DNA of 64,000 bases, from contig NZ_JAVDYJ010000001.1 in NCBI RefSeq assembly GCF_031458395.1, positions 1,488,001 through 1,552,000 on the forward strand. The letters run 5' to 3'. A program made the position numbers and the translations under genes. The stretch's first letter is position 1. Every line of letters starts with the position of its first letter. The notes under the pieces are model-generated. The model ran no database searches and was not told the origin of the DNA. It saw nothing but the letters and a program-made list of their open reading frames with translations. Source of the DNA: Enteractinococcus fodinae. Lineage in GTDB: Bacteria; Actinomycetota; Actinomycetes; Actinomycetales; Micrococcaceae. Below are positions 1-64,000 of the stretch, piece by piece.

Positions 1-956
1 GCGGCATTGAATTGGCGGCGTTGGTTGCCGTAGGTAATGGCACCGGTCATCGCCAGTGCGGAGGCATTCGCCGCCGTGAGTGCTAGGGAGACTCGCCCCT
101 GAACGAGTGCACCGAGCATGGTGAAAAATCGGCGGCCCGATGAGGCGATGGGTGTGGTGTAGTCGCCATGTTGGTTGACGTGCCCGAGCTTATCGAGGAG
201 ATTGGTACGCGGGATTCTTACATGGGTGAAGTGTAACCGGCCGTTATCCACGCCATTGAGCCCGCCCTTGACGCCGTCATCCTCACCGCCGACGCCGGGA
301 AGGAAGTTACCTTCGTCGTCACGCAGGGGTACGAAGAAAGCGTGGACACCGTAATTGACATTCTTGGTGATGAGCTGAGCAAAGACAACGGCAGCTTTGC
401 CGTGTAGGGCTGCGTTGCCCAGGTATTCTTTCCAAGCAGCCTTGAATGGCGTGTGGATTTCGAATTCGTCATCTTCGGGAATGTATGTGGCAGTCGTGCC
501 AATGTTGCCCACGTCAGAGCCGTGACCGATCTCAGTCATGGCGTAGACGCCTGGCAGGTCCATGTTCAGCACGCCGGGTAACCACTTTTTGTGCTGTTCC
601 TCGTTGCCGAGGCTCAAGATAGCCGAGCCGAATAGGCCCCACTGCACGCCACCTTTGATCTGCATGGATGGGTGAGCGTGGAACATCTCCGCGAAACCAG
701 CGACGTTGGCGCCGGGATTTCCTTGGCCACCAAACTCTTTGGGGTAAGCCTTGCCGATGATATTGCGATCGACCAATTCGTGGAGCTGTTGAAGCGTAAG
801 CTCCCGATGTTCTTCCTTGGTGACATTAAAGGGGTGGTGGAAGACGGGATCTTCCATGAGTTTGCGTACGTGTCGACGATCCTCAGCCCAGGGGCCAAGG
901 ACATGTTCTAACAGTTCGTCGTGGTTGAGTTTTACATCCGTGTTGGTGGTAGGCAT
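1..956 (-). CDS. acyl-CoA oxidase family protein, C-terminus beyond window
   Basis: The reading frame starts at ATG 956 and runs open off the left edge (318 complete codons), so it has no stop in the window. It begins MPTTNTDVKLNHDELLEHVL and carries the acyl-CoA dehydrogenase/oxidase middle-domain signature MTEIGHGSDVGNIGTTATY near residue 140, the form typical of acyl-CoA oxidases, which pass FAD electrons to O2 and make H2O2. The start overlaps the stop of the upstream TetR gene as TAATG with AGGAG just before it, so the two are translationally coupled. Predicted role: first step of beta-oxidation, desaturation of acyl-CoA. The genes for the other three steps lie divergently at 1684-5326. 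An FAD-linked dehydrogenase is the alternative, and the missing C-terminal domains prevent a check. Confidence 0.85.
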   Translation of the reverse strand, partial: MPTTNTDVKLNHDELLEHVLGPWAEDRRHVRKLMEDPVFHHPFNVTKEEHRELTLQQLHELVDRNIIGKAYPKEFGGQGNPGANVAGFAEMFHAHPSMQIKGGVQWGLFGSAILSLGNEEQHKKWLPGVLNMDLPGVYAMTEIGHGSDVGNIGTTATYIPEDDEFEIHTPFKAAWKEYLGNAALHGKAAVVFAQLITKNVNYGVHAFFVPLRDDEGNFLPGVGGEDDGVKGGLNGVDNGRLHFTHVRIPRTNLLDKLGHVNQHGDYTTPIASSGRRFFTMLGALVQGRVSLALTAANASALAMTGAITYGNQRRQFNA

Positions 957-1600
957 TAGTGCTCCTGAGGTTGTAGACGGGTTGCGTCAGTCGAGTCGAC
1001 ACCTGACAGCAACCAATCAGCAATATTGCGGGCCAGGTGTTCGGCTTTGGGACGGTCGGGCTGTTGCTTTTCCGCAATCCATTCTTCGCCGGCCGCCCGA
1101 ACGAATCCGACCGCCGCATTCGCCCAGTAGTAGGCCAAATTTTTGTCACCACCGTGCTGCTTATATTGCGGCGCGACCTGTTCCACGGCTCGTTGCAAAA
1201 ATTGCGCCATGTTCTTGCGAAAAATGGCCATCCCCGTAGGGATAGCGGTAGAGAAGTTGTAGACATTGGGGGATGAGTCCGCCAGCTGTAGATAAGACAG
1301 CACCATCGTGTAGAGCCCATCGTGAGCTGTACTGGCTGTCGAACCAGCTCGTTTCAGTTCGGCTTCCATAAAATCAATAGAAGCCTGAGCCACTGCCCGT
1401 TGAAGCCCTTGCTTGTCTTCGAAGTACCGGTAAAACACCGATTTAGAGGTGCCCGCATGCTGGGCAATCTCTTCCATGGACACTTCCGGGCCAATACTGT
1501 GGACAGCAGCACGTGCAGACTTAATAAGTTCGTTGCGGCGCTGACGACGGTGCGCATCCCAACGTGTATTGCGCCCGTCGGGGAGAGGTGTTGCAGACAT
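956..1600 (-). CDS. TetR-family transcriptional regulator of fatty-acid locus
   Basis: This is a 214-residue TetR-type repressor. The N-terminal helix-turn-helix covers roughly residues 15-60 (HRRQRRNELIKSARAAV, then VSMEEIAQHAGTSKSVFYRY), followed by a helical ligand-binding domain. I chose ATG 1600 (MSATPLPDG); an in-frame GTG at 1606 and a longer frame to 1648 exist, but the longer one would run through the palindrome at 1607-1621. It is coupled by TAATG to the acyl-CoA oxidase and divergent from the thiolase operon. By analogy with actinobacterial TetR repressors of fatty-acid genes it probably senses acyl-CoA and controls both directions. The ligand is inference. Confidence 0.9.
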   Translation of the reverse strand: MSATPLPDGRNTRWDAHRRQRRNELIKSARAAVHSIGPEVSMEEIAQHAGTSKSVFYRYFEDKQGLQRAVAQASIDFMEAELKRAGSTASTAHDGLYTMVLSYLQLADSSPNVYNFSTAIPTGMAIFRKNMAQFLQRAVEQVAPQYKQHGGDKNLAYYWANAAVGFVRAAGEEWIAEKQQPDRPKAEHLARNIADWLLSGVDSTDATRLQPQEH

Positions 1601-1606
1601 CTTCAC

Positions 1607-1621
1607 GATACTGAGAGTATC
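1607..1621. promoter_or_regulatory. palindromic candidate TetR operator
   Basis: GATACT-GAG-AGTATC is a perfect 6-bp inverted repeat with a 3-bp spacer. It lies in the 83-bp gap between the divergent starts of the TetR gene (1600) and the thiolase (1684). Position and symmetry fit an autoregulatory operator controlling both transcripts. Binding is not shown by the sequence. Confidence 0.55.
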
Positions 1622-1683
1622 AGGTAAAGTGAGTGTCCGTAAACACACCGAACCGTAACCACGACTATGTGAAAGAGACTCGA

Positions 1684-3003
1684 ATGACTTCTACACCCAC
1701 AACGGCAATAGCCGGAGGCTCCCTACGCCCAGCAGTGGTTGTCGGGGGCAACCGCATTCCATTCGCCCGGGCGCACGGAGCCTACGCCGGAGCATCGAAC
1801 CAAGACATGCTGACGTCAACGCTTGAGGGCTTAGTCGCCAGATTTGGCCTCCAAAATGCGCAGCTTGGTGAAGTCGTGGCTGGCGCAGTGATGAAACACT
1901 CGGCAGATTTTAACCTCTCTCGTGAAGCGGTTTTGGGCACCTCACTGGATGCACACACTCCAGCCCACGATGTGCAAACTGCTTGCGCTACCGGTATCGA
2001 AACTGTCGGGGGAGTCGCCAATAAGATTCGGCTCGGGCAGATCGATTCAGGCATCGGCGGTGGTGTCGATACGATCTCGGATGCTCCCTTAGCCTTCAAC
2101 CGAGAAGCTCGCGATCTGTTTATGCAGCTCAACCGGGCTCGCACCACGCAGGACAAAATCAAAATCGCCATGAAACTGCGTCCCAAACACTTCGCGCCCC
2201 TCGCGCCGCAGGCGGGGGAAGTTCGCACCGGTCTATCAATGGGCGAACACCAAGCACTCACCACCCATCACTGGGGTATCACTCGCCAAGAACAGGACGA
2301 GCTGGCGATGCTGTCCCATAACAACATGGCTGCGGCTTATGAGGCTGGGTTTTTCAATGACCTTCTGACACCGTTTCGGGGACTTGATCGGGACAATAAT
2401 ATGCGACCCGGTTCCACCATGGAGGGTCTCGCAAAGCTGCGCATAGCGTTCGGCAAGCATCTTGGTGAAGAGGCCACCATGACTGCTGGAAACTCCACTC
2501 CCATGACAGACGGTGCTGCCGCCGCGCTGCTGTCGTCAGAAGAATGGGCACGGGAACGGAATCTGCCAATTCTTGCCGAATTCATGGACTTCGAGATGGC
2601 AGCCGTCGATTTTGTCAACGGTAACGAAGGCCTGCTCATGGCCCCCACATATGCGATCCCACGCATCCTCGATCGTCACGGCCTGAGCCTAGCCGATATC
2701 GATTTCTTCGAAATTCACGAAGCATTCGCCGGTACCGTACTGGCCACTATGAAAGCCCTGGCCGATGAGGACTACAACAAAAACGTCCTGGGGCGTGACA
2801 CCCCACTGGGCCACATCGATCGTTCCAAGCTCAACGTTCACGGCTCATCATTGGCGGCGGGCCACCCATTTGCTGCCACCGGGCCTCGCATCGTTGCTTC
2901 CTTAGCCAAGATGCTGCACGAAAAAGGTGAGGGCTCACTGGGGCTCATCTCGGTGTGCGCCGCAGGCGGGCAGGGCGCAGTCGCGCTGATGCGCGGTCGT
3001 TAA
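1684..3003 (+). CDS. fadA2: acetyl-CoA C-acyltransferase (thiolase, FadA2/FadI-like)
   Basis: This 439-residue thiolase cleaves 3-ketoacyl-CoA to acetyl-CoA and a shortened acyl-CoA. All three catalytic regions are visible: the nucleophilic Cys in VQTACATG (about residue 100), the His in EIHEAFA and GHPFAATG, and the second Cys in VCAAGGQG near the C-terminus. I start at ATG 1684 (MTSTPTTAIAGG); a frame open to 1633 adds residues not typical of the family and lacks a ribosome site. It is the first gene of a three-gene run with the FabG4-like reductase and HtdX-like hydratase, the same trio as the mycobacterial fadA2-fabG4-htdX neighbourhood. Confidence 0.92.
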   Translation: MTSTPTTAIAGGSLRPAVVVGGNRIPFARAHGAYAGASNQDMLTSTLEGLVARFGLQNAQLGEVVAGAVMKHSADFNLSREAVLGTSLDAHTPAHDVQTACATGIETVGGVANKIRLGQIDSGIGGGVDTISDAPLAFNREARDLFMQLNRARTTQDKIKIAMKLRPKHFAPLAPQAGEVRTGLSMGEHQALTTHHWGITRQEQDELAMLSHNNMAAAYEAGFFNDLLTPFRGLDRDNNMRPGSTMEGLAKLRIAFGKHLGEEATMTAGNSTPMTDGAAAALLSSEEWARERNLPILAEFMDFEMAAVDFVNGNEGLLMAPTYAIPRILDRHGLSLADIDFFEIHEAFAGTVLATMKALADEDYNKNVLGRDTPLGHIDRSKLNVHGSSLAAGHPFAATGPRIVASLAKMLHEKGEGSLGLISVCAAGGQGAVALMRGR

Positions 3004-3044
3004 TCCGCACCTTGAAAATGGCTCTGAAAGGACCTCCAGTATTT

Positions 3045-4409
3045 ATGCCACACACAGATAGTTACACCCGCTTCGTGAATAAACCACTCGGCAAGAAACT
3101 CGCCAAGACCGTTGGCCTACCCCAACCTGTTCCACTTCGACGTCACAACAAGGGGGACCGACTCATATCGGGTCCGATCCTGGTGGTTGGGGATTCGCCA
3201 GCGGCAGACGCCATCGCCAAACAGCTCTGGGCTGACGATTACGACGTGCGCAGAGATCCTGGCCTGAAACAACCCTTTGCCGGGATCATCCTGGCACTGG
3301 ACGATGTTTCACACCCCGCCGACCTATCCGATCGTGTCTTGGAAGTCGGAACAGCCCTCCGAGGGCTACAGTCCAACGGCCGCGTGATTACAATCCTGCG
3401 TGATCCACAAGACGCTACTGCGGCAACCGATGCCAGCCTCATGGCCGCTCGACATGGAATCGAAGGATTCACCCGTTCGCTGGCCAAAGAGATGCGCCGC
3501 GGCGCCACCACCAACGGGATCGTGCTGGCTGAAGGAGTGGAAATGTCAGCTCCTTCAGCACAAGCGGCTCTACGGTTCCTCCTCTCGGGCCGATCCGCCT
3601 ACGTGGCAGGACAATTCATCACAGTCTCTTCAGCGGCAGGCAGCCTTCCTGCCGACTGGGATCAACCCCTGGCAGACAAGGTCATCATCGTCACCGGTGC
3701 AGCCCGGGGTATCGGCGAAGCGATCAGTGAAACCTTAGCCCGTGACGGCGCAACTGTCATTGGCGTGGATATGCCCTCGGCAGGTGAAGCGCTCACCGCC
3801 GTGATGAACCGAGTCAACGGGATCGCAGTACAACTGGACATCACGGACCACAACGCCGGAAACAGGCTGCTGGCACTGGCCGAGGAACGCTTCGGCCGAT
3901 TGGATGGGATCGTCCATAATGCCGGTATCACTCGCGATAAGTTATTAGCCAATATGGACGCGGGTCGGTGGGATTCATTGATCGGGGTGAACATTTCAGC
4001 ACCGTTGCGTATCAATGACCAACTGCTCGCCGCGCTGGGACAAGGTGTGGTCGTCGAAAACTTCCGCATCACTTCGCTATCTTCCACCTCTGGTATAGCC
4101 GGAAACCGGGGTCAAACAAACTATGCTGTCGCGAAAGCCGGCGTCATCGGCATGACCCAAGCGCTCGCGGCCCGTTTGGCACCGACTGAAGGGTCAATTA
4201 ATGCGGTGGCTCCGGGCTTTATTGAGACTGCGATGACCGATGCGATGCCGACGGCCACGCGTGAGGTCGCGCGTCGAATGAATTCCTTACAACAAGGTGG
4301 CCGACCAATTGATGTCGCTGAGACCATCGCATTTTTGCATGCGGACGCCGCTGCGGGCATCAATGGCACCACCCTGCGTGTCTGTGGCCAATCGATGGTA
4401 GGAAAATGA
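3045..4409 (+). CDS. fabG4: (R)-3-hydroxyacyl-CoA/ACP dehydrogenase, high-molecular-weight FabG4 type
   Basis: This is a 454-residue short-chain dehydrogenase, the length of mycobacterial FabG4. Residues 1 to about 200 form the extra flavodoxin-like N-terminal domain. The C-terminal SDR domain has the nucleotide motif VTGAARGIGEA, the HNAG motif, catalytic Ser in SSTSGIAG and YAVAK as the Tyr-Lys pair. FabG4-type enzymes interconvert 3-ketoacyl and (R)-3-hydroxyacyl thioesters, which pairs with the (R)-specific hydratase encoded next. The start ATG 3045 (MPHTDSYTRF) follows AAAGGA; longer in-frame starts overlap the thiolase gene. The stop overlaps the next start as ATGA, indicating coupling. 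Physiological direction (degradation or synthesis) cannot be read from sequence. Confidence 0.9.
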   Translation: MPHTDSYTRFVNKPLGKKLAKTVGLPQPVPLRRHNKGDRLISGPILVVGDSPAADAIAKQLWADDYDVRRDPGLKQPFAGIILALDDVSHPADLSDRVLEVGTALRGLQSNGRVITILRDPQDATAATDASLMAARHGIEGFTRSLAKEMRRGATTNGIVLAEGVEMSAPSAQAALRFLLSGRSAYVAGQFITVSSAAGSLPADWDQPLADKVIIVTGAARGIGEAISETLARDGATVIGVDMPSAGEALTAVMNRVNGIAVQLDITDHNAGNRLLALAEERFGRLDGIVHNAGITRDKLLANMDAGRWDSLIGVNISAPLRINDQLLAALGQGVVVENFRITSLSSTSGIAGNRGQTNYAVAKAGVIGMTQALAARLAPTEGSINAVAPGFIETAMTDAMPTATREVARRMNSLQQGGRPIDVAETIAFLHADAAAGINGTTLRVCGQSMVGK

Positions 4410-5326
4410 TGCTAACCCCAAACATTGTGGATTCCCATCCAACCCCGGAGAAGTTTCGTGTCCACCCCGTTGAAAACATCCCGCCGCTGACCAAGTCATA
4501 CGCAAGGGTCGCTGCCGGAATGCTGCGGTCTAAACGGTCCCAGGTTATTTCGCTGCCCGATACCCGCTGGGAAACCACCGCACGCATCTCACGAGAACTC
4601 GTAGATAGCTACAACGCTCTCATGGGCGCATCCGGTCTTGTGGGCCAGAATTCGGCTCCCTCAGTAGCGGTGCATATTACGGCGTTCGGCTTGTCCACGG
4701 CCATGATGGCCGACCGACGTTTCCCGCTGCCACTTCAGGGGATGGTCCACTTACAACACAAAGTGTGGCACATGTCGGATGTCCCAATTGATCAACCGGT
4801 GCGCATCTCGACCTGGGCGCAGAATTTGAGTCCCCATCATGCCGGTACCAGTGTGGAGGTCTGGGCCCAGGTCAATGACCCCACCACGGACAAATTGTTG
4901 TGGCAATCGATGGCGTTGTACCTGTCGAAATCTGTCATCCTGCCGGGATCGCCACGCCCTGAACGGCCCGAACGACCTAATTTTCAACCACCGGTGATAA
5001 CCGGTCAGTGGGAATTGTCGAAGGATATCGGTCGGCGTTATGGAGCCGTCTCAGGGGATCGGAACCCAATTCATTTGTCCAATCTGTCAGCCAAAGCGCT
5101 GGGCATGCCAGGCGCGATCGCGCACGGGATGTATGCGGCTGGACGGATGCTTGCAGGCCGCGAAACTCTGGCCCCTTATACGTGGGCTATCGAATTTGCC
5201 TCGCCAATGCGTTTGCCGTCCCGGGTAGCCCTGCACTACGACCAACAAGGAGACCGGTTACTTGTAGCCGGCTGGAATGCCAAACGCGAAAAACTGCACT
5301 TTCTGGGTGAAATTCAGCAGCACTAA
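4406..5326 (+). CDS. htdX: MaoC-like (R)-specific enoyl-CoA hydratase, HtdX-like
   Basis: This 306-residue protein has two hotdog-type halves. The hydratase-2 motif is in the C-terminal half: SGDRNPIHLS followed by AIAHGMYAAG, supplying the catalytic Asp and His of MaoC/R-hydratases, which hydrate trans-2-enoyl thioesters to (R)-3-hydroxyacyl thioesters. The N-terminal half appears to be the usual degenerate partner fold. The start ATG overlaps the fabG4 stop (ATGA), and the gene ends the trio. With the oxidase, reductase and thiolase nearby it completes a beta-oxidation cycle running through (R)-intermediates. An alternative is a reductive, chain-elongating role in lipid synthesis. Confidence 0.88.
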   Translation: MMLTPNIVDSHPTPEKFRVHPVENIPPLTKSYARVAAGMLRSKRSQVISLPDTRWETTARISRELVDSYNALMGASGLVGQNSAPSVAVHITAFGLSTAMMADRRFPLPLQGMVHLQHKVWHMSDVPIDQPVRISTWAQNLSPHHAGTSVEVWAQVNDPTTDKLLWQSMALYLSKSVILPGSPRPERPERPNFQPPVITGQWELSKDIGRRYGAVSGDRNPIHLSNLSAKALGMPGAIAHGMYAAGRMLAGRETLAPYTWAIEFASPMRLPSRVALHYDQQGDRLLVAGWNAKREKLHFLGEIQQH

Positions 5327-5368
5327 CTCAGCAGGTGAGTTTCGACTGGCCGTTTGTACATCAAGCGG

Positions 5369-6592
5369 TCAGTCGCAGCGTGTACGGCCTCGGGCGGCTG
5401 TGCGATATAGCTGGAGCATGTTCTGTGCCATGCCCGTCCAGGAAAATGTGGCAGCGTGGTGCACCGCAGCGTCGCCATAGGTGCGCCATGTCGCAGGCTG
5501 CAGCATCACCGATTCGAGCGCATCGGCCCAGGCCTCGGGGGCCAACGAATTTAGCAATTCACCGGTGCGTTGGTCGGCGACCGCAGTGGTTAGGCCACCT
5601 GCTCGGTGCGCTAAGACCGCTGTCCCGCAAGCCTGCGCTTCGATCGCCACTAAGCCAAATGATTCTGAGACCGACGGCACTGCTACGACATCAGCGGCTC
5701 GCATATAACTGGCTAACACAGTGGGGGAGACCGGTCGGGAAAACGAACAGTATCTGGCCACCCCGAGCAAGTACGCCTGAGCATGAACGTTATAGTCCTT
5801 TTGACCAGACACTGCGCCGGTGAAGTGGACGGTGGGCAGGCTCGCATGGCCACGGCGGCGAAGGTCTGCCAGCGCTTCAACCAGGACGTGTGGGCCCTTA
5901 AAGGGCTGCATCCGGCCAGCGAAGAGGACTCTCGGTCCCATCTGGGCTTGTCTTCCCGGCCACACGGTAGGCCCATGGGACGTGAAAATGTGATGATCCA
6001 CTCCCGGGGGCACGACAACCACCCGGTGTGGTGCCACACCGGTGTGTTGGATGAGCTCTTGTCTTTCTGCTGCCGTATTTGCTGTTAGCACGCTCACTTT
6101 GGCTGCGATGTAGTTTTCTCGTTCAACCCGGTAAGCAGGCTCCGAACCCGGCGCGGAACTATTCTTTGCTGCACCAAGCGTATGCATCGTGTGGATCACC
6201 GGCGCCTGCAACCCTTGTGCTGCCTCGATCGCCGCCAGACCTGAGAGCCAATAATGGGAATGCAACACCACACGGTGCTTGGCTCGATTCTTCACTTCTT
6301 TTACCATCATCTGGGCAAACTGGGTCGTTAGGCTGCTCAGTGCTTCCTTGGGTAATTTATAACCGCCCGCTGCTAGTGGGATCACCTGGGACCCAGTCGC
6401 AGCATCTATGACGACCGGTATCTCCGGCCCGGAAGTTTTTCGGGTGAACGCTAACACTTGATGACCTTGACTTATCAGCGCCTGCGAGAGGTTGCTGACA
6501 TAGACATTGAGCCCTCCGGCGTCGCCCTGGCCAGGTTGGGCCAAAGGAGAGGTGTGCATAGCCACCATCACGATGGTGAGTTGCTCAGTCAA
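5369..6592 (-). CDS. mshA: MshA-like glycosyltransferase (D-inositol-3-phosphate glycosyltransferase)
   Basis: This GT-B family-4 glycosyltransferase has the MshA hallmarks MHTSPLAQPGQGDAGG and NVYV at the N-terminus, the phosphate-contacting FAGRMQPFKG, and SESFGLVAIEAQACGTAVLA near the C-terminus. MshA transfers GlcNAc to 1L-myo-inositol-1-phosphate, the first step of mycothiol synthesis; mshC lies in the same window. The best start is TTG 6592 preceded by AAGGA, giving 407 residues. A frame open to 6748 would run through the tRNA terminator, and the first internal ATG would cut into the conserved N-terminus. Another family-4 glycosyltransferase remains possible. It is tail-to-tail with htdX (42-bp gap). 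Confidence 0.75.
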   Translation of the reverse strand: MTEQLTIVMVAMHTSPLAQPGQGDAGGLNVYVSNLSQALISQGHQVLAFTRKTSGPEIPVVIDAATGSQVIPLAAGGYKLPKEALSSLTTQFAQMMVKEVKNRAKHRVVLHSHYWLSGLAAIEAAQGLQAPVIHTMHTLGAAKNSSAPGSEPAYRVERENYIAAKVSVLTANTAAERQELIQHTGVAPHRVVVVPPGVDHHIFTSHGPTVWPGRQAQMGPRVLFAGRMQPFKGPHVLVEALADLRRRGHASLPTVHFTGAVSGQKDYNVHAQAYLLGVARYCSFSRPVSPTVLASYMRAADVVAVPSVSESFGLVAIEAQACGTAVLAHRAGGLTTAVADQRTGELLNSLAPEAWADALESVMLQPATWRTYGDAAVHHAATFSWTGMAQNMLQLYRTAARGRTRCD

Positions 6593-6734
6593 AGCGTCCT
6601 TACCGTCGGCAAACAAGAAAAATCCGAGCCAAAAAGAGGTCTGTACTCTTGTCGATCCTATTATTACCGCACGGTCTGAGATGAAAGTACTGCCAGAACG
6701 ACGTGGGCGCAGTGGTGTGTGCCGGAAATCAAAA

Positions 6735-6779
6735 ATTCGGCTCCTCATCCCTGGTCTGACCTGGGATGAGGAGCCGAAT
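6735..6779 (-). terminator. intrinsic terminator of tRNA-Leu
   Basis: A perfect 17-bp inverted repeat (6735-6751 with 6763-6779, 11-nt loop) lies 3 nt past the tRNA 3' end on the minus strand. It is followed in that direction by TTTTTG. It separates the tRNA transcript from the MshA-like gene. Confidence 0.9.
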
Positions 6780-6782
6780 CCG

Positions 6783-6871
6783 TGGTGCGCGGAGGGGGAC
6801 TTGAACCCCCACGAGCGATAAAGCTCACAGCGACCTCAACGCTGCGCGTCTACCAATTCCGCCACCCGCGC
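6783..6871 (-). tRNA. tRNA-Leu (anticodon GAG)
   Basis: On the minus strand the sequence begins GCGCGGGTGGCGGAATTGGT, a type-II tRNA with the leucine-type D-arm. The 7-bp acceptor pairs GCGCGGG with TCCGCGC, one G-U included. The anticodon loop TTGAGGT is closed by CAGCG/CGCTG and reads GAG, decoding CUC and CUU. A long variable arm, the T-arm GGGGG-TTCAAGT-CCCCC and an encoded CCA end are present. Confidence 0.97.
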
Positions 6872-6981
6872 TGGTGATGAATTCTCCAACTCAATGGAGA
6901 AGGCAACAGCGATAAGCATAACATACTTTTTGTCGTTCGCGCACCATAGTCGGACCAAGAGGTGTTCGCTAAGGTGACAGT

Positions 6982-8319
6982 ATGGCTCAACACTCAGAAA
7001 CTACTTCGATCGCGCCGGGAATTTTCCGGGATCGAGTCGCTCACATTACTCGAGATCTCATTCAGATCGACACCACAAATTTCGGGGGCAATGACTCCCG
7101 TGGGGAACCGGAGGCCGCGGCGTATTGCGCTGACCTCATGGAAGCCATGGATATGGCGCCTGAAATCATCGAGTCCTCTCCTGGTAGAACCTCGGTGGTA
7201 GGTCGCATGCGCGGCTGGGATCCAGATGCGCCGGCACTGGTCTTGCACGGGCATCTCGATGTCGTGCCGGCAGACGCCAGTGAGTGGTCGGTTGACCCGT
7301 TTGCTGCAGATGTTATCGATGACGTCATCTACGGCCGGGGAGCCGCAGACATGAAAGGCATGGATGCCATCATGCTCACCGCGCTGGAGTATCTGCACGG
7401 GCAAGGGCTTCGTCCTCGCCGAGACATTATTTTGGCATTGTTTGGCGATGAGGAGGCCGGCGGCGTGTACGGCTCGGACTGGTTAGTCACTCACCGGCCA
7501 GAGCTGTTTGAGGGTGCGACCGAGGCTATCTCGGAAGTCGGTGGCTTCAGCGCAACGGTGGCCGGCAAACGGGCGTATTTCCTGCAAACCGCCGAAAAGG
7601 GCATCGCCTGGCTCAACCTCTCAGCTACGGGGACACCGGGCCACGGTTCAGCACGACACGCCGATAACGCGGTCACCAAGATGGCCGATGCGATCTCGGC
7701 AATCGGCCACCACCGGTGGCCACTGCACTACACGGCCACTACTCGACAGCTCATGGAGAAAGTCGCTGAGCTCATGGGCGTCGAATTCGATGAGACGAAT
7801 CCGGAGCCACAACTAGAGGCCATCGGTTCAGCGGTGGCCTTTGTGGGATCAACTCTGAGTAACTCATCAAACCCAACTGGTCTTACCTCAGGGTATAAAC
7901 ACAACGTGATCCCCGGTAAAGCCACAGCGACCGTGGATGCTCGGCCACTACCTGGCCAAGACGAACAGCTGATTCAGACCATCCGCGAATTGGCTGGGCC
8001 TGAAGTCGCTGTGACATATGAGCATGGGCGCCAAGCCATCGAAGCTCCACTGTCAGGTCCACTGGTTGACTTGATGGTCGAAGCGATCGCGCAAGAAGAC
8101 CCCGAAGCCCTCGTCTTACCGTTTATGATGTCCGGCGGCACCGACAATAATGCACTGTCCCGTCTGGGAATCGCAGGCTACGGCTTTATTCCACTACAGC
8201 TACCCGCCGATCTGGCATTTCCCGAACTCTTCCATGGTATCGACGAGCGGATGCCCATCGATTCATTAGATTTTGGGGTTCGGGCCTTGCTGCGCATTCT
8301 CGATCCTGCAACCGACTAG
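6982..8319 (+). CDS. M20/M25/M40 family metallopeptidase
   Basis: This 445-residue zinc aminoacylase/carboxypeptidase-type peptidase has the metal-site motifs in order: HGHLDVVP (about residue 90), GRGAADMKG, FGDEEAGG with the catalytic Glu, and a C-terminal MSGGTDNNALS region, with the lid domain between. Such enzymes hydrolyse dipeptides or N-acyl amino acids; the substrate is not deducible. The start ATG 6982 is preceded by AAGGTG, and TAAGGT lies 6 nt upstream, so it could be read either from a ribosome site or as a leaderless message. The acyl-CoA dehydrogenase-like gene follows after 17 nt, suggesting an operon. A second, different M20 gene is at 47938-49362. Confidence 0.9.
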   Translation: MAQHSETTSIAPGIFRDRVAHITRDLIQIDTTNFGGNDSRGEPEAAAYCADLMEAMDMAPEIIESSPGRTSVVGRMRGWDPDAPALVLHGHLDVVPADASEWSVDPFAADVIDDVIYGRGAADMKGMDAIMLTALEYLHGQGLRPRRDIILALFGDEEAGGVYGSDWLVTHRPELFEGATEAISEVGGFSATVAGKRAYFLQTAEKGIAWLNLSATGTPGHGSARHADNAVTKMADAISAIGHHRWPLHYTATTRQLMEKVAELMGVEFDETNPEPQLEAIGSAVAFVGSTLSNSSNPTGLTSGYKHNVIPGKATATVDARPLPGQDEQLIQTIRELAGPEVAVTYEHGRQAIEAPLSGPLVDLMVEAIAQEDPEALVLPFMMSGGTDNNALSRLGIAGYGFIPLQLPADLAFPELFHGIDERMPIDSLDFGVRALLRILDPATD

Positions 8320-8336
8320 CTGAAAGGTTTTCCATT

Positions 8337-9512
8337 ATGGGCTTGCCCTTCTCGCGTTACCAACAAGATATCGATGCGGTGCTCACCGATGACGTATTAG
8401 ACGGCATTCGTGACCGCGCCGCCGGTTTCGATGAGCGGAACGAATTTCCTTATCAAGATCTCGAGGTGCTCAAAGACACCGGGTATCTTGCCGCGTTGAC
8501 GCCAGTCGAGGATGGGGGATTGGGGTGGAATTTTGCAGCGGTGGTGGATGCACAGAAGAAACTCGCCGGCTATGCCCCTGCCACAGCACTGGCAGTGAAC
8601 ATGCACTTGATCTGGTCCGGTGTTGCAACGATCTTCCGAGCGCACGGCAATCACGACCTAGATTTCATTCTCCAGGACGCTGCGGCCGGGCAGATCTATG
8701 CCTTTGGGATTTCAGAAGCAGCTAATGATGCCGTGCTCTTCGACTCCAACACTCTGGCTGAAGATCAAGCCGATGGCTCAGTGAAATTTAGCGGCACGAA
8801 GATCTTCACCACGCTGTCCCCGGTATGGACCAGACTCGGCGTGTTTGGCAAGACCCCTGATGGGTCAGAACTGGTCTATGCCATCCTCGATCGCGACGAA
8901 GGCAACACGTCAGCCGAGGGTTCCCGGTGGGACATGCTCGGCATGCGGGCCACGCACTCTTTCGTTACACACCTCGATGGGGCAGTGGTACCAGCCGAAC
9001 GGATCATCCGCCGCCTCCCCACTGAACCGAACCAAGACTTGCTGACGTTTGGGATCTTTGCGTCGTTTCTGACGTTTATTGCCGCAGTCTATGCGGGCAT
9101 CGGAGACCGAGCCGTTGAGATCGCTGCAGAAAAACTACATCAGCGCACATCTCAGGTGCAGGGCACCGCACTATCGCAAGACCCGATCCTGCGATACAAA
9201 CACGGGGAAGCGATTCTGCGCCAGATGACTCAAGACCAGCAACTCACCGGGCTAGCCGAGGCCATTACGAATCTGACGGATTACAGCAATGAATGGTTTC
9301 CACGTCTAGTTGCCAATAAGATCTCGGCCATACGAGTGGCTAAAGCACAAGTGGATTACGCGTTCGAAGCATCGGGCGGGGCGGGCTATCACCGCAGCGA
9401 AGAAATCGCCCGACTGTATCGAGATGTGATGGCAGGCGTCTATCACCCATCAGACGACGAATCCGCCCACAACACCTTCGCGACGTTCGGTCTAGGCCCA
9501 GTTGAAAACTAA
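8337..9512 (+). CDS. acyl-CoA dehydrogenase-like flavoprotein
   Basis: This 391-residue protein has the acyl-CoA dehydrogenase fold: N-terminal helical domain, the middle beta-domain with FSGTKIFTTLSPVWTR and WDMLGMRATHS, and a C-terminal helical bundle ending GGAGYHRSEEIARLYRDVMA. After that helix the usual YEGT segment, whose Glu is the base in many acyl-CoA dehydrogenases, is replaced by VYHPSDDESAHNTFA. That form is typical of the family branch containing DszC/SfnB-type flavin monooxygenases. It may therefore be an FAD dehydrogenase or an FMN-dependent oxygenase; I cannot decide. AAAGG precedes ATG 8337, and it is 17 nt after the M20 peptidase. Confidence 0.8.
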   Translation: MGLPFSRYQQDIDAVLTDDVLDGIRDRAAGFDERNEFPYQDLEVLKDTGYLAALTPVEDGGLGWNFAAVVDAQKKLAGYAPATALAVNMHLIWSGVATIFRAHGNHDLDFILQDAAAGQIYAFGISEAANDAVLFDSNTLAEDQADGSVKFSGTKIFTTLSPVWTRLGVFGKTPDGSELVYAILDRDEGNTSAEGSRWDMLGMRATHSFVTHLDGAVVPAERIIRRLPTEPNQDLLTFGIFASFLTFIAAVYAGIGDRAVEIAAEKLHQRTSQVQGTALSQDPILRYKHGEAILRQMTQDQQLTGLAEAITNLTDYSNEWFPRLVANKISAIRVAKAQVDYAFEASGGAGYHRSEEIARLYRDVMAGVYHPSDDESAHNTFATFGLGPVEN

Positions 9513-9518
9513 GCGCAG

Positions 9519-9758
9519 CTAGATCATCACGAGGGTGGACTCGACTTTGATGGCTTTGCGGCGCAACCAGAATCGTCGGGTACCACCCTTGTATAACAAC
9601 GTCCGCTGCAGCTCCCAGTGGCCGTATTCGGCGTGCTCAACGAGCCGCTGCCGAGCCTGAGCTAATGACTCGCTGGGGGCAACGGTGATGACCAAATATT
9701 CCCAAGCATGCTTGCGGGTTAGAGAATCAACACGACTTGCAATCGGAGTCTCTCGCAC
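9519..9758 (-). CDS. DUF5703 family protein
   Basis: This 79-residue cytosolic protein has the core HAWEYLVITVAP and the strongly conserved LVEHAEYGHWELQRTLLYKG, followed by RRFWLRRK, matching the small actinobacterial DUF5703 family of unknown function. GTG 9758 is preceded by AGGAGG at good spacing. It is convergent with the acyl-CoA dehydrogenase-like gene, only 6 bp apart, with no obvious terminator between them. Confidence 0.8.
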   Translation of the reverse strand: MRETPIASRVDSLTRKHAWEYLVITVAPSESLAQARQRLVEHAEYGHWELQRTLLYKGGTRRFWLRRKAIKVESTLVMI

Positions 9759-9911
9759 TCGTTGGGCCTCCTAGCGGCATATGACCAAATACAAAACAAT
9801 GTCATCTACTGTAGTCAGGTTGTGCAAGAATCGGAACGTACCAGCTCGTCCGTTTCGCAGCAGGCCGAGTACCCAGAATCGAGAAGTGTGGTCACCTGTG
9901 ACAAACCAAGA

Positions 9912-9917
9912 TAGCCT
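9912..9917 (+). promoter_or_regulatory. candidate -10 box (leaderless) for acidic protein
   Basis: TAGCCT ends 7 nt before ATG 9925, so a transcript started at normal spacing would begin on the start codon. No ribosome site and no clear -35 box are visible. Confidence 0.35.
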
Positions 9918-9924
9918 AGAGCCT

Positions 9925-10242
9925 ATGAGCACCGATTCACGCGTTTCGTTAGAGGCCCTTGTGTCCGCACTGCAAGAACATCTCGCTGCGGCGACCAATA
10001 AACGAGGCGATGATGATCCCGCCCTCGAACACGCGTACTACGCACTGGCTGACGCGTTTGAAGGCTATGAAGACGCCCTCTACGATGCCACCGGTGAAGT
10101 CACACCTCTGGAAGTCTTTGAAGATGAAGACGACGATGACGATGACCCTGATTTCGATGACTTCGACGATGAAGATGACTATGACGAAATCGACATCGAC
10201 GCCGCTGACGAGCAAGAAGATGGTAACGACAGCGACGACTAG
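9925..10242 (+). CDS. conserved acidic hypothetical protein
   Basis: This 105-residue protein has an N-terminal helical half ([19 protein letters not shown] to about residue 60) resembling small actinobacterial proteins sometimes labelled primosomal protein. The C-terminal 45 residues are almost only Asp and Glu. I chose ATG 9925 (MSTDSR), because the frame open to 9781 has an N-terminus unlike anything known and the family starts near this position. It lies head-to-tail with uppP, 59 bp upstream. Function unknown; an acidic nucleic-acid mimic or a salt-related tail are only guesses. Confidence 0.7.
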
Positions 10243-10301
10243 CAGCTTCAACCAGCTGTAGCTTCACAAAACTTGCGCGTGAGTGTCGTAGGGTTGACCA
10301 G

Positions 10302-11135
10302 GTGAACTGGATTGAAGCGATCATCCTTGGCATCGTCCAAGGTCTAACGGAGTTTTTGCCGATTTCATCCTCGGCCCACTTACGCGTCGTCGGCGAATTC
10401 CTACCCGGTGCAGCCGATCCTGGTGCGGCATTCACTGCCATCACCCAAATTGGTACCGAATTGGCCGTGCTGCTGTACTTCTGGCGGGACATCACCCGAA
10501 TTATCACCCAGTGGTGCAGGGCGATCGTTGGTAAGGTGCCCCACACCGATCCAGACGTGCGGATGGGGTGGCTGATCATCATTGGTTCCATCCCCATCGC
10601 CGTGTTGGGGCTGCTCTTTGAAGACTATATAGACACCAGTTTCCGTTCCCTGTGGTTAGTTGCCACCATGCTGATCGTCTTCGGCGTCATCTTGGCGATG
10701 GCTGATACCTGGGGCCGTCAGATCAAACCCATTTCCCGGCTCTCCTGGCGCGACGGTATTCTCTACGGTCTTGCACAGGCACTTGCTCTGATTCCGGGAG
10801 TATCACGTTCCGGCGGTACGATCACCATGGGTCTGGCGCTGGGCTATACCCGTAAAGCCGCAGCTCGCTACGCTTTCCTACTGGCAGTGCCGGCCGTGTT
10901 CGCCTCCGGTTTCTACAAACTGGCCCAATCCATCGCTGAACCAGACCCGAACGCCGCCTATGGGATGGGGGAGACCTTCGTCGCCACCATCGTCGCATTC
11001 GTGATTGGTTACGCGGTCATCGCCTGGCTGATGCGCTTCATCACCAACAACTCGTTCAAAATCTTTGTGTGGTACCGCATCCTACTCGGTGTGGCCCTCT
11101 ATATTTTGCTCGGCCTTGGGGCCATTAACGCCTAA
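10302..11135 (+). CDS. uppP: undecaprenyl-diphosphate phosphatase UppP
   Basis: This 277-residue polytopic membrane enzyme of the BacA/UppP family dephosphorylates undecaprenyl diphosphate to recycle the lipid carrier for peptidoglycan. The first signature is [15 protein letters not shown] near the N-terminus and the second, [18 protein letters not shown], is around residue 165; together they hold the catalytic Glu, Ser and Arg. About eight membrane segments are evident. The GTG start at 10302 ([10 protein letters not shown]) has no good ribosome site but has TAGGGT 7 nt upstream. UppS (52126) makes the same carrier. Confidence 0.95.
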
Positions 11136-11188
11136 CGGCGTGACGACCCGTCGGATTGTTATTTATTCAACGGAACTTGAGAGGTTTC

Positions 11189-12463
11189 ATGAAATCGTGG
11201 ATCACCCCCTTCCCGGTAGCGCTACCGGTGCAGGACGACCAGCTGCGGCTGTTTGACACCGCTACCCAGCAAAAACAGCGAGTGCAGGTCAAAAATAATC
11301 ACGCGACCCTCTACGTGTGTGGCATCACCCCATACGATGCCACGCACCTGGGGCATGCCAATACGTATGTGGCGTTCGATCTGCTGTATCGCTACTGGGT
11401 CGCTGCCGGCTACCGGGTGACCTACACCCAAAACGTCACGGATGTGGACGATCCGTTATTCGAACGCGCCAACGAGTTGGGTATCGATTATCAACAACTC
11501 AGCGAGGAACAAACCGATTTGTTCCGGTCGGATATGCAACATCTGAACGTGCTGGCACCGTCGCATTATCTCGGTGTCGCCGAGACCGTCGATTGGGTTC
11601 GCACACTCGTGCGCCGAATGGTCGATGAAGGGGTCACCTACACGGTGCCCGGTGATGCACAGAACCCTGACGGCGACATTTACTTCTCCATCGATGCCGC
11701 CGAAAAGCTCACGCCGTGGCGGCTGGGTGCCATCGGGGCCCACACCCAGGAGGAAATGACGGAGTTCTTCCCCGAACGCGGCGGCGATCCGCAACGTGCC
11801 GGCAAACGCAACCCACTGGATCCGCTGGTCTGGTCTGCGCGACGCGACGGGGAACCCTACTGGCATGACGACGTGTTGGGCGCTGGCCGACCGGGCTGGC
11901 ATGTGGAGTGTTCGGCGATTGCGCACAACACCTTGCCTGTGCCGTTCACGGTCCAAGGCGGCGGCTCAGATCTGCGATTCCCGCACCACGAATTTTCGGC
12001 TGCACATGCCACAGCGGTCACCGAGCAACCGATGGCCCAACTGTACGTTCACTCGGGCATGGTTGGCCTAGATGGCGTGAAAATGTCCAAATCCTTGGGG
12101 AACCTGGAGCTGGTCTCGAACCTTGTGGCCCGCGGTGAATCGCCGATGGCCATTCGGACCTTACTGTTAGACAACCACTACCGCAGTGACTGGTCTTATA
12201 CCGATCAAGCCCTGGCGGCTGCGACCCAACGGATCGCAACCTGGCGTGATGCCCTGGCGTGTGAACAGCTCGGTGATGCTGAATGCCTCACCCAGGAGAT
12301 TTTTGCTGCACTGTCGGACGACCTCAACGCGCCCGCGGCACTCCAAGCCATCGATCGGTGGGCCCAGGAACGTACCGCACAGGCCACACCGCGCGCCGAA
12401 AACCTGCCAGCGGTGAGCGTGATGATCGCGCTCGACGCGCTGCTGGGGATCAAGCTGTACTGA
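11189..12463 (+). CDS. mshC: L-cysteine:1D-myo-inositol 2-amino-2-deoxy-alpha-D-glucopyranoside ligase
   Basis: This 424-residue class I cysteinyl-tRNA synthetase relative is MshC, which joins Cys to GlcN-inositol in mycothiol synthesis. The diagnostic VCGITPYDATHLGHANTY replaces the CysRS HIGH region. Zinc ligands appear in the VCG motif, WHVECSAIAH and FPHHEFSAAH, and KMSKSLGN is the second ATP motif. The protein is shorter than CysRS because the tRNA-binding C-terminus is absent. ATG 11189 (MKSWITPFPV) follows GAGAGG; the upstream in-frame start at 11156 is less likely. It is convergent with the PAC2 gene, a common actinobacterial neighbour. Confidence 0.93.
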   Translation: MKSWITPFPVALPVQDDQLRLFDTATQQKQRVQVKNNHATLYVCGITPYDATHLGHANTYVAFDLLYRYWVAAGYRVTYTQNVTDVDDPLFERANELGIDYQQLSEEQTDLFRSDMQHLNVLAPSHYLGVAETVDWVRTLVRRMVDEGVTYTVPGDAQNPDGDIYFSIDAAEKLTPWRLGAIGAHTQEEMTEFFPERGGDPQRAGKRNPLDPLVWSARRDGEPYWHDDVLGAGRPGWHVECSAIAHNTLPVPFTVQGGGSDLRFPHHEFSAAHATAVTEQPMAQLYVHSGMVGLDGVKMSKSLGNLELVSNLVARGESPMAIRTLLLDNHYRSDWSYTDQALAAATQRIATWRDALACEQLGDAECLTQEIFAALSDDLNAPAALQAIDRWAQERTAQATPRAENLPAVSVMIALDALLGIKLY

Positions 12464-12489
12464 TCTGCTGGGGAGCCCTCCGGGGACGG

Positions 12490-13437
12490 TTAGCGGGTGC
12501 CACCACCACGGGTGGCTGACCCGCCGCCGTCCTCGTCACGGCGCTTGAGGTAGCGTTCGAATTCTTTTGCGATCTGTTCGCCCGAGGCCTCGGGGAGTTG
12601 TTCGGTATCTCGGGCCTCTTCCAACTGTTGGATATAAGCGGCCACGTCAGGATCTTCGGCCGCGAGTTCGTTCACGCCACGTTCCCACGCGGCGGCATCA
12701 TCGGCCAGGGTTTTCAGCTGCAGTCGCAGACCTAACAAGTCCTCGAGTTCCCGGACCATGGCAAGCTGCGCTTTGGGGGAGGGCGACTGTGCCACATAAT
12801 GCGGCACGGTGACCCATGTGGCGATGGTGGGCCAGCCCCGATTTGCGGACGCGTCAGTCAGCACCCCGGTGATCCCGGTGGGGCCCTCATAAGTTGGCTT
12901 GAGATAGCCTTCGAGCGCATCGCGCAACGCTTGTGAAGCCGAGGATTTCGTCGGCGTCAGCGGACGTGAATGCGGTACGTCAGCCAGCAGTGCCCCCGTA
13001 ACAACTACAGCATCAATATCCCACTGTTCAGCCGCGTCAAGGATTTCTTTGACAAACTGACGCCACCGCAAACTGGGCTCCGTGCCCAGCACAAAGTACA
13101 GTTCAGGCTGATCAGGGTGGGCCTGTCCAGCCAACGCATGAAACACTCTGGTGCGAGGCCAATCAACTTGTCCGGTACCGTCAGCATTGCGCGTCACAAC
13201 CGGGCGAGTGACCTGGTAGTCGTAGTACTCATCTTGGTTCAGTTCCGAAATGAGTTCAGCATTGGTCTGGCGGGCTATTTCCTCGACCGCATCGGTGGCC
13301 GCATCCCCTGCATCGGACCAACCCTCAAACGCAGCGACCAGAATCCGAGCGGGACGAGACGTCCGGCCCGACAGGGCTGGCGTGTACTGTGTCAACCAGC
13401 CCAAGAAGCTCTGGTCAGTACCAGAAAAATCAGACAT
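12490..13437 (-). CDS. PAC2 family protein
   Basis: This 315-residue protein belongs to the PAC2 fold family, named after the eukaryotic proteasome assembly chaperone. Recognisable stretches are LVAAFEGWSDAGDAATDAV near the N-terminus, YFVLGTEPSLRWRQF, and GVLTDASANRGWPTIATWV. The last 80 residues are helical and charged and end in a Gly/Arg-rich tail. Actinobacterial members usually sit beside mshC, as here, and their function is unproven. The 20S proteasome genes begin 3 kb away, but the usual mshC linkage makes that proximity weak evidence. ATG 13437 is chosen; ATG 13446 is also possible. Confidence 0.85.
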   Translation of the reverse strand: MSDFSGTDQSFLGWLTQYTPALSGRTSRPARILVAAFEGWSDAGDAATDAVEEIARQTNAELISELNQDEYYDYQVTRPVVTRNADGTGQVDWPRTRVFHALAGQAHPDQPELYFVLGTEPSLRWRQFVKEILDAAEQWDIDAVVVTGALLADVPHSRPLTPTKSSASQALRDALEGYLKPTYEGPTGITGVLTDASANRGWPTIATWVTVPHYVAQSPSPKAQLAMVRELEDLLGLRLQLKTLADDAAAWERGVNELAAEDPDVAAYIQQLEEARDTEQLPEASGEQIAKEFERYLKRRDEDGGGSATRGGGTR

Positions 13438-13620
13438 ACAATCCATTCGATACGTTCAACAAAACCTAGTCACTCCAGCTTAGCTAACTCCGCAACACGC
13501 ACATAACCACGCCGTCAGCGCAAACCCGGCGCACCCGGCAGCGCACGACGGTAGGTCGGCGAAAATGTGGCAGAGTTTAACCACATACCTAGTCAACGAC
13601 CAGAAGGACGGAGCCCGGCC

Positions 13621-14787
13621 ATGACCTCCAAAAAGGGCCTCAAGATTGCCTCCGTGGCCGGCGTACCAATCTATGTCAGCTGGTCATGGTGGATCTTTGC
13701 GGCCCTGATCATGGTGGTGTTCCAGCCTACCTTTGCCCAGGCACTGCCGGGTGCCACCACCGCATGGACCTGGGCGGTCTCCGCCTTCTTTGTGCTTATC
13801 ATGTTCGGGACCGTCCTGATCCATGAGCTAGCTCATGCCTTGGCGGCGATGGCTTTCGGCTGGCAAGTCAACGAAGTCACACTCAATTTCTGGGGCGGGG
13901 TGACCATCTATCAACACTCGTCCACCGGCAAACCACAGACCCCCCTTCGGTCCCTGACCGTAGCGATCGTCGGGCCGATATCAAACCTCGTGATTGCAGG
14001 GGTGGCCTGGTTATTACTACAGGTCTTGCTCGACCCCACCGGCACGACCATGGTGGTTTTGAACCTCACGGTATGGACGAACCTTCTGATCGGGATATTC
14101 AACCTGTTACCCGGTCATCCACTCGATGGGGGACGGGTCGTTGAATCCTCGGTGTGGGCGGCCACCGGTTCACGCGCACGGGGCATGCGGGCAGCTGGTT
14201 GGTCCGGACGCTTCATCGTCATAGCGCTAGTCGTCGGTGTGGTACTCGTGCCATGGTTAGCAACCGGAGAGCCCTGGATCTTTGGGCTGGTGATTGCCGC
14301 ACTCATTGGCACCATGTTCTGGCAAGCCGCCACCAGTGCGATCCGGGCAGCAGAACTGCAGATGGTCGCAGAACGGATGCGAATCACCGATCTGATGACC
14401 CCGGTCCGCACCATCCTGTCCGATGCATCCATTGCTAAACTCATCCCGCTCGTCACCGGGACCCGTCCCGGATTTGAATATGAACAACTTCCGGTCGCGG
14501 TCCTCGATATTTCCGACACGACTGGGCACGAACAGCTGGTTGGCATCGTTGATGTTGGCGCATTGTCAGGAGTCCCCCGGGGATCTTGGCAGTTGCCGGT
14601 CAGTGTGGTGTCCCGGAGAGTCAATCCCGCGGCACGTATCAGCGCCCGGGATGCCGTTGATGAGTTGTTCGACCGTTTTATGGAGTTTCCGGACGAAGTC
14701 ATCGGAGTTGTTGACGATTCCGAAATTCCACATCGGATCATTGGCATCGTCGATCCGGACCTCGTGGCCAGACGCCTCCACGCCTAA
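13621..14787 (+). CDS. site-2 protease-type M50 metallopeptidase
   Basis: This 388-residue intramembrane zinc protease has the M50 motif VLIHELAHALAA in an early membrane helix and the distal ligand motif NLLPGHPLDGGR around residue 165. About five or six hydrophobic segments precede a soluble C-terminal domain from residue 255 that resembles degenerate CBS modules (RITDLMTPV, then PDEVIGVV). Such Rip3-like enzymes cut membrane-anchored regulators; the substrate is unknown. ATG 13621 follows GAAGGA. The trmI gene starts 27 bp downstream, so co-transcription is likely. Confidence 0.9.
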   Translation: MTSKKGLKIASVAGVPIYVSWSWWIFAALIMVVFQPTFAQALPGATTAWTWAVSAFFVLIMFGTVLIHELAHALAAMAFGWQVNEVTLNFWGGVTIYQHSSTGKPQTPLRSLTVAIVGPISNLVIAGVAWLLLQVLLDPTGTTMVVLNLTVWTNLLIGIFNLLPGHPLDGGRVVESSVWAATGSRARGMRAAGWSGRFIVIALVVGVVLVPWLATGEPWIFGLVIAALIGTMFWQAATSAIRAAELQMVAERMRITDLMTPVRTILSDASIAKLIPLVTGTRPGFEYEQLPVAVLDISDTTGHEQLVGIVDVGALSGVPRGSWQLPVSVVSRRVNPAARISARDAVDELFDRFMEFPDEVIGVVDDSEIPHRIIGIVDPDLVARRLHA

Positions 14788-14814
14788 GACCCAGTTTTTT
14801 GAAAGGACTATGAC

Positions 14815-15894
14815 ATGACTACCTCGGGGGATTCCACCCAACCGATCGGCGCCTTAGCTCGACGGGGCCCATTGCGTGCCGGAGAGCGTGTGCAGTTGAC
14901 GGATGAGCGCGGCAAGCTACACACCATCACGCTGTTGGAAGGCGAATCGTTCCATACCCAACACGGCGTGCTCCACCACGATGAGATTATTGGTGGTCCA
15001 GAAGGCGTCGTGATAGAAAATACCCACGGGTTTGAATACCAGGTGCTGCGTCCCTTAGTTTCCGATTATGTGCTGTCCATGCCGCGGGGTGCGACCGTCA
15101 TCTACCCCAAAGACACCGGCCAAATCGTGCATATGGCTGATATTTTCCCCGGTGCCAAAGTGTTGGAAGCCGGGGTGGGATCCGGCGGCCTGTCGATCTC
15201 ATTACTGCGTGCCGTCGGTGAAGAAGGCCACGTGTTTTCCTATGAACGTCGCGCGGATTTCGCAGAAATCGCTGAAGCAAACGTGACGACTTTTTTCGGC
15301 CAACGACATCCGGCGTTTTCCATCACCCTGGGAGATGTCCAAGAAGAAGCGCTCAAGGATCACGAACCAGGCAGTATCGACCGCGTCGTGTTGGACATGT
15401 TAGCCCCCTGGGAAGTCGTTGATACGGTCGCAACTTTGCTGCGACCCGGGGGAGTATGGCTCAATTATGTCGCCACCGCTACCCAGCTGTCACGCATCCA
15501 CGAAGCCATCCGGGACGACGGACGGTTCACCGCGGCCGAAGCTTCCGAGACGATGGTTCGCGGTTGGCACTTGGACGGACTGGCGGTCCGGCCGCAGCAC
15601 CGCATGGTCGGACACACCGGATTTTTGATCATGGCTCGTCGTTTGGCCCTGGGGCAGGAGGGCCTCGAATTACGCCGGCGTATCAAAACCTTCAAACAAG
15701 AAGACATGGATATCTGGACGCCTGAAGAAGCCGAAAAGTGGCGCCCCGAAGAGCACGGCCACCGTGAGCCGACCACCAAGCGCGCCAAGAAAGCTGTCCG
15801 GCAATCCAAAGCCCAAGCGCAACGAGCAACAGAATCCTTGGCACCTGATGTGACGCTGCAGAATTCGCCACTAGACGATGAGCAAGGGGCATAA
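14815..15894 (+). CDS. trmI: tRNA (adenine(58)-N1)-methyltransferase TrmI
   Basis: This 359-residue GCD14/TrmI-family enzyme uses SAM to make m1A58 in the tRNA T-loop. It has an N-terminal barrel-like domain (residues 1-75), then the Rossmann core with the SAM motif VLEAGVGSGGLSISLLRAVG and DRVVLDMLAPWEVVD (motif IV). The last 80 residues are a charged tail (KRAKKAVRQSKAQAQRA), longer than in minimal family members. GAAAGGA precedes ATG 14815. In actinobacteria trmI commonly lies directly upstream of the proteasome ATPase gene, as here (73-bp gap). Confidence 0.95.
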   Translation: MTTSGDSTQPIGALARRGPLRAGERVQLTDERGKLHTITLLEGESFHTQHGVLHHDEIIGGPEGVVIENTHGFEYQVLRPLVSDYVLSMPRGATVIYPKDTGQIVHMADIFPGAKVLEAGVGSGGLSISLLRAVGEEGHVFSYERRADFAEIAEANVTTFFGQRHPAFSITLGDVQEEALKDHEPGSIDRVVLDMLAPWEVVDTVATLLRPGGVWLNYVATATQLSRIHEAIRDDGRFTAAEASETMVRGWHLDGLAVRPQHRMVGHTGFLIMARRLALGQEGLELRRRIKTFKQEDMDIWTPEEAEKWRPEEHGHREPTTKRAKKAVRQSKAQAQRATESLAPDVTLQNSPLDDEQGA

Positions 15895-15967
15895 ACACCC
15901 CACGAACTCGACGAAGCCGCGTAGACTATTGAGCACGTAACCATGGACTATTGGAGGTAGCGTTAGC

Positions 15968-17683
15968 TTGGCTGACAACACGCCGATCGAAACCCCCCGG
16001 GAATCCGTATCTGCCCAGGTACATAACGATTTGCGGCTCAAATACGATTCGACGCGGCGTCGGCTTGCCACCCTGGTGGAAGATAATCGGCAACTGCGGG
16101 CGGACCTTGATACCGCTGCACGCAATAACCGACGTATGGTTGACATCCTCAACCTGACCCGGGATGAGATCACCACGCTCAAAGACTCCATCGCCGACAA
16201 CGCCCAACCCCCGTTCAGTTTCGGCACCGTCCTAGAAGTCCACCCCGGACGAGAACATAACCCCGATCTTGAGCTGCCCGCAGCAGCTAGACCCAGTGCA
16301 GACATCTTGTATTCGGGACGCAAAATGCGCACCCACATCTCCCCGCTACTGAACCCAAAAGCTGTGACTCCCGGTAGTGAAGTACTCCTGGATGAGGGCC
16401 TGTCAATCGTGGCGGTGCTGGGAGCTAGCCCCACCGGTGAAACCGGACGGGTGAAGGAACTCTTGGACCAACAACGGTTGGTCGTGGTGGGCCGCTCCGA
16501 TGATGAACACGTCGTCAAACGCGCCGCAGCCCTCCAGGACCAACGGATCCGCATCGGGGACGCTGTGCTCGTGGACTACCGTTCGGGTTACGCCACCCAA
16601 GTGTTGGATATTTCCGATGTCCAAGACGTCATGTTGGAAGAAGTCCCAGACGCGACCTTCGACGATATCGGCGGTCTAGGGAAACAAATCGAACAGATCC
16701 GGGACTCGGTGGAATTACCCTTTCTCCACCCAGAGTTGTATTACGAACATAACTTGGAGCCACCCAAAGGCATCCTGCTCTACGGGCCACCAGGTACCGG
16801 CAAAACTCTCATCGCCAAAGCCGTGGCGCAGTCCCTAGCCGAACGGGCCGATGGGGTAGACCACTCCTACTTCCTGAATATCAAAGGCCCGGAGTTACTC
16901 AATAAGTACGTGGGTGAAACCGAACGCCACATCCGCACCATTTTCTCGCGAGCACGAGACATGGCCTCAGATGGGTATCCGGTCGTGATCTTCTTCGACG
17001 AAATGGAATCCCTATTCCGTACCCGCGGTAGTGGCACCTCATCTGATGTCGAAACCACCATCGTGCCCCAGCTGCTGGCAGAGATTGATGGGGTAGAAGC
17101 CTTACAAAATGTCATCGTCATCGGTGCTTCCAACCGCGAAGACATGATTGATCCAGCGATCTTGCGACCGGGACGGCTCGATGTAAAAATTCGAGTCGAT
17201 CGTCCCGATGCCACAGGAGCTGAAGAAATCTTTGGTATCTATCTGACCAAAGACATCCCGATTCACCCCGAAGAAACTGTTACACACGGCAGCGTTTCCG
17301 GTGCGTTGGAACATATGATCGAAGAATCCGTCGAGGCACTCTACGCTCGCAATGCCGCCAACGCCTTCGTGGAAGTCACCTATCACGACGGGACCACCGA
17401 GGTGTTGTACTTTGCAGACTTCGTCTCGGGTGCGACCATCGCCAACATTGTCGACCGGGCCAAACGGTTGGCGATTAAGGATCACCTCGAGGCACTGGAC
17501 ACTGACCGGCATGCCGGGAAAGGACTCAAAACCCGACACTTGCTCCAAGCGGTCCGGGAAGAAAAAGCTCAGCAACTCGATCTGCCCGATACATCGGCGC
17601 CGCAACAGTGGCTACGGTTGGCAGGCCACCGCGGCGGTCAAGCTATTGCGTTGCGGGTGTTGCAGGATGGTGCCACACCATGA
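15968..17683 (+). CDS. arc: proteasome-associated AAA+ ATPase ARC/Mpa
   Basis: This 571-residue ring ATPase captures pupylated proteins, unfolds them and feeds them to the 20S core. Residues 17-77 form the coiled coil that binds Pup, followed by the tandem OB domains. The AAA module follows, with Walker A GPPGTGKT (about 272), Walker B VIFFDEMES (about 340) and the arginine-finger region LRPGRLDVKI. TTG 15968 is used, with GGAGG 11 nt upstream. The C-terminus ends ...RVLQDGATP; relative to mycobacterial Mpa it lacks the final tail bearing the GQYL motif that docks on the 20S core. The stop overlaps the dop start as ATGA, so this is not an obvious sequencing frameshift. Confidence 0.96.
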   Translation: MADNTPIETPRESVSAQVHNDLRLKYDSTRRRLATLVEDNRQLRADLDTAARNNRRMVDILNLTRDEITTLKDSIADNAQPPFSFGTVLEVHPGREHNPDLELPAAARPSADILYSGRKMRTHISPLLNPKAVTPGSEVLLDEGLSIVAVLGASPTGETGRVKELLDQQRLVVVGRSDDEHVVKRAAALQDQRIRIGDAVLVDYRSGYATQVLDISDVQDVMLEEVPDATFDDIGGLGKQIEQIRDSVELPFLHPELYYEHNLEPPKGILLYGPPGTGKTLIAKAVAQSLAERADGVDHSYFLNIKGPELLNKYVGETERHIRTIFSRARDMASDGYPVVIFFDEMESLFRTRGSGTSSDVETTIVPQLLAEIDGVEALQNVIVIGASNREDMIDPAILRPGRLDVKIRVDRPDATGAEEIFGIYLTKDIPIHPEETVTHGSVSGALEHMIEESVEALYARNAANAFVEVTYHDGTTEVLYFADFVSGATIANIVDRAKRLAIKDHLEALDTDRHAGKGLKTRHLLQAVREEKAQQLDLPDTSAPQQWLRLAGHRGGQAIALRVLQDGATP

Positions 17684-19338
17684 GCGCACCGACACTGATT
17701 CCGGCCGAGCTGGCCGAGAAATTTGGCCGTCCTACAGTGGGTTACGGCGTGCACCGTGTCGTCGGCTTAGAGACGGAGTTCGGTATCCACGCACCCGCAC
17801 ACCCAGAGGCTTCACACTCAGTTCTCTCTTTAGAACTCATCAACGCCTACGGTCATAAACTTGCCTCAGAGGGCACGCATGTTGCCAGCACCGAGTGGGA
17901 CTATAACGAAGAGTCCCCGCTCAGTGACGCTCGCGGTTGGCAGATGCCCCGTTCGACCGCGCATCCAAGTCAACTGACCGATCAAGTGTTGGTCAATGAC
18001 GAGGGGCAGGAAATCCAGATGCTGGTCAACCTAATCCTGCCCAACGGTGCCCGGTTCTATGTCGACCATGCGCACCCGGAGTATTCCTCACCGGAAACCA
18101 CGAACCCGCTGGACGCGGTGATCTGGGACCAGGCAGGCGACCGGATTGCCCAGCAGGCAGCAGACCACATCGGTGTCTCCGAAGGCGCGCCGCAAGTGCT
18201 GCTGTATAAAAACAATACCGACTCTAAATCCGTGTCCTATGGTGCCCATGAGAACTATTTGGTCGCCCGAGAACTGGATTTTGATGAATTGACGGAATAT
18301 ATCATCGGGTTTTTTACTACCCGACAGATCATCACCGGTGCGGGTCGGGTGGGGATAGGTAATCTCAACCAGCACCCTGGTTTTCAAATTTCCCAGCGCG
18401 CGGACTTCTTCGAAGAAGAAGTAGGTTTAGAAACCACGATTCGTCGCCCGATCGTCAATACCCGCGATGAACCGCACGCCAAACCTGACGCCTACCGGCG
18501 CCTGCACGTCATCATCGGTGACGCAAACCTTTCCCAATATTCGACCTGGCTTCGGGTGGGAATGACCTCGCTGGTGCTGGCGATGATCGAGCTTGGCGAG
18601 CTGCCCATGGTGGAACTGGCCGAACCCGTCAAAGCGCTCCAAGCAATCTCCCACGATCCGACCCTACAAACGCAGGTGCTAGTCAATGGGCGCGGCTGGA
18701 TGACGGCCATCGACATTCAACGCATCTACCAACAGGCAGCCCGGGACTATCTTGACCGCTACGATATCGACGATGACCAAAGTGTCGAGGTCGTCAATGC
18801 GTGGGCTGAGGTGCTTGAGCTACTCGAGCACAATCCCATGCAACTGGCTGATCGACTCGACTGGGTAGCGAAATATCAACTTCTCAACGGCATGCGCGAA
18901 CGTCACGGACTGACCTGGGACAACGCGAAGCTGGCGATGCTGGACTTACAGTGGGCCGATCTACGGCAGGACAAGGGGTTATATAACACCCTGGTGGCGA
19001 AGGGAGCGATGCGCACCCTTGTATCTGAAGAGCACATCCAGCAGGCTATAGACCTGCCACCGGCCACCACACGCGCTTGGACTCGTGGGCGGCTCATCGA
19101 CCGTTTTGGTGCGCACTTAGCCGGCGTATCCTGGGAGTCAGTGCTACTCCGCCCCTTCCGGCACGGACCAATCCACCGGTTCTACCTGCTGGAGCCACTG
19201 GAAGGAACCCAAGAAGCGCACAATGGTCTACTGCACCCCGAAAAGCCCCAGCTCAATTTGGACGACACTGAGGCAAATCGTGCGGAAATAGCGCAACTAC
19301 TCGAGCTGTTACAACCGTATAGAGCCACCACGGACTGA
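17680..19338 (+). CDS. dop: Pup deamidase/depupylase Dop
   Basis: This 552-residue carboxylate-amine-ligase-fold enzyme deamidates the C-terminal Gln of Pup to Glu and also removes Pup from substrates. It shows the N-terminal nucleotide motif GLETEFGIHAP, the Dop-specific loop around EWDYNEESPLSDARGW, and the catalytic Asp in FYVDHAHPEYSSPET (about residue 129). The ATG at 17680 overlaps the arc stop. It gives about 24 extra residues before the conserved GVHRVVGLETEF, and a GTG just before that motif is an alternative start without a ribosome site. The encoded Pup ends in Gln, so Dop is required before ligation. Confidence 0.96.
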   Translation: MSAPTLIPAELAEKFGRPTVGYGVHRVVGLETEFGIHAPAHPEASHSVLSLELINAYGHKLASEGTHVASTEWDYNEESPLSDARGWQMPRSTAHPSQLTDQVLVNDEGQEIQMLVNLILPNGARFYVDHAHPEYSSPETTNPLDAVIWDQAGDRIAQQAADHIGVSEGAPQVLLYKNNTDSKSVSYGAHENYLVARELDFDELTEYIIGFFTTRQIITGAGRVGIGNLNQHPGFQISQRADFFEEEVGLETTIRRPIVNTRDEPHAKPDAYRRLHVIIGDANLSQYSTWLRVGMTSLVLAMIELGELPMVELAEPVKALQAISHDPTLQTQVLVNGRGWMTAIDIQRIYQQAARDYLDRYDIDDDQSVEVVNAWAEVLELLEHNPMQLADRLDWVAKYQLLNGMRERHGLTWDNAKLAMLDLQWADLRQDKGLYNTLVAKGAMRTLVSEEHIQQAIDLPPATTRAWTRGRLIDRFGAHLAGVSWESVLLRPFRHGPIHRFYLLEPLEGTQEAHNGLLHPEKPQLNLDDTEANRAEIAQLLELLQPYRATTD

Positions 19339-19366
19339 TCACTGCCACTAATGAAAGGAGCCCAGC

Positions 19367-19570
19367 ATGGCACAAGAACAACGCCGCCAAGCCCAACAGC
19401 GTGCTGAGGATAACTACCTACCAGATCCGCCAGCTGGAGGAACCCCAGCAGCCGGTGCTGCTGCCGCACAGACTTCGGACCTCGACTCGCTCTTAGACGA
19501 AATCGATGATGTCTTAGAGGTCAACGCCGAAGAATTCGTCCAAGGTTTCGTGCAAAAGGGCGGCCAGTAA
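19367..19570 (+). CDS. pup: prokaryotic ubiquitin-like protein Pup
   Basis: This 67-residue tag protein is largely disordered. Its C-terminal half carries the helix-forming ARC-binding segment (DLDSLLDEIDDVLEVNAEEF) and the conserved end FVQKGGQ. The terminal Gln means Dop must deamidate it to Glu before PafA ligates it to lysines. An Ala/Gly/Pro-rich linker (about residues 22-35) joins the charged N-terminus to the helix. AAAGGAG precedes ATG 19367. It lies between dop and prcB in the operon. Confidence 0.98.
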   Translation: MAQEQRRQAQQRAEDNYLPDPPAGGTPAAGAAAAQTSDLDSLLDEIDDVLEVNAEEFVQGFVQKGGQ

Positions 19571-19627
19571 CCTCCTGGCCCGCTCAGTTTCTCCTGTCGT
19601 TTCCTAGAAAGACCACACTCGCCAACC

Positions 19628-20395
19628 ATGATTTCGCCCAACACACCGCTCGGGATGGACGCCTCCTTTGTGGCCCACCTACAACACCAGCATCCCGACT
19701 TGATGCCACAAGCCACGGGGGAGCGCCCCGATATCGCCGAAGCAACGACCATCACCGCACTAAGCTTTGCTACCGGCGTGGTCATGGCTGGCGATCGTCG
19801 AGCCACCGTCGGGAACCGCATTGCGTCATCGACCATGGAGAAGGTCTTTGCTGCCGATTCACACTCGCTGATCGGGGTGGCCGGGGTCGCAGGATTCGCC
19901 GTGGACTTGGCTCGGTTGTTTGCGGTCGAACTCGAACACTACGAAAAGCTGGAAGGGACCCAGTTGAGCCTGACGGGCAAAGCCAATCGGTTATCGACTT
20001 TGATTCGGAATCAACTACCGCACGCGCTCCAAGGGCTGTCTGCGGTCCCAGTCTTTGCGGGCGTCACGCCCGGTACCGATGACGCGAAGATCTTCTCCTA
20101 TGACGCACTTGGCGGCCGGTTCGAAGAACGTCATTGGTCCTCGATCGGTTCCGGCTCGCCATACGCTGCCACTACGCTGAAACGCTTGTGGTCCGCTGAG
20201 GCATCGCAAGAACAAGCCATCGATGCGAGCCTGCAAGCGCTTATCGACGCCGCCGAGGCGGATGCAGGCACCGCTGGGCCAGATCCGCGCCGGGATCTCT
20301 ACCCCCTGGTATATGTGGTCACCGGAGCCGGTGTCACCCAGGTCGAACAAGCTGTTATCGCTGAGCGTGTCGCAGGATTGGAGGGCCATAACTAA
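19628..20395 (+). CDS. prcB: 20S proteasome beta subunit PrcB
   Basis: This 255-residue Ntn-hydrolase precursor is the catalytic proteasome subunit. A propeptide of about 39 residues precedes the catalytic Thr in EATTITALSF. The mature part carries GVVMAGDRRATVGN, with the active-site Asp, and the Lys-containing STMEKVFA. The residue before the catalytic Thr is Ala, whereas actinobacterial beta subunits generally have Gly at the autocleavage site. The stop TAA overlaps the prcA start (TAATG), so the two subunits are translationally coupled for stoichiometric supply. Confidence 0.96.
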   Translation: MISPNTPLGMDASFVAHLQHQHPDLMPQATGERPDIAEATTITALSFATGVVMAGDRRATVGNRIASSTMEKVFAADSHSLIGVAGVAGFAVDLARLFAVELEHYEKLEGTQLSLTGKANRLSTLIRNQLPHALQGLSAVPVFAGVTPGTDDAKIFSYDALGGRFEERHWSSIGSGSPYAATTLKRLWSAEASQEQAIDASLQALIDAAEADAGTAGPDPRRDLYPLVYVVTGAGVTQVEQAVIAERVAGLEGHN

Positions 20396-21060
20396 TGCAG
20401 CCACCGATCTATGTTTCACCTCAGCAACACATGGAAGATCGGGCGGATTTTGCCCGCGCAGGAATCCGTCGCGGTCAACCGGTCGTGTTTGCCTCAACCG
20501 TCGAAGGCATTGTGTCACTGACCCATAACGCCTCGAAATCACTGTTCAAACTGTCCGAGATCTATGACCGAATCTCGTGGGGTGCTGTAGGACGCTACAA
20601 CGAGTTCGAAGCGCTACGCCAAGCTGGTATTCGATACACCGACACCCGCGGTTACGCCTACGAACGCATCGATGTCACCGCTCGAGGCCTGGCCAACATG
20701 TATGCCCAGACCCTGGGTGAACTGTTCTTATCCGGGGCTAAGCCATTTGAAGTCGAAATCGGGGTGGCCGAAGTCGGACAAACGCCCGCAGCTGACCGGT
20801 TATACCAAATTGGATTCGATGGCACACTGCTCGAACACGATGGTTTGTTGGTGTTGGGCGGCAACGAGCAAGAACTTCGGCAGCAATTAGAAGCCGAGCT
20901 CGGCGACGAACCGGGCGAGCTCACTGATACCATTGCGACGATCCGACGGGTGCTTGGCACCACGGATACCCACGTAGAGTTGGCGCTGTTGGATCGTGAC
21001 CCCCAAACCATTCGGGGGACCCACCGAGCATTTCGCCGACTCGATCCCCAGGCGCTATAG
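20395..21060 (+). CDS. prcA: 20S proteasome alpha subunit PrcA
   Basis: This 221-residue non-catalytic alpha-ring subunit has the N-terminal gate segment MQPPIYVSPQQHMEDRADFA, matching the YVSPEQ-type start of actinobacterial PrcA, then the alpha-type core (GQPVVFASTVEGIVSLTHNA, RYTDTRGYAYER, FEVEIGVAEVG). The alpha rings form the docking pockets for the ATPase C-terminus. Overlap with prcB is one base (TAATG), and pafA follows after 8 nt. Confidence 0.95.
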   Translation: MQPPIYVSPQQHMEDRADFARAGIRRGQPVVFASTVEGIVSLTHNASKSLFKLSEIYDRISWGAVGRYNEFEALRQAGIRYTDTRGYAYERIDVTARGLANMYAQTLGELFLSGAKPFEVEIGVAEVGQTPAADRLYQIGFDGTLLEHDGLLVLGGNEQELRQQLEAELGDEPGELTDTIATIRRVLGTTDTHVELALLDRDPQTIRGTHRAFRRLDPQAL

Positions 21061-21068
21061 GAGGCCTC

Positions 21069-22469
21069 TTGGATACCCGCATCATGGGTGTAGAAACCGA
21101 ATACGGCCTCCACACCGTCCATCCCACGAAACGACCGCTCGCGCCCGACGAGGTCGCACGCTACATGTTCAAACCGGTCGTGGCCTGGGGAAATTCTTCC
21201 AATGTGTTCATTCCTAATGGTTCCCGGCTCTATTTAGACGTCGGGTCGCATCCCGAATATGCGACCGCAGAAACCACCCGAGTGGATGAACTGATTGCCT
21301 CAGATTCCGCCGGCGATGCCATCATGCACCAACTGGTGCTCCAGGCCCAACAGGCTATGGCAGATGACGGATTTGACGGGGACGTATATCTGTATCGCAA
21401 TAATGCCGACTCGCTGGGTAATTCCTATGGCAGCCACGAAAACTACATGATCGAGCGCACCACCCAGTATCGGCGACTCACTTCAGCGCTGCTCCCGTTT
21501 TTAGTCACCCGGCAGCTGATCGCCGGCAATGGGGTCGTGATCAAAGATCCCAGCGCGCTACCGTTAGCTGACCAATTCCCGACGCGGTCCGAACCACACT
21601 TTGCGTTCTCTCAACGCGCCGATTACATGCATGAGGCGATTTCCTCCTCATCAACCCGGGCTCGACCCATGATCAATACCCGCGACGAGCCCCACGCTGA
21701 TTCCACCAAGTACCGACGTCTCCACGTAATCGTCGGGGACTCCAACATGTCTGAAACCACCCAGCTGGTTCGATTCGGTACCACCGAATTATTGCTGCGG
21801 ATTATCGAGTCGGGTAAACCCTTGCGCAACCTGCAGTTAGCCCATCCGGTGCGTGCTATCCGGCAAACCTCTCACGACCTCACCGGCAATACGCCACTCG
21901 AGTTAGCCGACGGCCGAACCATGACGGCGCTGGAAATCCAAGAATTTTATTTCCAAACCGCCAAGGATTTCCTTGCCCAGCAGGGTCACCATCACGACCA
22001 CCTCGAACAGGTCATGGATTTATGGGAACGCACGCTCACCGCGATTGCGACCCAGAATTTTTCGTCGATCGACACCGAAATTGATTGGGCCATCAAACAT
22101 AAGTTCTGTACCGCCTATGCGAACAAGCATCAGCTGGACTGGGATGCGGCCCGCCTAGTACAACTGGACATGGCCTACCACGACATCCACCCCGAACGCG
22201 GCTTATTTAACCTCTTGGAGGCTAGGGGAGCGGCGGCCAGGTTTCTGACTGACGCCCAAGTCGATGCCGCGCACGATAATCCACCGGCAACAACCCGAGC
22301 GTTGCTTCGCCACCGGTTTATCGAAACAGCCCGGGCGTTGGGCATGGAGTACTCCATGGACTGGACGCATATGAAACTCAACAACCATCCGATGCACACG
22401 CTATATATTCGCGACGCATTTGAAACAGACATTTCAATCGTTGACGATCTGTTTGCTAAAGTCGCTTGA
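21069..22469 (+). CDS. pafA: Pup-protein ligase PafA
   Basis: This 466-residue Dop homologue joins the gamma-carboxylate of Pup's terminal Glu to substrate lysines. It begins DTRIMGVETEYGLHT and has the catalytic Asp57 in RLYLDVGSHPEYAT, then NADSLGNSYGSHENY and NTRDEPHADSTKYRRLH for ATP and Pup binding. A small C-terminal domain completes it. The start is TTG 21069 with AGGAGG immediately upstream, the only start that keeps the conserved N-terminus. It lacks the Dop-loop insertion, which distinguishes the two paralogues in this operon. Confidence 0.96.
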   Translation: MDTRIMGVETEYGLHTVHPTKRPLAPDEVARYMFKPVVAWGNSSNVFIPNGSRLYLDVGSHPEYATAETTRVDELIASDSAGDAIMHQLVLQAQQAMADDGFDGDVYLYRNNADSLGNSYGSHENYMIERTTQYRRLTSALLPFLVTRQLIAGNGVVIKDPSALPLADQFPTRSEPHFAFSQRADYMHEAISSSSTRARPMINTRDEPHADSTKYRRLHVIVGDSNMSETTQLVRFGTTELLLRIIESGKPLRNLQLAHPVRAIRQTSHDLTGNTPLELADGRTMTALEIQEFYFQTAKDFLAQQGHHHDHLEQVMDLWERTLTAIATQNFSSIDTEIDWAIKHKFCTAYANKHQLDWDAARLVQLDMAYHDIHPERGLFNLLEARGAAARFLTDAQVDAAHDNPPATTRALLRHRFIETARALGMEYSMDWTHMKLNNHPMHTLYIRDAFETDISIVDDLFAKVA

Positions 22470-22511
22470 GCTGGCCACTCAACGGTGCATAACCCACACA
22501 CAAGGAAATTC

Positions 22512-23465
22512 ATGTCAACTCAACACAGCCGGTCCAAAATCGTGACGCTCACGGGTGTCCTCCTTAGCGCAGCTTTAGGCCTCACCGCTTGCGGCGGTGA
22601 CGATGAAAACGACGCCCAGGCCAACGCCGAAGCCCCTGACGTTGAGATCACGTACGTAATTTCGGAAGATACCGAAGAAGTCGAAATCAACGGTGAGCTA
22701 ACTATGGACGAACCGGCCGCGTGGTTGATTTCCGAAGGTGACGGGGAGCCCCTCGAAGAGGGCGACCTGCTGCATATTCTCAGCGCAGACATTGACATTC
22801 AGAACGAAGAGGTCAATGCCCACGACTTCGACCTCGGGGGACAAACGCTGCAGCTATCGGAACAGTTTGAGTCGCAAAACCCACAGGCCTACGAGGCTCT
22901 GGTGGGAGCTCCAACGGGTTCAGATCTGGCCTATTATCTTCCCGCCGATACGCTGGGCCAAGACACCCCCGCCTACCTGAATATCATCGCCATCGAAGAT
23001 ACCGTGCCAACGCATGCAACCGGGGAACCCGTTGCGGCGGCTGAACTGAATGACGCACTGCCCGAAGTCACGCTCGACGAAGAGACGCAAGCCCCAATTA
23101 TCGCCGAACCAGAAGGTGAAGCACCCGAAGAACTTGTGGTGGACGTACTCAAAGCCGGTGACGGACCCGAAGTACAGTCCGGCTCTTATGTGACCATCCA
23201 ATACCGCGGCATTAAATGGTCAGATGGAGAAGAATTTGATTCCTCATGGGGCCCCGACAACACTGGTGGACCAGCCCAATTCGAACTCCAACAACTGATC
23301 ACTGGGTGGCAAGAAGGACTTGAAGGCCAGCAGGTCGGCTCACAGGTGATCATGTCGATTCCTCCTGAACTCGCTTACGGTGGAGATGAGCACGAATTAC
23401 AAGAGGAAACCTTGGTCTTTGTGATCGACATCTTGCACTCGGCAGACCCCATAACAGCTGAATAA
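22512..23465 (+). CDS. FKBP-type peptidyl-prolyl isomerase lipoprotein
   Basis: This 317-residue exported protein has a signal peptide ending in the lipobox LTAC-GG (Cys near residue 26), so it should be lipid-anchored outside the membrane. An acidic, low-complexity middle part follows. The FKBP domain is C-terminal (about 215-317): GSYVTIQYRGIKWSDGEEFD, ITGWQEGLEGQQVGS and IPPELAYGG. AAGGAAA precedes ATG 22512. It is followed 32 bp later by a second, cytosolic FKBP gene, a pairing also common in Micrococcaceae between pafA and pafBC. Confidence 0.92.
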   Translation: MSTQHSRSKIVTLTGVLLSAALGLTACGGDDENDAQANAEAPDVEITYVISEDTEEVEINGELTMDEPAAWLISEGDGEPLEEGDLLHILSADIDIQNEEVNAHDFDLGGQTLQLSEQFESQNPQAYEALVGAPTGSDLAYYLPADTLGQDTPAYLNIIAIEDTVPTHATGEPVAAAELNDALPEVTLDEETQAPIIAEPEGEAPEELVVDVLKAGDGPEVQSGSYVTIQYRGIKWSDGEEFDSSWGPDNTGGPAQFELQQLITGWQEGLEGQQVGSQVIMSIPPELAYGGDEHELQEETLVFVIDILHSADPITAE

Positions 23466-23497
23466 CCCACTGCTATTGCCCCAACAGAGGAGACCCT

Positions 23498-23893
23498 ATG
23501 TCATTTGGTAAACGCGAACTGGACCGCACCCGCCCAGAGATCGATTTCCCCGGCGATACCCCACCCGAAGATCTCGTTATTGAAGACATCATTGAGGGCA
23601 CCGGCAAGGCCGTGACCCCCGGAAGCCCTATCTCATGTCACTACGTCGGGGTAGCATGGTCAACCGGAGCAGAATTCGACGCTTCCTGGAATCGTGGCGA
23701 ACCGCTGGACTTCACCGCTGGGGTCGGACAGGTCATCCAGGGCTGGGATCAAGGCCTGCTGGGCATGAAAGCTGGTGGCCGTCGTCGTCTTGAGATTCCA
23801 CCGCACCTGGCCTACGGCGAAACCGGAGCAGGTACAGATATTGGGCCAAATGAGACGCTCATTTTCGTGGTTGATCTGGTGGAGGTCCGCTAA
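23498..23893 (+). CDS. cytosolic FKBP-type peptidyl-prolyl cis-trans isomerase
   Basis: This 131-residue single-domain FKBP has no signal peptide. Motifs are ISCHYVGVAWSTGAEFDASW, VIQGWDQGLLGMKAGGRRRL and IPPHLAYGE, with the hydrophobic proline-pocket residues conserved. It catalyses prolyl bond isomerisation and may act as a folding helper. GAGGAG precedes ATG 23498, and pafBC starts 2 nt after its stop, its ribosome site lying inside this gene's 3' end. Confidence 0.95.
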   Translation: MSFGKRELDRTRPEIDFPGDTPPEDLVIEDIIEGTGKAVTPGSPISCHYVGVAWSTGAEFDASWNRGEPLDFTAGVGQVIQGWDQGLLGMKAGGRRRLEIPPHLAYGETGAGTDIGPNETLIFVVDLVEVR

Positions 23894-23895
23894 CC

Positions 23896-25896
23896 GTGTC
23901 CCGGTCCGCGGAACGCATCGTTTCGCTGCTCTGGCTTCTGTTAGAAGCCGGAGCGACCGGTCGCACCAAAGCGGAGATATTCAGCTACCTCTATGATCAT
24001 CTCGACACCTCTACGGCCGCAAAACAACGCCAGTTTTCCCGCGACAAAGAGGTCCTGACCACCATCGGAGTGCCGGTCGAGTGGGATCAAGATCTCAACA
24101 CCGACGGCACGTATCGCATAGATGGTGACCGGCTGTATTTACCCGACCTGAGCTTGACCGAAGATGAAGTCTTGGCATTACACCAGGCTCGTGCCTTGTG
24201 GATGAAAACGCCCATCGAAGATGCCATCCATACCGCTCTCGCCCGGATCACAGCCAGTCGTCCCACCACGCCACCCGTGGTCGGAGCCCAACTTGAGATG
24301 TCACATCGGCTCCTGACCGACTTGGTGACGGCAGCCCGGGAGCAAACCCCGGTAAAATTCCGGTATCGCACTGCAGGTAGTGAAGCCATAGTGCAGCGAC
24401 ATGTGCGTCCTTGGGCGATCCTGATGGCCCACCAGCAGTGGTATATGGTGGGGTGGGATTTTGACCGCCACGACGAGCGGCTGTTCAAACTCAGTCGCAT
24501 AGAATCGAAAACCATCACCCCACTGTCAGCGGATGCGATTTCGGTCGCTTCGAACGCCTCCATGCGTCCCGCTGACTTCGACATCGAGGCGATCCGTCAG
24601 CGATTGTATCTCCAGCAACCCCAAACAGATGCCTATGTGTGGTTGCGCCACAACACTCCGTCAAGCCTGCGCGTTCGGGCACAAGCAATTGAGCAACGCA
24701 ACGGTTGGGAGCTATTGCACCTGACGTACCAGGATGCGCTGAAAACTGCCGCCAGCGTCGCGTCCTTGACCACCTTGGCGCAAGTAGACCAAAAGCGCAG
24801 CCCTGAGTTAGCGGAACTGGTTGCTGATATTCTCGCGATTGTTCGAGATGCGCACGTGGGCGCGAGCCCATTAACTGTGCCGAAGCTGCAAAAGGTGGCT
24901 CGAACCCGGCGACGGACCAGGGACAAAGATGTGATTGCGCGCCGTCTTGGTCTGGTGGCGGTCGTCAATCAGCACGGTGGGACTATGCCACGGGCAGACC
25001 TACGGCAACGATTTGGTATTGACGACACCACCCTCACCGAGGACCTGCAAGCAATGCAGTTCTGGGGCATGCCCGAAACCGATTTCGCGGGCCGGCAGTT
25101 TGAGATCGATCCATTGGCTGACCCGGTTCAGATCGCAAACGCAGAGCTGTTGGCTCAGCCCTGGCAACTTTCCGCCCCAGAAGCTCTGGGTCTGATCTCT
25201 GGACTCAGCGCGGTGCCTACCATTCCAGGAATTTCGCAGCGTCAGCGAGCGGCCGCCCGCACCTTAGAAACCAAATTGCGTAATGCCATTGAGGCCGTTG
25301 CGCCGCAGGTCGGCTCACCGGATCCTATTGTGCACCCGGACCTAAGCTTGGGCAAAGACGACGAAATCGCTGAAATCTTGCATCGGGCCGCTCAAGAGCA
25401 GCAAGTCGTGTCCATGAGTTACTATTCGGAGTCCTCCGGAACTATCGGGACCCGGGCCATCGAACCCCTCAAGCTGTTATATGCCGGTGGTCATGGGTAC
25501 GTTCGGGCCTGGTGTCGTAGTACAGAAAGCGTGCGCACGTTCCGTCTCGATCGGATCGGGGCGGCATCGGTCACTGCTGAGCGCTTCGAGCCCACCGCGC
25601 ATCAGGCTGTTGACGACGCTCTCACTCCGATGACCGATTCAGAATCACTAACCGTCGTGGTCCATGCGACCCATCGATACCGGGATGTCATCGGTGCTTA
25701 TCACCCATTCGCCACAGCGGTGGCATCAGATGGTTCGATATTTGCGCGGTTGGCATTTCGCAACCGTTCGACCTTAATGGAATTACTCACCACACACGCC
25801 GGACAGGTCGTGGTCCTTGAGCCCGATACGACGCGCAGCGAAATTTGGGAGGCGACGAATCGTGCAGTAAATGCACGCTACGAGTCAACTCGATAA
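23896..25896 (+). CDS. pafBC: PafBC transcriptional regulator (fused PafB-PafC)
   Basis: This 666-residue protein fuses two WYL-domain regulators that are separate genes in mycobacteria. Each half has an N-terminal winged helix: SRSAERIVSLLWLLLEAG at the start, and VIARRLGLVAVVNQHGG near residue 345. Each half also has a WYL sensor domain: VKFRYRTAGSEAIVQRHVRP, and SMSYYSESSGTIGTRAIEPL. PafBC activates the RecA/LexA-independent DNA-damage regulon in mycobacteria, probably by binding single-stranded DNA through WYL. GTG 23896 follows GGAGG. Its location behind pafA is the usual one, although its role is in DNA repair rather than proteolysis. Confidence 0.93.
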   Translation: MSRSAERIVSLLWLLLEAGATGRTKAEIFSYLYDHLDTSTAAKQRQFSRDKEVLTTIGVPVEWDQDLNTDGTYRIDGDRLYLPDLSLTEDEVLALHQARALWMKTPIEDAIHTALARITASRPTTPPVVGAQLEMSHRLLTDLVTAAREQTPVKFRYRTAGSEAIVQRHVRPWAILMAHQQWYMVGWDFDRHDERLFKLSRIESKTITPLSADAISVASNASMRPADFDIEAIRQRLYLQQPQTDAYVWLRHNTPSSLRVRAQAIEQRNGWELLHLTYQDALKTAASVASLTTLAQVDQKRSPELAELVADILAIVRDAHVGASPLTVPKLQKVARTRRRTRDKDVIARRLGLVAVVNQHGGTMPRADLRQRFGIDDTTLTEDLQAMQFWGMPETDFAGRQFEIDPLADPVQIANAELLAQPWQLSAPEALGLISGLSAVPTIPGISQRQRAAARTLETKLRNAIEAVAPQVGSPDPIVHPDLSLGKDDEIAEILHRAAQEQQVVSMSYYSESSGTIGTRAIEPLKLLYAGGHGYVRAWCRSTESVRTFRLDRIGAASVTAERFEPTAHQAVDDALTPMTDSESLTVVVHATHRYRDVIGAYHPFATAVASDGSIFARLAFRNRSTLMELLTTHAGQVVVLEPDTTRSEIWEATNRAVNARYESTR

Positions 25897-25944
25897 GTTT
25901 CGTATCGGCTGTAGAATAGAGCCAATTGTATAGAAAGGTAGACA

Positions 25945-26217
25945 ATGAACATCTTTCGCAACCCAGTGATCCTCCTGGTGCTTGTCCTGCTGGCCTTCTT
26001 ATTATTCGGCGCAAATAAGCTGCCACGCATGGCTCGCAACCTGGGCCAATCGATGCGTATCCTGAAGTCTGAAGTCAAAGAAATGAAGACCGAAGGCAAG
26101 GACGGCAAACAGGATAAAACACCCGCCGAAGACGATACGGAAGCCGTTGAAGGTACCGTGATTTCTACCGGCGAAACCGCTGCCGGTTCCACCTCAAAAG
26201 AGCATCCTTCTCAGTAA
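25945..26217 (+). CDS. tatA: Sec-independent translocase subunit TatA
   Basis: This 90-residue TatA has a single N-terminal membrane helix (NPVILLVLVLLAFLLFG), the hinge motif FGANKLPRMARNLG, an amphipathic helix and an acidic disordered tail. It polymerises to form the pore for folded twin-arginine substrates; the Rieske protein encoded at 39554 belongs to a family that often uses this route. AAAGG lies 6 nt before ATG 25945, and a TAGAAT box at 25912 could be a promoter. tatC follows after 15 bp. Confidence 0.95.
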   Translation: MNIFRNPVILLVLVLLAFLLFGANKLPRMARNLGQSMRILKSEVKEMKTEGKDGKQDKTPAEDDTEAVEGTVISTGETAAGSTSKEHPSQ

Positions 26218-26232
26218 CACCCCGCCACCTTC

Positions 26233-27105
26233 ATGACAGCCACTGACAAGGGTCAACCCTCCTCGCAGAAGCGACGGAAAAAGACGCGCAAGACCCCTGA
26301 GGGGCAGATGTCGCTGCGTGAGCATCTGCGAGAGCTGCGCAACCGTTTCTTCAAAGCGGCCGGTGCGATTTTAGTAGGTACGATCGTCGGCTTTATTGTC
26401 TACCAGCCGGCCTTTACCATCCTGACAGAACCCATTACGCAGCTGTCAACCGATGAAGCCCCGGTCGAGGTGGTCTTCTCGTCCGTCGCGCAGCCCTTCG
26501 ACATTATGCTCCAAGTGGCCATATTCATCGGGCTGATCTTGTCCTCACCGGTGTGGCTGTATCAGGTGTGGGCGTTTATCGTACCCGGACTGCGCAAGAA
26601 CGAACGACGCTATGCTTTAGGCTTCATCGCGGCGGCAGTGCCCCTATTTGTCGGGGGGATCTTGCTCGGCTGGTTTGCTCTGCCGCAAGCCATGGCATTC
26701 TTTACATCTCTGACCCCAGACGGTACCGCCCATCGTGTGCTGGCAACGGTCTACGTCCCCTTCGTCACTCGCTTATTGCTGGCCTTTGGCATCGCGTTGG
26801 TGATTCCAGTAATTCTGGTCGGGCTGAACTTAGCTGGCATCCTAAGCGGCAAGACTATGCTTAAACACTGGCGTATCTCCGTCTTCCTCATTGCGGTGAT
26901 CGCAGCGATGGGAGCACCAGGTTCGGACGTCATCACGATGTTTTACTTAGGCGCACCACTGGCGATTCTGTTTGGTCTGGCGCTTGGACTCGCGTTACTC
27001 AACGACCGGCGGCTGGCTAAAAAGGAAGCTCGAGAAGGCACCGCAGGTGAGGTCGAGATTCAGCGCGGGGCACAGCCTCTGTCTGAAATTAGCCCTGACG
27101 ACTAA
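26233..27105 (+). CDS. tatC: Sec-independent translocase subunit TatC
   Basis: This 290-residue polytopic protein recognises twin-arginine signal peptides. A basic cytosolic N-terminus leads to the conserved MSLREHLRELRNRF, and six membrane segments follow, with VWLYQVWAFIVPGLRKNERR after the second and APGSDVITMFYLGAPL near the fifth. The C-terminal 40 residues are charged and cytosolic. No strong ribosome site precedes ATG 26233, so expression may be coupled to tatA. Confidence 0.95.
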   Translation: MTATDKGQPSSQKRRKKTRKTPEGQMSLREHLRELRNRFFKAAGAILVGTIVGFIVYQPAFTILTEPITQLSTDEAPVEVVFSSVAQPFDIMLQVAIFIGLILSSPVWLYQVWAFIVPGLRKNERRYALGFIAAAVPLFVGGILLGWFALPQAMAFFTSLTPDGTAHRVLATVYVPFVTRLLLAFGIALVIPVILVGLNLAGILSGKTMLKHWRISVFLIAVIAAMGAPGSDVITMFYLGAPLAILFGLALGLALLNDRRLAKKEAREGTAGEVEIQRGAQPLSEISPDD

Positions 27106-27116
27106 AATAGGTGCCT

Positions 27117-30044
27117 ATGTGCGCCGCTACTTCTGATCCCAACGACCACGAGCTGTCGCCAGCAGAACGTTATGCGGCCTCACGACGGCGGGTTGAATTT
27201 GCCCAAACCGAGCTCGGTCGGTTCTCTTCCAGTCTCGAATTTCCCATGGATCCCTTCCAGTTGGAAGCATCCGAGCATCTCGAAAACGAGGATGCGGTAT
27301 TGGTTGCAGCCCCCACCGGTGCGGGCAAAACCATTGTGGCCGAATTTGCGATTCATCTTGCCTTACGCCAAGGCAAGAAAGCTTTTTACACCACGCCGAT
27401 CAAGGCGCTGAGCAATCAGAAATACACCGATCTGGTCGCCACCTACGGCGAGGAACACGTCGGCTTACTCACCGGTGACACCTCGCGCAATCCCGAGGCA
27501 CAAATCGTGGTCATGACCACCGAGGTCTTACGGAACATGCTGTACGCGGATTCCACCACGTTGGAAAACCTCGGGTATGTGGTCATGGATGAAGTGCACT
27601 ACCTGGCCGACCGTTTCCGAGGTGCGGTGTGGGAAGAAGTCATCATTCACCTCCCCGAATCGGTACAGCTGGTCGCGTTATCGGCCACCGTGTCGAACGC
27701 TGAAGAATTCGGCGCCTGGTTAGATACTGTTCGTGGCTCGACCTCCGTAGTCGTTTCCGAACACCGCCCGGTGCCCCTATGGCAGCACGTGATGGTCGGC
27801 AAAGAACTCTATGACTTGTTTTCCATGACGGGCGACCAGGAAGCCAGCTCCCAAGTTAACCCAGAGCTTGTACAACTAGCTGAGTCGGCACGCCGCGATA
27901 TGCAACCCAACGATTGGGGTCGTCCCGGTAGTCGTGGGCGCGATCGGCAACGGACCCGTGGCGGGCGCCGGCAGGGCAACCGCCGCCAGTCAGACCGAGA
28001 AGGCTCAGCTGAACGCAGCAGACCATCTCCACGGAAAGACTTACGCGTTTCGCGGCCCCAGATGGTCCGCACCCTCGCCAGAGAAGGCCTGCTGCCGTGC
28101 ATCAGCTTTATTTTCTCTCGCAATGGATGTGACGCCGCGGTTGAACAGTGCCTGAATGCCGGCCTGGATCTCACCGATCGCGTCGAAAAAACTCAGATCC
28201 TCGAAACGGTCGATCGAGCCGCTACAGTCCTGGCCGAACAAGATCGCGACGCCCTCGGTTTCTGGGGCTTTCGTGACGGCCTACGGCGTGGTTTCGCCGC
28301 ACACCACGCCGGTCTGCTGCCACTGTTCAAAGAGGTCGTTGAGGAACTCTTTGCCGCGGGGCTAATTAAAGTCGTGTTCGCCACTGAAACCCTTGCATTG
28401 GGCATCAACATGCCGGCTCGGACCGTGGTTATTGAACGGCTCGTGAAATTTGATGGTGAGTCGCACAAAGATATTACCCCGGGGGAGTACACTCAGCTCA
28501 CCGGCCGGGCTGGCCGACGCGGAATCGATGTCGAAGGTCACGCGGTGGTCATGTGGCAGCCCGGCTTGGATCCAGGAGCAGTGGCTGGTCTGGCAGCGCG
28601 TCGTACCTACCCGCTGAATTCGTCCTTCAAACCCACCTATAATATGGCCGTCAACCTGCTGGCACGCTTCGGACGCGAACGGGCCCGCAATATCCTGGAA
28701 TCCTCTTTTGCCCAGTTCCAGGCTGACCGTTCTGTCGTCGGGCTCGCACAAGAGGTCCAACGGCAGGAACGCTCCCTTGCCGGGTATGAGGAATCGATGC
28801 GGTGTCATCTCGGAGACTTCACCGAGTACGCCAAGTTACGCCAAGAAGTGTTAAGGGCTGAAAAAGCTGCTTCACGGGCGCGACATCGCGTGCAACGCCG
28901 AGCAATCATGGAGTCCCTAAATAATCTCGCCGTCGGGGACATTATCGAAGTGCAAGGTGCCCGGAGCCTTGGCACCGCGGTCGTTGTTTCGACAGCAGGC
29001 AACCCGACCAACCCGCGGGTGGGGGTCGTCACGGCCAAGGGCCAGTTACGCAGGATCTCGACTGATGAACTTGATGATCCCATCGTGCCGTTTGCTGGCG
29101 TTGAGTTACCGCGAAAATTGCTCACCAAATCGCCCAAACACCGCAAGAACATCGCCGGATGGATGCACGGGGCCATCGGGCAACAGCGCCCACCAATCTC
29201 TGATGGCGCTGAACCGGTCGGCTTTCGGTATATAGATGATCACGATCTCGCCCGTGTGGACGAGCTACGGAAACAGCTCCACGCCCATCCGTGCCATGGC
29301 TGTCCCGATCGTGACAAACACCTCACCTGGGCCAACCGCTGGGATAAATTGCGTGCCGACATCGACAAGAATGTCGCAAAAATCCGCGGACGAACCAACA
29401 CGATCGCTCGCACCTTCGATCGGATCATCACCTTGCTGACCGATTTCGGCTATGTCGAAAACGATCAGGTCAACGAACCTGGTCAGAGCTTGCGTCGTAT
29501 CTATGGCGACCGCGACTTGCTCGTGTCGATGCTCTTGCAGGCCGGGGTGATGGATGAGTTGTCTCCCGAGGATCTGGCCGGTCTTGCAGCGCTATTGGTG
29601 TTTGAGTCATCCACCGAAGACCAGGTGTTCCAGCCCGCAATGCCAACCGACATGCTCCAAGGCGCCCTCGATGTCGTTGACGAACACTGGTATACCCTGC
29701 AGCAAGCTGAACTCGCCGCAGACCTAACGGTGACCGCCCAACCACATCCAGGATTGGTGTGGCCCATCGTGCGTTGGGTTCGAGGTCATGAGCTGCTGGC
29801 ATCACTGACCGGTTCAGATATGGCGGCCGGTGACTTCATTCGCTGGGCACGCCAAGTCATGGATCTGTTGGATCAGCTGGCATCATTAGATGACACGCAC
29901 CCAGATTTGGCCCGGCGCTGTCGACGAGCTAAAGATCTCGTCAACCGGGGTATCGTCGCTTATTCCTCCGCGATTCGGATACCCGAAGCTGACACGAAGG
30001 CCGATGAGTACAACGCTATCGAAAATTTGGAATTGGATCAGTGA
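27117..30044 (+). CDS. helY: Ski2-like DEAD/DEAH-box helicase, HelY type
   Basis: This large helicase (975 residues from ATG 27117; GTG 27111 adds two) matches mycobacterial HelY and eukaryotic Ski2/Mtr4. Motifs: Walker A APTGAGKT, DEVH box VVMDEVHYLADR, SAT motif ALSATVSNAEEFG, and motif VI QLTGRAGRRGIDVEGH. An Arg/Gln-rich insertion with GRPGSRGRDRQRTRGGRRQ lies near residues 265-310 between the RecA-like domains. The C-terminal DSHCT region closes the protein. It probably unwinds structured RNA, though the substrate is not established. It follows tatC closely and its stop overlaps the next start (GTGA). Confidence 0.93.
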   Translation: MCAATSDPNDHELSPAERYAASRRRVEFAQTELGRFSSSLEFPMDPFQLEASEHLENEDAVLVAAPTGAGKTIVAEFAIHLALRQGKKAFYTTPIKALSNQKYTDLVATYGEEHVGLLTGDTSRNPEAQIVVMTTEVLRNMLYADSTTLENLGYVVMDEVHYLADRFRGAVWEEVIIHLPESVQLVALSATVSNAEEFGAWLDTVRGSTSVVVSEHRPVPLWQHVMVGKELYDLFSMTGDQEASSQVNPELVQLAESARRDMQPNDWGRPGSRGRDRQRTRGGRRQGNRRQSDREGSAERSRPSPRKDLRVSRPQMVRTLAREGLLPCISFIFSRNGCDAAVEQCLNAGLDLTDRVEKTQILETVDRAATVLAEQDRDALGFWGFRDGLRRGFAAHHAGLLPLFKEVVEELFAAGLIKVVFATETLALGINMPARTVVIERLVKFDGESHKDITPGEYTQLTGRAGRRGIDVEGHAVVMWQPGLDPGAVAGLAARRTYPLNSSFKPTYNMAVNLLARFGRERARNILESSFAQFQADRSVVGLAQEVQRQERSLAGYEESMRCHLGDFTEYAKLRQEVLRAEKAASRARHRVQRRAIMESLNNLAVGDIIEVQGARSLGTAVVVSTAGNPTNPRVGVVTAKGQLRRISTDELDDPIVPFAGVELPRKLLTKSPKHRKNIAGWMHGAIGQQRPPISDGAEPVGFRYIDDHDLARVDELRKQLHAHPCHGCPDRDKHLTWANRWDKLRADIDKNVAKIRGRTNTIARTFDRIITLLTDFGYVENDQVNEPGQSLRRIYGDRDLLVSMLLQAGVMDELSPEDLAGLAALLVFESSTEDQVFQPAMPTDMLQGALDVVDEHWYTLQQAELAADLTVTAQPHPGLVWPIVRWVRGHELLASLTGSDMAAGDFIRWARQVMDLLDQLASLDDTHPDLARRCRRAKDLVNRGIVAYSSAIRIPEADTKADEYNAIENLELDQ

Positions 30045-31036
30045 CCTCTAGTTTACTTCTCACCAACGGATACGTTCATTCAGTATCCGAGCCCTATGCC
30101 AACGCACTGCATATCGACCACGGTGTGGTGGCGTGGCTGGGCGCAGATGACACAGCGCAGCAAATGGTTGCCGCAACCACGACCGGCCCCGTGGCAACCC
30201 ACGACGTTCAACACATGCTCGTCACGCCGGCCTTCGTTGATGGTTTCAGCAACCACAAGCTAGCCCCTGATGACAGTCGCATCACCCTGAGTTCCGTGAC
30301 GCCCGCGCCGCAGGCAGTTTTTTACGCCCCGGTCGATGAGGTAGCTGAAGACGCTGACGGGATGTATGTCCCGGTCGAGCAACTAGACCAGCTCCCCGCT
30401 ATTGTTGCGCAGGTGAAGCCTCCGACACAGTTACTCATCGGATCCACGGGCCCAGAAGATATTGTTCGAATCCTAGCGGCCCTAGAACAACAGCCTAATG
30501 CCGCGCTGATGCGCTGTCGCCATCGGGTCCTTATGAATCACAGCCTGACCGATCAACATGTCGAGAGGCTGGTAAAGCTCCATGCCTCGGTCACGTTGGT
30601 TCCTGACGTTCAGGACGGTCGTCCAGTATTTTATGCACCAACCGCGGCACTGATCAGCGGGGGAGTGCACGTGGCAACTGGCAGCGGCTCATGGTCCGGT
30701 TCGATGTGGGACATCTTAACCGCACTTATTGAGCACCCGGATGAGTCCCAACGCGTTTCAACCCGGGCGGCCTTCAACACCATGTCCCGCGATGGGGTAC
30801 GGGTCCTCCCAAGCAAAATAGCCCAGGCGAATATGACCGCCGGGCAGGTGGCCGTGGGGTCGCCAGCAGATTTGAATATTTGGCGTGCCGGACAGCTCGG
30901 CGTGCAAGTTCCAGACGTTCGTGCGGCTCACTGGTCTACCGATAAACGTGCTGGAACCGCCCTGCTACCCATTCTGTCGTCGAGTGAACCCGCACCTGAA
31001 TTGGTACGAACCGTCCGAAATGGCCAGATGTCGTAG
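30041..31036 (+). CDS. amidohydrolase-like protein lacking canonical metal ligands
   Basis: This 331-residue protein has the amidohydrolase outline: an N-terminal beta-sandwich strand LLLTNGYVHSVSEPYANALH, then VTPAFVDGFSNHKL where the metal-binding HxH motif (normally VDAHVH) should be, and the C-terminal return strand VAVGSPADLNIWRAGQ. The HxH is absent and the late Asp region reads TGSGSWSGSMWD, so hydrolytic activity is doubtful. GTG 30041 overlaps the helY stop (GTGA), indicating coupled expression. It could be a binding protein derived from an enzyme or a decaying gene, although the frame is intact. Confidence 0.7.
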   Translation: MTSSLLLTNGYVHSVSEPYANALHIDHGVVAWLGADDTAQQMVAATTTGPVATHDVQHMLVTPAFVDGFSNHKLAPDDSRITLSSVTPAPQAVFYAPVDEVAEDADGMYVPVEQLDQLPAIVAQVKPPTQLLIGSTGPEDIVRILAALEQQPNAALMRCRHRVLMNHSLTDQHVERLVKLHASVTLVPDVQDGRPVFYAPTAALISGGVHVATGSGSWSGSMWDILTALIEHPDESQRVSTRAAFNTMSRDGVRVLPSKIAQANMTAGQVAVGSPADLNIWRAGQLGVQVPDVRAAHWSTDKRAGTALLPILSSSEPAPELVRTVRNGQMS

Positions 31037-31056
31037 CGTTGCCTACTAGTGCTAGC

Positions 31057-31062
31057 TATAAT
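31057..31062 (+). promoter_or_regulatory. candidate -10 box for ppm1
   Basis: A perfect TATAAT lies 53 nt upstream of GTG 31116, just past the end of the amidohydrolase-like gene. The -35 region is weak. Confidence 0.5.
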
Positions 31063-31115
31063 CGAAGGCTGATCCCGGCTCGATCGTCGGGACGTGGTAA
31101 ACAAAGGACACTCGA

Positions 31116-31847
31116 GTGCGCGTATTGACTATTATCCCCACGTACAACGAAGCCGAATCCCTACCGGGCACCCTCCAACGGCTACGTGCCGCGGTACCAG
31201 AATCGGATGTGCTTGTCGTGGATGATAACTCCCCGGATGGGACCGGCGTATGGGCCGATGCGCAAGCCTCAAAAGACGACCAGGTATTCGTAATGCACCG
31301 TCAGGTCAAAGACGGGCTCGGTGGAGCCTATATCGCCGGGTTCCGCTGGGGGCTTCAGCACGACTATAATGTCCTCGTTGAAATGGATGCTGACGGTTCA
31401 CATCAGCCCGAGCAACTTCCACGCCTCCTTGAAGCCATCGACGAAGCTGATCTGGTCATCGGTTCTCGACGGGTGCCCGGAGGCAAAATGGTGAACTGGC
31501 CCTGGTACCGCAAGCTACTATCGGTAGGCGGCTCACTCTATCCACAAATTCTGTTGGGTCTGCGCTTGACAGATATTACCGCAGGCTTCCGGGCCTACCG
31601 GGCGACCACCATCGAAGCCATGGATCTCGATGCAGTGCAGTCAAAGGGCTACGGTTTCCAAGTTGACATGACCTTCCGCACCGCTCAACTGGGCAAGCGC
31701 ATCGTCGAGGTGCCGATCACCTTTACTGAACGTGAATTCGGCGAATCCAAAATGTCCGGCAATATTATCTCCGAGGCCCTAGTCAACGTTACGAAATGGG
31801 GCTTGGCGGCACGCGCTGACAAACTCCGGGCACGACTCGGCCGCTAA
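31116..31847 (+). CDS. ppm1: polyprenol monophosphomannose synthase
   Basis: This 243-residue GT2-family glycosyltransferase of the DPM1 type transfers mannose from GDP-mannose to polyprenyl phosphate, making the donor for lipoglycans and protein mannosylation. Motifs: [26 protein letters not shown] and the DxD-bearing [10 protein letters not shown], then the acceptor region [15 protein letters not shown]. There is no C-terminal membrane domain. The polyprenol N-glycosylation domain seen fused in some mycobacteria is absent. GTG 31116 follows AAAGGA. It converges on rbpA across a shared terminator. Confidence 0.93.
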
Positions 31848-31866
31848 ACCTGCATCCGTTAAACGA

Positions 31867-31901
31867 CTTCGGGGTGGCAACGACAAGTTGCCACCCCGAA
31901 G
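31867..31901. terminator. bidirectional terminator between ppm1 and rbpA
   Basis: A 15-bp perfect stem (31867-31881 with 31887-31901, 5-nt loop) lies between the two convergent genes. It is followed by GGTTTGT on the plus strand and GTCGTTT on the minus strand, so it can serve both. Confidence 0.85.
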
Positions 31902-31919
31902 GTTTGTATGAAGCGTGAG

Positions 31920-32267
31920 TTAGGCGTCGACATCCTCGCCACGGCGGGCACGCAGCTTTGCTAACTGGCCAGCTAGCGTCTCTTCGAGTTCTTCGATGCT
32001 GCGGCGTTCCAGCAACATATCCCAGTGGGTACGCTGTGGCTTGACTTCTTCTAGGTCGGGAGCATCAGCGTCAACACGAAACGCTTCTTTTCCAGATTTC
32101 GTAGTCCAGGTGTCCGGTACATCAGCCTCGGCAGCAAAAGTCACGACCACCGATTCGCCATCTTCCGAACGGTACTCAATTTGTTGACGTGGTGCAGGTT
32201 CTACCCCTGCTTCAGTTTCCATCGATTGGGCACCGAGGCGCATACCGCGCAGTGAACGATCAGACAT
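31920..32267 (-). CDS. rbpA: RNA polymerase-binding protein RbpA
   Basis: This 115-residue actinobacterial transcription factor stabilises open complexes with the principal sigma factor. It starts SDRSLRGMRLGAQSMETEAG (N-terminal tail and core), has the basic-linker region SGKEAFRVDAD, and ends with the sigma-interaction domain RTHWDMLLERRSIEELEETL. The central domain has no Cys residues (ADVPDTWTTKSG), so it cannot bind zinc as the Streptomyces protein does; this is known for other actinobacteria too. GGAGGAA precedes ATG 32267. Confidence 0.96.
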   Translation of the reverse strand: MSDRSLRGMRLGAQSMETEAGVEPAPRQQIEYRSEDGESVVVTFAAEADVPDTWTTKSGKEAFRVDADAPDLEEVKPQRTHWDMLLERRSIEELEETLAGQLAKLRARRGEDVDA

Positions 32268-32346
32268 TCAGACATTCCTCCAACGAAATTTTTGCAGACA
32301 AGACAGTCTATCTAAAAAAGTCTCGCAGTGTATAACGCGTCGCCGA

Positions 32347-33462
32347 CTACTTTTGTTCCCCGTCCGGGCGAGGAGATGGCCGCTCTTGGTAGATATCTTC
32401 TTCGATTTCCGGTTCAGCCAAGGCCTCCTCTAATGAAGTATCATCCAGCTTTGGTGCCTTTGGGGCACGATCAGCAATCTCAGCTGCAGTTGTCGGGCGC
32501 TTCGTGCGACGACGCGGGGTCGGCGGGGGAGTAGGGGTTTGATCCTGGCTTTGGGATTGATCGTCAGAAGAGGCTGAGCCGCTAGAAGGCATCTGCTGAC
32601 CGGAGCCACCGCTGAAACGATTCAAGGCGTCGGTGACTTCGGAGGGGATGATCCACATCTTGGATGATTCTGAGTCGGCGATTTGGGGGAGTACCTGCAG
32701 GTACTGGTAAGCCAAGAGATCCGCGTTAGGCCTGCCTTCATGGATTGCTTCGAAGACGGTGACAATGGCTTCTGCTTCAGCATTTGCGCGCAGGATTGCT
32801 GCCTGAGCGTCACCTTCGGCTTCGAGGATTGCCGACTGGCGTTGTCCCTCAGCTGTGAGGATTTCTGATTGCTTTTGTCCTTCCGCGGTCAGGATCGCAG
32901 CACGACGATCGCGTTCAGCACGCATCTGTTTTTCCATTGAGTCCTGAATACTGCGCGGCGGGTCGATGGCTTTTAACTCCACCCGAGAGACCCGCAGCCC
33001 CCATTTGGAGGTGGCCTCGTCGAGAACGCCACGAAGCTGTGTATTAATCGCATCCCGTGAGGTTAGGGCCTCCTCAAGATTCAACCCCCCAACAACGTTA
33101 CGCAAGGTGGTTGTGGTGAGGTTTTCAACAGCTGCAATGTAGTTAGCAATCCCATACGTTGCTGCAGTGGGATCTGTGACTTGGAAGTACACGACGGTAT
33201 CGATCGACACGACGAGGTTGTCTTCGGTAATGACCGGTTGGGGTGGGAAAGACACCACCTGCTCACGCATATCAATCAGCGGCAGCATTTCATCCACAAA
33301 CGGGATCATCATGGTCAATCCAGCCATCTGGGTTCGCTGATACTTACCGAGTCGCTGAATAATGCCGCAGTAACCCTGGGGGACGATGCGGAAAGACTTC
33401 GCCAATACTGCCACCACGAACACGGCCAGTACGACGAAAAGAATGATGAGAAAAATATCCAC
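32347..33462 (-). CDS. SPFH/Band 7 (stomatin-like) membrane protein
   Basis: This 371-residue protein has one N-terminal membrane helix (IFLIILFVVLAVFVVAVLAK), the Band 7/SPFH domain (FRIVPQGYCGIIQRLGKYQR, RDAINTQLRGVLDEATSKWG), then a coiled-coil region made of an 11-residue repeat of the form ILTAEGQRQSA repeated three to four times. It ends with a disordered Ser/Gln/Pro and acidic tail of about 100 residues, longer than in typical QmcA-type proteins. Such proteins form membrane-microdomain scaffolds. GTG 33462 follows AGGAAG. The NfeD partner gene is 79 bp upstream. Confidence 0.92.
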   Translation of the reverse strand: MDIFLIILFVVLAVFVVAVLAKSFRIVPQGYCGIIQRLGKYQRTQMAGLTMMIPFVDEMLPLIDMREQVVSFPPQPVITEDNLVVSIDTVVYFQVTDPTAATYGIANYIAAVENLTTTTLRNVVGGLNLEEALTSRDAINTQLRGVLDEATSKWGLRVSRVELKAIDPPRSIQDSMEKQMRAERDRRAAILTAEGQKQSEILTAEGQRQSAILEAEGDAQAAILRANAEAEAIVTVFEAIHEGRPNADLLAYQYLQVLPQIADSESSKMWIIPSEVTDALNRFSGGSGQQMPSSGSASSDDQSQSQDQTPTPPPTPRRRTKRPTTAAEIADRAPKAPKLDDTSLEEALAEPEIEEDIYQERPSPRPDGEQK

Positions 33463-33541
33463 GGTGCTTCCTGAATGTTCGTAGTTTTGCTGTATCTGCT
33501 TGACACTACCTAGTCACTGCCCACGTAGAAACACCCCTTGG

Positions 33542-34006
33542 TTAGGTCTCAGCGGCTTCCGATGTAGTAGCCACCCAAACAATGGCCCCTTCAATCTGTT
33601 GGATCACCACCGGTGTTTCCACTGGGATGGGGGTGGGGCTGTAGGTTCGGGCAGACCAAATCTCATTGCCGATCCGCACCATGCCGTGACTAGAAGTGAC
33701 TTCCTCTGTGACCTCACCGATGCGACCAACATACCGGTTGACGCTCCAGGGGGAGGGTCCGGCATCATTCGCCTTGCGTTTGGTATCGAAACTGCGAAGC
33801 CAGAATAATGAGGCAATGGAGATGATCGTCACAATAATAAACTGTACATAGATCGGAGCCCCCAGAACATCCGCGATGATGGCAGTCAACGTGCCGGTAG
33901 CAATCAGTAGAAACGTCATTTCTCCAGTAATTACTTGCGCGCTGACTAAAAGCAGCATCATAATGAGCCAGAATGACCAAAAGTTCTCTACAACCCACTC
34001 AATCAC
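33542..34006 (-). CDS. NfeD-family membrane protein
   Basis: This 154-residue protein has two or three N-terminal membrane helices (FWLIMMLLLVSAQVI; FLLIATGTLTAIIADVLG; IVTIISIASLFWL). The C-terminal OB-fold NfeD domain includes VNRYVGRIGEVTEEV and GMVRIGNEIWSARTY. NfeD proteins are encoded next to stomatin-like genes and are thought to work with them at the membrane. GTG 34006 has GGGAGG upstream. It is the first gene of the NfeD-SPFH pair. Confidence 0.9.
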   Translation of the reverse strand: MIEWVVENFWSFWLIMMLLLVSAQVITGEMTFLLIATGTLTAIIADVLGAPIYVQFIIVTIISIASLFWLRSFDTKRKANDAGPSPWSVNRYVGRIGEVTEEVTSSHGMVRIGNEIWSARTYSPTPIPVETPVVIQQIEGAIVWVATTSEAAET

Positions 34007-34182
34007 GATGGCCTCCCAGACGTATCTTCATGGCTTCAGGATACTGCCTATACGAACCGATTGTCGTCCTAAGCGCTAGAACGCAGGTGGGGTTCAGCTC
34101 GATTAGGCAGCACCTTGCCCACATCGCAGTGACAAACCCGGACAAACAGTCAACCTATGCTGTGTTTTCGCAGACCAGAGCG

Positions 34183-34188
34183 TAAACT
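34183..34188 (+). promoter_or_regulatory. candidate -10 box giving leaderless transcript
   Basis: TAAACT ends exactly 6 nt before ATG 34195, placing +1 on the start codon. There is no Shine-Dalgarno sequence before this gene, which supports leaderless initiation; no clear -35 box is visible. Confidence 0.45.
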
Positions 34189-34194
34189 AGCAGC

Positions 34195-34797
34195 ATGGCC
34201 ACTATTTATACAGCAGAGCTAAATCCCTCAAAACGCGAGTTCGTCACAGCATGGTTGGACAACCAGTTTTGGGGCGGCTCTGGTGAGATTGAACTGATCG
34301 GCACCTACCGTTTCGATGACACCAGCGGAGAAGTCGGTCTAGAAGGGTTCGTCATGCGGCGTGAAGAAAGGATCTTACACTTGCCGGTGACCTATCGAGG
34401 AGCTCCCATAGATGGAGCCGATGACTATCTCATTAGCCAAACTCACCACTCGGTCCTGGGAGACCGCTGGGTATATGATGCCATGGCCGATCCAGTCGGT
34501 ATCCATATGCTGAATCAAGCTTTAGCTGGAGAAATCCAGCAGGCGGAATACCATTTCTATAATGAGGATGGTCAATACCTGGGCTCAGAAGATTCGGCCA
34601 TTACTTTGTATATTCGTGGAGAACTACCCGAGAATTGGGGCACGGTGTCGGTGCATCACGTCCTGGACCATCTAGATGAGGACGGTGGCGAACTCCGTCG
34701 ACTGGTTGGCCGTTGGGAAGATGCCTCAGCAACATTCTTTGAATTGACTCCTGAGCCTGAGCCTCAGACGGCGCCAATTCCCATGATGGACGAGTAA
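34195..34797 (+). CDS. conserved protein with maltokinase N-terminal cap-like domain (CG0192-like)
   Basis: This 200-residue protein begins MATIYTAELNPSKREFVTAW and contains IELIGTYRFDDTSGEVGLEG, RREERILHLPVTYRGAPIDG and HSVLGDRWVYDAMADPVG. These match the CG0192-related/maltokinase N-cap family found in actinobacteria, whose function is unknown. In maltokinases this domain caps the kinase active site; here it stands alone without a kinase domain. A Pro/Glu-rich tail ends the protein. The gene is monocistronic and divergent from the NfeD gene. Confidence 0.75.
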   Translation: MATIYTAELNPSKREFVTAWLDNQFWGGSGEIELIGTYRFDDTSGEVGLEGFVMRREERILHLPVTYRGAPIDGADDYLISQTHHSVLGDRWVYDAMADPVGIHMLNQALAGEIQQAEYHFYNEDGQYLGSEDSAITLYIRGELPENWGTVSVHHVLDHLDEDGGELRRLVGRWEDASATFFELTPEPEPQTAPIPMMDE

Positions 34798-35084
34798 GCA
34801 TTACGTTCGTTCAGAGGACTTCCATAAAACGCCGATAATCTACATTATGTAAAGTTGAGCTTATTTCGCAGCATAGTCAGTCGCTTCTGCAAGCATCAAG
34901 CGCTCCCCTGAGGTTGCCTTCTGGCTTCGTGAACGCTCCACTTCGTTGAGGTAGCTACTCTGCGCGCCTGCGCGACTTTGGTGACCCACAAGACCACAAG
35001 TGTCGTGGTGTGTGACCAATTCGTGGAGATCTGACAAACCCTGCACGTTGTGCCTCAGCCGCGACATTCGGGTAGTCGGCCGAG
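34798..35084. other. intergenic, no gene recognised
   Basis: This 287-bp gap holds an odd-length palindrome TACATTATGTA (about 34839-34849) and a low-scoring minus-strand frame of 68 codons (34861-35067) with no family resemblance. I see no terminator hairpin and no RNA gene. Confidence 0.5.
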
Positions 35085-35720
35085 CTAACCTTCAATAAGT
35101 TGTTCGATTTGAACCGCGAGCCAATATGCCACCTTGCGTGATTCATACCAGTAACCTGCCTGGAGCCGAGAAGACACCGCCTGCTGCGAAACTCCTAGCA
35201 GCTGTGCGGCTTTAGACTGTGATTGGCCAGCGTTAATCATCAAACCGGCCTCTTGCCCCTCGTCGGAACGGCGTCGCTCAATGGCACACAAAAGCTGCAG
35301 CGTCGACTCAACCGGACCGACCTCTGGCGCTTGTTTTGGACCGACGAGGTTGCCATGTCGGAGCAACTCCACATTGACTCCCCCGGGCGCGCGGAGCGCA
35401 CGCGGACCTGAGATCGAGGCTTGTTCTAAAACGCGACCCAGCTCAGAGTCCCCCTCGACATCGACGTTTTTAGATGCACTCAACAACCCGAGGTGTACAC
35501 CCCAGATCGCTGAACGAGCGGCAGACAAGATGAAACCCACAGCTTCATCAGCCGACCATAGACAACCTTGAACTTGGCGCTGGCCTATGGCCTTGAACCC
35601 TGCGACCTCTCCCCCGACGGCGTCAGGGTGATCGTTGAGTGACGCAACCAATTGATTGACGGTCTGCTCCGTCGCCGTTGCGGGGAAAGTATTCGTCAGG
35701 CTTAGAGTCACACACAGCAT
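35085..35720 (-). CDS. SatD-like helix-turn-helix protein
   Basis: This roughly 211-residue protein is of a type found scattered in actinobacteria. The N-terminal two thirds has the pattern DAVGGEVAGFKAIGQRQVQG and SADEAVGFILSAARSAIWGV, resembling SatD-family proteins. The C-terminus is a helix-turn-helix, QSQSKAAQLLGVSQQAVSSR, followed by a helical cap. Compared with relatives the N-terminus (MLCVTLSLTNTF) looks divergent, where MFVVTADQ-type starts are usual. I chose ATG 35720; TTG 35729 is an alternative. Regulation and target are unknown. It is divergent from the DUF3054 gene. Confidence 0.65.
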   Translation of the reverse strand: MLCVTLSLTNTFPATATEQTVNQLVASLNDHPDAVGGEVAGFKAIGQRQVQGCLWSADEAVGFILSAARSAIWGVHLGLLSASKNVDVEGDSELGRVLEQASISGPRALRAPGGVNVELLRHGNLVGPKQAPEVGPVESTLQLLCAIERRRSDEGQEAGLMINAGQSQSKAAQLLGVSQQAVSSRLQAGYWYESRKVAYWLAVQIEQLIEG

Positions 35721-35807
35721 AGTGGACAACCCTAGCTGTTTGTGGCCGTGGAGCTGGCCAATCTCAGGGTGGTGTGTGACACAAGGGGGTGCTGCTCTCC
35801 CCTGGCC

Positions 35808-35813
35808 TAAGCT
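35808..35813 (+). promoter_or_regulatory. candidate -10 box giving leaderless transcript
   Basis: TAAGCT ends 6 nt before ATG 35820, so +1 would coincide with the start codon. No ribosome site and no convincing -35 box are present. Confidence 0.4.
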
Positions 35814-35819
35814 AGAGCT

Positions 35820-36215
35820 ATGAATTCAGAACCTCCGGCAGCCTCGCGCGCCACTGTGATCGGAATGTTAGGACTCGATGCCGCACTCATTGTTATTTTC
35901 GCCATGTTTGGTATCGCATCACATGATGGCAGTCTCAATTTTTTCGGTATTGCCAGGGTGGCTCTCCCCTTCCTTCTCCCCTATGTAGTGTTAACGGCAC
36001 TTATCAAACCCAGTCGGTACATTCATAATGTCTTTCCGGTCGGGGTGGTTTTGTGGCTCGTGACCGTGGCGCTAGGGCCAGTGTTGCGTGCAGTGCTGTT
36101 TAACGACACGTCCGCGATGGCGTTTGTCCTAGTCACAGCCGGGGTTTTAGGAGTGCTTCTCCTTGGTCGACGCAGCATTTCGCATTTGGTCACCAGGCGC
36201 CGTGAGAACGCCTAA
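35820..36215 (+). CDS. DUF3054 family membrane protein
   Basis: This 131-residue integral membrane protein has four hydrophobic segments (about 15-33, 45-62, 72-92, 98-118) and the family-typical IARVALPFLLPYVVLTALIKPS. DUF3054 proteins occur across actinobacteria without a known function. The next gene (Lrp/AsnC-type) starts 29 bp downstream with its own strong ribosome site, so the two may be co-transcribed. Confidence 0.8.
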   Translation: MNSEPPAASRATVIGMLGLDAALIVIFAMFGIASHDGSLNFFGIARVALPFLLPYVVLTALIKPSRYIHNVFPVGVVLWLVTVALGPVLRAVLFNDTSAMAFVLVTAGVLGVLLLGRRSISHLVTRRRENA

Positions 36216-36244
36216 ACTAAGGACAGAACTACCCGAGGAGGACC

Positions 36245-36523
36245 ATGGTTACCGCTTTTGTCATGATTAAGACTGTCACCGACCGTATTCCAGAAGTCGC
36301 CCAAGAACTCGCTGATAAGGACGGCATCACACAGGTGTATTCAGTCACTGGAGCCTGGGATCTTATTGCGATGGTTCGGGTACGTGAATTCGATCAACTT
36401 GAAGACGTGATTTCTGACCGTCTGTCAAAAATCGATGGAGTCGAAGCAACCGAAACTCATCTCGCGTTTCGCGCCTATTCTCGAAGCGACCTCGAAGAAG
36501 GCTTCGCGCTGGGGTTTGACTAA
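36245..36523 (+). CDS. stand-alone Lrp/AsnC ligand-binding (RAM) domain protein
   Basis: This 92-residue protein consists only of the RAM effector domain: VTAFVMIKTVTDRIPEVAQE, VYSVTGAWDLIAMVRV and VEATETHLAFRAYSRSDLEE. The DNA-binding half of Lrp is missing by design, because the length matches the known stand-alone SraA-type family. These proteins bind amino acids and form oligomers that may modulate Lrp proteins. GAGGAGG precedes ATG 36245. Its tail-to-tail neighbour is trpD. Confidence 0.88.
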   Translation: MVTAFVMIKTVTDRIPEVAQELADKDGITQVYSVTGAWDLIAMVRVREFDQLEDVISDRLSKIDGVEATETHLAFRAYSRSDLEEGFALGFD

Positions 36524-36585
36524 ACCTCGCAGAGCCTGCTGCCCCACTTTTCAGCGCTCGTTCGAAGCCTGTGCGAAAAGAGTCT

Positions 36586-37629
36586 CTAACGATCCGCATT
36601 CGGTTCGGGGCGAGAGACTCGCACCCACCTATTAAGCACTTCTTGGGCTGCGCCTGAATCAATCGACTCTTCCGCGCGTTTCATGTTCATGCGCATCCTG
36701 TCGAAGAGGTGACCGGTCGCATCTTTATCGTATGCAGTCAGACCGGCGGCCGTGTTCAGTAATACCGCATCACGGACCGGTCCTTTCTGACCGGCCAGCA
36801 TGTCGCGGATGATGTCAGCGTTATAGGTCCCGTCTCTTCCTGCCAAGGCCGCGACCGAGACCAAGGGTATGTCGAAGTCTGCGGGATGTAAGGTGTACTG
36901 CTCGACGTTGCCGTCTCGAACCTCAAAGATTGTTGACGAGCCGGAGGTGGTAATTTTGTCACGACCGTCGGAGCCACGGAATACCAGGCCCCGCACTCCC
37001 CTATCTGCCAGCACTCCCGCGAGCAGCGGGGCCATCTTTTCAGAAGCGCATCCGAGGGCTTGAGCTTGAGCCCGGACAGGATTAGACAACGGCCCAAGGT
37101 AGTTGAACGCAGTAGGTACACCCAATTGCTTGCGTGCCGGGGCGACGTAGCGCATCGAGGGATGATATTCCTGTGCGAACAGGAATGTAATGCCAGCCTC
37201 TTCCAGGGACTGCTTGGCGCGGGTTTGCGTGAGAGTCAGATCAACGCCCAGCGCCTCGATCACATCGGCAGCACCGGCTGTCGAAGAGGAGCCACGGTTG
37301 CCGTGCTTGACGATCTTAGCGCCGGCTCCGACTGCAACGAGCGACGACATAGTTGATAGATTCACTGTGCCCAGACGATCGCCGCCGGTTCCAACAATGT
37401 CTAAAACATCGGAAGGCAGATCGACTTCCACCGCTTCGTCCAACATTGCATCAGCAAGACCCAAAAGCTCTTCAACCGTTTCACCTTTGGTGGCCAAGGC
37501 CATCAGAAAGCCTGCGATCTGTGCGTCCGTGGCAACACCAGACATCATTTCCTGCATGGCCCAGGCAGCTTGGTCCTGTGTTAAATGCTGTTGCTTTGAA
37601 ACTGCGTTGAGCACCGTGGGCCAATCCAT
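36586..37629 (-). CDS. trpD: anthranilate phosphoribosyltransferase
   Basis: This 347-residue enzyme transfers phosphoribose from PRPP to anthranilate in tryptophan synthesis. The N-terminal helical domain (residues 1-70) is followed by the PRPP-binding loop DIVGTGGDRLGTVNLST, the KHGNRGSSSTAGAAD motif and MRYVAPARKQLGVPTAFNYL. AAGGA precedes ATG 37629. It stands alone rather than in a trp operon, divergent from ctaE, an arrangement also seen in other actinobacteria including mycobacteria. Confidence 0.95.
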   Translation of the reverse strand: MDWPTVLNAVSKQQHLTQDQAAWAMQEMMSGVATDAQIAGFLMALATKGETVEELLGLADAMLDEAVEVDLPSDVLDIVGTGGDRLGTVNLSTMSSLVAVGAGAKIVKHGNRGSSSTAGAADVIEALGVDLTLTQTRAKQSLEEAGITFLFAQEYHPSMRYVAPARKQLGVPTAFNYLGPLSNPVRAQAQALGCASEKMAPLLAGVLADRGVRGLVFRGSDGRDKITTSGSSTIFEVRDGNVEQYTLHPADFDIPLVSVAALAGRDGTYNADIIRDMLAGQKGPVRDAVLLNTAAGLTAYDKDATGHLFDRMRMNMKRAEESIDSGAAQEVLNRWVRVSRPEPNADR

Positions 37630-37939
37630 GAAATACGTCCTTGGGAAAATTCGGTTCCGCTTACCTTGGTCATCCTAATACTCCAGTCAGCAGGCGTCCC
37701 CCAGATAACCTCGTAAGGCCATTGCCGCACCGCAAAACACACCTTCAGCATCGGAATTTCGCTTAACAATTCCGCAACTTTGACAGCCTGTAGAAATGCC
37801 CTCCGACTGAGGTTTATCCCAACGGAATCTGCGTTTTCGCTGGGAATAACGCGGAAGTCGCGTAGACAGGGTCAGATCCGTCACATCAAAAAGACACGCG
37901 CCCGGCAAGTCTCATTGTGAATCTTGGAGAATTTCGGGC
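37630..37939. other. divergent promoter region trpD/ctaE
   Basis: This region of about 310 bp separates trpD and ctaE. It contains the inverted repeat listed separately and short frames on the minus strand that I do not consider genes, including one with several Trp codons that overlaps the trpD start in another frame. No RNA gene is recognisable. Confidence 0.5.
37752..37774. repeat. inverted repeat in trpD/ctaE intergenic region
   Basis: CGGAATT and AATTCCG form 7-bp perfect arms around a 9-nt centre. It lies midway between the divergent trpD and ctaE genes and could be an operator or a small hairpin. Confidence 0.45.
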
Positions 37940-37945
37940 CATAAT
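37940..37945 (+). promoter_or_regulatory. candidate -10 box for ctaE, leaderless
   Basis: CATAAT ends 6 nt before GTG 37952; TTGTGA at 37915 (19-nt spacing) could be the -35. The only purine-rich run, AAGGGG, abuts the start codon too closely for a ribosome site, which favours leaderless initiation. Confidence 0.45.
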
Positions 37946-37951
37946 GAAGGG

Positions 37952-38584
37952 GTGACAACATCAACTCAGACTCTCTCGCATAATCCCACCGGCTTCCCGA
38001 GTCGGCCAAACCTTGCTGCCGTAGGCACCATGGTCTGGCTCTCCTCCGAGGTAATGTTCTTTGGTGGCCTGTTCGCTATGTACTTCACGCTGCGCTCGAC
38101 TTCGCCCACGTTGTGGGAGGAAAATACAGCGTTGCTGGATCCGGTCCTGGCGACCATTAACACTGTCATTCTGGTAATTAGTTCGTTTACCGCTCAGTGG
38201 GGTGTCAAAGCCGCCGTCCAGCTCCGTCCGCGGCGGACAAGTAACAAACTTAAGGACTGGGGTGTTGTGGAATGGTTCGTCGTTTCCTTCATCCTCGGTT
38301 CGATCTTCTTGTCCGTACAGTCCTATGAGTACGCGGTCCTGGTATCCCACGGCGTGACGGTTGCATCCAGCGCCTATGGGTCGGCCTTCTACATCACCAC
38401 TGGCTTCCACGCACTGCACGTGCTGGGCGGGCTGGTTGCGTTCTTGTTCGTAATAGGCCGTGCTTATCTAGCGAAGCGCTTTGGCAACCACGAATCCACG
38501 ATTGCCATTGTGATCTCCTACTACTGGCACTTCGTGGACGTAGTGTGGGTCGCTCTCTGGTTCATCATCTACGTCATTCAGTGA
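37952..38584 (+). CDS. ctaE: cytochrome c oxidase subunit III
   Basis: This 210-residue membrane protein of the aa3 oxidase has five hydrophobic segments and the family stretches VGTMVWLSSEVMFFGGLFAM, FYITTGFHALHVLGGLV and SYYWHFVDVVWVALWFIIY. It stabilises subunit I and holds lipids near the O2 channel. It is separated from ctaCDF and placed ahead of qcrCAB, as in other actinobacteria, so the bc1-aa3 supercomplex subunits are co-expressed. Confidence 0.96.
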   Translation: MTTSTQTLSHNPTGFPSRPNLAAVGTMVWLSSEVMFFGGLFAMYFTLRSTSPTLWEENTALLDPVLATINTVILVISSFTAQWGVKAAVQLRPRRTSNKLKDWGVVEWFVVSFILGSIFLSVQSYEYAVLVSHGVTVASSAYGSAFYITTGFHALHVLGGLVAFLFVIGRAYLAKRFGNHESTIAIVISYYWHFVDVVWVALWFIIYVIQ

Positions 38585-38684
38585 CCTGTCCGGTCCGCCG
38601 GCTCGACATCAATCGCACCCCGAGGTAACCGGAACGGACTTGTCACACCTCATCCGGTTATACGAAACGTAAGGAATCCATAAA

Positions 38685-39488
38685 GTGAAGGCACTCTCTC
38701 AGAACCGCCGCCACCCGATGGTCGGAGTGGCCCTGCTGCTGCTGGGTCTGCTGCTGACCGGAGGTCTCTACTCGCTGGCCTCCAACATCAACTCTGCGTC
38801 GGCATTCTCCGAGGCGGACTACACCAGCGCAGACAACATTGCAGACGGTGAAGCCCTGTTCAACGCCAACTGCGCCTCCTGTCACGGCATCGGAGCTACC
38901 GGCGGTCCCGCTGGTCCATCGCTGGTCGGTGTCGGTGCTGCGTCCGTAGACTTCCAAGTTGGTACCGGTCGCATGCCGCTGCAGATGAGCGGTCCTCAAG
39001 GGGCCCAGAAGCCTGTGCAGTTCAACGAAGAGCAAACTATGCAGATGGCTGCATACGTACACTCCCTCGGCGTTGGTCCATCCATCCCTGAAGATGAGTA
39101 CTTGGATACTGACCATGCCGATGTGAACCTGGCTCGTGGTGGCGACCTGTTCCGTGTGAACTGCGCGATGTGTCACGCCGCTTCAGCAGAAGGTGGCGCC
39201 CTGACCCGCGGTAAGTACGCCCCGACCCTGCACGGCGTTTCAGAAAAGCACATCTATGAGGCCATGGTTACCGGCCCACAGAATATGCCCGTCTTCTCGG
39301 ACACGAACCTGACTCCAGAAGATAAGCGTGACGTCATCGCTTACCTCAAAGAGTTCGAAACCCAGGGTCACCCCGGGGGCGAGAACCTCGGTTCCATTGG
39401 TCCAGTTGCTGAAGGCCTCTTCATCTGGACGGCCGGACTGGGCGTCCTGATTGGTTTCATGGTGTGGATGACCACACGTTCCAACTAA
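38685..39488 (+). CDS. qcrC: cytochrome bc1 diheme cytochrome c subunit
   Basis: This 267-residue protein has an N-terminal membrane helix, two haem c sites (NCASCHGIG and NCAMCHAAS) and a C-terminal membrane anchor (FIWTAGLGVLIGFMVWM). The diheme form replaces both cytochrome c1 and soluble cytochrome c, handing electrons straight to the CuA site of subunit II (ctaC at 46351). GTG 38685 follows AAGGA. It is the first of the qcrCAB run. Confidence 0.96.
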   Translation: MKALSQNRRHPMVGVALLLLGLLLTGGLYSLASNINSASAFSEADYTSADNIADGEALFNANCASCHGIGATGGPAGPSLVGVGAASVDFQVGTGRMPLQMSGPQGAQKPVQFNEEQTMQMAAYVHSLGVGPSIPEDEYLDTDHADVNLARGGDLFRVNCAMCHAASAEGGALTRGKYAPTLHGVSEKHIYEAMVTGPQNMPVFSDTNLTPEDKRDVIAYLKEFETQGHPGGENLGSIGPVAEGLFIWTAGLGVLIGFMVWMTTRSN

Positions 39489-39553
39489 AGACTTATCGCA
39501 TCATCGTCGATTAACAACATCACCAACATCACTCGAGTAAAGGAATCAGATCT

Positions 39554-40657
39554 ATGGGCGAGCAACGCCACGGAGATCCCGGCACACCGGGCACCGTAGA
39601 GCGCGCTGGAGACGATTCGGGTAAATTCGCTATTGAAAACCCGGGATTGCCACCTCACCGGCCACGTACCACGGATGAAGATCCACGTGCAGCCAAGCGC
39701 GCAGAACGCCAGGTTTCTTTCCTGTTCATTCTGTCTATCATCGGTACCCTCCTATTCTTCGTAGGGTACTTCGGCGTCGGACAGTTACCACTCGACGAAA
39801 CGAACATGGACCTCATCCGCGTGCAGAACACGCTGCTCGGACTGGGGACCGCCTTTGCCATGTTGGGCATTGGTATCGGTATCGTTCAGTGGAGCCGCGC
39901 ACTCATGCCAGACCATGAATGGGTTGAAGAACGTGAATCCGTTGCCAACGAAGAAGACCGCTCTGACGCTGTGAGCATCGTCAATGATGTCATTGATGAA
40001 TCACAGATCAAGCGTCGGCCACTTTTGCGCAACACCCTCATCGGTGCTTTGGCAATCGCACCACTTCCAGCAATCGCTATCTTCCGCGACCTGGATAACA
40101 GCGGTAACCAGTCCGATGACCCAGCTCAGAATTTCGGCCCCGAGCGTCTGCGCCATACCATGTGGGATACCGGTACTCGCTTGGTGCGAGATGTGACCGG
40201 CACTCCAATCCGCGCTTCTGACGTCACGATCGGGTCTGCCATCCACGTGGTCCCTGACGGCCTCCTAGACATGCATGATGACATGCTCAACCAAAAGGCC
40301 AAAGCAGTTGTCCTCTTGATGCGCATGAACCCTGAAGACATGAACATCAGCCCTGAGCGGGAAGATTGGCATGTTGACGGCATCGTCGCGTACTCGAAGA
40401 TTTGCACGCACGTCGGATGCCCGATTGCGCTGTATGAGCAGCACACTCACCACCTGTTGTGCCCTTGCCACCAGTCCACTTATGATCTGACTCAGGAAAT
40501 GAAGGTCGTGTTCGGTCCTGCTTCGCACCCGCTGCCGCAGCTGCCGATCACCGTTGACAACGAAGGCTTCTTGGTTGCTCAAAGTGACTTCCTTGAGCCG
40601 GTCGGTCCTGCCTACTGGGAACGTGACCCTAGACCAGCTGAGGAGCGTGAAGCCTAA
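39554..40657 (+). CDS. qcrA: cytochrome bc1 Rieske iron-sulfur subunit
   Basis: This 367-residue actinobacterial Rieske protein has three membrane helices (about 55-75, 85-110 and 160-180) instead of one, then the [2Fe-2S] domain with CTHVGCPIALYEQ and LLCPCHQSTYDL. An Asp/Glu-rich N-terminal extension faces the cytosol. AAAGGA precedes ATG 39554. The stop overlaps the qcrB start (TAATG), so the two are coupled. Confidence 0.96.
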   Translation: MGEQRHGDPGTPGTVERAGDDSGKFAIENPGLPPHRPRTTDEDPRAAKRAERQVSFLFILSIIGTLLFFVGYFGVGQLPLDETNMDLIRVQNTLLGLGTAFAMLGIGIGIVQWSRALMPDHEWVEERESVANEEDRSDAVSIVNDVIDESQIKRRPLLRNTLIGALAIAPLPAIAIFRDLDNSGNQSDDPAQNFGPERLRHTMWDTGTRLVRDVTGTPIRASDVTIGSAIHVVPDGLLDMHDDMLNQKAKAVVLLMRMNPEDMNISPEREDWHVDGIVAYSKICTHVGCPIALYEQHTHHLLCPCHQSTYDLTQEMKVVFGPASHPLPQLPITVDNEGFLVAQSDFLEPVGPAYWERDPRPAEEREA

Positions 40658-42354
40658 TGTCTGTTACGCATGACTATAAAGCCTCCACAAACACCGGGAA
40701 GATCGCGAATTTCGTCGATACCCGCGTGGGTGCTTCGAAGATTGTCAAAGAATTCGGGCGCAAGCTCTTCCCGGATCACTGGACCTTCCTCTTCGGTGAA
40801 GTAGCGCTCTACTCTTTCGTCATCCTGGTTCTATCGGGAACGTTCCTGACGTTCTTCTTTGATCCATCGATGTCGCACCTCCCCTATGAGGGCGCTTATA
40901 AGCCCCTCTACGGTGTTGAAATGTCGGCCGCATATGCCTCGACACTGGATATCTCATTTGAGATCCGCGGTGGGCTGTTCATGCGCCAAGTACACCACTG
41001 GTCAGCGCTTCTGTTCGTGGCTGCCGTCACGGTCCATATGCTCCGCGTTTTCTTCACGGGTGCGTTCCGTCGCCCACGTGAACTGAACTGGGTCGTTGGT
41101 GTCGTCCTGTGGGTTCTTGCCCTACTGGCCGGTTTCACCGGCTACTCGCTGCCAGACGACGTGCTGTCGGGTAACGGCTTGCGCATTGTGGACGGCATGA
41201 TGAAAGCAATGCCGGTTGTAGGGACGTACATCTCGTTCTTCTTCTTCGGTGGAGAATTCCCCGGCACGGATATTATTCCGCGCTTGTACTCACTGCACAT
41301 CATGGTGATTCCGGCGCTGATCATTCTGATGGTTGCCATTCACCTCTTCATGGTCGTGGTGCACAAGCACACCCAGTACCCTGGTCCAGGGCGGAAGCAT
41401 ACCAACGTGGTCGGTTACCCCATTGGCCCGGTATACGCGGCGAAAGCCGGCGGGTTCTTCTTCATCGTGTTCGGTATTGTCGCGCTGATCTCAGGATTCT
41501 TCCAGATCAACGCCGTCTGGAACTACGGACCGTATGACCCCTCACCTGTATCGGCAGGTACCCAGCCCGACTGGTACATCGGCTTCGGTGACGGTATCCT
41601 CCGCCTGATGCCAGGTATGCTCGGTGATTTCTCCTTCCTCTGGCATATTCCGATGCCATGGGGCTGGAACGCGTTGCCGATGGGCGTGCTGATTCCGCTG
41701 ATCCCAATGGGACTGCTCGTGGTCGGTATGTTCATCTGGCCATGGCTGGAACGCAGCATCACCAAAGATAACCGCGAACACCATGTGCTGGATCGTCCAC
41801 GTAACGCACCTGGCCGCACTTCCTTCGGTGTTGCCATCGTGATTTTCTACTGCGTCATGTGGGCCGCAGCGTCCTCGGACTTAATGGCTGTCGCCTTCTC
41901 AATGTCCCTGAACGATGTCGCGTATGTTCTACGCTTCCTCCTGATTGTTGGACCGATCGTTGGCTACATTGTGACGAAGAGAATCTGCCTGGCCCTGCAG
42001 CGGAAAGATCGTGAGATCGCACTGCACGGTCGTGAGACCGGTGTGATCGAGTGGTCACCAGAAGGTGCAATTCTCGAGCGTCATGAACTGGTGGACGATT
42101 ACCGTCTCTATGAGCTCGTCGCTTTCGAATCGCCGGAACCTGTACCACCGCAGCCCAACAAGAAGGGCAAGATCAGCCTGTGGGAGCGCTTCCGTGCAAG
42201 TGTCTCACGGCAGTTCTTCGAAGATCGTGTCGAGCCTGTCACAGCAGAAGAGCTGGCAGAAGCTGAAGCCGAGTTCGGTCAAGAGCGTCGTAAACTGCAA
42301 CGCTCCGTCGACCAGTCGGTACGCGAGCTCGAGGGTAAACGTGATCGTTCCTAA
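40657..42354 (+). CDS. qcrB: cytochrome bc1 cytochrome b subunit
   Basis: This 565-residue cytochrome b oxidises menaquinol. It has haem-ligating His pairs in helices II and IV (MRQVHHWSALLFVAAVTVHM and YSLHIMVIPALIILMVAIHL) and eight or nine membrane segments. The Qo-site motif appears in the PDWYIGFGDG neighbourhood typical of actinobacteria. A C-terminal cytosolic extension of about 120 charged residues follows the last helix. It ends the plus-strand respiratory operon. Confidence 0.96.
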   Translation: MSVTHDYKASTNTGKIANFVDTRVGASKIVKEFGRKLFPDHWTFLFGEVALYSFVILVLSGTFLTFFFDPSMSHLPYEGAYKPLYGVEMSAAYASTLDISFEIRGGLFMRQVHHWSALLFVAAVTVHMLRVFFTGAFRRPRELNWVVGVVLWVLALLAGFTGYSLPDDVLSGNGLRIVDGMMKAMPVVGTYISFFFFGGEFPGTDIIPRLYSLHIMVIPALIILMVAIHLFMVVVHKHTQYPGPGRKHTNVVGYPIGPVYAAKAGGFFFIVFGIVALISGFFQINAVWNYGPYDPSPVSAGTQPDWYIGFGDGILRLMPGMLGDFSFLWHIPMPWGWNALPMGVLIPLIPMGLLVVGMFIWPWLERSITKDNREHHVLDRPRNAPGRTSFGVAIVIFYCVMWAAASSDLMAVAFSMSLNDVAYVLRFLLIVGPIVGYIVTKRICLALQRKDREIALHGRETGVIEWSPEGAILERHELVDDYRLYELVAFESPEPVPPQPNKKGKISLWERFRASVSRQFFEDRVEPVTAEELAEAEAEFGQERRKLQRSVDQSVRELEGKRDRS

Positions 42355-42375
42355 GAACACATAATCGACGATACG

Positions 42376-42407
42376 ATTGGCCCGGTTGGATATCCAACCG
42401 GGCCAAT
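42376..42407 (+). terminator. intrinsic terminator after qcrB
   Basis: A perfect 32-nt palindrome with arms ATTGGCCCGGTTGG and CCAACCGGGCCAAT is followed by TGTTTTAAG, 21 bp after the qcrB stop. Confidence 0.9.
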
Positions 42408-42420
42408 TGTTTTAAGCCAT

Positions 42421-43459
42421 ATTTGTATGGAAGGTCGGTCGACATACTGGCAGAAGCGACTCAGACATTCGGTAGTTTCTCTGAGTGAATCGCATATCCC
42501 CCAGCTCCAAGCTACTAAGTGCCAAAGAGCGCTCCAGCGACGCCACAAAAACAACACGACGTCCGGATGTACTCCCCTGCTCTGTCGGGCCAGCAGTGAC
42601 GAAGCGTCGAACCCGAGCATGAGCCGAGCCTACAATCGTGTATATGTTGGCAGTTTGCCCTGTTGTAACCCCGTGGTCGCCATCTACAGGATGGACCGCG
42701 AGTTCCGCAGTGCTCACTGGTGCGATCTACCGAGAGTTAATTACCTACAAGACTGTGGGTTCCCCTCAGAAACCCCTGAGCTACTGCACCCTGCAACGTC
42801 ACTCACGCGAGCTTAGTTGCAACCCGTCAGGGACACATTCCCGGCTCTCCGAATGACGGTAGTACGCCAAGTTGAGCCGATACACCAGTCAAGAGAACTC
42901 GTAGACGGAAACTATGCTTGTGACCGACAGTATGAAGGGCAGGCACTACGATGTCGCGGCTCGACATATGGAGTCGGCATACACGGCGTCTGCCGATGCA
43001 CTACTCTCTCCGAAATGCAGGATGGTTCCGCACAGCCCAGGATTCTCAGATGCACGTTCCTGACCACGTTCGGACGTGTGGTGAGTTCCTGCGAAAAAAC
43101 CTTCTTTGATCGGCCGTGATTCTCGCTTCCGCAATGACTCATCTCTACCGCTCTATTAGCGGTCATAGCAAGCACGAGGAGCACTCCACACCGCCAACTT
43201 ATCTCAGGCCTCTCCCCTATTAATCATCAAAATGGTGTACGTTGCGGCAGCCAATCAGTGGCCTGCAGGGGACAATGAGAATCCCGGTTGGATACGCCGC
43301 CTCAATGGGCTATCGGTGCGGGCCATAAAACTCTGTGACCGGTGGATTTTGGGGAAGCGCTGTCGTGAGTCGCCGGAGCCTTTGCTCGGCGGCCGTATAG
43401 CGAGACGAGATTGACCGTGCAATCGCGTGGCGCGTTTCAGCGGGGTCAGCTGATCGACA
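42421..43459. other. 1-kb region without recognisable gene
   Basis: This is the longest stretch in the window without a convincing gene, between the convergent qcr and cta operons. Frames of 60-130 codons exist on both strands and overlap each other (for example plus 42427-42816 and minus 42412-42717). None has a family motif or a matching ribosome site. A 49-codon plus frame from ATG 42914 (MLVTDSMKGRHYDVAARHME) has amphipathic spacing but no support. I see no tRNA, tmRNA, SRP or RNase P signature. It may be a degraded gene or harbour an unrecognised RNA. Confidence 0.5.
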
Positions 43460-44074
43460 TTAGGTGAGGAGCGTGACGAACGCTAGAAAAATAATGAACG
43501 CAACGACTGCGACTGGTAAGAGATACTGTGGCCAGACTGGTCGGTCACCGTGTGGGGACGACGATTGTGCCCTCTCGGACGAGGATAAGTGGTGTTGGTC
43601 GGAGGACGACTGATACGTATCGAAGGACGAAGCATTGGATCCTTCTTGACCATAGTTATACGTTGTGAACGAATCATCAGCACGTTGTACAGGACCTGAG
43701 AACTTCCCCTCCGCTTGATGTCTCAGTGAACTGGCATACTCACTCCACGCTGATCCTGTCTCTGAAGCATACTCCGCGCCGCGTCGCCACCATGGATCGA
43801 CGGTGCTGCCTTCGGCAGGCTGGGTGGAGTCTCCTCTGGCGCGTAATCTCTCCTCATGATGAGAATACTGATTGACTCCCGCCTCATTGCCATCCGAGGC
43901 ATCGCGGTGAGGGTCTGCTTCATCCGTGAGGCGGGAATCGTCAGCTACGTCTGCTAATTGAATTCTTATCTCGCGGGTCCGACGACCAGCTGATAGACCA
44001 CTATTGGTCTTCGGTTTGGCCCACTGTATTGCCGGGCCGATATGACGTTTGGGGGTTGGCTTGTGATTACCCAT
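43460..44074 (-). CDS. hypothetical tail-anchored Ser/Gln-rich protein
   Basis: This 204-residue protein belongs to no family I recognise. It starts MGNHKPTPKRHIGPAIQWAK, a basic N-terminus, continues as a hydrophilic, low-complexity Ser/Asp/Gln/Tyr-rich region to about residue 180, and ends in one membrane helix (YLLPVAVVAFIIFLAFVTLLT), so it should be tail-anchored with its bulk in the cytosol. GGAGGG lies 5 nt before ATG 44074, a strong ribosome site that supports a real gene. It lies downstream of ctaF across a long hairpin and might receive read-through. Its function is unknown. Confidence 0.65.
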   Translation of the reverse strand: MGNHKPTPKRHIGPAIQWAKPKTNSGLSAGRRTREIRIQLADVADDSRLTDEADPHRDASDGNEAGVNQYSHHEERLRARGDSTQPAEGSTVDPWWRRGAEYASETGSAWSEYASSLRHQAEGKFSGPVQRADDSFTTYNYGQEGSNASSFDTYQSSSDQHHLSSSERAQSSSPHGDRPVWPQYLLPVAVVAFIIFLAFVTLLT

Positions 44075-44175
44075 CAAATCCCTCCGCGCGACCTATTCTA
44101 TATATTCCTAGTGTACGCGTTGTCGTGTCTGCAGACTGCGCTACCACAAGACACCGCTCGCCCTTGATACGGTTT

Positions 44176-44221
44176 AAATAGCTGAGGGCTCCAGTCTTTT
44201 GACTGGAGCCCTCAGCTATTT
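44176..44221. terminator. long hairpin downstream of ctaF
   Basis: A perfect 21-bp stem (44176-44196 with 44201-44221) with a TTTT/AAAA loop begins 20 bp beyond the ctaF stop. It ends ATTTAAACC on the minus strand, so the U-run is short and it could be a partial terminator or processing hairpin. Confidence 0.8.
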
Positions 44222-44241
44222 AGAGGATGTTCACTATGGAG

Positions 44242-44643
44242 TTAGTGTTTGTGCTGGCCCTTCGAGAATTCGAAGACCCAACCGGTCACGAAGAAAAGAC
44301 CGAGGCCGATACCGATGATGAAGATCCACCAGTCGATCGCTACTCCGAGGAACACGATGGCGCACGCGGCACCGAGACCAAGTGGCCACCAGCTCCATGG
44401 AGCGAAGCGGGCGTAGGTCCCAGCATATTCAGCGATCTCGCCGTCTTCTTTGTCGTCTACGCCTGGCTTGTATTCTTTGTCCAGAAGCCGTAGATAGTAG
44501 GCGACCATATACTGCATGGCAGCAAGCCCGAACAGTCCGGTGATGCCGACCATTTCAGTTCCACGGGTCCAGATCGCGTAGATAACTGCTGCGACGAGGA
44601 AAAATGTCCCGAGGATCGCAAAGAGATTCTGATTAATCTTCAC
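44242..44643 (-). CDS. ctaF: cytochrome c oxidase subunit IV (actinobacterial type)
   Basis: This 133-residue membrane protein has four hydrophobic segments (LFAILGTFFLVAAVIYAIW, GITGLFGLAAMQYMVAYYLR, WWPLGLGAACAIVFLGVAI, WIFIIGIGLGLFFVTGWVF) and the family-typical EYAGTYARFAPWSWWPL. GTG 44643 (MKINQNLF) with AGG upstream is preferred; GTG 44652 would overlap the ctaD stop. It ends the ctaC-ctaD-ctaF operon. Confidence 0.93.
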   Translation of the reverse strand: MKINQNLFAILGTFFLVAAVIYAIWTRGTEMVGITGLFGLAAMQYMVAYYLRLLDKEYKPGVDDKEDGEIAEYAGTYARFAPWSWWPLGLGAACAIVFLGVAIDWWIFIIGIGLGLFFVTGWVFEFSKGQHKH

Positions 44644-44644
44644 G

Positions 44645-46345
44645 TCATGCACCTGCCTTCGTAGTCATTTGTTCACGCCGGTCCAGCGGTATCAATTCTG
44701 GGTGATGCAAGTCCAGAGCCGGACGTTCCGAACGAATGCGTGGCAGAGCGTGGAAGTTGTGACGTGGTGGTGGGCAAGAGGTAGCCCACTCGAGTGAGCC
44801 ACCGAAGCCCCATGGGTCGTCGACAGTGACTTTCTTGCCATACCGGGCGGTGTAGTAGACGTTCCACAGGAACGGGATGATGGACGCACCCAGCAACATT
44901 GACGACACCGTCGAGAACTGGTTCATGAGGGTAAATCCATCTTCAACCAAGTAGTCAGCGTAACGACGTGGCATACCCATGACACCCAACCAGTGCTGCA
45001 CAAGGAAGGTTCCGTGGAAACCGATGAACAGCATCCAGAACTGGATCTTGCCCCAGGTCTCGTTGAGCATCTTGCCGGTGAACTTTGGCCACCAGAAGTA
45101 GAAGCCGGCGAACATCGCGAAGACAACGGTACCGAAGACGACGTAGTGGAAGTGAGCAACTACGAAGTAGGTGTCAGAAACCTGGAAGTCCAGTGGTGGA
45201 GAGGCCAGGATAATACCGGTTAGACCACCGAACAGGAAGGTCACCATGAACCCGAGGGTCCACAACATCGGTGTTTCGAAGGTGATCGACCCTCGCCACA
45301 TGGTTCCGATCCAGTTGACGAACTTCACGCCGGTGGGCACTGCAATGAGCATGGTCATCAGGGAGAAGAACGGCAGCAGTACCGAGCCGGTAACGTACAT
45401 GTGGTGTGCCCACACGGTCATCGACAGTGCTGCAATTGCGGCGGTCGCAAAGACCAGTGATTTGTAACCGAAGATTGGTTTGCGTGAGAACACCGGGATG
45501 ATCTCAGAAACGATACCGAAGAATGGTAGAGCGATGACATAGACCTCCGGGTGACCGAAGAACCAGAACAGGTGCTGCCAGAGAATAGCTCCACCGTTTT
45601 CTGGGTCAAAGATGTGGCCACCAAAGCGGCGGTCAAGCCCGAGCCCGAAGAGTGCTGACGCAAGCGGTGGGAACGCCATCAGGATCAGAATACCCGTGAT
45701 GAGGGTGTTCCAAGTGAAAATCGGCATACGCCACATGGTCATACCGGGTGCACGCATGGAGATAACCGTGGTGATCAGGTTGACGCCACCAAGAATGGTA
45801 CCGAAGCCCTGGAGACCAAGACCGAAGACCCAGAGGTCTCCACCGATACCCGGCGAATAGGTCGCATTCGAAAGTGGTGCGTAGGCGAACCACCCGAATG
45901 ATGCTGCACCCTGTGGGGTGAGGAAGCCTGCGGTTGCGATGAGTGAACCAAACAGGAAGAACCAGAACGACAGTGCGTTAAGACGTGGGAACGCCACATC
46001 AGGTGCACCAATCTGTAACGGCATAATCACGTTGGCGAACCCAATAAACAATGGGGTCGCAAACATCAACAGCATCAGTGTGCCGTGCATGGTAAACAGC
46101 TGGTTGAACTGTTCTTTAGTTTGCAGAACCTGCATACCTGGTTCGAACAGCTCGGCACGAATGATCAACGCCATGACACCGGCGAGACCGAAGAAGATAA
46201 ATGACGTGATCAGGTACATGTACCCGAGCGTCTTGTGGTCAGTCGAGGTCAGCCAATTAACGATGACACGGCCTTTAGAAGCCGGCACCACCTGTGGCCG
46301 TACACGCGACCGAGAGTCGTCTTGTGTGTATTCGTAAGTAGTCAT
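44645..46345 (-). CDS. ctaD: cytochrome c oxidase subunit I
   Basis: This 566-residue catalytic subunit of aa3 oxidase has about 12 membrane helices. The low-spin haem His lies in [17 protein letters not shown]. The CuB/haem a3 motif is [19 protein letters not shown], with the cross-linked His-Tyr pair, and further CuB ligands are in WAHHMYVTG. The second haem ligands are in AHFHYVVFG. The C-terminal 50 residues are cytosolic and His/Arg-rich. GAGGAG precedes ATG 46345, only 5 bp after ctaC. Confidence 0.97.
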
Positions 46346-46350
46346 GTACT

Positions 46351-47325
46351 TTACTCCTCGATCCGTTGTGGATCGCCCAAAGGTACCTCTTGGTCAAGCT
46401 GACCTTCAGGGTTCTCGTTCGGGTTACGGTTTAGTTCCGCGCCCGAGAGACCTTCTGGAAGCTGACGAATCTGGCTGAGGAACTCGGCTTCTTCAACAAC
46501 TTCAACATTGAAGAGCATCTCAGAGTGGAATTCACCACAGAGTTCTGCACACTTACCCTGGAAGTGTCCGGTCTCCCCCGGGGTGAGGTACAAACGGTTT
46601 GTTTGTCCTGGGACCATGTCCAGCTTCTGCAGGAAGGCAGGCACCCAGAACGAGTGGATAACGTCGCGTGATTTCAACTGGAATTCCACCGGTACATCAA
46701 CTGGCAGGTAAAGCGTGGGAAGTGTCTGCTCGACGCCCTCTTCACCGGTCAGCTGGCCCTGAATACCGTATAGGTGGCGTTCTTCCGTCTGCCCATCCGG
46801 TGTGGTGTATTCGTAGTCGAAGTCCCATGCCCACTGCTTGCCGTGCACCGTAACGACCAGTGGTGAATCTTCCACTGGGGTATTGATGGTGCGCTCAACA
46901 CGGTCAGTGAAGCCCCACAGCGTAAGAACCAAAATAATCGGAACCACGGTGAACATGGTTTCCATTGGGACGTTGTAGGCAAGTTGACGCGGGTAGCCTT
47001 TGTCGCCCTTGCGGCGACGGTAGGCGATGGCAACCCAAAGGATCATCGCCCAGGTAATGACACCAATCACAAGGGCGGCTATCCAGCTGCCAACCCAGAG
47101 GTTGGTAAGGATCTCATTGTGATTAGTAGTCTCGTTGGATCCGGGATACCAGCCTCGCCTTGCTTGTTCAGAACACGCAGTTAAGAACAGCAAAGCCGTA
47201 GCGCCAATGACTCCCCCCTTTAGGAGTCTTTTGCCGCGGCTGCCGGCTCGTTGTAGCAGTCTCACAGACGGCCCTTCCTCTTCTTTGTCCAGTGCGAGTG
47301 TTTTGCTTTGAGTCTCCAGAGCCAT
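46351..47325 (-). CDS. ctaC: cytochrome c oxidase subunit II
   Basis: This 324-residue subunit is a predicted lipoprotein, with a basic N-terminal extension of about 35 residues before the signal helix and the lipobox LTAC. Two membrane helices follow. The periplasmic-side cupredoxin domain has [14 protein letters not shown] and the CuA site [12 protein letters not shown]. CuA accepts electrons from QcrC. ATG 47325 ([10 protein letters not shown]) is used; an internal start before the signal helix is conceivable. It is the first gene of its operon. Confidence 0.95.
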
Positions 47326-47420
47326 CTCATGACGCTCTGAGATTTAACACAGCAAAACAACTTTGGCTGAGTACTACCTTAGTGCTTTTTTGTCACCAAA
47401 TGTGGACCATGACAGCAAAA

Positions 47421-47456
47421 CGGCGAGTCAACGTTAAATGTGACGTTGGCTCGCCG
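47421..47456 (-). terminator. terminator after ErpA-type gene
   Basis: A 14-bp stem (47421-47434 with 47443-47456, one G-U pair) lies 28 bp past the stop on the minus strand and is followed by TTTTGCTG. It isolates this gene from ctaC. Confidence 0.85.
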
Positions 47457-47484
47457 TGATGCGATTTTTTAATGTGAAATCCGT

Positions 47485-47874
47485 CTAGTGGAACGAGTCC
47501 CCACATGCGCAGGAGCCTGCAGCTTGCGGATTGTCGATGGTGAAGCCGACTTTGGTAATTGAGTCTTCAAAGTCAATGGAGGCGCCAGCCAAATATGGCA
47601 CGGACATTTTATCTACGATGACTTCAACGCCGCCATAATTCTTGACAGCGTCACCATCTAGGACGCGTTCGTCAAAATACAACTGGTAAATCAATCCGGA
47701 GCAGCCTCCGGGCTGGACAGCAATACGTAAACGAAGGTCTGGCCGTCCTTCTTGTTCTAACAGGTCCCGGACTTTCTGGGCTGCTTCATCAGATAGCTCT
47801 ACGTCATGGGTCGGCAGGCCATCGGCGGGAGCTGCTTGAGGCAGCTGCTCGGCGATATTGTCGGTCTGTGTCAT
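47485..47874 (-). CDS. erpA: iron-sulfur cluster insertion protein, ErpA/HesB type
   Basis: This 129-residue A-type carrier has the three conserved Cys: one in QPGGCSGLIYQLYF and two in SCACGDSFH at the C-terminus. It delivers Fe-S clusters to apo-proteins. An N-terminal extension of about 25 residues (TDNIAEQLPQAAPADGLPTH) is not part of the core. In actinobacteria this gene is typically next to the oxidase operon, as here, and may serve the Rieske protein. Confidence 0.93.
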   Translation of the reverse strand: MTQTDNIAEQLPQAAPADGLPTHDVELSDEAAQKVRDLLEQEGRPDLRLRIAVQPGGCSGLIYQLYFDERVLDGDAVKNYGGVEVIVDKMSVPYLAGASIDFEDSITKVGFTIDNPQAAGSCACGDSFH

Positions 47875-47937
47875 CGTTTTCTCCTCTGAAATGTAACACC
47901 GGCGTTCAACAGGTAGGAACAGCGTAGTGGCTACTCT

Positions 47938-49362
47938 TTATTCCACAACGTCATAGGCCATTCTGGCAAGTAGTAGTACTTCTGCTTCAATCGCATGGCG
48001 TAATACGGACAAGTCTAGCGATTCGTTGGGGGCGTGGGCTCTGGTGTCTGGATCCTCAATGCCTGTCAACAGAATCTCAGCCTCGGGATACACGGCGGCC
48101 AGTTCTGCCACAAATGGGATCGAACCACCCAAGCCAATTTCGATAGCTTCGCTCCCCCAGGCGTCGGTTAAGGCTTGTTTCATCATGCGACTATACGGCG
48201 CACCACCATCAACGACGAAAGGCTTTCCCGCCTCACCCGGATAGGTTTTCACCGTAGCTCCGAAGTTGTCCATGGCCTCAATATGATTGGTCAATGCACT
48301 CATGGTTTTCTGCGGATCCATACCTGGCCCGAGCCGCAGTGAAAACTTGGCACTTGCAGTATGGACGATGGAATTTGATGCCTCCGAGATACGTTTCGTA
48401 TCGATGCCAATAATATTGAGCGCCGCCTTGTTCCACATGCGATCGGCCAGAGTCCCCTTGCCTGCAAGTCGGAAGCCTTCAACGGCTCCGGTTTGGCTCC
48501 GGTAGTCATCTTCATCGTAGACAACCTCAGCCCAGCGGGATTGCTCCAGTCCGGGAATCGCAAGCTCCCCATCTGGCGTATGCAGCTGCGCGATGATTCG
48601 AGATAACACCGTGATGGCGTCTAGCATCGGTCCCCCGAAAAGTCCCGAATGTACTGGATGCTCTGCGACGGTCACTTCGATGACCCCGTCGAGTAGTCCG
48701 CGCAGTGAGGTGGTCAATGCGGGCACGTCAGTGGACCAGTTCGCCGAGTCTGCCACGATGATCGTATCGGCTTCCAGGAGTTCCTTGTGGCGGCTTAAAA
48801 ACTGCGAGAAAAACGGGGACCCTATCTCTTCTTCCCCCTCAATGAACACGGTCAGACCGAGTCCATGGTCGGCACCAAGCAACTCCTCGAGAGCCTGAAT
48901 CGCTGCGTAGTGGACCAGTATGCCGGCTTTATCATCCGCGGTCCCTCGTCCATAAAGCCGCCCGTTGATTTCGGTTGCTTCCCAGGGGTCGGTGTTCCAG
49001 GCGGCGCGGTCGCCCACGGGCTGAACATCGTGGTGGGCATATAACAAGACCGTTGGCTTGTTGGCGGCGGAGGGTCGGCGACCGATTATGGCGGGGCCGG
49101 AAGCGGTGCCATCAGAACCGTGTTCCGTAAGCTGCTGAAGTTCCTGGAGTCCCAGCTTCTGCAGCAGCGTGACCACCGCGTCGGCGGAAGCTTCTAGCGG
49201 TGCGCGCTCGTAGCCCTCAAAAGCAAGCGATGGGTAGGTGACGAGGTGTTTGAGTTCAGCAACGATGTGCGAAAAACGATGCTCAACCCACTCTTTGACA
49301 ATTTCAACAAAAGCAGCGGAATACGGATCTAGTCGTGTACCTGCGGGGAATGCATCGTTCAT
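47938..49362 (-). CDS. M20 family dipeptidase
   Basis: This 474-residue zinc dipeptidase of the CNDP/DapE-like branch has the motifs VLLYAHHDVQPVGD, LYGRGTADDKAGI, IEGEEEIGSPFF with the catalytic Glu, and GLGGSIPFVAEL near the C-terminus, with a lid domain between residues 220 and 350. It removes N-terminal residues from di- or tripeptides, probably for peptide nutrition. It is distinct in sequence from the M20 protein at 6982-8319. ATG 49362 is used. Divergent from the DUF3043 gene. Confidence 0.92.
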   Translation of the reverse strand: MNDAFPAGTRLDPYSAAFVEIVKEWVEHRFSHIVAELKHLVTYPSLAFEGYERAPLEASADAVVTLLQKLGLQELQQLTEHGSDGTASGPAIIGRRPSAANKPTVLLYAHHDVQPVGDRAAWNTDPWEATEINGRLYGRGTADDKAGILVHYAAIQALEELLGADHGLGLTVFIEGEEEIGSPFFSQFLSRHKELLEADTIIVADSANWSTDVPALTTSLRGLLDGVIEVTVAEHPVHSGLFGGPMLDAITVLSRIIAQLHTPDGELAIPGLEQSRWAEVVYDEDDYRSQTGAVEGFRLAGKGTLADRMWNKAALNIIGIDTKRISEASNSIVHTASAKFSLRLGPGMDPQKTMSALTNHIEAMDNFGATVKTYPGEAGKPFVVDGGAPYSRMMKQALTDAWGSEAIEIGLGGSIPFVAELAAVYPEAEILLTGIEDPDTRAHAPNESLDLSVLRHAIEAEVLLLARMAYDVVE

Positions 49363-49452
49363 AGTCCATAGCGTACTCGGGATGACAGCGCTGAGGGAAC
49401 ATCTAGAATAGAGCCAGATAACCCGTCCTCAAGAAATAACAGAAGAGTAGAG

Positions 49453-50001
49453 ATGACCGCAGAAGACCAGGATTCGGACCAGATCGGCACGCCAGGCAAG
49501 GGCCGCCCCACGCCAAAACGCCGTGATCAGGAAGCCGCCAATCGTCGTCCGTTGATCGCTGATGATCGTAAAGTCGCACGTCAGCAACAAAAGCAGGCAG
49601 TCGCAGAGGAACGCGCCCGAATGCGACGCGCCTTGGAAACCGGCGAAGAACGCTACCTACCACCACGAGACAAGGGGCCGCAGCGCCGGTTTGCTCGCGA
49701 CTACGTCGATGCCCGCTGGGGTCTTGGTGAGTGGCTCATTATTGGTGTGCTGATTTTCTTAGGACTCAGCTTTATTCCGACGCCGACCATGCAAATGGCT
49801 TCGACGATCGGGATGTTGATCTTTGTTTTCCTGGTCATCTTCGAAGGCTTTTGGGTAGGCCACCAAGTCCGCAAGCGATTGGAAGCCAAGTTCGGGCAAA
49901 TGGAGCCTGGAACACGCTGGTATGCTGCGATGCGTTCCACCCAGATGCGGCGGATGCGTCTGCCTCGCCCGATGGTCAAGCGCGGGGAATTCCCGAGCTA
50001 A
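49453..50001 (+). CDS. DUF3043 family membrane protein
   Basis: This 182-residue actinobacterial family protein has a long basic, charged N-terminal half (KGRPTPKRRDQEAANRRPL; RKVARQQQKQAVAEERARMR), then RRFARDYVDARWGLGEW, two membrane helices (LIIGVLIFLGLSFIP; IGMLIFVFLVIFEGFWVG) and a basic C-terminus with RMRLPRPMVKRGEFPS. Function is unknown. The stop region overlaps the convergent pyrD by 4 bp. Confidence 0.88.
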   Translation: MTAEDQDSDQIGTPGKGRPTPKRRDQEAANRRPLIADDRKVARQQQKQAVAEERARMRRALETGEERYLPPRDKGPQRRFARDYVDARWGLGEWLIIGVLIFLGLSFIPTPTMQMASTIGMLIFVFLVIFEGFWVGHQVRKRLEAKFGQMEPGTRWYAAMRSTQMRRMRLPRPMVKRGEFPS

Positions 50002-51095
50002 CGTTGCTGCAAGGCCGCGTTGATGCGTCCCGCCCACAACGGGCCCTCGTACAGAAACGCGGTATAGCCCTGAACCAACGCTGCGCCAGCCTCAAGACGC
50101 TCGATCACGTCGCTGCCCGTCGTCACGCCGCCGACGGAAATGATGCTGGCATCGGTCAGGTGCTGGGCTAACAACCGCAGAACTTCCAACGACCGCGCAG
50201 CTAGCGGAGCTCCGGACACTCCCCCAGCGCCGAGTGCCTCGACTTCGGTCGGTGTCGTGGTCAGCCCATCACGCGAGATAGTTGTATTCGTTGCGATCAC
50301 ACCGTCTAAACCAAGTTCGGTGACCATCTCTGCGACCGCCACAACGTCCGCGTCGGCTAGATCAGGAGCGATCTTGACCGCCAGCGGCACATGCCGACCG
50401 GTGACGGAATCTGCGGTCTTGGAAACTGCCGCCAATAAGGGGGCCAACGATTCGATGGCCTGAAGTTGGCGTAGGCCCGGAGTGTTCGGACTGGAAACAT
50501 TAACCACTAAGTAGTCAGCATGGCGAGCCAACAGCCGGGTGGATAATAGGTAGTCCTCCCCCGCATCCTGTAGCTCGACCGTTTTCGTCTTGCCAATGTT
50601 GACGCCGAGGATGGGTCGATCAGCGCCGAACCGACGTGTGAGGACTTTCCGGGTATGCGCCAAGCGCGGCGCGATTCGCTGAGCCCCATGGTTGTTGAAA
50701 CCCATGCGGTTGACTAAGGCTTTGTCCTTGGGAAGTCGAAAGAGGCGCGGTTGCGGGTTGCCGGGCTGCTCTTGTCCAGTGATGGTCCCGACCTCGATAT
50801 GGCCAAATCCGAGTTCAGCTAAAGCCGCTGTGCCGATCCCGGCTTTGTCAAAGCCTGCGGCTAGTCCAAAAGGTGACGGAAAAGTCAGTCCCATGGCTTG
50901 GGTCCGGAGGCTGTGATGCGGGCGGAATGCTGCTCGCAGTAGCCGTGAAGCACCAGTCTTTTCTGCCGCGCGTATGGCACGAAACCCAATCTCGTGTGCA
51001 CGCTCAGCATCCATGTCCGCAAAGACCGTGTTAAAAACGTGTGGATACAGCGATGGTTTCTGGCCGGCAAGACGTGCAGCAATTAGGTTGGTCAT
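49998..51095 (-). CDS. pyrD: quinone-dependent dihydroorotate dehydrogenase (class 2)
   Basis: This 365-residue FMN enzyme oxidises dihydroorotate to orotate with menaquinone in pyrimidine synthesis. An N-terminal helical quinone-binding extension (to about residue 60) precedes the barrel. Motifs: NRMGFNNHGAQRIAPRLA, VNVSSPNTPGLRQLQA with the class 2 catalytic Ser, VAVAEMVTELGLDGVIATNT, and VSGAPLAARSLEVLRLLAQ. ATG 51095 is used. It stands alone, convergent with DUF3043. Confidence 0.95.
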   Translation of the reverse strand: MTNLIAARLAGQKPSLYPHVFNTVFADMDAERAHEIGFRAIRAAEKTGASRLLRAAFRPHHSLRTQAMGLTFPSPFGLAAGFDKAGIGTAALAELGFGHIEVGTITGQEQPGNPQPRLFRLPKDKALVNRMGFNNHGAQRIAPRLAHTRKVLTRRFGADRPILGVNIGKTKTVELQDAGEDYLLSTRLLARHADYLVVNVSSPNTPGLRQLQAIESLAPLLAAVSKTADSVTGRHVPLAVKIAPDLADADVVAVAEMVTELGLDGVIATNTTISRDGLTTTPTEVEALGAGGVSGAPLAARSLEVLRLLAQHLTDASIISVGGVTTGSDVIERLEAGAALVQGYTAFLYEGPLWAGRINAALQQR

Positions 51096-51167
51096 AGATT
51101 GTAGTCAACCACACGGACGATTAAGGTCGACCACTGTGCATGGATTTTGTCATATTTGGAGGGGTGA

Positions 51168-52136
51168 ATGCACTACGGACTGCTGCAGGATACGCCCCCT
51201 GGCGAATGGGTGCCCGATGTCTTGGAGGGCTTTTCGCGTCGTACCATCCATTTAGGTGAGGACCATGAAGGACCGTTGTCGGCCACACTGGTCCGCCATG
51301 ACGCAGCCGATGGAGTTCCGGTGCTGTATATCCACGGTTGGTCAGACTATTTTTACAACACCGAGCTGGCTCAAGCGGCAGCGGAGTGTGGTTACAAGTT
51401 CTACGCCTTGGATTTACGCAAGTATGGGCGGTCATTGCGCGAATACCAGACCCCCGGTTATGTTGATGATCTCGCCGTATACGATGATGATATTGGCTCA
51501 GCCCTTGCTATTATCAAGCTGGCCCATCCAGGATATATACCGGCCATCATTGCTCACTCCACCGGTGGTCTCGTTGCAGCCCTGTGGGCAGACCGTCATC
51601 CGCAACAAATAAGCACCCTTGTGCTCAATGCTCCCTGGCTATCGCTGCAGGGCAACACCTGGCTTCGCAGTTTTGCGAATACGGTGGCCGACCCCTTATG
51701 GCGAAGCAGGCCGGAACGAAGGCTCCTTTTACCGAAGGTGGATTTTTTCTATCGCAGCATTTCAGCGACCGAACACGGCGAATGGGTGTTGCATCCCTTG
51801 TGGCGACCGCGCTACGCATTCGATATTCGGGGCGGGTGGCTATCAGCGATCTTGGATGGTCACGCTCAGGTACGCAAGGGATTAACCATCGATGTGCCAG
51901 TGTTCGTGATGACCTCAACGGCGTCGTATTTTGCACCGCGGTATTCGGTGCAGATGCAACGAGCCGATAGCGTCATTGATGTCGAAGACACCGTCCACCA
52001 GGCGGTTGATCTCGGTGAGACGGTAATGATTCATAAGATCCGTGACGCCTTGCACGATGTATATGCCTCCGCCCAGCCGATCCGGCAGAAAGCATTTGAT
52101 GCCACATTCGCCTGGTTGGACTACTTTAGCCGCTAG
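51168..52136 (+). CDS. alpha/beta hydrolase
   Basis: This 322-residue serine hydrolase has the oxyanion motif [13 protein letters not shown], the nucleophile elbow [19 protein letters not shown] with catalytic Ser, and a later acid and His (candidate HDVYAS near residue 303). A cap region lies at about residues 175-235. It resembles the serine aminopeptidase S33/lysophospholipase group, but the substrate is unknown. TTTGGAGGGG precedes ATG 51168. Its last 11 bp overlap the 3' end of uppS on the other strand. Confidence 0.85.
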
Positions 52137-52908
52137 ATACTGGAGTATCCACTGCCCCACCGTAGCGACGGTCACGTGAGGCGTAGAGTTCCACGGCATC
52201 CCACAGGGTTTTGCGGTCTACATCCGGCCACAGGGTGTCGATGAAGACCATCTCGGCATAGGCCGATTGCCACAATAAGAAATTCGACACCCGTTGCTCC
52301 CCTGAGGTGCGCATAAAAAGGTCCACGTCCGGCACGTCCGGTAGTCGCAAATGCTCGGCAATGCTCTTTTCCGTGATTGATTTCGGGCTGAGCTTACCCG
52401 CAGCCACTTTGGTAGCGATCGCCTGCACGGCGTCAGCAATCTCCGCTCGTCCGCCATAGTTCACACACATGATGAGATTGGTGCCGGTATTGTGCTTGGT
52501 GAGTTGTTCTGCTGCTTGCAGTTCTCTAATCACCGATTTCCAGAGACGTGGTGTTCGGCCATTCCAGCGTACTCTGACACCCCACGAGTTCAGCGTGTCG
52601 CGCTGGCGACGTAAGACATCCCGGGAGAATCCCATCAGAAACGCCACCTCGTCGGGGGAACGTTTCCAGTTTTCGGTTGAGAACGCGTAGACCGAAACGT
52701 ACTCAATGCCCATCTCCACGGCACCTGCCATGACGTCCAACAGTGCTTGCTCCCCCGCGCGGTGGCCCTCAGTTCGAGGGAGGCCTCGTTGATTAGCCCA
52801 CCGTCCGTTACCATCCATCACGATACCGATGTGACGGGGCAGAAACTTCTGATCGATAGCGGGCATCACGTAACCGGCAGGATGCGGCTGCGGGACTTCA
52901 TACGGCAT
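52126..52908 (-). CDS. uppS: isoprenyl transferase (undecaprenyl diphosphate synthase type)
   Basis: This 260-residue cis-prenyltransferase makes long-chain polyprenyl diphosphate for cell-wall carriers. Motifs: [18 protein letters not shown] with the Mg-binding Asp, GHRAGEQAL, and [20 protein letters not shown], followed by the C-terminal [15 protein letters not shown] lies 6 nt before ATG 52908 and only 12 nt separate it from recO, so leuA, recO and uppS are likely co-transcribed. The UppP phosphatase at 10302 acts on the product. Confidence 0.95.
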
Positions 52909-52920
52909 GCGTTCCTCCTG

Positions 52921-53658
52921 TTAGCCCTGCTCCATGACGGACAGTGACTGCAAATTCTTTTCTAGATGGTACTGCAAATACTGCGCGACGAAGCTTGTGG
53001 CTTGGCGGATCTCACCATTTTGAGCGCCTTCGATGGCCGGCCAGTTACCGGCCAAGAGAGCCGATAGCAGCGCAACGACATCGTCGGGAGCGTAGGTGGT
53101 TTGGGGTGGTGCGCAATCGTCGCATACCACGCCGCCGAGGGAGACCGACAGCCAATTATGCGGCCCCTCGATGCCACATTTACTGCATTCGTCAAAAGTT
53201 GGCGCCCATCCTGCGATCGTCAGCGCGCGCAGAAGGTACGAGGTCAACAACATCTTGGGCGCTGCTGCCCGGCGCGCTAACGCAGCGATCGCCCCGTGGA
53301 GCAATTGGTAGTGTGCTGTCCCACCGGCGACGTCTTCATCGCGGGTAAGTTGTTCTGCGGTTTCAACCATGGCTGAAGCCGCACCGAAACTGTCATAGTC
53401 ATTGGTGAGCATCATGCCGTAGGGGTGAATCGTTTCGGTTTGAACGATAATATCCATATTCCGGCGTGGTACGAGCTGCATACGGGTGTGCATGAAGGGT
53501 TCCAGCGTCGAACCAAATTTCGAACTCGTCCGGCGCACGCCTTTGGCGACCGCCCGGATTTGACCTCGTTCAGCGGTCAGTACGACGATGATCCGATCGG
53601 CTTCGGCGAGTTTATAGGTGCGCAGAACAATCCCGCGGGTCCGGTAGCTTTGAGAAAT
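52921..53658 (-). CDS. recO: DNA repair protein RecO, apparent ATT start
   Basis: RecO (245 residues) assists RecA loading. The N-terminal OB domain reads SYRTRGIVLRTYKLAEADRI then VLTAERGQIRAVAKGVRRTS, an excellent match to RecO. The zinc ribbon is FDECSKCGIEGPHNW with CDDCAP downstream. The first ATG/GTG/TTG in frame is GTG 53538, which would remove 40 conserved residues. Upstream of it the frame is open to just inside leuA but holds no standard start. ATT 53658 (giving MSQSYRTRG...) matches where RecO proteins begin; CTG 53703 is the alternative. No strong ribosome site is visible. The gene is 37 bp after leuA. Confidence 0.85.
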   Translation of the reverse strand: MSQSYRTRGIVLRTYKLAEADRIIVVLTAERGQIRAVAKGVRRTSSKFGSTLEPFMHTRMQLVPRRNMDIIVQTETIHPYGMMLTNDYDSFGAASAMVETAEQLTRDEDVAGGTAHYQLLHGAIAALARRAAAPKMLLTSYLLRALTIAGWAPTFDECSKCGIEGPHNWLSVSLGGVVCDDCAPPQTTYAPDDVVALLSALLAGNWPAIEGAQNGEIRQATSFVAQYLQYHLEKNLQSLSVMEQG

Positions 53659-53695
53659 ATAGGTAGCGGACCCGCGAGACTTTTTCCGCGGTGTC

Positions 53696-55450
53696 TTATT
53701 CAGTGGAGACGGTTACCTTTTCATCGCGCATGTATCGATTAACCGCCGAGGTAACTGCCTGCAGGGAAGCAGTGGCAGTATTATGATCCAATCCGATGCC
53801 CCACAGCACACGATCACCAATCGCAGCTTCCACATAGGCTGCGGCCATGGCTTCGCCGCCTTCAGTGAGCGCATGTTCGGTGTAGTCGAGGACCCGCACG
53901 TCGACGCCGGCTTCGTGGAACATTTTCACCAACGCGGAGATGGGGCCATTACCGGTGGCCGTGCGGGTGACAATCTCTCCGTCACGCTCCATCTGTACTT
54001 CCATCCAGAAATCGCCATCCTCGGTGGTCGACGATGTCGATGAAATCAACTGGTAACGACCCCAGCGTTGCTGTGGGTCATCGGTGGGAAGGTATTCGTT
54101 AGAAAACACATCCCACAGAGTTTCTGATGAGATCTCCCCACCATGGGTATCGGTGTACTCTTTGATGACGGCCGAGAATTCGACCTGAGCGCGACGCGGC
54201 AGATCCAGGTTGTGGTCGGCTTTGAGCATGTATGCGACCCCGCCCTTACCGGACTGGGAGTTGACCCGAATGACGGCTTCATAGCTGCGACCGATGTCTT
54301 CTGGGTCCACGGGCAGGTATGGGACACCCCAGTCCAAGTCTTCAGTCGTGACCCCTGCGTCAGCAGCGCGGGCATCCATATCCTCGAATCCTTTTTTGAT
54401 GGCATCTTGGTGAGAACCAGAAAATGCCGTGAACACGAGTTCGCCTGCCCACGGTGAACGCTCGTGGACCTTCATCTGGGTCGCGTACTCATAGACTTCC
54501 TGGATGCGATCCATATTCGAGAAATCAATTTCGGGATCAACACCCTGGGTGTAGAGGTTCATGCCCAAGGTGACGAGGTCAACGTTGCCGGTGCGCTCGC
54601 CATTGCCAAACAGGCAGCCTTCGATCCGGTCGGCTCCGGCCATGTAGCCCAACTCGGCTGCCGCCACGCCACTGCCTCGGTCATTGTGCGGGTGGAGCGA
54701 CAAGATGATGGCATCGCGGTTATCGATGTTTCGGTGCATCCATTCGATCTGATCGGCGTACCGGTTGGGTGTCGACATTTCGACGGTGGCCGGCAGGTTC
54801 AGGATCATCTGCCGGTCGGTGGAGGCTTCTAACACTTCAGCGACCCGATTCGAGATGTCGGCAGCAAAGTCCAGCTCGGTGCCGGTAAAGGACTCGGGAG
54901 AATACTGATAAATAACTTCGGTGTCGGTGAGCTGTTCTTCGTATTTGCGGCACAACATCGCGCCGCGCGTGGCGATATCGATGATGCCGGATTTCTCTTC
55001 CCGGAACACCACGCGACGCTGCAAGACAGAGGTGGAGTTGTACAAGTGCACGATCGCACGCGGTGCGCCCTCAATCGCTTCGTAGGTGCGCTCAATGAGG
55101 TGCTCACGAGATTGGGTCAGCACTTGGATGTGCACGTCTTCTGGAATGCGGTCTTCATCGATGAGTTGACGAACAAAGTCGTAATCAGTTTGCGAAGCCG
55201 AGGGGAACCCAACTTCAATTTCTTTGTAGCCCATTTCGACCAGCAATTCGAACATGGCCATTTTCCGGGCCGAGTCCATGGGGCTGACCAGCGCTTGGTT
55301 GCCATCCCGAAGATCTACTGCACACCAGCGTGGAGCCTGGGTGATGACTTTATCCGGCCAGGTGCGGTCTGGCAGGTGCACGTCGAGTTGCTGTTCGAAG
55401 GGCACGTATTTCTTATAGTTCATGCCGGAAGGCTGCTGAAATTTACGCAA
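53696..55450 (-). CDS. leuA: 2-isopropylmalate synthase
   Basis: This 584-residue enzyme condenses acetyl-CoA with 2-oxoisovalerate, the committed step of leucine synthesis. The TIM-barrel has the metal motif VDLRDGNQALVSPMD and the HxH ligands in LSLHPHNDRGSGVAAAEL. The C-terminal LeuA dimer domain (from about residue 440) mediates leucine feedback. It is the longer, yeast-like LeuA form common in actinobacteria. A leucine-rich leader peptide (55619-55717) lies 168 bp upstream, indicating control by leucyl-tRNA supply. recO and uppS follow. Confidence 0.95.
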   Translation of the reverse strand: MRKFQQPSGMNYKKYVPFEQQLDVHLPDRTWPDKVITQAPRWCAVDLRDGNQALVSPMDSARKMAMFELLVEMGYKEIEVGFPSASQTDYDFVRQLIDEDRIPEDVHIQVLTQSREHLIERTYEAIEGAPRAIVHLYNSTSVLQRRVVFREEKSGIIDIATRGAMLCRKYEEQLTDTEVIYQYSPESFTGTELDFAADISNRVAEVLEASTDRQMILNLPATVEMSTPNRYADQIEWMHRNIDNRDAIILSLHPHNDRGSGVAAAELGYMAGADRIEGCLFGNGERTGNVDLVTLGMNLYTQGVDPEIDFSNMDRIQEVYEYATQMKVHERSPWAGELVFTAFSGSHQDAIKKGFEDMDARAADAGVTTEDLDWGVPYLPVDPEDIGRSYEAVIRVNSQSGKGGVAYMLKADHNLDLPRRAQVEFSAVIKEYTDTHGGEISSETLWDVFSNEYLPTDDPQQRWGRYQLISSTSSTTEDGDFWMEVQMERDGEIVTRTATGNGPISALVKMFHEAGVDVRVLDYTEHALTEGGEAMAAAYVEAAIGDRVLWGIGLDHNTATASLQAVTSAVNRYMRDEKVTVSTE

Positions 55451-55618
55451 AGTGTATTCCTCATTCTATGACTGCCTGGTCCCGAGACGAGTTTAGTGGA
55501 CCAATACTGACAAACCGGTCTATGAGAGTTCATGTCGATCCGGTGGCAGGCCGTGAGATTCGCTCCGTAACGGGGTCCGACCCTACCTGGTGGCGTTCAA
55601 GGCGTGTGCTTGAAGAAC
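55451..55618 (-). promoter_or_regulatory. leuA 5' leader, structured region after leader peptide
   Basis: The RNA between the leader-peptide stop and leuA can fold: TTCAAG/CTTGAA (55609-55614 with 55596-55601) forms just past the stop codon, GGGTC/GACCC lies at 55573-55583, and GGTCC/GGACC occurs at about 55477-55503. A U-run terminator is not evident. Conserved pseudoknotted leaders (LEU element) are described upstream of actinobacterial leuA; this region is a candidate. Confidence 0.55.
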
Positions 55619-55717
55619 CTAGGCCCCGCTACGGCACGGTAGTAGAAGAAGACCTAGTAGAGCACCAAAAAGCACACGGTGAAGACCGTGGACGGGGGCG
55701 CTCTGAATGCGATGCAT
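55619..55717 (-). CDS. leuL: leuA leader peptide (leucine-rich, 32 residues)
   Basis: ATG 55717 opens a 33-codon frame, stop included: it begins MHRIQSAPVHGLHRV and continues LFGALLGLLLLPCRSGA. Eight of the 32 residues are Leu, six of them in the core ALLGLLLL, using CTA CTA and then CTT CTT CTA CTA. Such a run is the hallmark of a ribosome-stalling sensor for leucyl-tRNA. It sits between era and leuA on the leuA strand, with TAGGCT 7 nt before the ATG (near-leaderless) and foldable RNA after the stop. It is too short for routine gene calling. The mechanism, by termination or translation control, is not settled by sequence. Confidence 0.75.
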   Translation of the reverse strand: MHRIQSAPVHGLHRVLFGALLGLLLLPCRSGA

Positions 55718-55724
55718 GGTGTTT

Positions 55725-55730
55725 AGCCTA
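55725..55730 (-). promoter_or_regulatory. candidate -10 box of leu leader/leuA operon
   Basis: TAGGCT on the minus strand ends 7 nt before the leader-peptide ATG, so the transcript would start at or next to the start codon. It lies 12 bp past the era stop; the -35 region would fall inside era and is weak. Confidence 0.45.
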
Positions 55731-55741
55731 ACAGTACTGAC

Positions 55742-56692
55742 CTAAAACCCCAAACGGTTCATATGCTTGGGGTTACGCTGCCATTCTTTGGCAACTTTCA
55801 CCACCAGGTCAAGATACACCGGGGTGCCTAATAGCTTTCGGATGTTCCTCCGTGCTCGCTGGCCGATGGCGCGCAACTGTTGGCCACCCTTGCCGATGAT
55901 GATGCCTTTTTGGCTATCTCGCTCTACATAAATTTCAGCGTAAATATCTGTGATCGGTTCGTCTTCGGGTTGCCCCTCACGTAAGCCCATCTCAGTCACG
56001 ACTACCGCCAGGGAGTGGGGCAGCTCATCGAAAATATCTTCGAGCGCTGCTTCCCGAATCAGCTCAGCGACCATGATGTCATCCGGTTCATCGGTGACCT
56101 CGCCGTCTGGGTAGAGTGCCGGTGAGGTAGGTAAGTACTTGGTCAAGACATCGAGCACCGTGTCGACCTGCACGTCGCCTTTAACCGAAACCGGAACGAT
56201 TTCGGCGAATCCTTCACCAGTTTCTGGAGTGAGCAGTTCTTCGCCAAGTTGTTGGACGGCGATGAGCTGGTCGGCCAACACTCCCCGAGTGACAGTGTCG
56301 ACCTTCGTGACCAAAGCTATGACCGGAATGTTGTGCAACCCGGCAAGCTGTTCGGTGATGAACCGATCCCCCGGCCCGATCTTTTCGTTTGCCGGGATAC
56401 ACAGCGCCACCGCATCCATCCCCGATAATGTTTCGGCCACCAATTCGTTGAGGCGCTCCCCTAACAGAGTTCGGGGACGATGCAAACCGGGAGTGTCCAC
56501 GAGGATGAGCTGATAATCATCAGTGGTTACAATACCGCGAATGACTCGCCTAGTGGTTTGTGGCTTGGAGGAGGTAATGGCTACCTTGGAACCAACCATG
56601 GCATTTGTCAGCGTGGATTTGCCGGCGTTTGGTCTGCCGACAAGGCTGACGAACCCGGAACGATAGTGTTCCGGATAATCGGTTGACATCAT
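55742..56692 (-). CDS. era: GTPase Era
   Basis: This 316-residue GTPase is needed for 16S rRNA 3' end maturation. G-motifs: GRPNAGKSTLTNAM (G1), TTRRVIRG (G2), VDTPGLHRPR (G3) and TKVDT (G4). The C-terminal KH domain has GIIIGKGGQQLRAIGQRARR. GAGGAG precedes ATG 56692, which overlaps the stop of the CBS protein as ATGA. YbeY, encoded in the same run, also acts on rRNA. Confidence 0.96.
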   Translation of the reverse strand: MMSTDYPEHYRSGFVSLVGRPNAGKSTLTNAMVGSKVAITSSKPQTTRRVIRGIVTTDDYQLILVDTPGLHRPRTLLGERLNELVAETLSGMDAVALCIPANEKIGPGDRFITEQLAGLHNIPVIALVTKVDTVTRGVLADQLIAVQQLGEELLTPETGEGFAEIVPVSVKGDVQVDTVLDVLTKYLPTSPALYPDGEVTDEPDDIMVAELIREAALEDIFDELPHSLAVVVTEMGLREGQPEDEPITDIYAEIYVERDSQKGIIIGKGGQQLRAIGQRARRNIRKLLGTPVYLDLVVKVAKEWQRNPKHMNRLGF

Positions 56693-57963
56693 GATGTGGT
56701 CTCCTCGGACGGGGCGTGAATGGCGACGCGGATGGTGTCTACCCGATTTCGTTTGCCGGCCAGTGAGGCAACAGTCAACGTAAGGTTCTCGATCTCGGTC
56801 ACGGATCCTTCAATGGGAATCTTACCCAAAGATTTGGCAAACAATCCGCCAACAGTATCTACGTCTTCGTCATCCTCCAAGAAGATGTTGAAAGCCTCGT
56901 AGAAATCGGTGACCGACATGGACGCGTTGACCAGATATTCGCCATTTGGCTGTGGAATGACGTCGGCGATTTCGGCGTCATCGTATTCATCCGAAATTTC
57001 ACCGACGATCTCTTCGATGAGGTCTTCTAGGGTGACCAAGCCTGCGGTGCCACCGTATTCATCCACGACGATCGCAGCGTGGATGGCTTCGCTTTGCAAC
57101 TCTTGGAGTAAATCCCACACCGATTTCGATTCCGGAACCACACGGATTTCGCGGGCCAGCGCATTGACCTCATCCTTGGGACCGAGACGGTAGGTGTGCA
57201 ACGCCCGGACAATATCTTTGAGGAACACAATGCCTAAAACATCGTCGGGGCTGTCTCCGATCAGCGGGATACGTGAGTAGCCGGAGTCGATAAAGACTTG
57301 GATCGCGGTTTCCAGGGTCGTGTCTGAATCTAACCACACCACATCGGTTCGCGGGACCATGATGGCGCGGACTAGGGTGTCGTCCATTTCGAAGACCGAC
57401 TGAATCATTTCCGCTTCGTCGTCTTCCAATACATCGGCTTTCGAGGCTCGTGAAACGTATTCGCGGAAATGCTTTTCTTCCAGGTCGGGCTCGTCGCCGA
57501 TGTTGTCGTCTGCTGCTTCAGGGTCTCGAATAAACAGGCGAGGTATCGGGCCGAGGATGACAGTCAATAAGCGTACTAACCATGCGGTGCTCTGGGCAGC
57601 CACTTCGTAGTGTTTGGCACCCAAACGCACCGGGCTGCGCATGGAGCTGAGCAGGGTGATCACGGCCATGACCACTATCCCACCGGCTGCAGCCAGCCAC
57701 ACGTTATCGACGAAAAAGTCAATAAAAACCGTAATGAGCACTGCGGTCGAAGCCAGCAGCACGGCGTTCCAGAAGCGTACGGCCAACTGATGTTCTGCTA
57801 GCCGTTCCATGATCGTCAGCACCGGGTTGCTGGGGCGTTTGGCCACGATGGCTTCGGCTTCCCGCGACGACAGATAATCGAATGCGGTTTCGGCAAAGGA
57901 CAAGGTCCACGTGAGCGCGTAACTCAGGAGGGACAGGAGGGCCAGGGTGATCGGTACAGCCAC
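56689..57963 (-). CDS. CNNM/CorC-type hemolysin-family protein with CBS domains
   Basis: This 424-residue membrane protein has an N-terminal DUF21/CNNM domain of three to four helices (residues 1-135), a CBS pair (MVPRTDVVWLDSDTTLETAI; GIVFLKDIVRALHTY; VDEYGGTAGLVTLEDLIEEI) and a C-terminal transporter-associated CorC_HlyC domain. Relatives take part in Mg2+ or Co2+ efflux; the hemolysin name is historical. GTG 57963 is used, 5 bp after ybeY. It is the common actinobacterial neighbour between ybeY and era. Confidence 0.93.
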   Translation of the reverse strand: MAVPITLALLSLLSYALTWTLSFAETAFDYLSSREAEAIVAKRPSNPVLTIMERLAEHQLAVRFWNAVLLASTAVLITVFIDFFVDNVWLAAAGGIVVMAVITLLSSMRSPVRLGAKHYEVAAQSTAWLVRLLTVILGPIPRLFIRDPEAADDNIGDEPDLEEKHFREYVSRASKADVLEDDEAEMIQSVFEMDDTLVRAIMVPRTDVVWLDSDTTLETAIQVFIDSGYSRIPLIGDSPDDVLGIVFLKDIVRALHTYRLGPKDEVNALAREIRVVPESKSVWDLLQELQSEAIHAAIVVDEYGGTAGLVTLEDLIEEIVGEISDEYDDAEIADVIPQPNGEYLVNASMSVTDFYEAFNIFLEDDEDVDTVGGLFAKSLGKIPIEGSVTEIENLTLTVASLAGKRNRVDTIRVAIHAPSEETTS

Positions 57964-57968
57964 GGTGG

Positions 57969-58445
57969 TTATGCTCCGTCGTTATGCAATTGTGGTGGTG
58001 TGTACCCAAGAAATTGCTCTAGTAGTTGGTTTTGCGTGGTAAACATCTGGTGCTTTTCATCGTCATCGTGGTGGTCATAGCCCAGCAGATGCAACAGCCC
58101 GTGAGTCACAAGCAGTGCGATTTCATCGGCAACACTGTGGCCGCCACGTTGAGCATGATCGGTGGCTACTTCCGGGCTGATCACGATGTCGCCCAGCAGT
58201 CCCTGTGCCGGTTCTTCCTCAGTGCCGGGACGCAGCTCATCCATAGGAAAGCTCATCACGTCGGTGGGACCTTCAAGTCCCATCCATTCTTGGTGGAGTT
58301 GACTCATTGCCTCATTGTCGACGAACACGATCGCGAGTTCCGCATCGGGGGCGATGTTCAGTTCGGAGTACAGGTGTTTGCCCAGGCTGATGAGACGCTG
58401 AATGTCAAAGTCGTAGGAGGTTTCGTTGAGAACTTCGATGGCCAT
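57969..58445 (-). CDS. ybeY: endoribonuclease YbeY
   Basis: This 158-residue zinc RNase takes part in 16S rRNA maturation and ribosome quality control. The metal motif is HGLLHLLGYDHHDDDEKHQM, preceded by LHQEWMGLEGPTDVMSFPMD and LGDIVISPEVA. ATG 58445 lies 5 bp after phoH, in the conserved phoH-ybeY-CNNM-era order. Confidence 0.96.
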   Translation of the reverse strand: MAIEVLNETSYDFDIQRLISLGKHLYSELNIAPDAELAIVFVDNEAMSQLHQEWMGLEGPTDVMSFPMDELRPGTEEEPAQGLLGDIVISPEVATDHAQRGGHSVADEIALLVTHGLLHLLGYDHHDDDEKHQMFTTQNQLLEQFLGYTPPQLHNDGA

Positions 58446-58450
58446 AATTT

Positions 58451-59440
58451 CTATCGGTTTCGATTCCTACCGGACCGCTGCGGCCGGGTGGGTTCTGGCT
58501 GGTGACGGTCATACGCATCGACGATCTTGGACACGAGGTTGTGCCGGACCACATCGGATGATTTCAGTTCAATAATGGCGATATCGTCGATGTCGGCTAA
58601 GAAGTCTACGGCTTGTGCCAAACCTGAGTCGGTGCCGCGGGGCAGATCAACTTGTGATGCGTCGCCGGTGATGACCATGTGGGAGTTGAAGCCGAGCCGG
58701 GTGAGAAACATCTTCATCTGCTCGGCTGAGGTGTTTTGGGCTTCGTCGAGGATAATGAACGCATCGTTGAGGGTGCGACCGCGCATGTAGGCTAGCGGCG
58801 CAACCTCGATGGTGCCCACTTCGATCAGATGCGGGATGGTTTCTGGTTCGACCATTTCGTGGAGTGCATCGTAGAGAGGCCGCAAGTAGGGGTCGATTTT
58901 TTCGCTTAAGGTGCCGGGCAAATAGCCCAGCGATTCGCCGGCCTCAACTGCTGGGCGAGTCAAAATGATGCGATTCACCTGGCGTGTTTGCAGCGCCTGG
59001 ACTGCTTTGGCCATGGCGAGGTAGGTTTTACCGGTTCCCGCGGGGCCAATACCGAACACCACCGTGTGGGTATTGATCGCATTCACGTAGGCTTTTTGAT
59101 TTTCGGTTTTGGGCCGGATTTTCTTGCCCTGAGCAGAGACAATCATTTCTGCCGGCAGTGTCGAGGTGTCGTGTTGTTGCAGGGTGCGAATCCCCGCGAT
59201 GGTGGCTTCGATAATTTCGGGCCCGACCGTCGTCCCGGCCCTGGCCACGGTTTGCAGATCGTGGACGATTTTGACAACTTCAGCGACGTCTTCAGGTGCG
59301 CCCTCAAGTTCAAGTTGCTGGTCACGGACCAGCAGTTTCATCGTTGGATACACGCCCTCGACGACACGAAGCAGCATGTCTTGTGGGCCAAACGTTTGCA
59401 CCATATCGGTCTGGGAGGTAAAGGTGATGGTTTGGCTCAT
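58451..59440 (-). CDS. phoH: PhoH family ATPase
   Basis: This 329-residue protein has an N-terminal KH-like part (to about residue 105) and a P-loop ATPase domain: Walker A GPAGTGKTYLAMAKAVQAL, the conserved RPAVEAGESLGYLPGTLSEK, Walker B AFIILDEAQNTSAEQMKMFL and TRLGFNSHMVITGDASQVDL. PhoH proteins are linked to RNA metabolism by their invariable pairing with ybeY. ATG 59440 is used; 122 bp separate it from rsmE, so it may have its own promoter. Confidence 0.95.
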   Translation of the reverse strand: MSQTITFTSQTDMVQTFGPQDMLLRVVEGVYPTMKLLVRDQQLELEGAPEDVAEVVKIVHDLQTVARAGTTVGPEIIEATIAGIRTLQQHDTSTLPAEMIVSAQGKKIRPKTENQKAYVNAINTHTVVFGIGPAGTGKTYLAMAKAVQALQTRQVNRIILTRPAVEAGESLGYLPGTLSEKIDPYLRPLYDALHEMVEPETIPHLIEVGTIEVAPLAYMRGRTLNDAFIILDEAQNTSAEQMKMFLTRLGFNSHMVITGDASQVDLPRGTDSGLAQAVDFLADIDDIAIIELKSSDVVRHNLVSKIVDAYDRHQPEPTRPQRSGRNRNR

Positions 59441-59562
59441 GCGATGAGTATCGGTTGGTTCTGTCAGGTCTACTCCATAAATACGATGTGCTGTGTCACT
59501 AGTCTAAGCGGTGGTCGCACCGTGGTCTATCTTTCTGGTGCACTGTCGGCGGCCGGGCAGGA

Positions 59563-60315
59563 TCACCACCGGTCAAGAAAGTGGTTCAGTAAGGCTATCG
59601 CCACAGGCCCAGCCGTGGAGGCCCGCATCACGGTGGAACCAAGTTGAACGGTATTGCCGCCGGCCTGTTCTACTGCTGCTAATTCTTCTGGCGAGACGCC
59701 ACCTTCGGGACCAACTACCAGATGCAGGTCAGCCAGTGTCTTCGGCAGGGCTTCGACCACCTCTTGCATGGTTGACCGGGCATCTTCGTGCAGGACCACT
59801 AGATGCTGATTGTCGCCCGGCGCATGAAGTTCCGAAATCCCGGTGCCTTCGACGGCAGGCCGAAGGGCCGGTATGAAAGCGCGCCGGGATTGCTGGGCTG
59901 CGGCATGGAGCTTCGCCTCCCATTTGGCGCGCATTTTTGCTGCTCGTTCAGGACGCATTCGCACGATCGAGCGCTGGGCTTGCCACGGTGTGATCGCATC
60001 GACGCCTACTTCGGTGGCCATTTCCACTGCCATGAGGTCCCGATCGCCTTTGGCCAGTGCTTGTACCAGGTTGATCCGCACGGCTGGGCTGGGTTGGACT
60101 TCGACCGTCTCGACGATTATGCCGGCCGACTGCGGGTCAGCTGAGGTGATGGTGCCGTGTGCTAATGTACCGGCCCCGTCGGACACCATGAGCAGATCCC
60201 CCAGGCCCAACCGCTGGGAGCGGATCGCATGAGCTGAAGTCGCAGCGTCCAGATAGACAGCGTCTCCTGGAGCCTTGCCCGTCACGTCCGAACTATAGAA
60301 CAGCGGGCGTGTCAC
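59563..60315 (-). CDS. rsmE: 16S rRNA (uracil(1498)-N3)-methyltransferase RsmE
   Basis: This 250-residue SPOUT methyltransferase has an N-terminal PUA-like domain (LGDLLMVSDGAGTLAHGTI) and the knotted SAM-binding C-terminus with LVVGPEGGVSPEELAAV and LGSTVMRASTAGPVAIALL. GTG 60315 overlaps the dnaJ stop by 4 bp (GTGA), the usual actinobacterial coupling. Confidence 0.95.
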   Translation of the reverse strand: MTRPLFYSSDVTGKAPGDAVYLDAATSAHAIRSQRLGLGDLLMVSDGAGTLAHGTITSADPQSAGIIVETVEVQPSPAVRINLVQALAKGDRDLMAVEMATEVGVDAITPWQAQRSIVRMRPERAAKMRAKWEAKLHAAAQQSRRAFIPALRPAVEGTGISELHAPGDNQHLVVLHEDARSTMQEVVEALPKTLADLHLVVGPEGGVSPEELAAVEQAGGNTVQLGSTVMRASTAGPVAIALLNHFLDRW

Positions 60316-61448
60316 GATTCATCGTGGGAAAACATGTTGTCGAATCCGGATTTGAGGCGAGAGAAAAAGCCCCGGGATTCGACTTCACCGTTGGCCACGT
60401 CTTCGGCACGCAATTCGGCCAATTGCGTCAGCAGGTCGCGCTGTTCGTCAGTTAGGCGGGTTGGAGTAGCAACGTTGAGGGTGATTTTCATATCACCGCG
60501 GCCGTTGCCCTGGAGCCTTTTTGCGCCGAGATTTTTCAACGTGACCACATGTCCCGACTGCGTGCCGGGTTCGATGGTGAAAGCCTGTTCTCCGTCGAAA
60601 GTATCCACGGTAATTTCGGTGCCCAATGCGGCAGCGGTCATGGGCACGGTCATCGTGGCGTGCAGGTTGTCACCCTGGCGAGTGAAAATGTCGTGTTCCC
60701 GGACGCGAATCTCGAGGTAAAGATCGCCGTTCGGGCCACCGGCCACTCCGGCCTCGCCGCGGCCGGCAAGTTGGATGCGGGTACCGTCACGGACGCCGGC
60801 AGGTACTTTGACCGTAAAGGAAACCCGCTCGCGGACGCGTCCCTGGCCAGAACATTGGCCACAAGGATCGGTAATGACGTCCCCAAAACCGCGGCAGGTT
60901 GGGCAGGTTTCGGTGGTCATCATGCGACCCAGAATGGAATCGACGGGACGAGAAATCTGTCCAGCACCACGACACGTTGTACAGGTTTCTGGATGCGTAC
61001 CAGGTTCCATGGCCGAGCCTTCACAGCGTTCACATCGCACCGCGGTTTCGACCTCAATGGTCTTTTCTGTACCGAAGACCGCTTCTTCGAGATCGATATG
61101 TGTCGCGATCAGGGCATCTTGTCCACGACGGGCGCGGGACGCCGGGCCACCACTTCCACCACCCCCGAAGAACGTTTCAAAGATGTCGGAGAACCCGCCG
61201 AATCCGCCGGCACCACCAAAGCCTGCCTGACGGCCATCTTCGTGGCCGGTCGCGTCATAATTTCGACGCTTTGTACTATCCGAGAGCACTTCGTAGGCGT
61301 GAGTAACGGCTTTGAACTGTTCAGAGGCTTCTTCGGAAGGGTTGTGATCCGGGTGCAATTGACGGGCCTTTTTGCGGTAGGCCTTTTTGATTTCTTGTTC
61401 TGTGGCGTTACGGTCAACACCCAGGATCTGGTAATAATCTTGTGCCAC
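60312..61448 (-). CDS. dnaJ: molecular chaperone DnaJ
   Basis: This 378-residue type I DnaJ is a DnaK co-chaperone. It has a J domain with HPDHNPSEEAS, a Gly/Phe-rich linker (GFGGAGGFGGFSDIFETFFG) and four zinc motifs (CERCEGSAM, CTTCRGAGQ, CPTCRGFGD, CGQCSGQGR). The C-terminal substrate domains follow. GTG 61448 has AAAGGA about 13 nt upstream. Linked to hrcA as the DnaJ2 copy usual in actinobacteria, so it is probably under HrcA rather than HspR control. Confidence 0.96.
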   Translation of the reverse strand: MAQDYYQILGVDRNATEQEIKKAYRKKARQLHPDHNPSEEASEQFKAVTHAYEVLSDSTKRRNYDATGHEDGRQAGFGGAGGFGGFSDIFETFFGGGGSGGPASRARRGQDALIATHIDLEEAVFGTEKTIEVETAVRCERCEGSAMEPGTHPETCTTCRGAGQISRPVDSILGRMMTTETCPTCRGFGDVITDPCGQCSGQGRVRERVSFTVKVPAGVRDGTRIQLAGRGEAGVAGGPNGDLYLEIRVREHDIFTRQGDNLHATMTVPMTAAALGTEITVDTFDGEQAFTIEPGTQSGHVVTLKNLGAKRLQGNGRGDMKITLNVATPTRLTDEQRDLLTQLAELRAEDVANGEVESRGFFSRLKSGFDNMFSHDES

Positions 61449-61529
61449 TTGTTGGTCGAGTTCCTTTCAGTTCAAGCCTGTCTGCCTGAAACCGTTACAT
61501 GGTCGAACGTCTATTATCGCGCCTATAGG

Positions 61530-62543
61530 CTAACTTGACAAAATCCGTGATAAGTATCGTGCGATCGCCCGTACCGCTGACATCGTCGAGGGGTAATCCA
61601 TGCGGGTTGGACCCACTACACCGATCTTGGCGGCATCTCCTGGCCCGTATCCTGCGGCCACCACCGAGGTGTCCCCTAGTGAACCGAAGTTCTCATCACC
61701 GATACGTACCGATACCCCGTGCGCGTCTTGTTCCATTTCTGTCAACAGTTTCAGTAAGACTACTTGTTCTTCCAGGGCTTCAAGAATCGGACCGATGGAA
61801 GAACCGAAATCTTGTGGAGACCGGGCGAGGTTTGCTGTGCCGGCTAGCATAATACGGTCACGATGACCTTCTTCTGCTAACAATTGCAGGGCACGCCCTA
61901 GAACTTCAGCCAACGTTTGATCTTCGCGTGGGATCACCGTGTGAATCTGTGCTAGCGCTTTCGTCATCTCGTAAGGGCTGACGTTATCCAGATACTTCAT
62001 AAATACCTGGGCGAGAACATCAAGCCGCTGCTGATCAACGGGTTCATTGACATACACCACACGCTGATCAACCCGCCCGGTCGACAGGATGAGTACTGCC
62101 AACATCCGGTCTTCAGACAAGATGACAAACTCCACCCGACGGATCACTGACGAGTCCATTTGGGGGTATTGCACTACGGCAACCTGACGTGTCAGCTGCG
62201 ATAGTACCTGGACGGTCGAGGCCATGACGTCGTCAATATCGTCGGCATTATTGAGCAGCGTGGTCACCGCACGTCGTTCGGCGACAGACAAGGGCCGAAC
62301 CTCTGAGATGCGGTCAACGAAATAGCGGTACCCTTTATCCGTGGGGACTCGCCCCGAGGAGGTGTGCGGCGCTTCAATCAGGCCCTCGTCTTCGAGTGCG
62401 GCCATGTCGTTGCGAACGGTTGCCGATGACACGCCCAGATCGTGGCGTTCCACGAGAGCTTTCGAGCCGACCGGCTCCCGGGAGGCAACATAGTCTTCCA
62501 CGATGGCTTGCAAAACTTTCATACGCCGTGGCTGGTCAGTCAT
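61530..62543 (-). CDS. hrcA: heat-inducible transcription repressor HrcA
   Basis: This 337-residue repressor has an N-terminal winged helix (RRMKVLQAIVEDYVASREPV; LGVSSATVRNDMAALEDEGL), a GAF-like domain and the C-terminal GPTRMDYPSTMSAVRAIARY. It binds CIRCE elements and represses chaperone genes until titrated by stress. A CIRCE lies 19 bp before its start, showing autoregulation of hrcA-dnaJ. GGGGAGGG precedes ATG 62543. Confidence 0.96.
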   Translation of the reverse strand: MTDQPRRMKVLQAIVEDYVASREPVGSKALVERHDLGVSSATVRNDMAALEDEGLIEAPHTSSGRVPTDKGYRYFVDRISEVRPLSVAERRAVTTLLNNADDIDDVMASTVQVLSQLTRQVAVVQYPQMDSSVIRRVEFVILSEDRMLAVLILSTGRVDQRVVYVNEPVDQQRLDVLAQVFMKYLDNVSPYEMTKALAQIHTVIPREDQTLAEVLGRALQLLAEEGHRDRIMLAGTANLARSPQDFGSSIGPILEALEEQVVLLKLLTEMEQDAHGVSVRIGDENFGSLGDTSVVAAGYGPGDAAKIGVVGPTRMDYPSTMSAVRAIARYLSRILSS

Positions 62544-62561
62544 CCACCCTCCCCAAAAAAA

Positions 62562-62588
62562 TTAGCACTGTAGACAGTTCAGTGCTAA
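62562..62588. promoter_or_regulatory. CIRCE element (HrcA operator)
   Basis: TTAGCACTG-N9-CAGTGCTAA matches the CIRCE consensus TTAGCACTC-N9-GAGTGCTAA except for the symmetric last base of each arm. The arms are perfectly complementary. It lies between hrcA and the divergent DUF3097 gene. Confidence 0.95.
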
Positions 62589-62700
62589 TGCTAGCCGGAA
62601 ACTGTCAGGGATTACAGAATGACTTGCTGGTTCTTCGCTGTTGACTGATCAGCCTTTGATAACCTCAATTGAGCACTCGAGCAGAAAGAGATCTTAGGCT

Positions 62701-63549
62701 ATGAATTGGGACCAGTGGGGACCATCCGAGACTGTCGGTCGCCCGGCCGTTACCGCCCCGAAAAAAGTAGCAGCGGCCAGAGGGTTAGTCGTTGAGGATG
62801 CGACTTCGGGCTTTACCGGGGCGGTCGAGCGTATTGAGAAATCCGGCGGGGTTCACCTCGTAGTGTTAGCAGGGCGCCGAGACCGGCGACGTTCTTTCCC
62901 ATTGGGGCTGGGCTTTATGATTGACGGTCAGCCCGTCGAACTTGTCGTCCCCTCTCCGGCCCGCCAGTCAGCACCGCAGCGCACCGCCTCAGGTTCTCGG
63001 GCAGTCGGAACGCAGCGCGCAAAAGTCGCCAAAGCATCGCGGATCTGGGTCGAGGGTGTCCATGATGCCGAATTGGTTGAAAAGATTTGGGGGGAGGATC
63101 TGCGCGTAGAAGGCGTGGTAGTAGAACCCTTGCACGGGGTTGATGATCTGGCCGAGGCCGTCCGCGCATTCCAGCCAGCAACACGCCGTCGCCTGGCGAT
63201 CTTGCTAGATCACCTCGTGTCGGGGTCGAAAGAGGAACGCTTGGCAGCACAGGCCATGCAGGTTGCAGGCGCCAAAGACAACGTGCTGATCGTAGGTCAC
63301 CCGTATGTGGACATCTGGCAAGCAGTGAAACCTGAGGTGATAGGGATCAAAGCCTGGCCGAAGATTCCACGCAGTGAAGACTGGAAAACCGGGATGCTTG
63401 CCAGGTTGGGTCTCCCCCATAAAACCCCGGCGGATATCGGGCGGGGTTGGAAGACCATCCTGGCTCGAGTTAAGAATTTCACTGATCTTGAGCCCGAGCT
63501 TTTGGGCAGGGTTGAGCATATGATTGATTTCGTGACAGTCCACGATTAG
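62701..63549 (+). CDS. DUF3097 family protein
   Basis: This 282-residue protein belongs to an actinobacterial family of unknown function. An N-terminal RNA-binding-like barrel region (to about residue 85) precedes a second domain with RIWVEGVHDAELVEKIWGED, LAILLDHLVSGSKEER and VLIVGHPYVDIWQAVKPEVI. The EGxxD and DHxxxGSKE patterns resemble a TOPRIM-like acidic site, which is inference. The gene is divergent from hrcA, a conserved pairing. AGAAAGAG precedes ATG 62701. Confidence 0.85.
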   Translation: MNWDQWGPSETVGRPAVTAPKKVAAARGLVVEDATSGFTGAVERIEKSGGVHLVVLAGRRDRRRSFPLGLGFMIDGQPVELVVPSPARQSAPQRTASGSRAVGTQRAKVAKASRIWVEGVHDAELVEKIWGEDLRVEGVVVEPLHGVDDLAEAVRAFQPATRRRLAILLDHLVSGSKEERLAAQAMQVAGAKDNVLIVGHPYVDIWQAVKPEVIGIKAWPKIPRSEDWKTGMLARLGLPHKTPADIGRGWKTILARVKNFTDLEPELLGRVEHMIDFVTVHD

Positions 63550-63620
63550 CTGAATAGCTCTGACTCGCTCATAGATGTCAGGCCAGCCACATAATCGGGT
63601 TTAGACTGGTGATTGTTTGC

Positions 63621-63626
63621 TATGAT
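63621..63626 (+). promoter_or_regulatory. candidate -10 box for DUF4870 gene
   Basis: TATGAT lies 45 nt before GTG 63672, with a weak TTTAGA 15 nt further upstream. It is the best promoter match in the gap after the DUF3097 gene. Confidence 0.35.
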
Positions 63627-63671
63627 CAGCCGGGTTACTTCCTGCTGAATGAAACGTAAAGGATGCTCGCC

Positions 63672-64000
63672 GTGTCGCAATCCCCTGGCACCTCACAGAA
63701 TGGCCCCGGTTCCACCACTCGTGGTCCCCTGACGCCATCTGAAGACCGCCAATGGGCAACAGTTGCTCACTTTGGTGCGTTCCTGGGATTTGTCCCCTCA
63801 CTTGTGGTGTTCATCGTGTTTCGCTCTCGCGGTCCGTTTTCCGAACAAGAAGCCAAGGAAGCGTTGAACTTCACCTTGCCGCTCACCGTCGTGGCGATTG
63901 CCTTCAATATTTTGGCGTTTTTGCCCGTAATGGGCGCGATCTTCGGTGTGGTTGCAGTATTGCTCTGGCTGTTCATGACGATCTCAGGAGTCATTGCGGG
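63672..64000 (+). CDS. DUF4870 family membrane protein, truncated by window end
   Basis: The frame from GTG 63672 is open to the right edge (109 complete codons). It starts MSQSPGTSQNGPGSTTRGPL, then SEDRQWATVAHFGAFLGFVP and SEQEAKEALNFTLPLTVVAI, the DUF4870 pattern of small multi-helix membrane proteins. Hydrophobic segments begin at about residues 30, 68 and 88. AAAGGA lies at good spacing to the GTG; an in-frame ATG at 63663 is too close to it. Function unknown. Confidence 0.8.
   Translation, partial: MSQSPGTSQNGPGSTTRGPLTPSEDRQWATVAHFGAFLGFVPSLVVFIVFRSRGPFSEQEAKEALNFTLPLTVVAIAFNILAFLPVMGAIFGVVAVLLWLFMTISGVIA

Follow-up and report, generated by a model that had tools for sequence, protein, structure and literature searches.

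A leucine-rich leader peptide upstream of leuA in Enteractinococcus fodinae as a new member of the LEU element

Introduction

A short minus-strand reading frame rich in leucine codons precedes leuA in the 64,000-nucleotide stretch of DNA analysed here (in the following, the window), and the questions it raises are whether it is a leader peptide at all, whether it senses leucine, and by which route the signal would reach leuA. The enterobacterial leuL attenuator is a classical terminator/antiterminator, unlike the element in the window. With classical ribosome-mediated attenuators the window shares a leader rich in codons for the regulated amino acid, but their U-run terminator, competing with an antiterminator, was not found in the window (55400-55850). 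Control of the leucine supply is also relevant to amino-acid production.

In 2005 Seliverstov et al. named a LEU element that is located upstream of leuA in most Actinobacteria and combines a Leu-codon leader peptide with a pseudoknot and with a base stem in which the Leu codons pair with the leuA Shine-Dalgarno sequence (PMC1262725). Its mechanism has been debated since then. Mutations in the S. coelicolor leuA leader had some effect but were inconsistent with classical attenuation, the paper concludes from its ref. 22 that mutation of the Leu codons leaves the regulation uninfluenced, and a binding protein was proposed instead (PMC1262725). Leaders of leuA are also reported by transcriptomics for S. 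lividans (PMC8079986), C. glutamicum (PMC4046766, PMC3890552) and C. diphtheriae (PMC5784534), and in (p)ppGpp-less C. glutamicum leuA and its leader were up after 5 min of starvation (PMC6892785).

The leader peptide and its conservation

The window carries leuA on the minus strand (53696..55450), encoding a 2-isopropylmalate synthase with the Pfam domains HMGL-like, IPMS_D2 and LeuA_dimer. The gene starts with TTG and is preceded by a Shine-Dalgarno-like GAGGAA (55457..55462) that is kept in an alignment of eight loci from the genus, with one gap in L002. Further upstream on the same strand, a frame at 55619-55717 starts with ATG and, as read from the sequence, encodes the 32-residue peptide MHRIQSAPVHGLHRVLFGALLGLLLLPCRSGA followed by a stop codon, which lies 168 bp from the leuA start (55450). 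All eight Leu codons of the leader are CTT or CTA, two codons that together account for 293 of the 1711 Leu codons in the 48 long reading frames of the window, and the final run CTT CTT CTA CTA (55640..55651) holds the presumed regulatory codons. The first-pass annotation had described a frame of 33 codons including the stop, the same Leu codons and the distance of 168 bp to leuA, and each of these details proved exact.

A whole-genome search located leuA in 57 of 59 relatives. In the eight loci from the same genus (a ninth genome, G007, has a partial leuA match and was left out) the leader frame, the Leu run and a CRS[GE]A tail (CRSGA or CRSEA) are kept without exception, and the sole gap within the frame corresponds to one 3-nt Leu codon; the downstream stretch has gaps of 1-2 nt. 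Two features set the genus apart from the LEU element as published (PMC1262725): the leader is 31-32 aa long, compared with 13-15 aa in many relatives, and its run consists mostly of CTA, which makes up 17 of the genus's 26 run codons as opposed to 145 of the 1711 Leu codons in the long window frames. Outside the genus CTA accounts for 23 of 377 run codons.

The wider comparison used 130 loci, reduced to 127 by removal of the duplicates L031-L033, and a leader of the same kind is present in 121 of these 127 leuA upstream regions. It was anchored by eye in L025, L034, L077, L078, L087 and L118, where the pattern had failed, while L012, L030, L069, L072, L074 and L100, which have no leader by pattern or by eye, are excluded from the later counts. 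The proposal that leuA is preceded by a leucine leader peptide is thus borne out both in the genus and well beyond it.

Promoter and transcript start

The leader is preceded by a putative promoter (55725..55753, minus strand) composed of a TG-extended -10 box TAGGCT (55730-55725), a weak -35-like TTGGGG (55753-55748) and a 17-nt spacer; the -10 box is separated from the ATG by 7 nt, just as had been noted from the sequence at the outset. A TAnnnT box is found 6-7 nt ahead of the leader start in all eight genus loci, and 111 of the 121 sequences have one 4-9 nt ahead of a leader start that is in frame, where 9.2 are expected from shuffles. The spacing is 6-7 nt in 103 of those 111, and in several of the ten sequences outside the range the box stands at a distance of 10 nt. 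The arrangement suggests that the window leader is probably translated from a leaderless mRNA, transcription beginning at the ATG or close to it. A counterpart is the leader LeuL1 of S. lividans leuA, MRFGLLLLSCRGEGL, which according to RNA-seq is transcribed leaderless and without a typical Rho-independent terminator (PMC8079986). It has the Leu run, the SCRG-like tail and the lack of such a terminator in common with the window leader, but the peptide is shorter, and the leaderless start comes from RNA-seq there and from prediction in the window.

Could the frame simply be open by chance? In its favour, a codon-position test on the eight genus sequences gave 13, 13 and 13 variable columns of 32 each, and with the variation spread so evenly the test shows no coding signal and no support for coding. 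Against it stand the conservation of the leader in all eight genus loci and in 121 of 127 regions overall, the position of the promoter, and indels that are in-frame only, and we regard the probability of a chance frame as negligible. The reading frame is genuine and encodes the leader peptide of a LEU element.

A pseudoknot that begins inside the leader

The first-pass annotation placed foldable RNA after the leader stop codon. Helices are indeed present there, but the main one begins inside the reading frame: the 5' strand of P1, CCGUAGCGGGG (55624..55634), falls within the last leader codons (Cys-Arg-Ser-Gly) and forms 11 pairs with the 3' strand CCCCGUUACGG (55565..55575). Inside the P1 loop lies the 5' strand of P2, GGUAGG(G)UCG (55578..55587), and its 3' strand CGGCCUGCC (55545..55553) closes an a-b-a'-b' pseudoknot by 9 pairs in the genus, all strands being read on the minus strand. 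The pseudoknot of two crossing helices after the Leu run, as known from the LEU element, is thereby present in the window.

Pairing is well kept among the eight genus sequences, with 98.9% of the cells paired in P1 and 95.7% in P2, and each helix has one both-side change. Across the 121 sequences P1 covaries: both-side changes occur at 8 of 12 pairs, and the 102 both-side cells compare with a shuffled mean of 25.5 (sd 6.9), a value of 102 being reached in no shuffle out of 500, while slid versions of P1 score far worse than the true register. For P2 the support is class-wide, the helix formed by a sequence's own strands exceeding the shuffled mean in 107 of 121 sequences and the mean obtained with other sequences' partners in 89 of 121. 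An earlier and looser search had found P1 in 120 and P2 in 96 of the 121. It had been suggested together with the original reading that alignment to related leuA upstream regions should reveal conserved Leu codons and covarying stems, and that a Leu run lost in close relatives would speak against a leucine sensor; the run is conserved, and P1 is the stem that covaries.

Two additional structures were seen in the genus. A hairpin P0 is located within the leader frame (55659..55704, minus strand) and is formed by AGAGCGCC/GGUGCUCU with an inner hairpin CACGGU/ACCGUG, 14 pairs in all, with one both-side change in each of the two helices. Between the pseudoknot and the Shine-Dalgarno sequence the genus has a three-way junction (55472..55549, minus strand) in which CUGCC/GGCAG surrounds ACCGGA/ACCGGU (55544-55539, 55519-55514) and UGGUCC/GGACCA (55503-55498, 55482-55477), a further difference from the published element (PMC1262725). 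As 14 of its 17 pairs are invariant, the junction shows conservation without covariation. Part of the P2 3' strand (55549-55545) can pair alternatively with 55476-55472 of the junction.

A terminator scan of 55400-55850 detected no intrinsic terminator between leader and leuA, in agreement with the initial remark that a U-run terminator seemed to be absent. One terminator-like match was obtained inside the leader frame (55690-55675), which is at chance level (1 compared with 0.5 in shuffles); its hairpin is kept in the genus, while the short T-run differs in the other members. Rfam 15 gave no match in 55400-55780 at E <= 1, and at gathering scores the whole 64-kb window yielded one tRNA only. 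With a Leu-run leader upstream of leuA, a pseudoknot of leader codons and downstream strands, and no obvious terminator, all shared with the element of 2005 (PMC1262725), the window copy is a fresh member of the already known LEU element carrying genus-specific features.

The codon run follows the downstream gene

An RNA model, R1, was built from the 121 leuA leader sequences. At E <= 0.01 it matched 87 of 99 relatives and 27 of 246 genomes from the phylum; at E <= 0.001 it matched 370 of 394 genomes from the class and 334 of 396 from the order, these samples overlapping one another and the training set. The window copy is the single R1 match in its own genome, and some other genomes have two or three. 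Nine extra regions fall two each before leuB, leuC and leuA (one of the latter being a second leuA), one before genes for an MFS transporter and an ABC ATPase, and two are unconvincing; L175 and L176 look like chance or have no gene assignment.

Thirty-six genomes with several matches provided a first set for comparing codon runs, from which 80 of 81 matches were fetched: 50 lie before leuA, 20 before leuB and 1 before leuC, and 9 have no gene assignment. Several matches with no gene identified (L253, L255, L256 and L258) are chance-like or were kept out of the gene classes. Val or Ile occurs in the codon run of all 20 leuB cases and in 5 of the 50 leuA cases (Fisher p 3.3e-13, a value that overstates independence because the genomes are related and the leuB copies may share one ancestor). 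A second scoring of the same set again gave 5 of 50 for leuA, although with different cases, four having Ile in the spacer position and L247 a real TTVL; the counts include L201, whose leader was taken in the wrong frame. Typical leuB leaders are MRQVLVLITCRGGA, MRSVFVLIDCRGEA and MSWTVRILRCRDGAR.

A second model, R2, was built from 24 leuB-type elements, and 40 new matches were picked by hand from the listed R2 matches. Val or Ile is present in 29 of 29 runs before leuB, all nine runs before leuA contain Leu and neither Val nor Ile, and two VRIL runs have no gene assignment; since R2 was trained on leuB-type runs, only the gene label is independent in this set. In many leuB-type loci leuB is followed by ilvE. 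In the window's own genome the 500 nt upstream of leuB contain no leader of this kind, and leuB has no R2 match at E <= 1e-6.

It is this correspondence between codon run and downstream gene that favours ribosome stalling as the basis of regulation. If the run follows the end products of the operon and the transcript starts at the leader, stalling is what one would predict, whereas a purely protein-bound RNA would not lead to that expectation. The leuB copies amount to a natural codon-swap experiment, in which the run has changed to Val/Leu/Ile and the RNA part is unchanged, and they make the stalling model directly testable; the gene-matched retuning of the run is the result that should interest specialists. 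A literature search that covered mostly titles, with subscription papers outside its scope, found no description of LEU elements at leuB or leuC, and the leuB copies of the element appear to be undescribed.

Several individual loci deserve mention. L168 and L172 together with 49 further loci (e.g. L198, L238, L244 and L261) have LEU-type elements before leuB, often with ilvE next, in which a Val/Leu/Ile run replaces Leu. A search with a single motif in 53 leuB-type loci showed a conserved small frame (MTEEQ...ALQEAMDRRDNGGETGH) situated between element and leuB in 6 of them (L206, L213, L221, L263, L264 and L265). LEU-type elements stand immediately before leuC in L169, L170 and L197, with the leaders MRAQRLLLRCRGGASS, MRRVVLLLSSRDETSF and MRAPRLLLRCRGGASS. 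In L173 (~541-1926) the leader MPQQLLLCCRSRC precedes a gene for an MFS transporter and then an ABC ATPase-like frame, possibly a leucine-linked transporter. L240 (LLV run) and L246 (LVV run) are followed by short frames that by eye resemble the C-terminal regulatory domain of LeuA and gave no Pfam match.

Proposed mechanism and alternatives

We consider it likely that the window holds a LEU element serving as the leucine-sensing leader of leuA and working by ribosome stalling. Transcription would most likely start at or near the leader AUG, and a ribosome would translate the leader of 32 aa. If charged leucyl-tRNA runs short, the ribosome would stall at the rare CUU/CUA codons with its leading edge short of the Cys-Arg-Ser-Gly codons, so that P1 could form and make the pseudoknot together with P2; with plentiful leucine it would reach the stop codon and cover the P1 5' strand. 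We propose that leuA can be expressed in the P1 state, and the output step might lie in Rho-dependent termination, in pausing or in the initiation of translation. The geometry is compatible with this scheme, as the P1 strand stays accessible while a ribosome is stalled at the final run's first CTT and is covered by a ribosome at the stop codon. In a footprint model P1 pairs with a probability of 0.96 when the ribosome occupies the Leu run, and of 0.00 at the stop, the latter value being imposed by masking. The original suggestion of a leucine sensor that works by ribosome stalling is accordingly supported in an indirect manner, by the rare Leu codons and by the codon run that tracks the downstream gene; stalling itself, the identity of the ON state and the output step are what we infer. 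Points against the stalling model are the behaviour of the S. coelicolor mutants (PMC1262725), the lack of a terminator downstream in the window and the flat codon-position variation of the leader.

A switch that sequesters the leuA Shine-Dalgarno sequence was also considered and is unsupported, the mean unpaired probability of that sequence in the footprint model being 0.38 when the ribosome is stalled, 0.49 at the stop and 0.36 when the RNA is free, so that accessibility hardly changes and is not higher in the stalled state.

How the signal is put out, and whether a ribosome is needed to sense it, can be pictured in other ways. That transcription is attenuated, either by a P2 hairpin that acts as terminator or by Rho where a U-run is absent, is a real possibility that we rate somewhat short of even. 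In L086, a record labelled as a Corynebacterium urealyticum MAG, TTTTTT comes directly after the P2 3' strand, and some lineages may accordingly use P2 as a terminator; Rho has been raised for other terminator-less leaders (PMC1262725). Attenuation of ilvB is moreover supported in Corynebacterium (PMC10272879) and in M. tuberculosis (PMC13236596), where a short upstream frame with branched-chain codons (the ilvB-II motif and the ilvB1 attenuator, respectively) likewise precedes a branched-chain biosynthesis operon. Those leaders differ from the window in having a U-run intrinsic terminator, another RNA structure and another gene, and no terminator was found downstream of the leader in the window. 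Less probable, and in our view unlikely, is a translational output in which the Leu run pairs with the leuA Shine-Dalgarno sequence, the base stem of 2005, and a leader ribosome opens the stem. After two of the 121 sequences had been dropped for want of a usable leuA start, the run fitted its own Shine-Dalgarno sequence better than random synonymous codons did in 93 of 111 cases outside the genus, a generous figure since the control draws the six Leu codons uniformly and thereby flatters the pyrimidine-rich runs of GC-rich genomes. In the window UUCUUC can pair with GAGGAA, six pairs being possible, but the window's genus exceeds the synonymous-codon control in only 3 of 8 loci, and in this respect appears to depart from the published element (PMC1262725). 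Such a stem is also unlikely at leuB, as the leuB starts are mostly several hundred nt from the element.

Quite improbable, finally, is that the pseudoknot serves to bind a regulatory protein, the suggested candidates being orthologs of the DEAD-box helicase-like M. leprae ML1624, with translation of the leader being incidental. This was proposed from the phylogenetic pattern and the S. coelicolor mutants (PMC1262725), and the strong conservation of the pseudoknot agrees with it. If translation were irrelevant, however, one would expect neither a codon run that tracks the downstream gene nor a start codon 6-7 nt behind the -10 box in 103 of 121 sequences. Returning to ribosome stalling, we lean towards a broader picture in which the LEU element would be a portable, leaderless, ribosome-read switch of the Actinomycetia whose run is retuned to the operon, with Leu at leuA, at second leuA copies and at leuC, and a mix of Val, Leu and Ile at leuB-ilvE. 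The peptide's second half would be kept as an RNA strand that reads the ribosome position via the pseudoknot, a terminator would not be needed in most lineages, and the window's genus would have given up the Leu-run/Shine-Dalgarno stem for rare CTA codons.

Operon context

Downstream of leuA the conserved N-terminus of recO is not preceded by ATG, GTG or TTG. A putative CTG start (53696-53703, CTGAATAA) overlaps the leuA stop by 8 nt, and the uppS start follows 12 nt after recO. Judged from this arrangement, in which the overlapping CTG fits a recO that has no ordinary start and uppS comes 12 nt behind, linkage and co-transcription of leuA, recO and uppS are plausible, and if the three genes are one operon, leucine control would extend to genes outside the pathway. 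The overlap of the CTG with the leuA stop is present in all eight genus loci.
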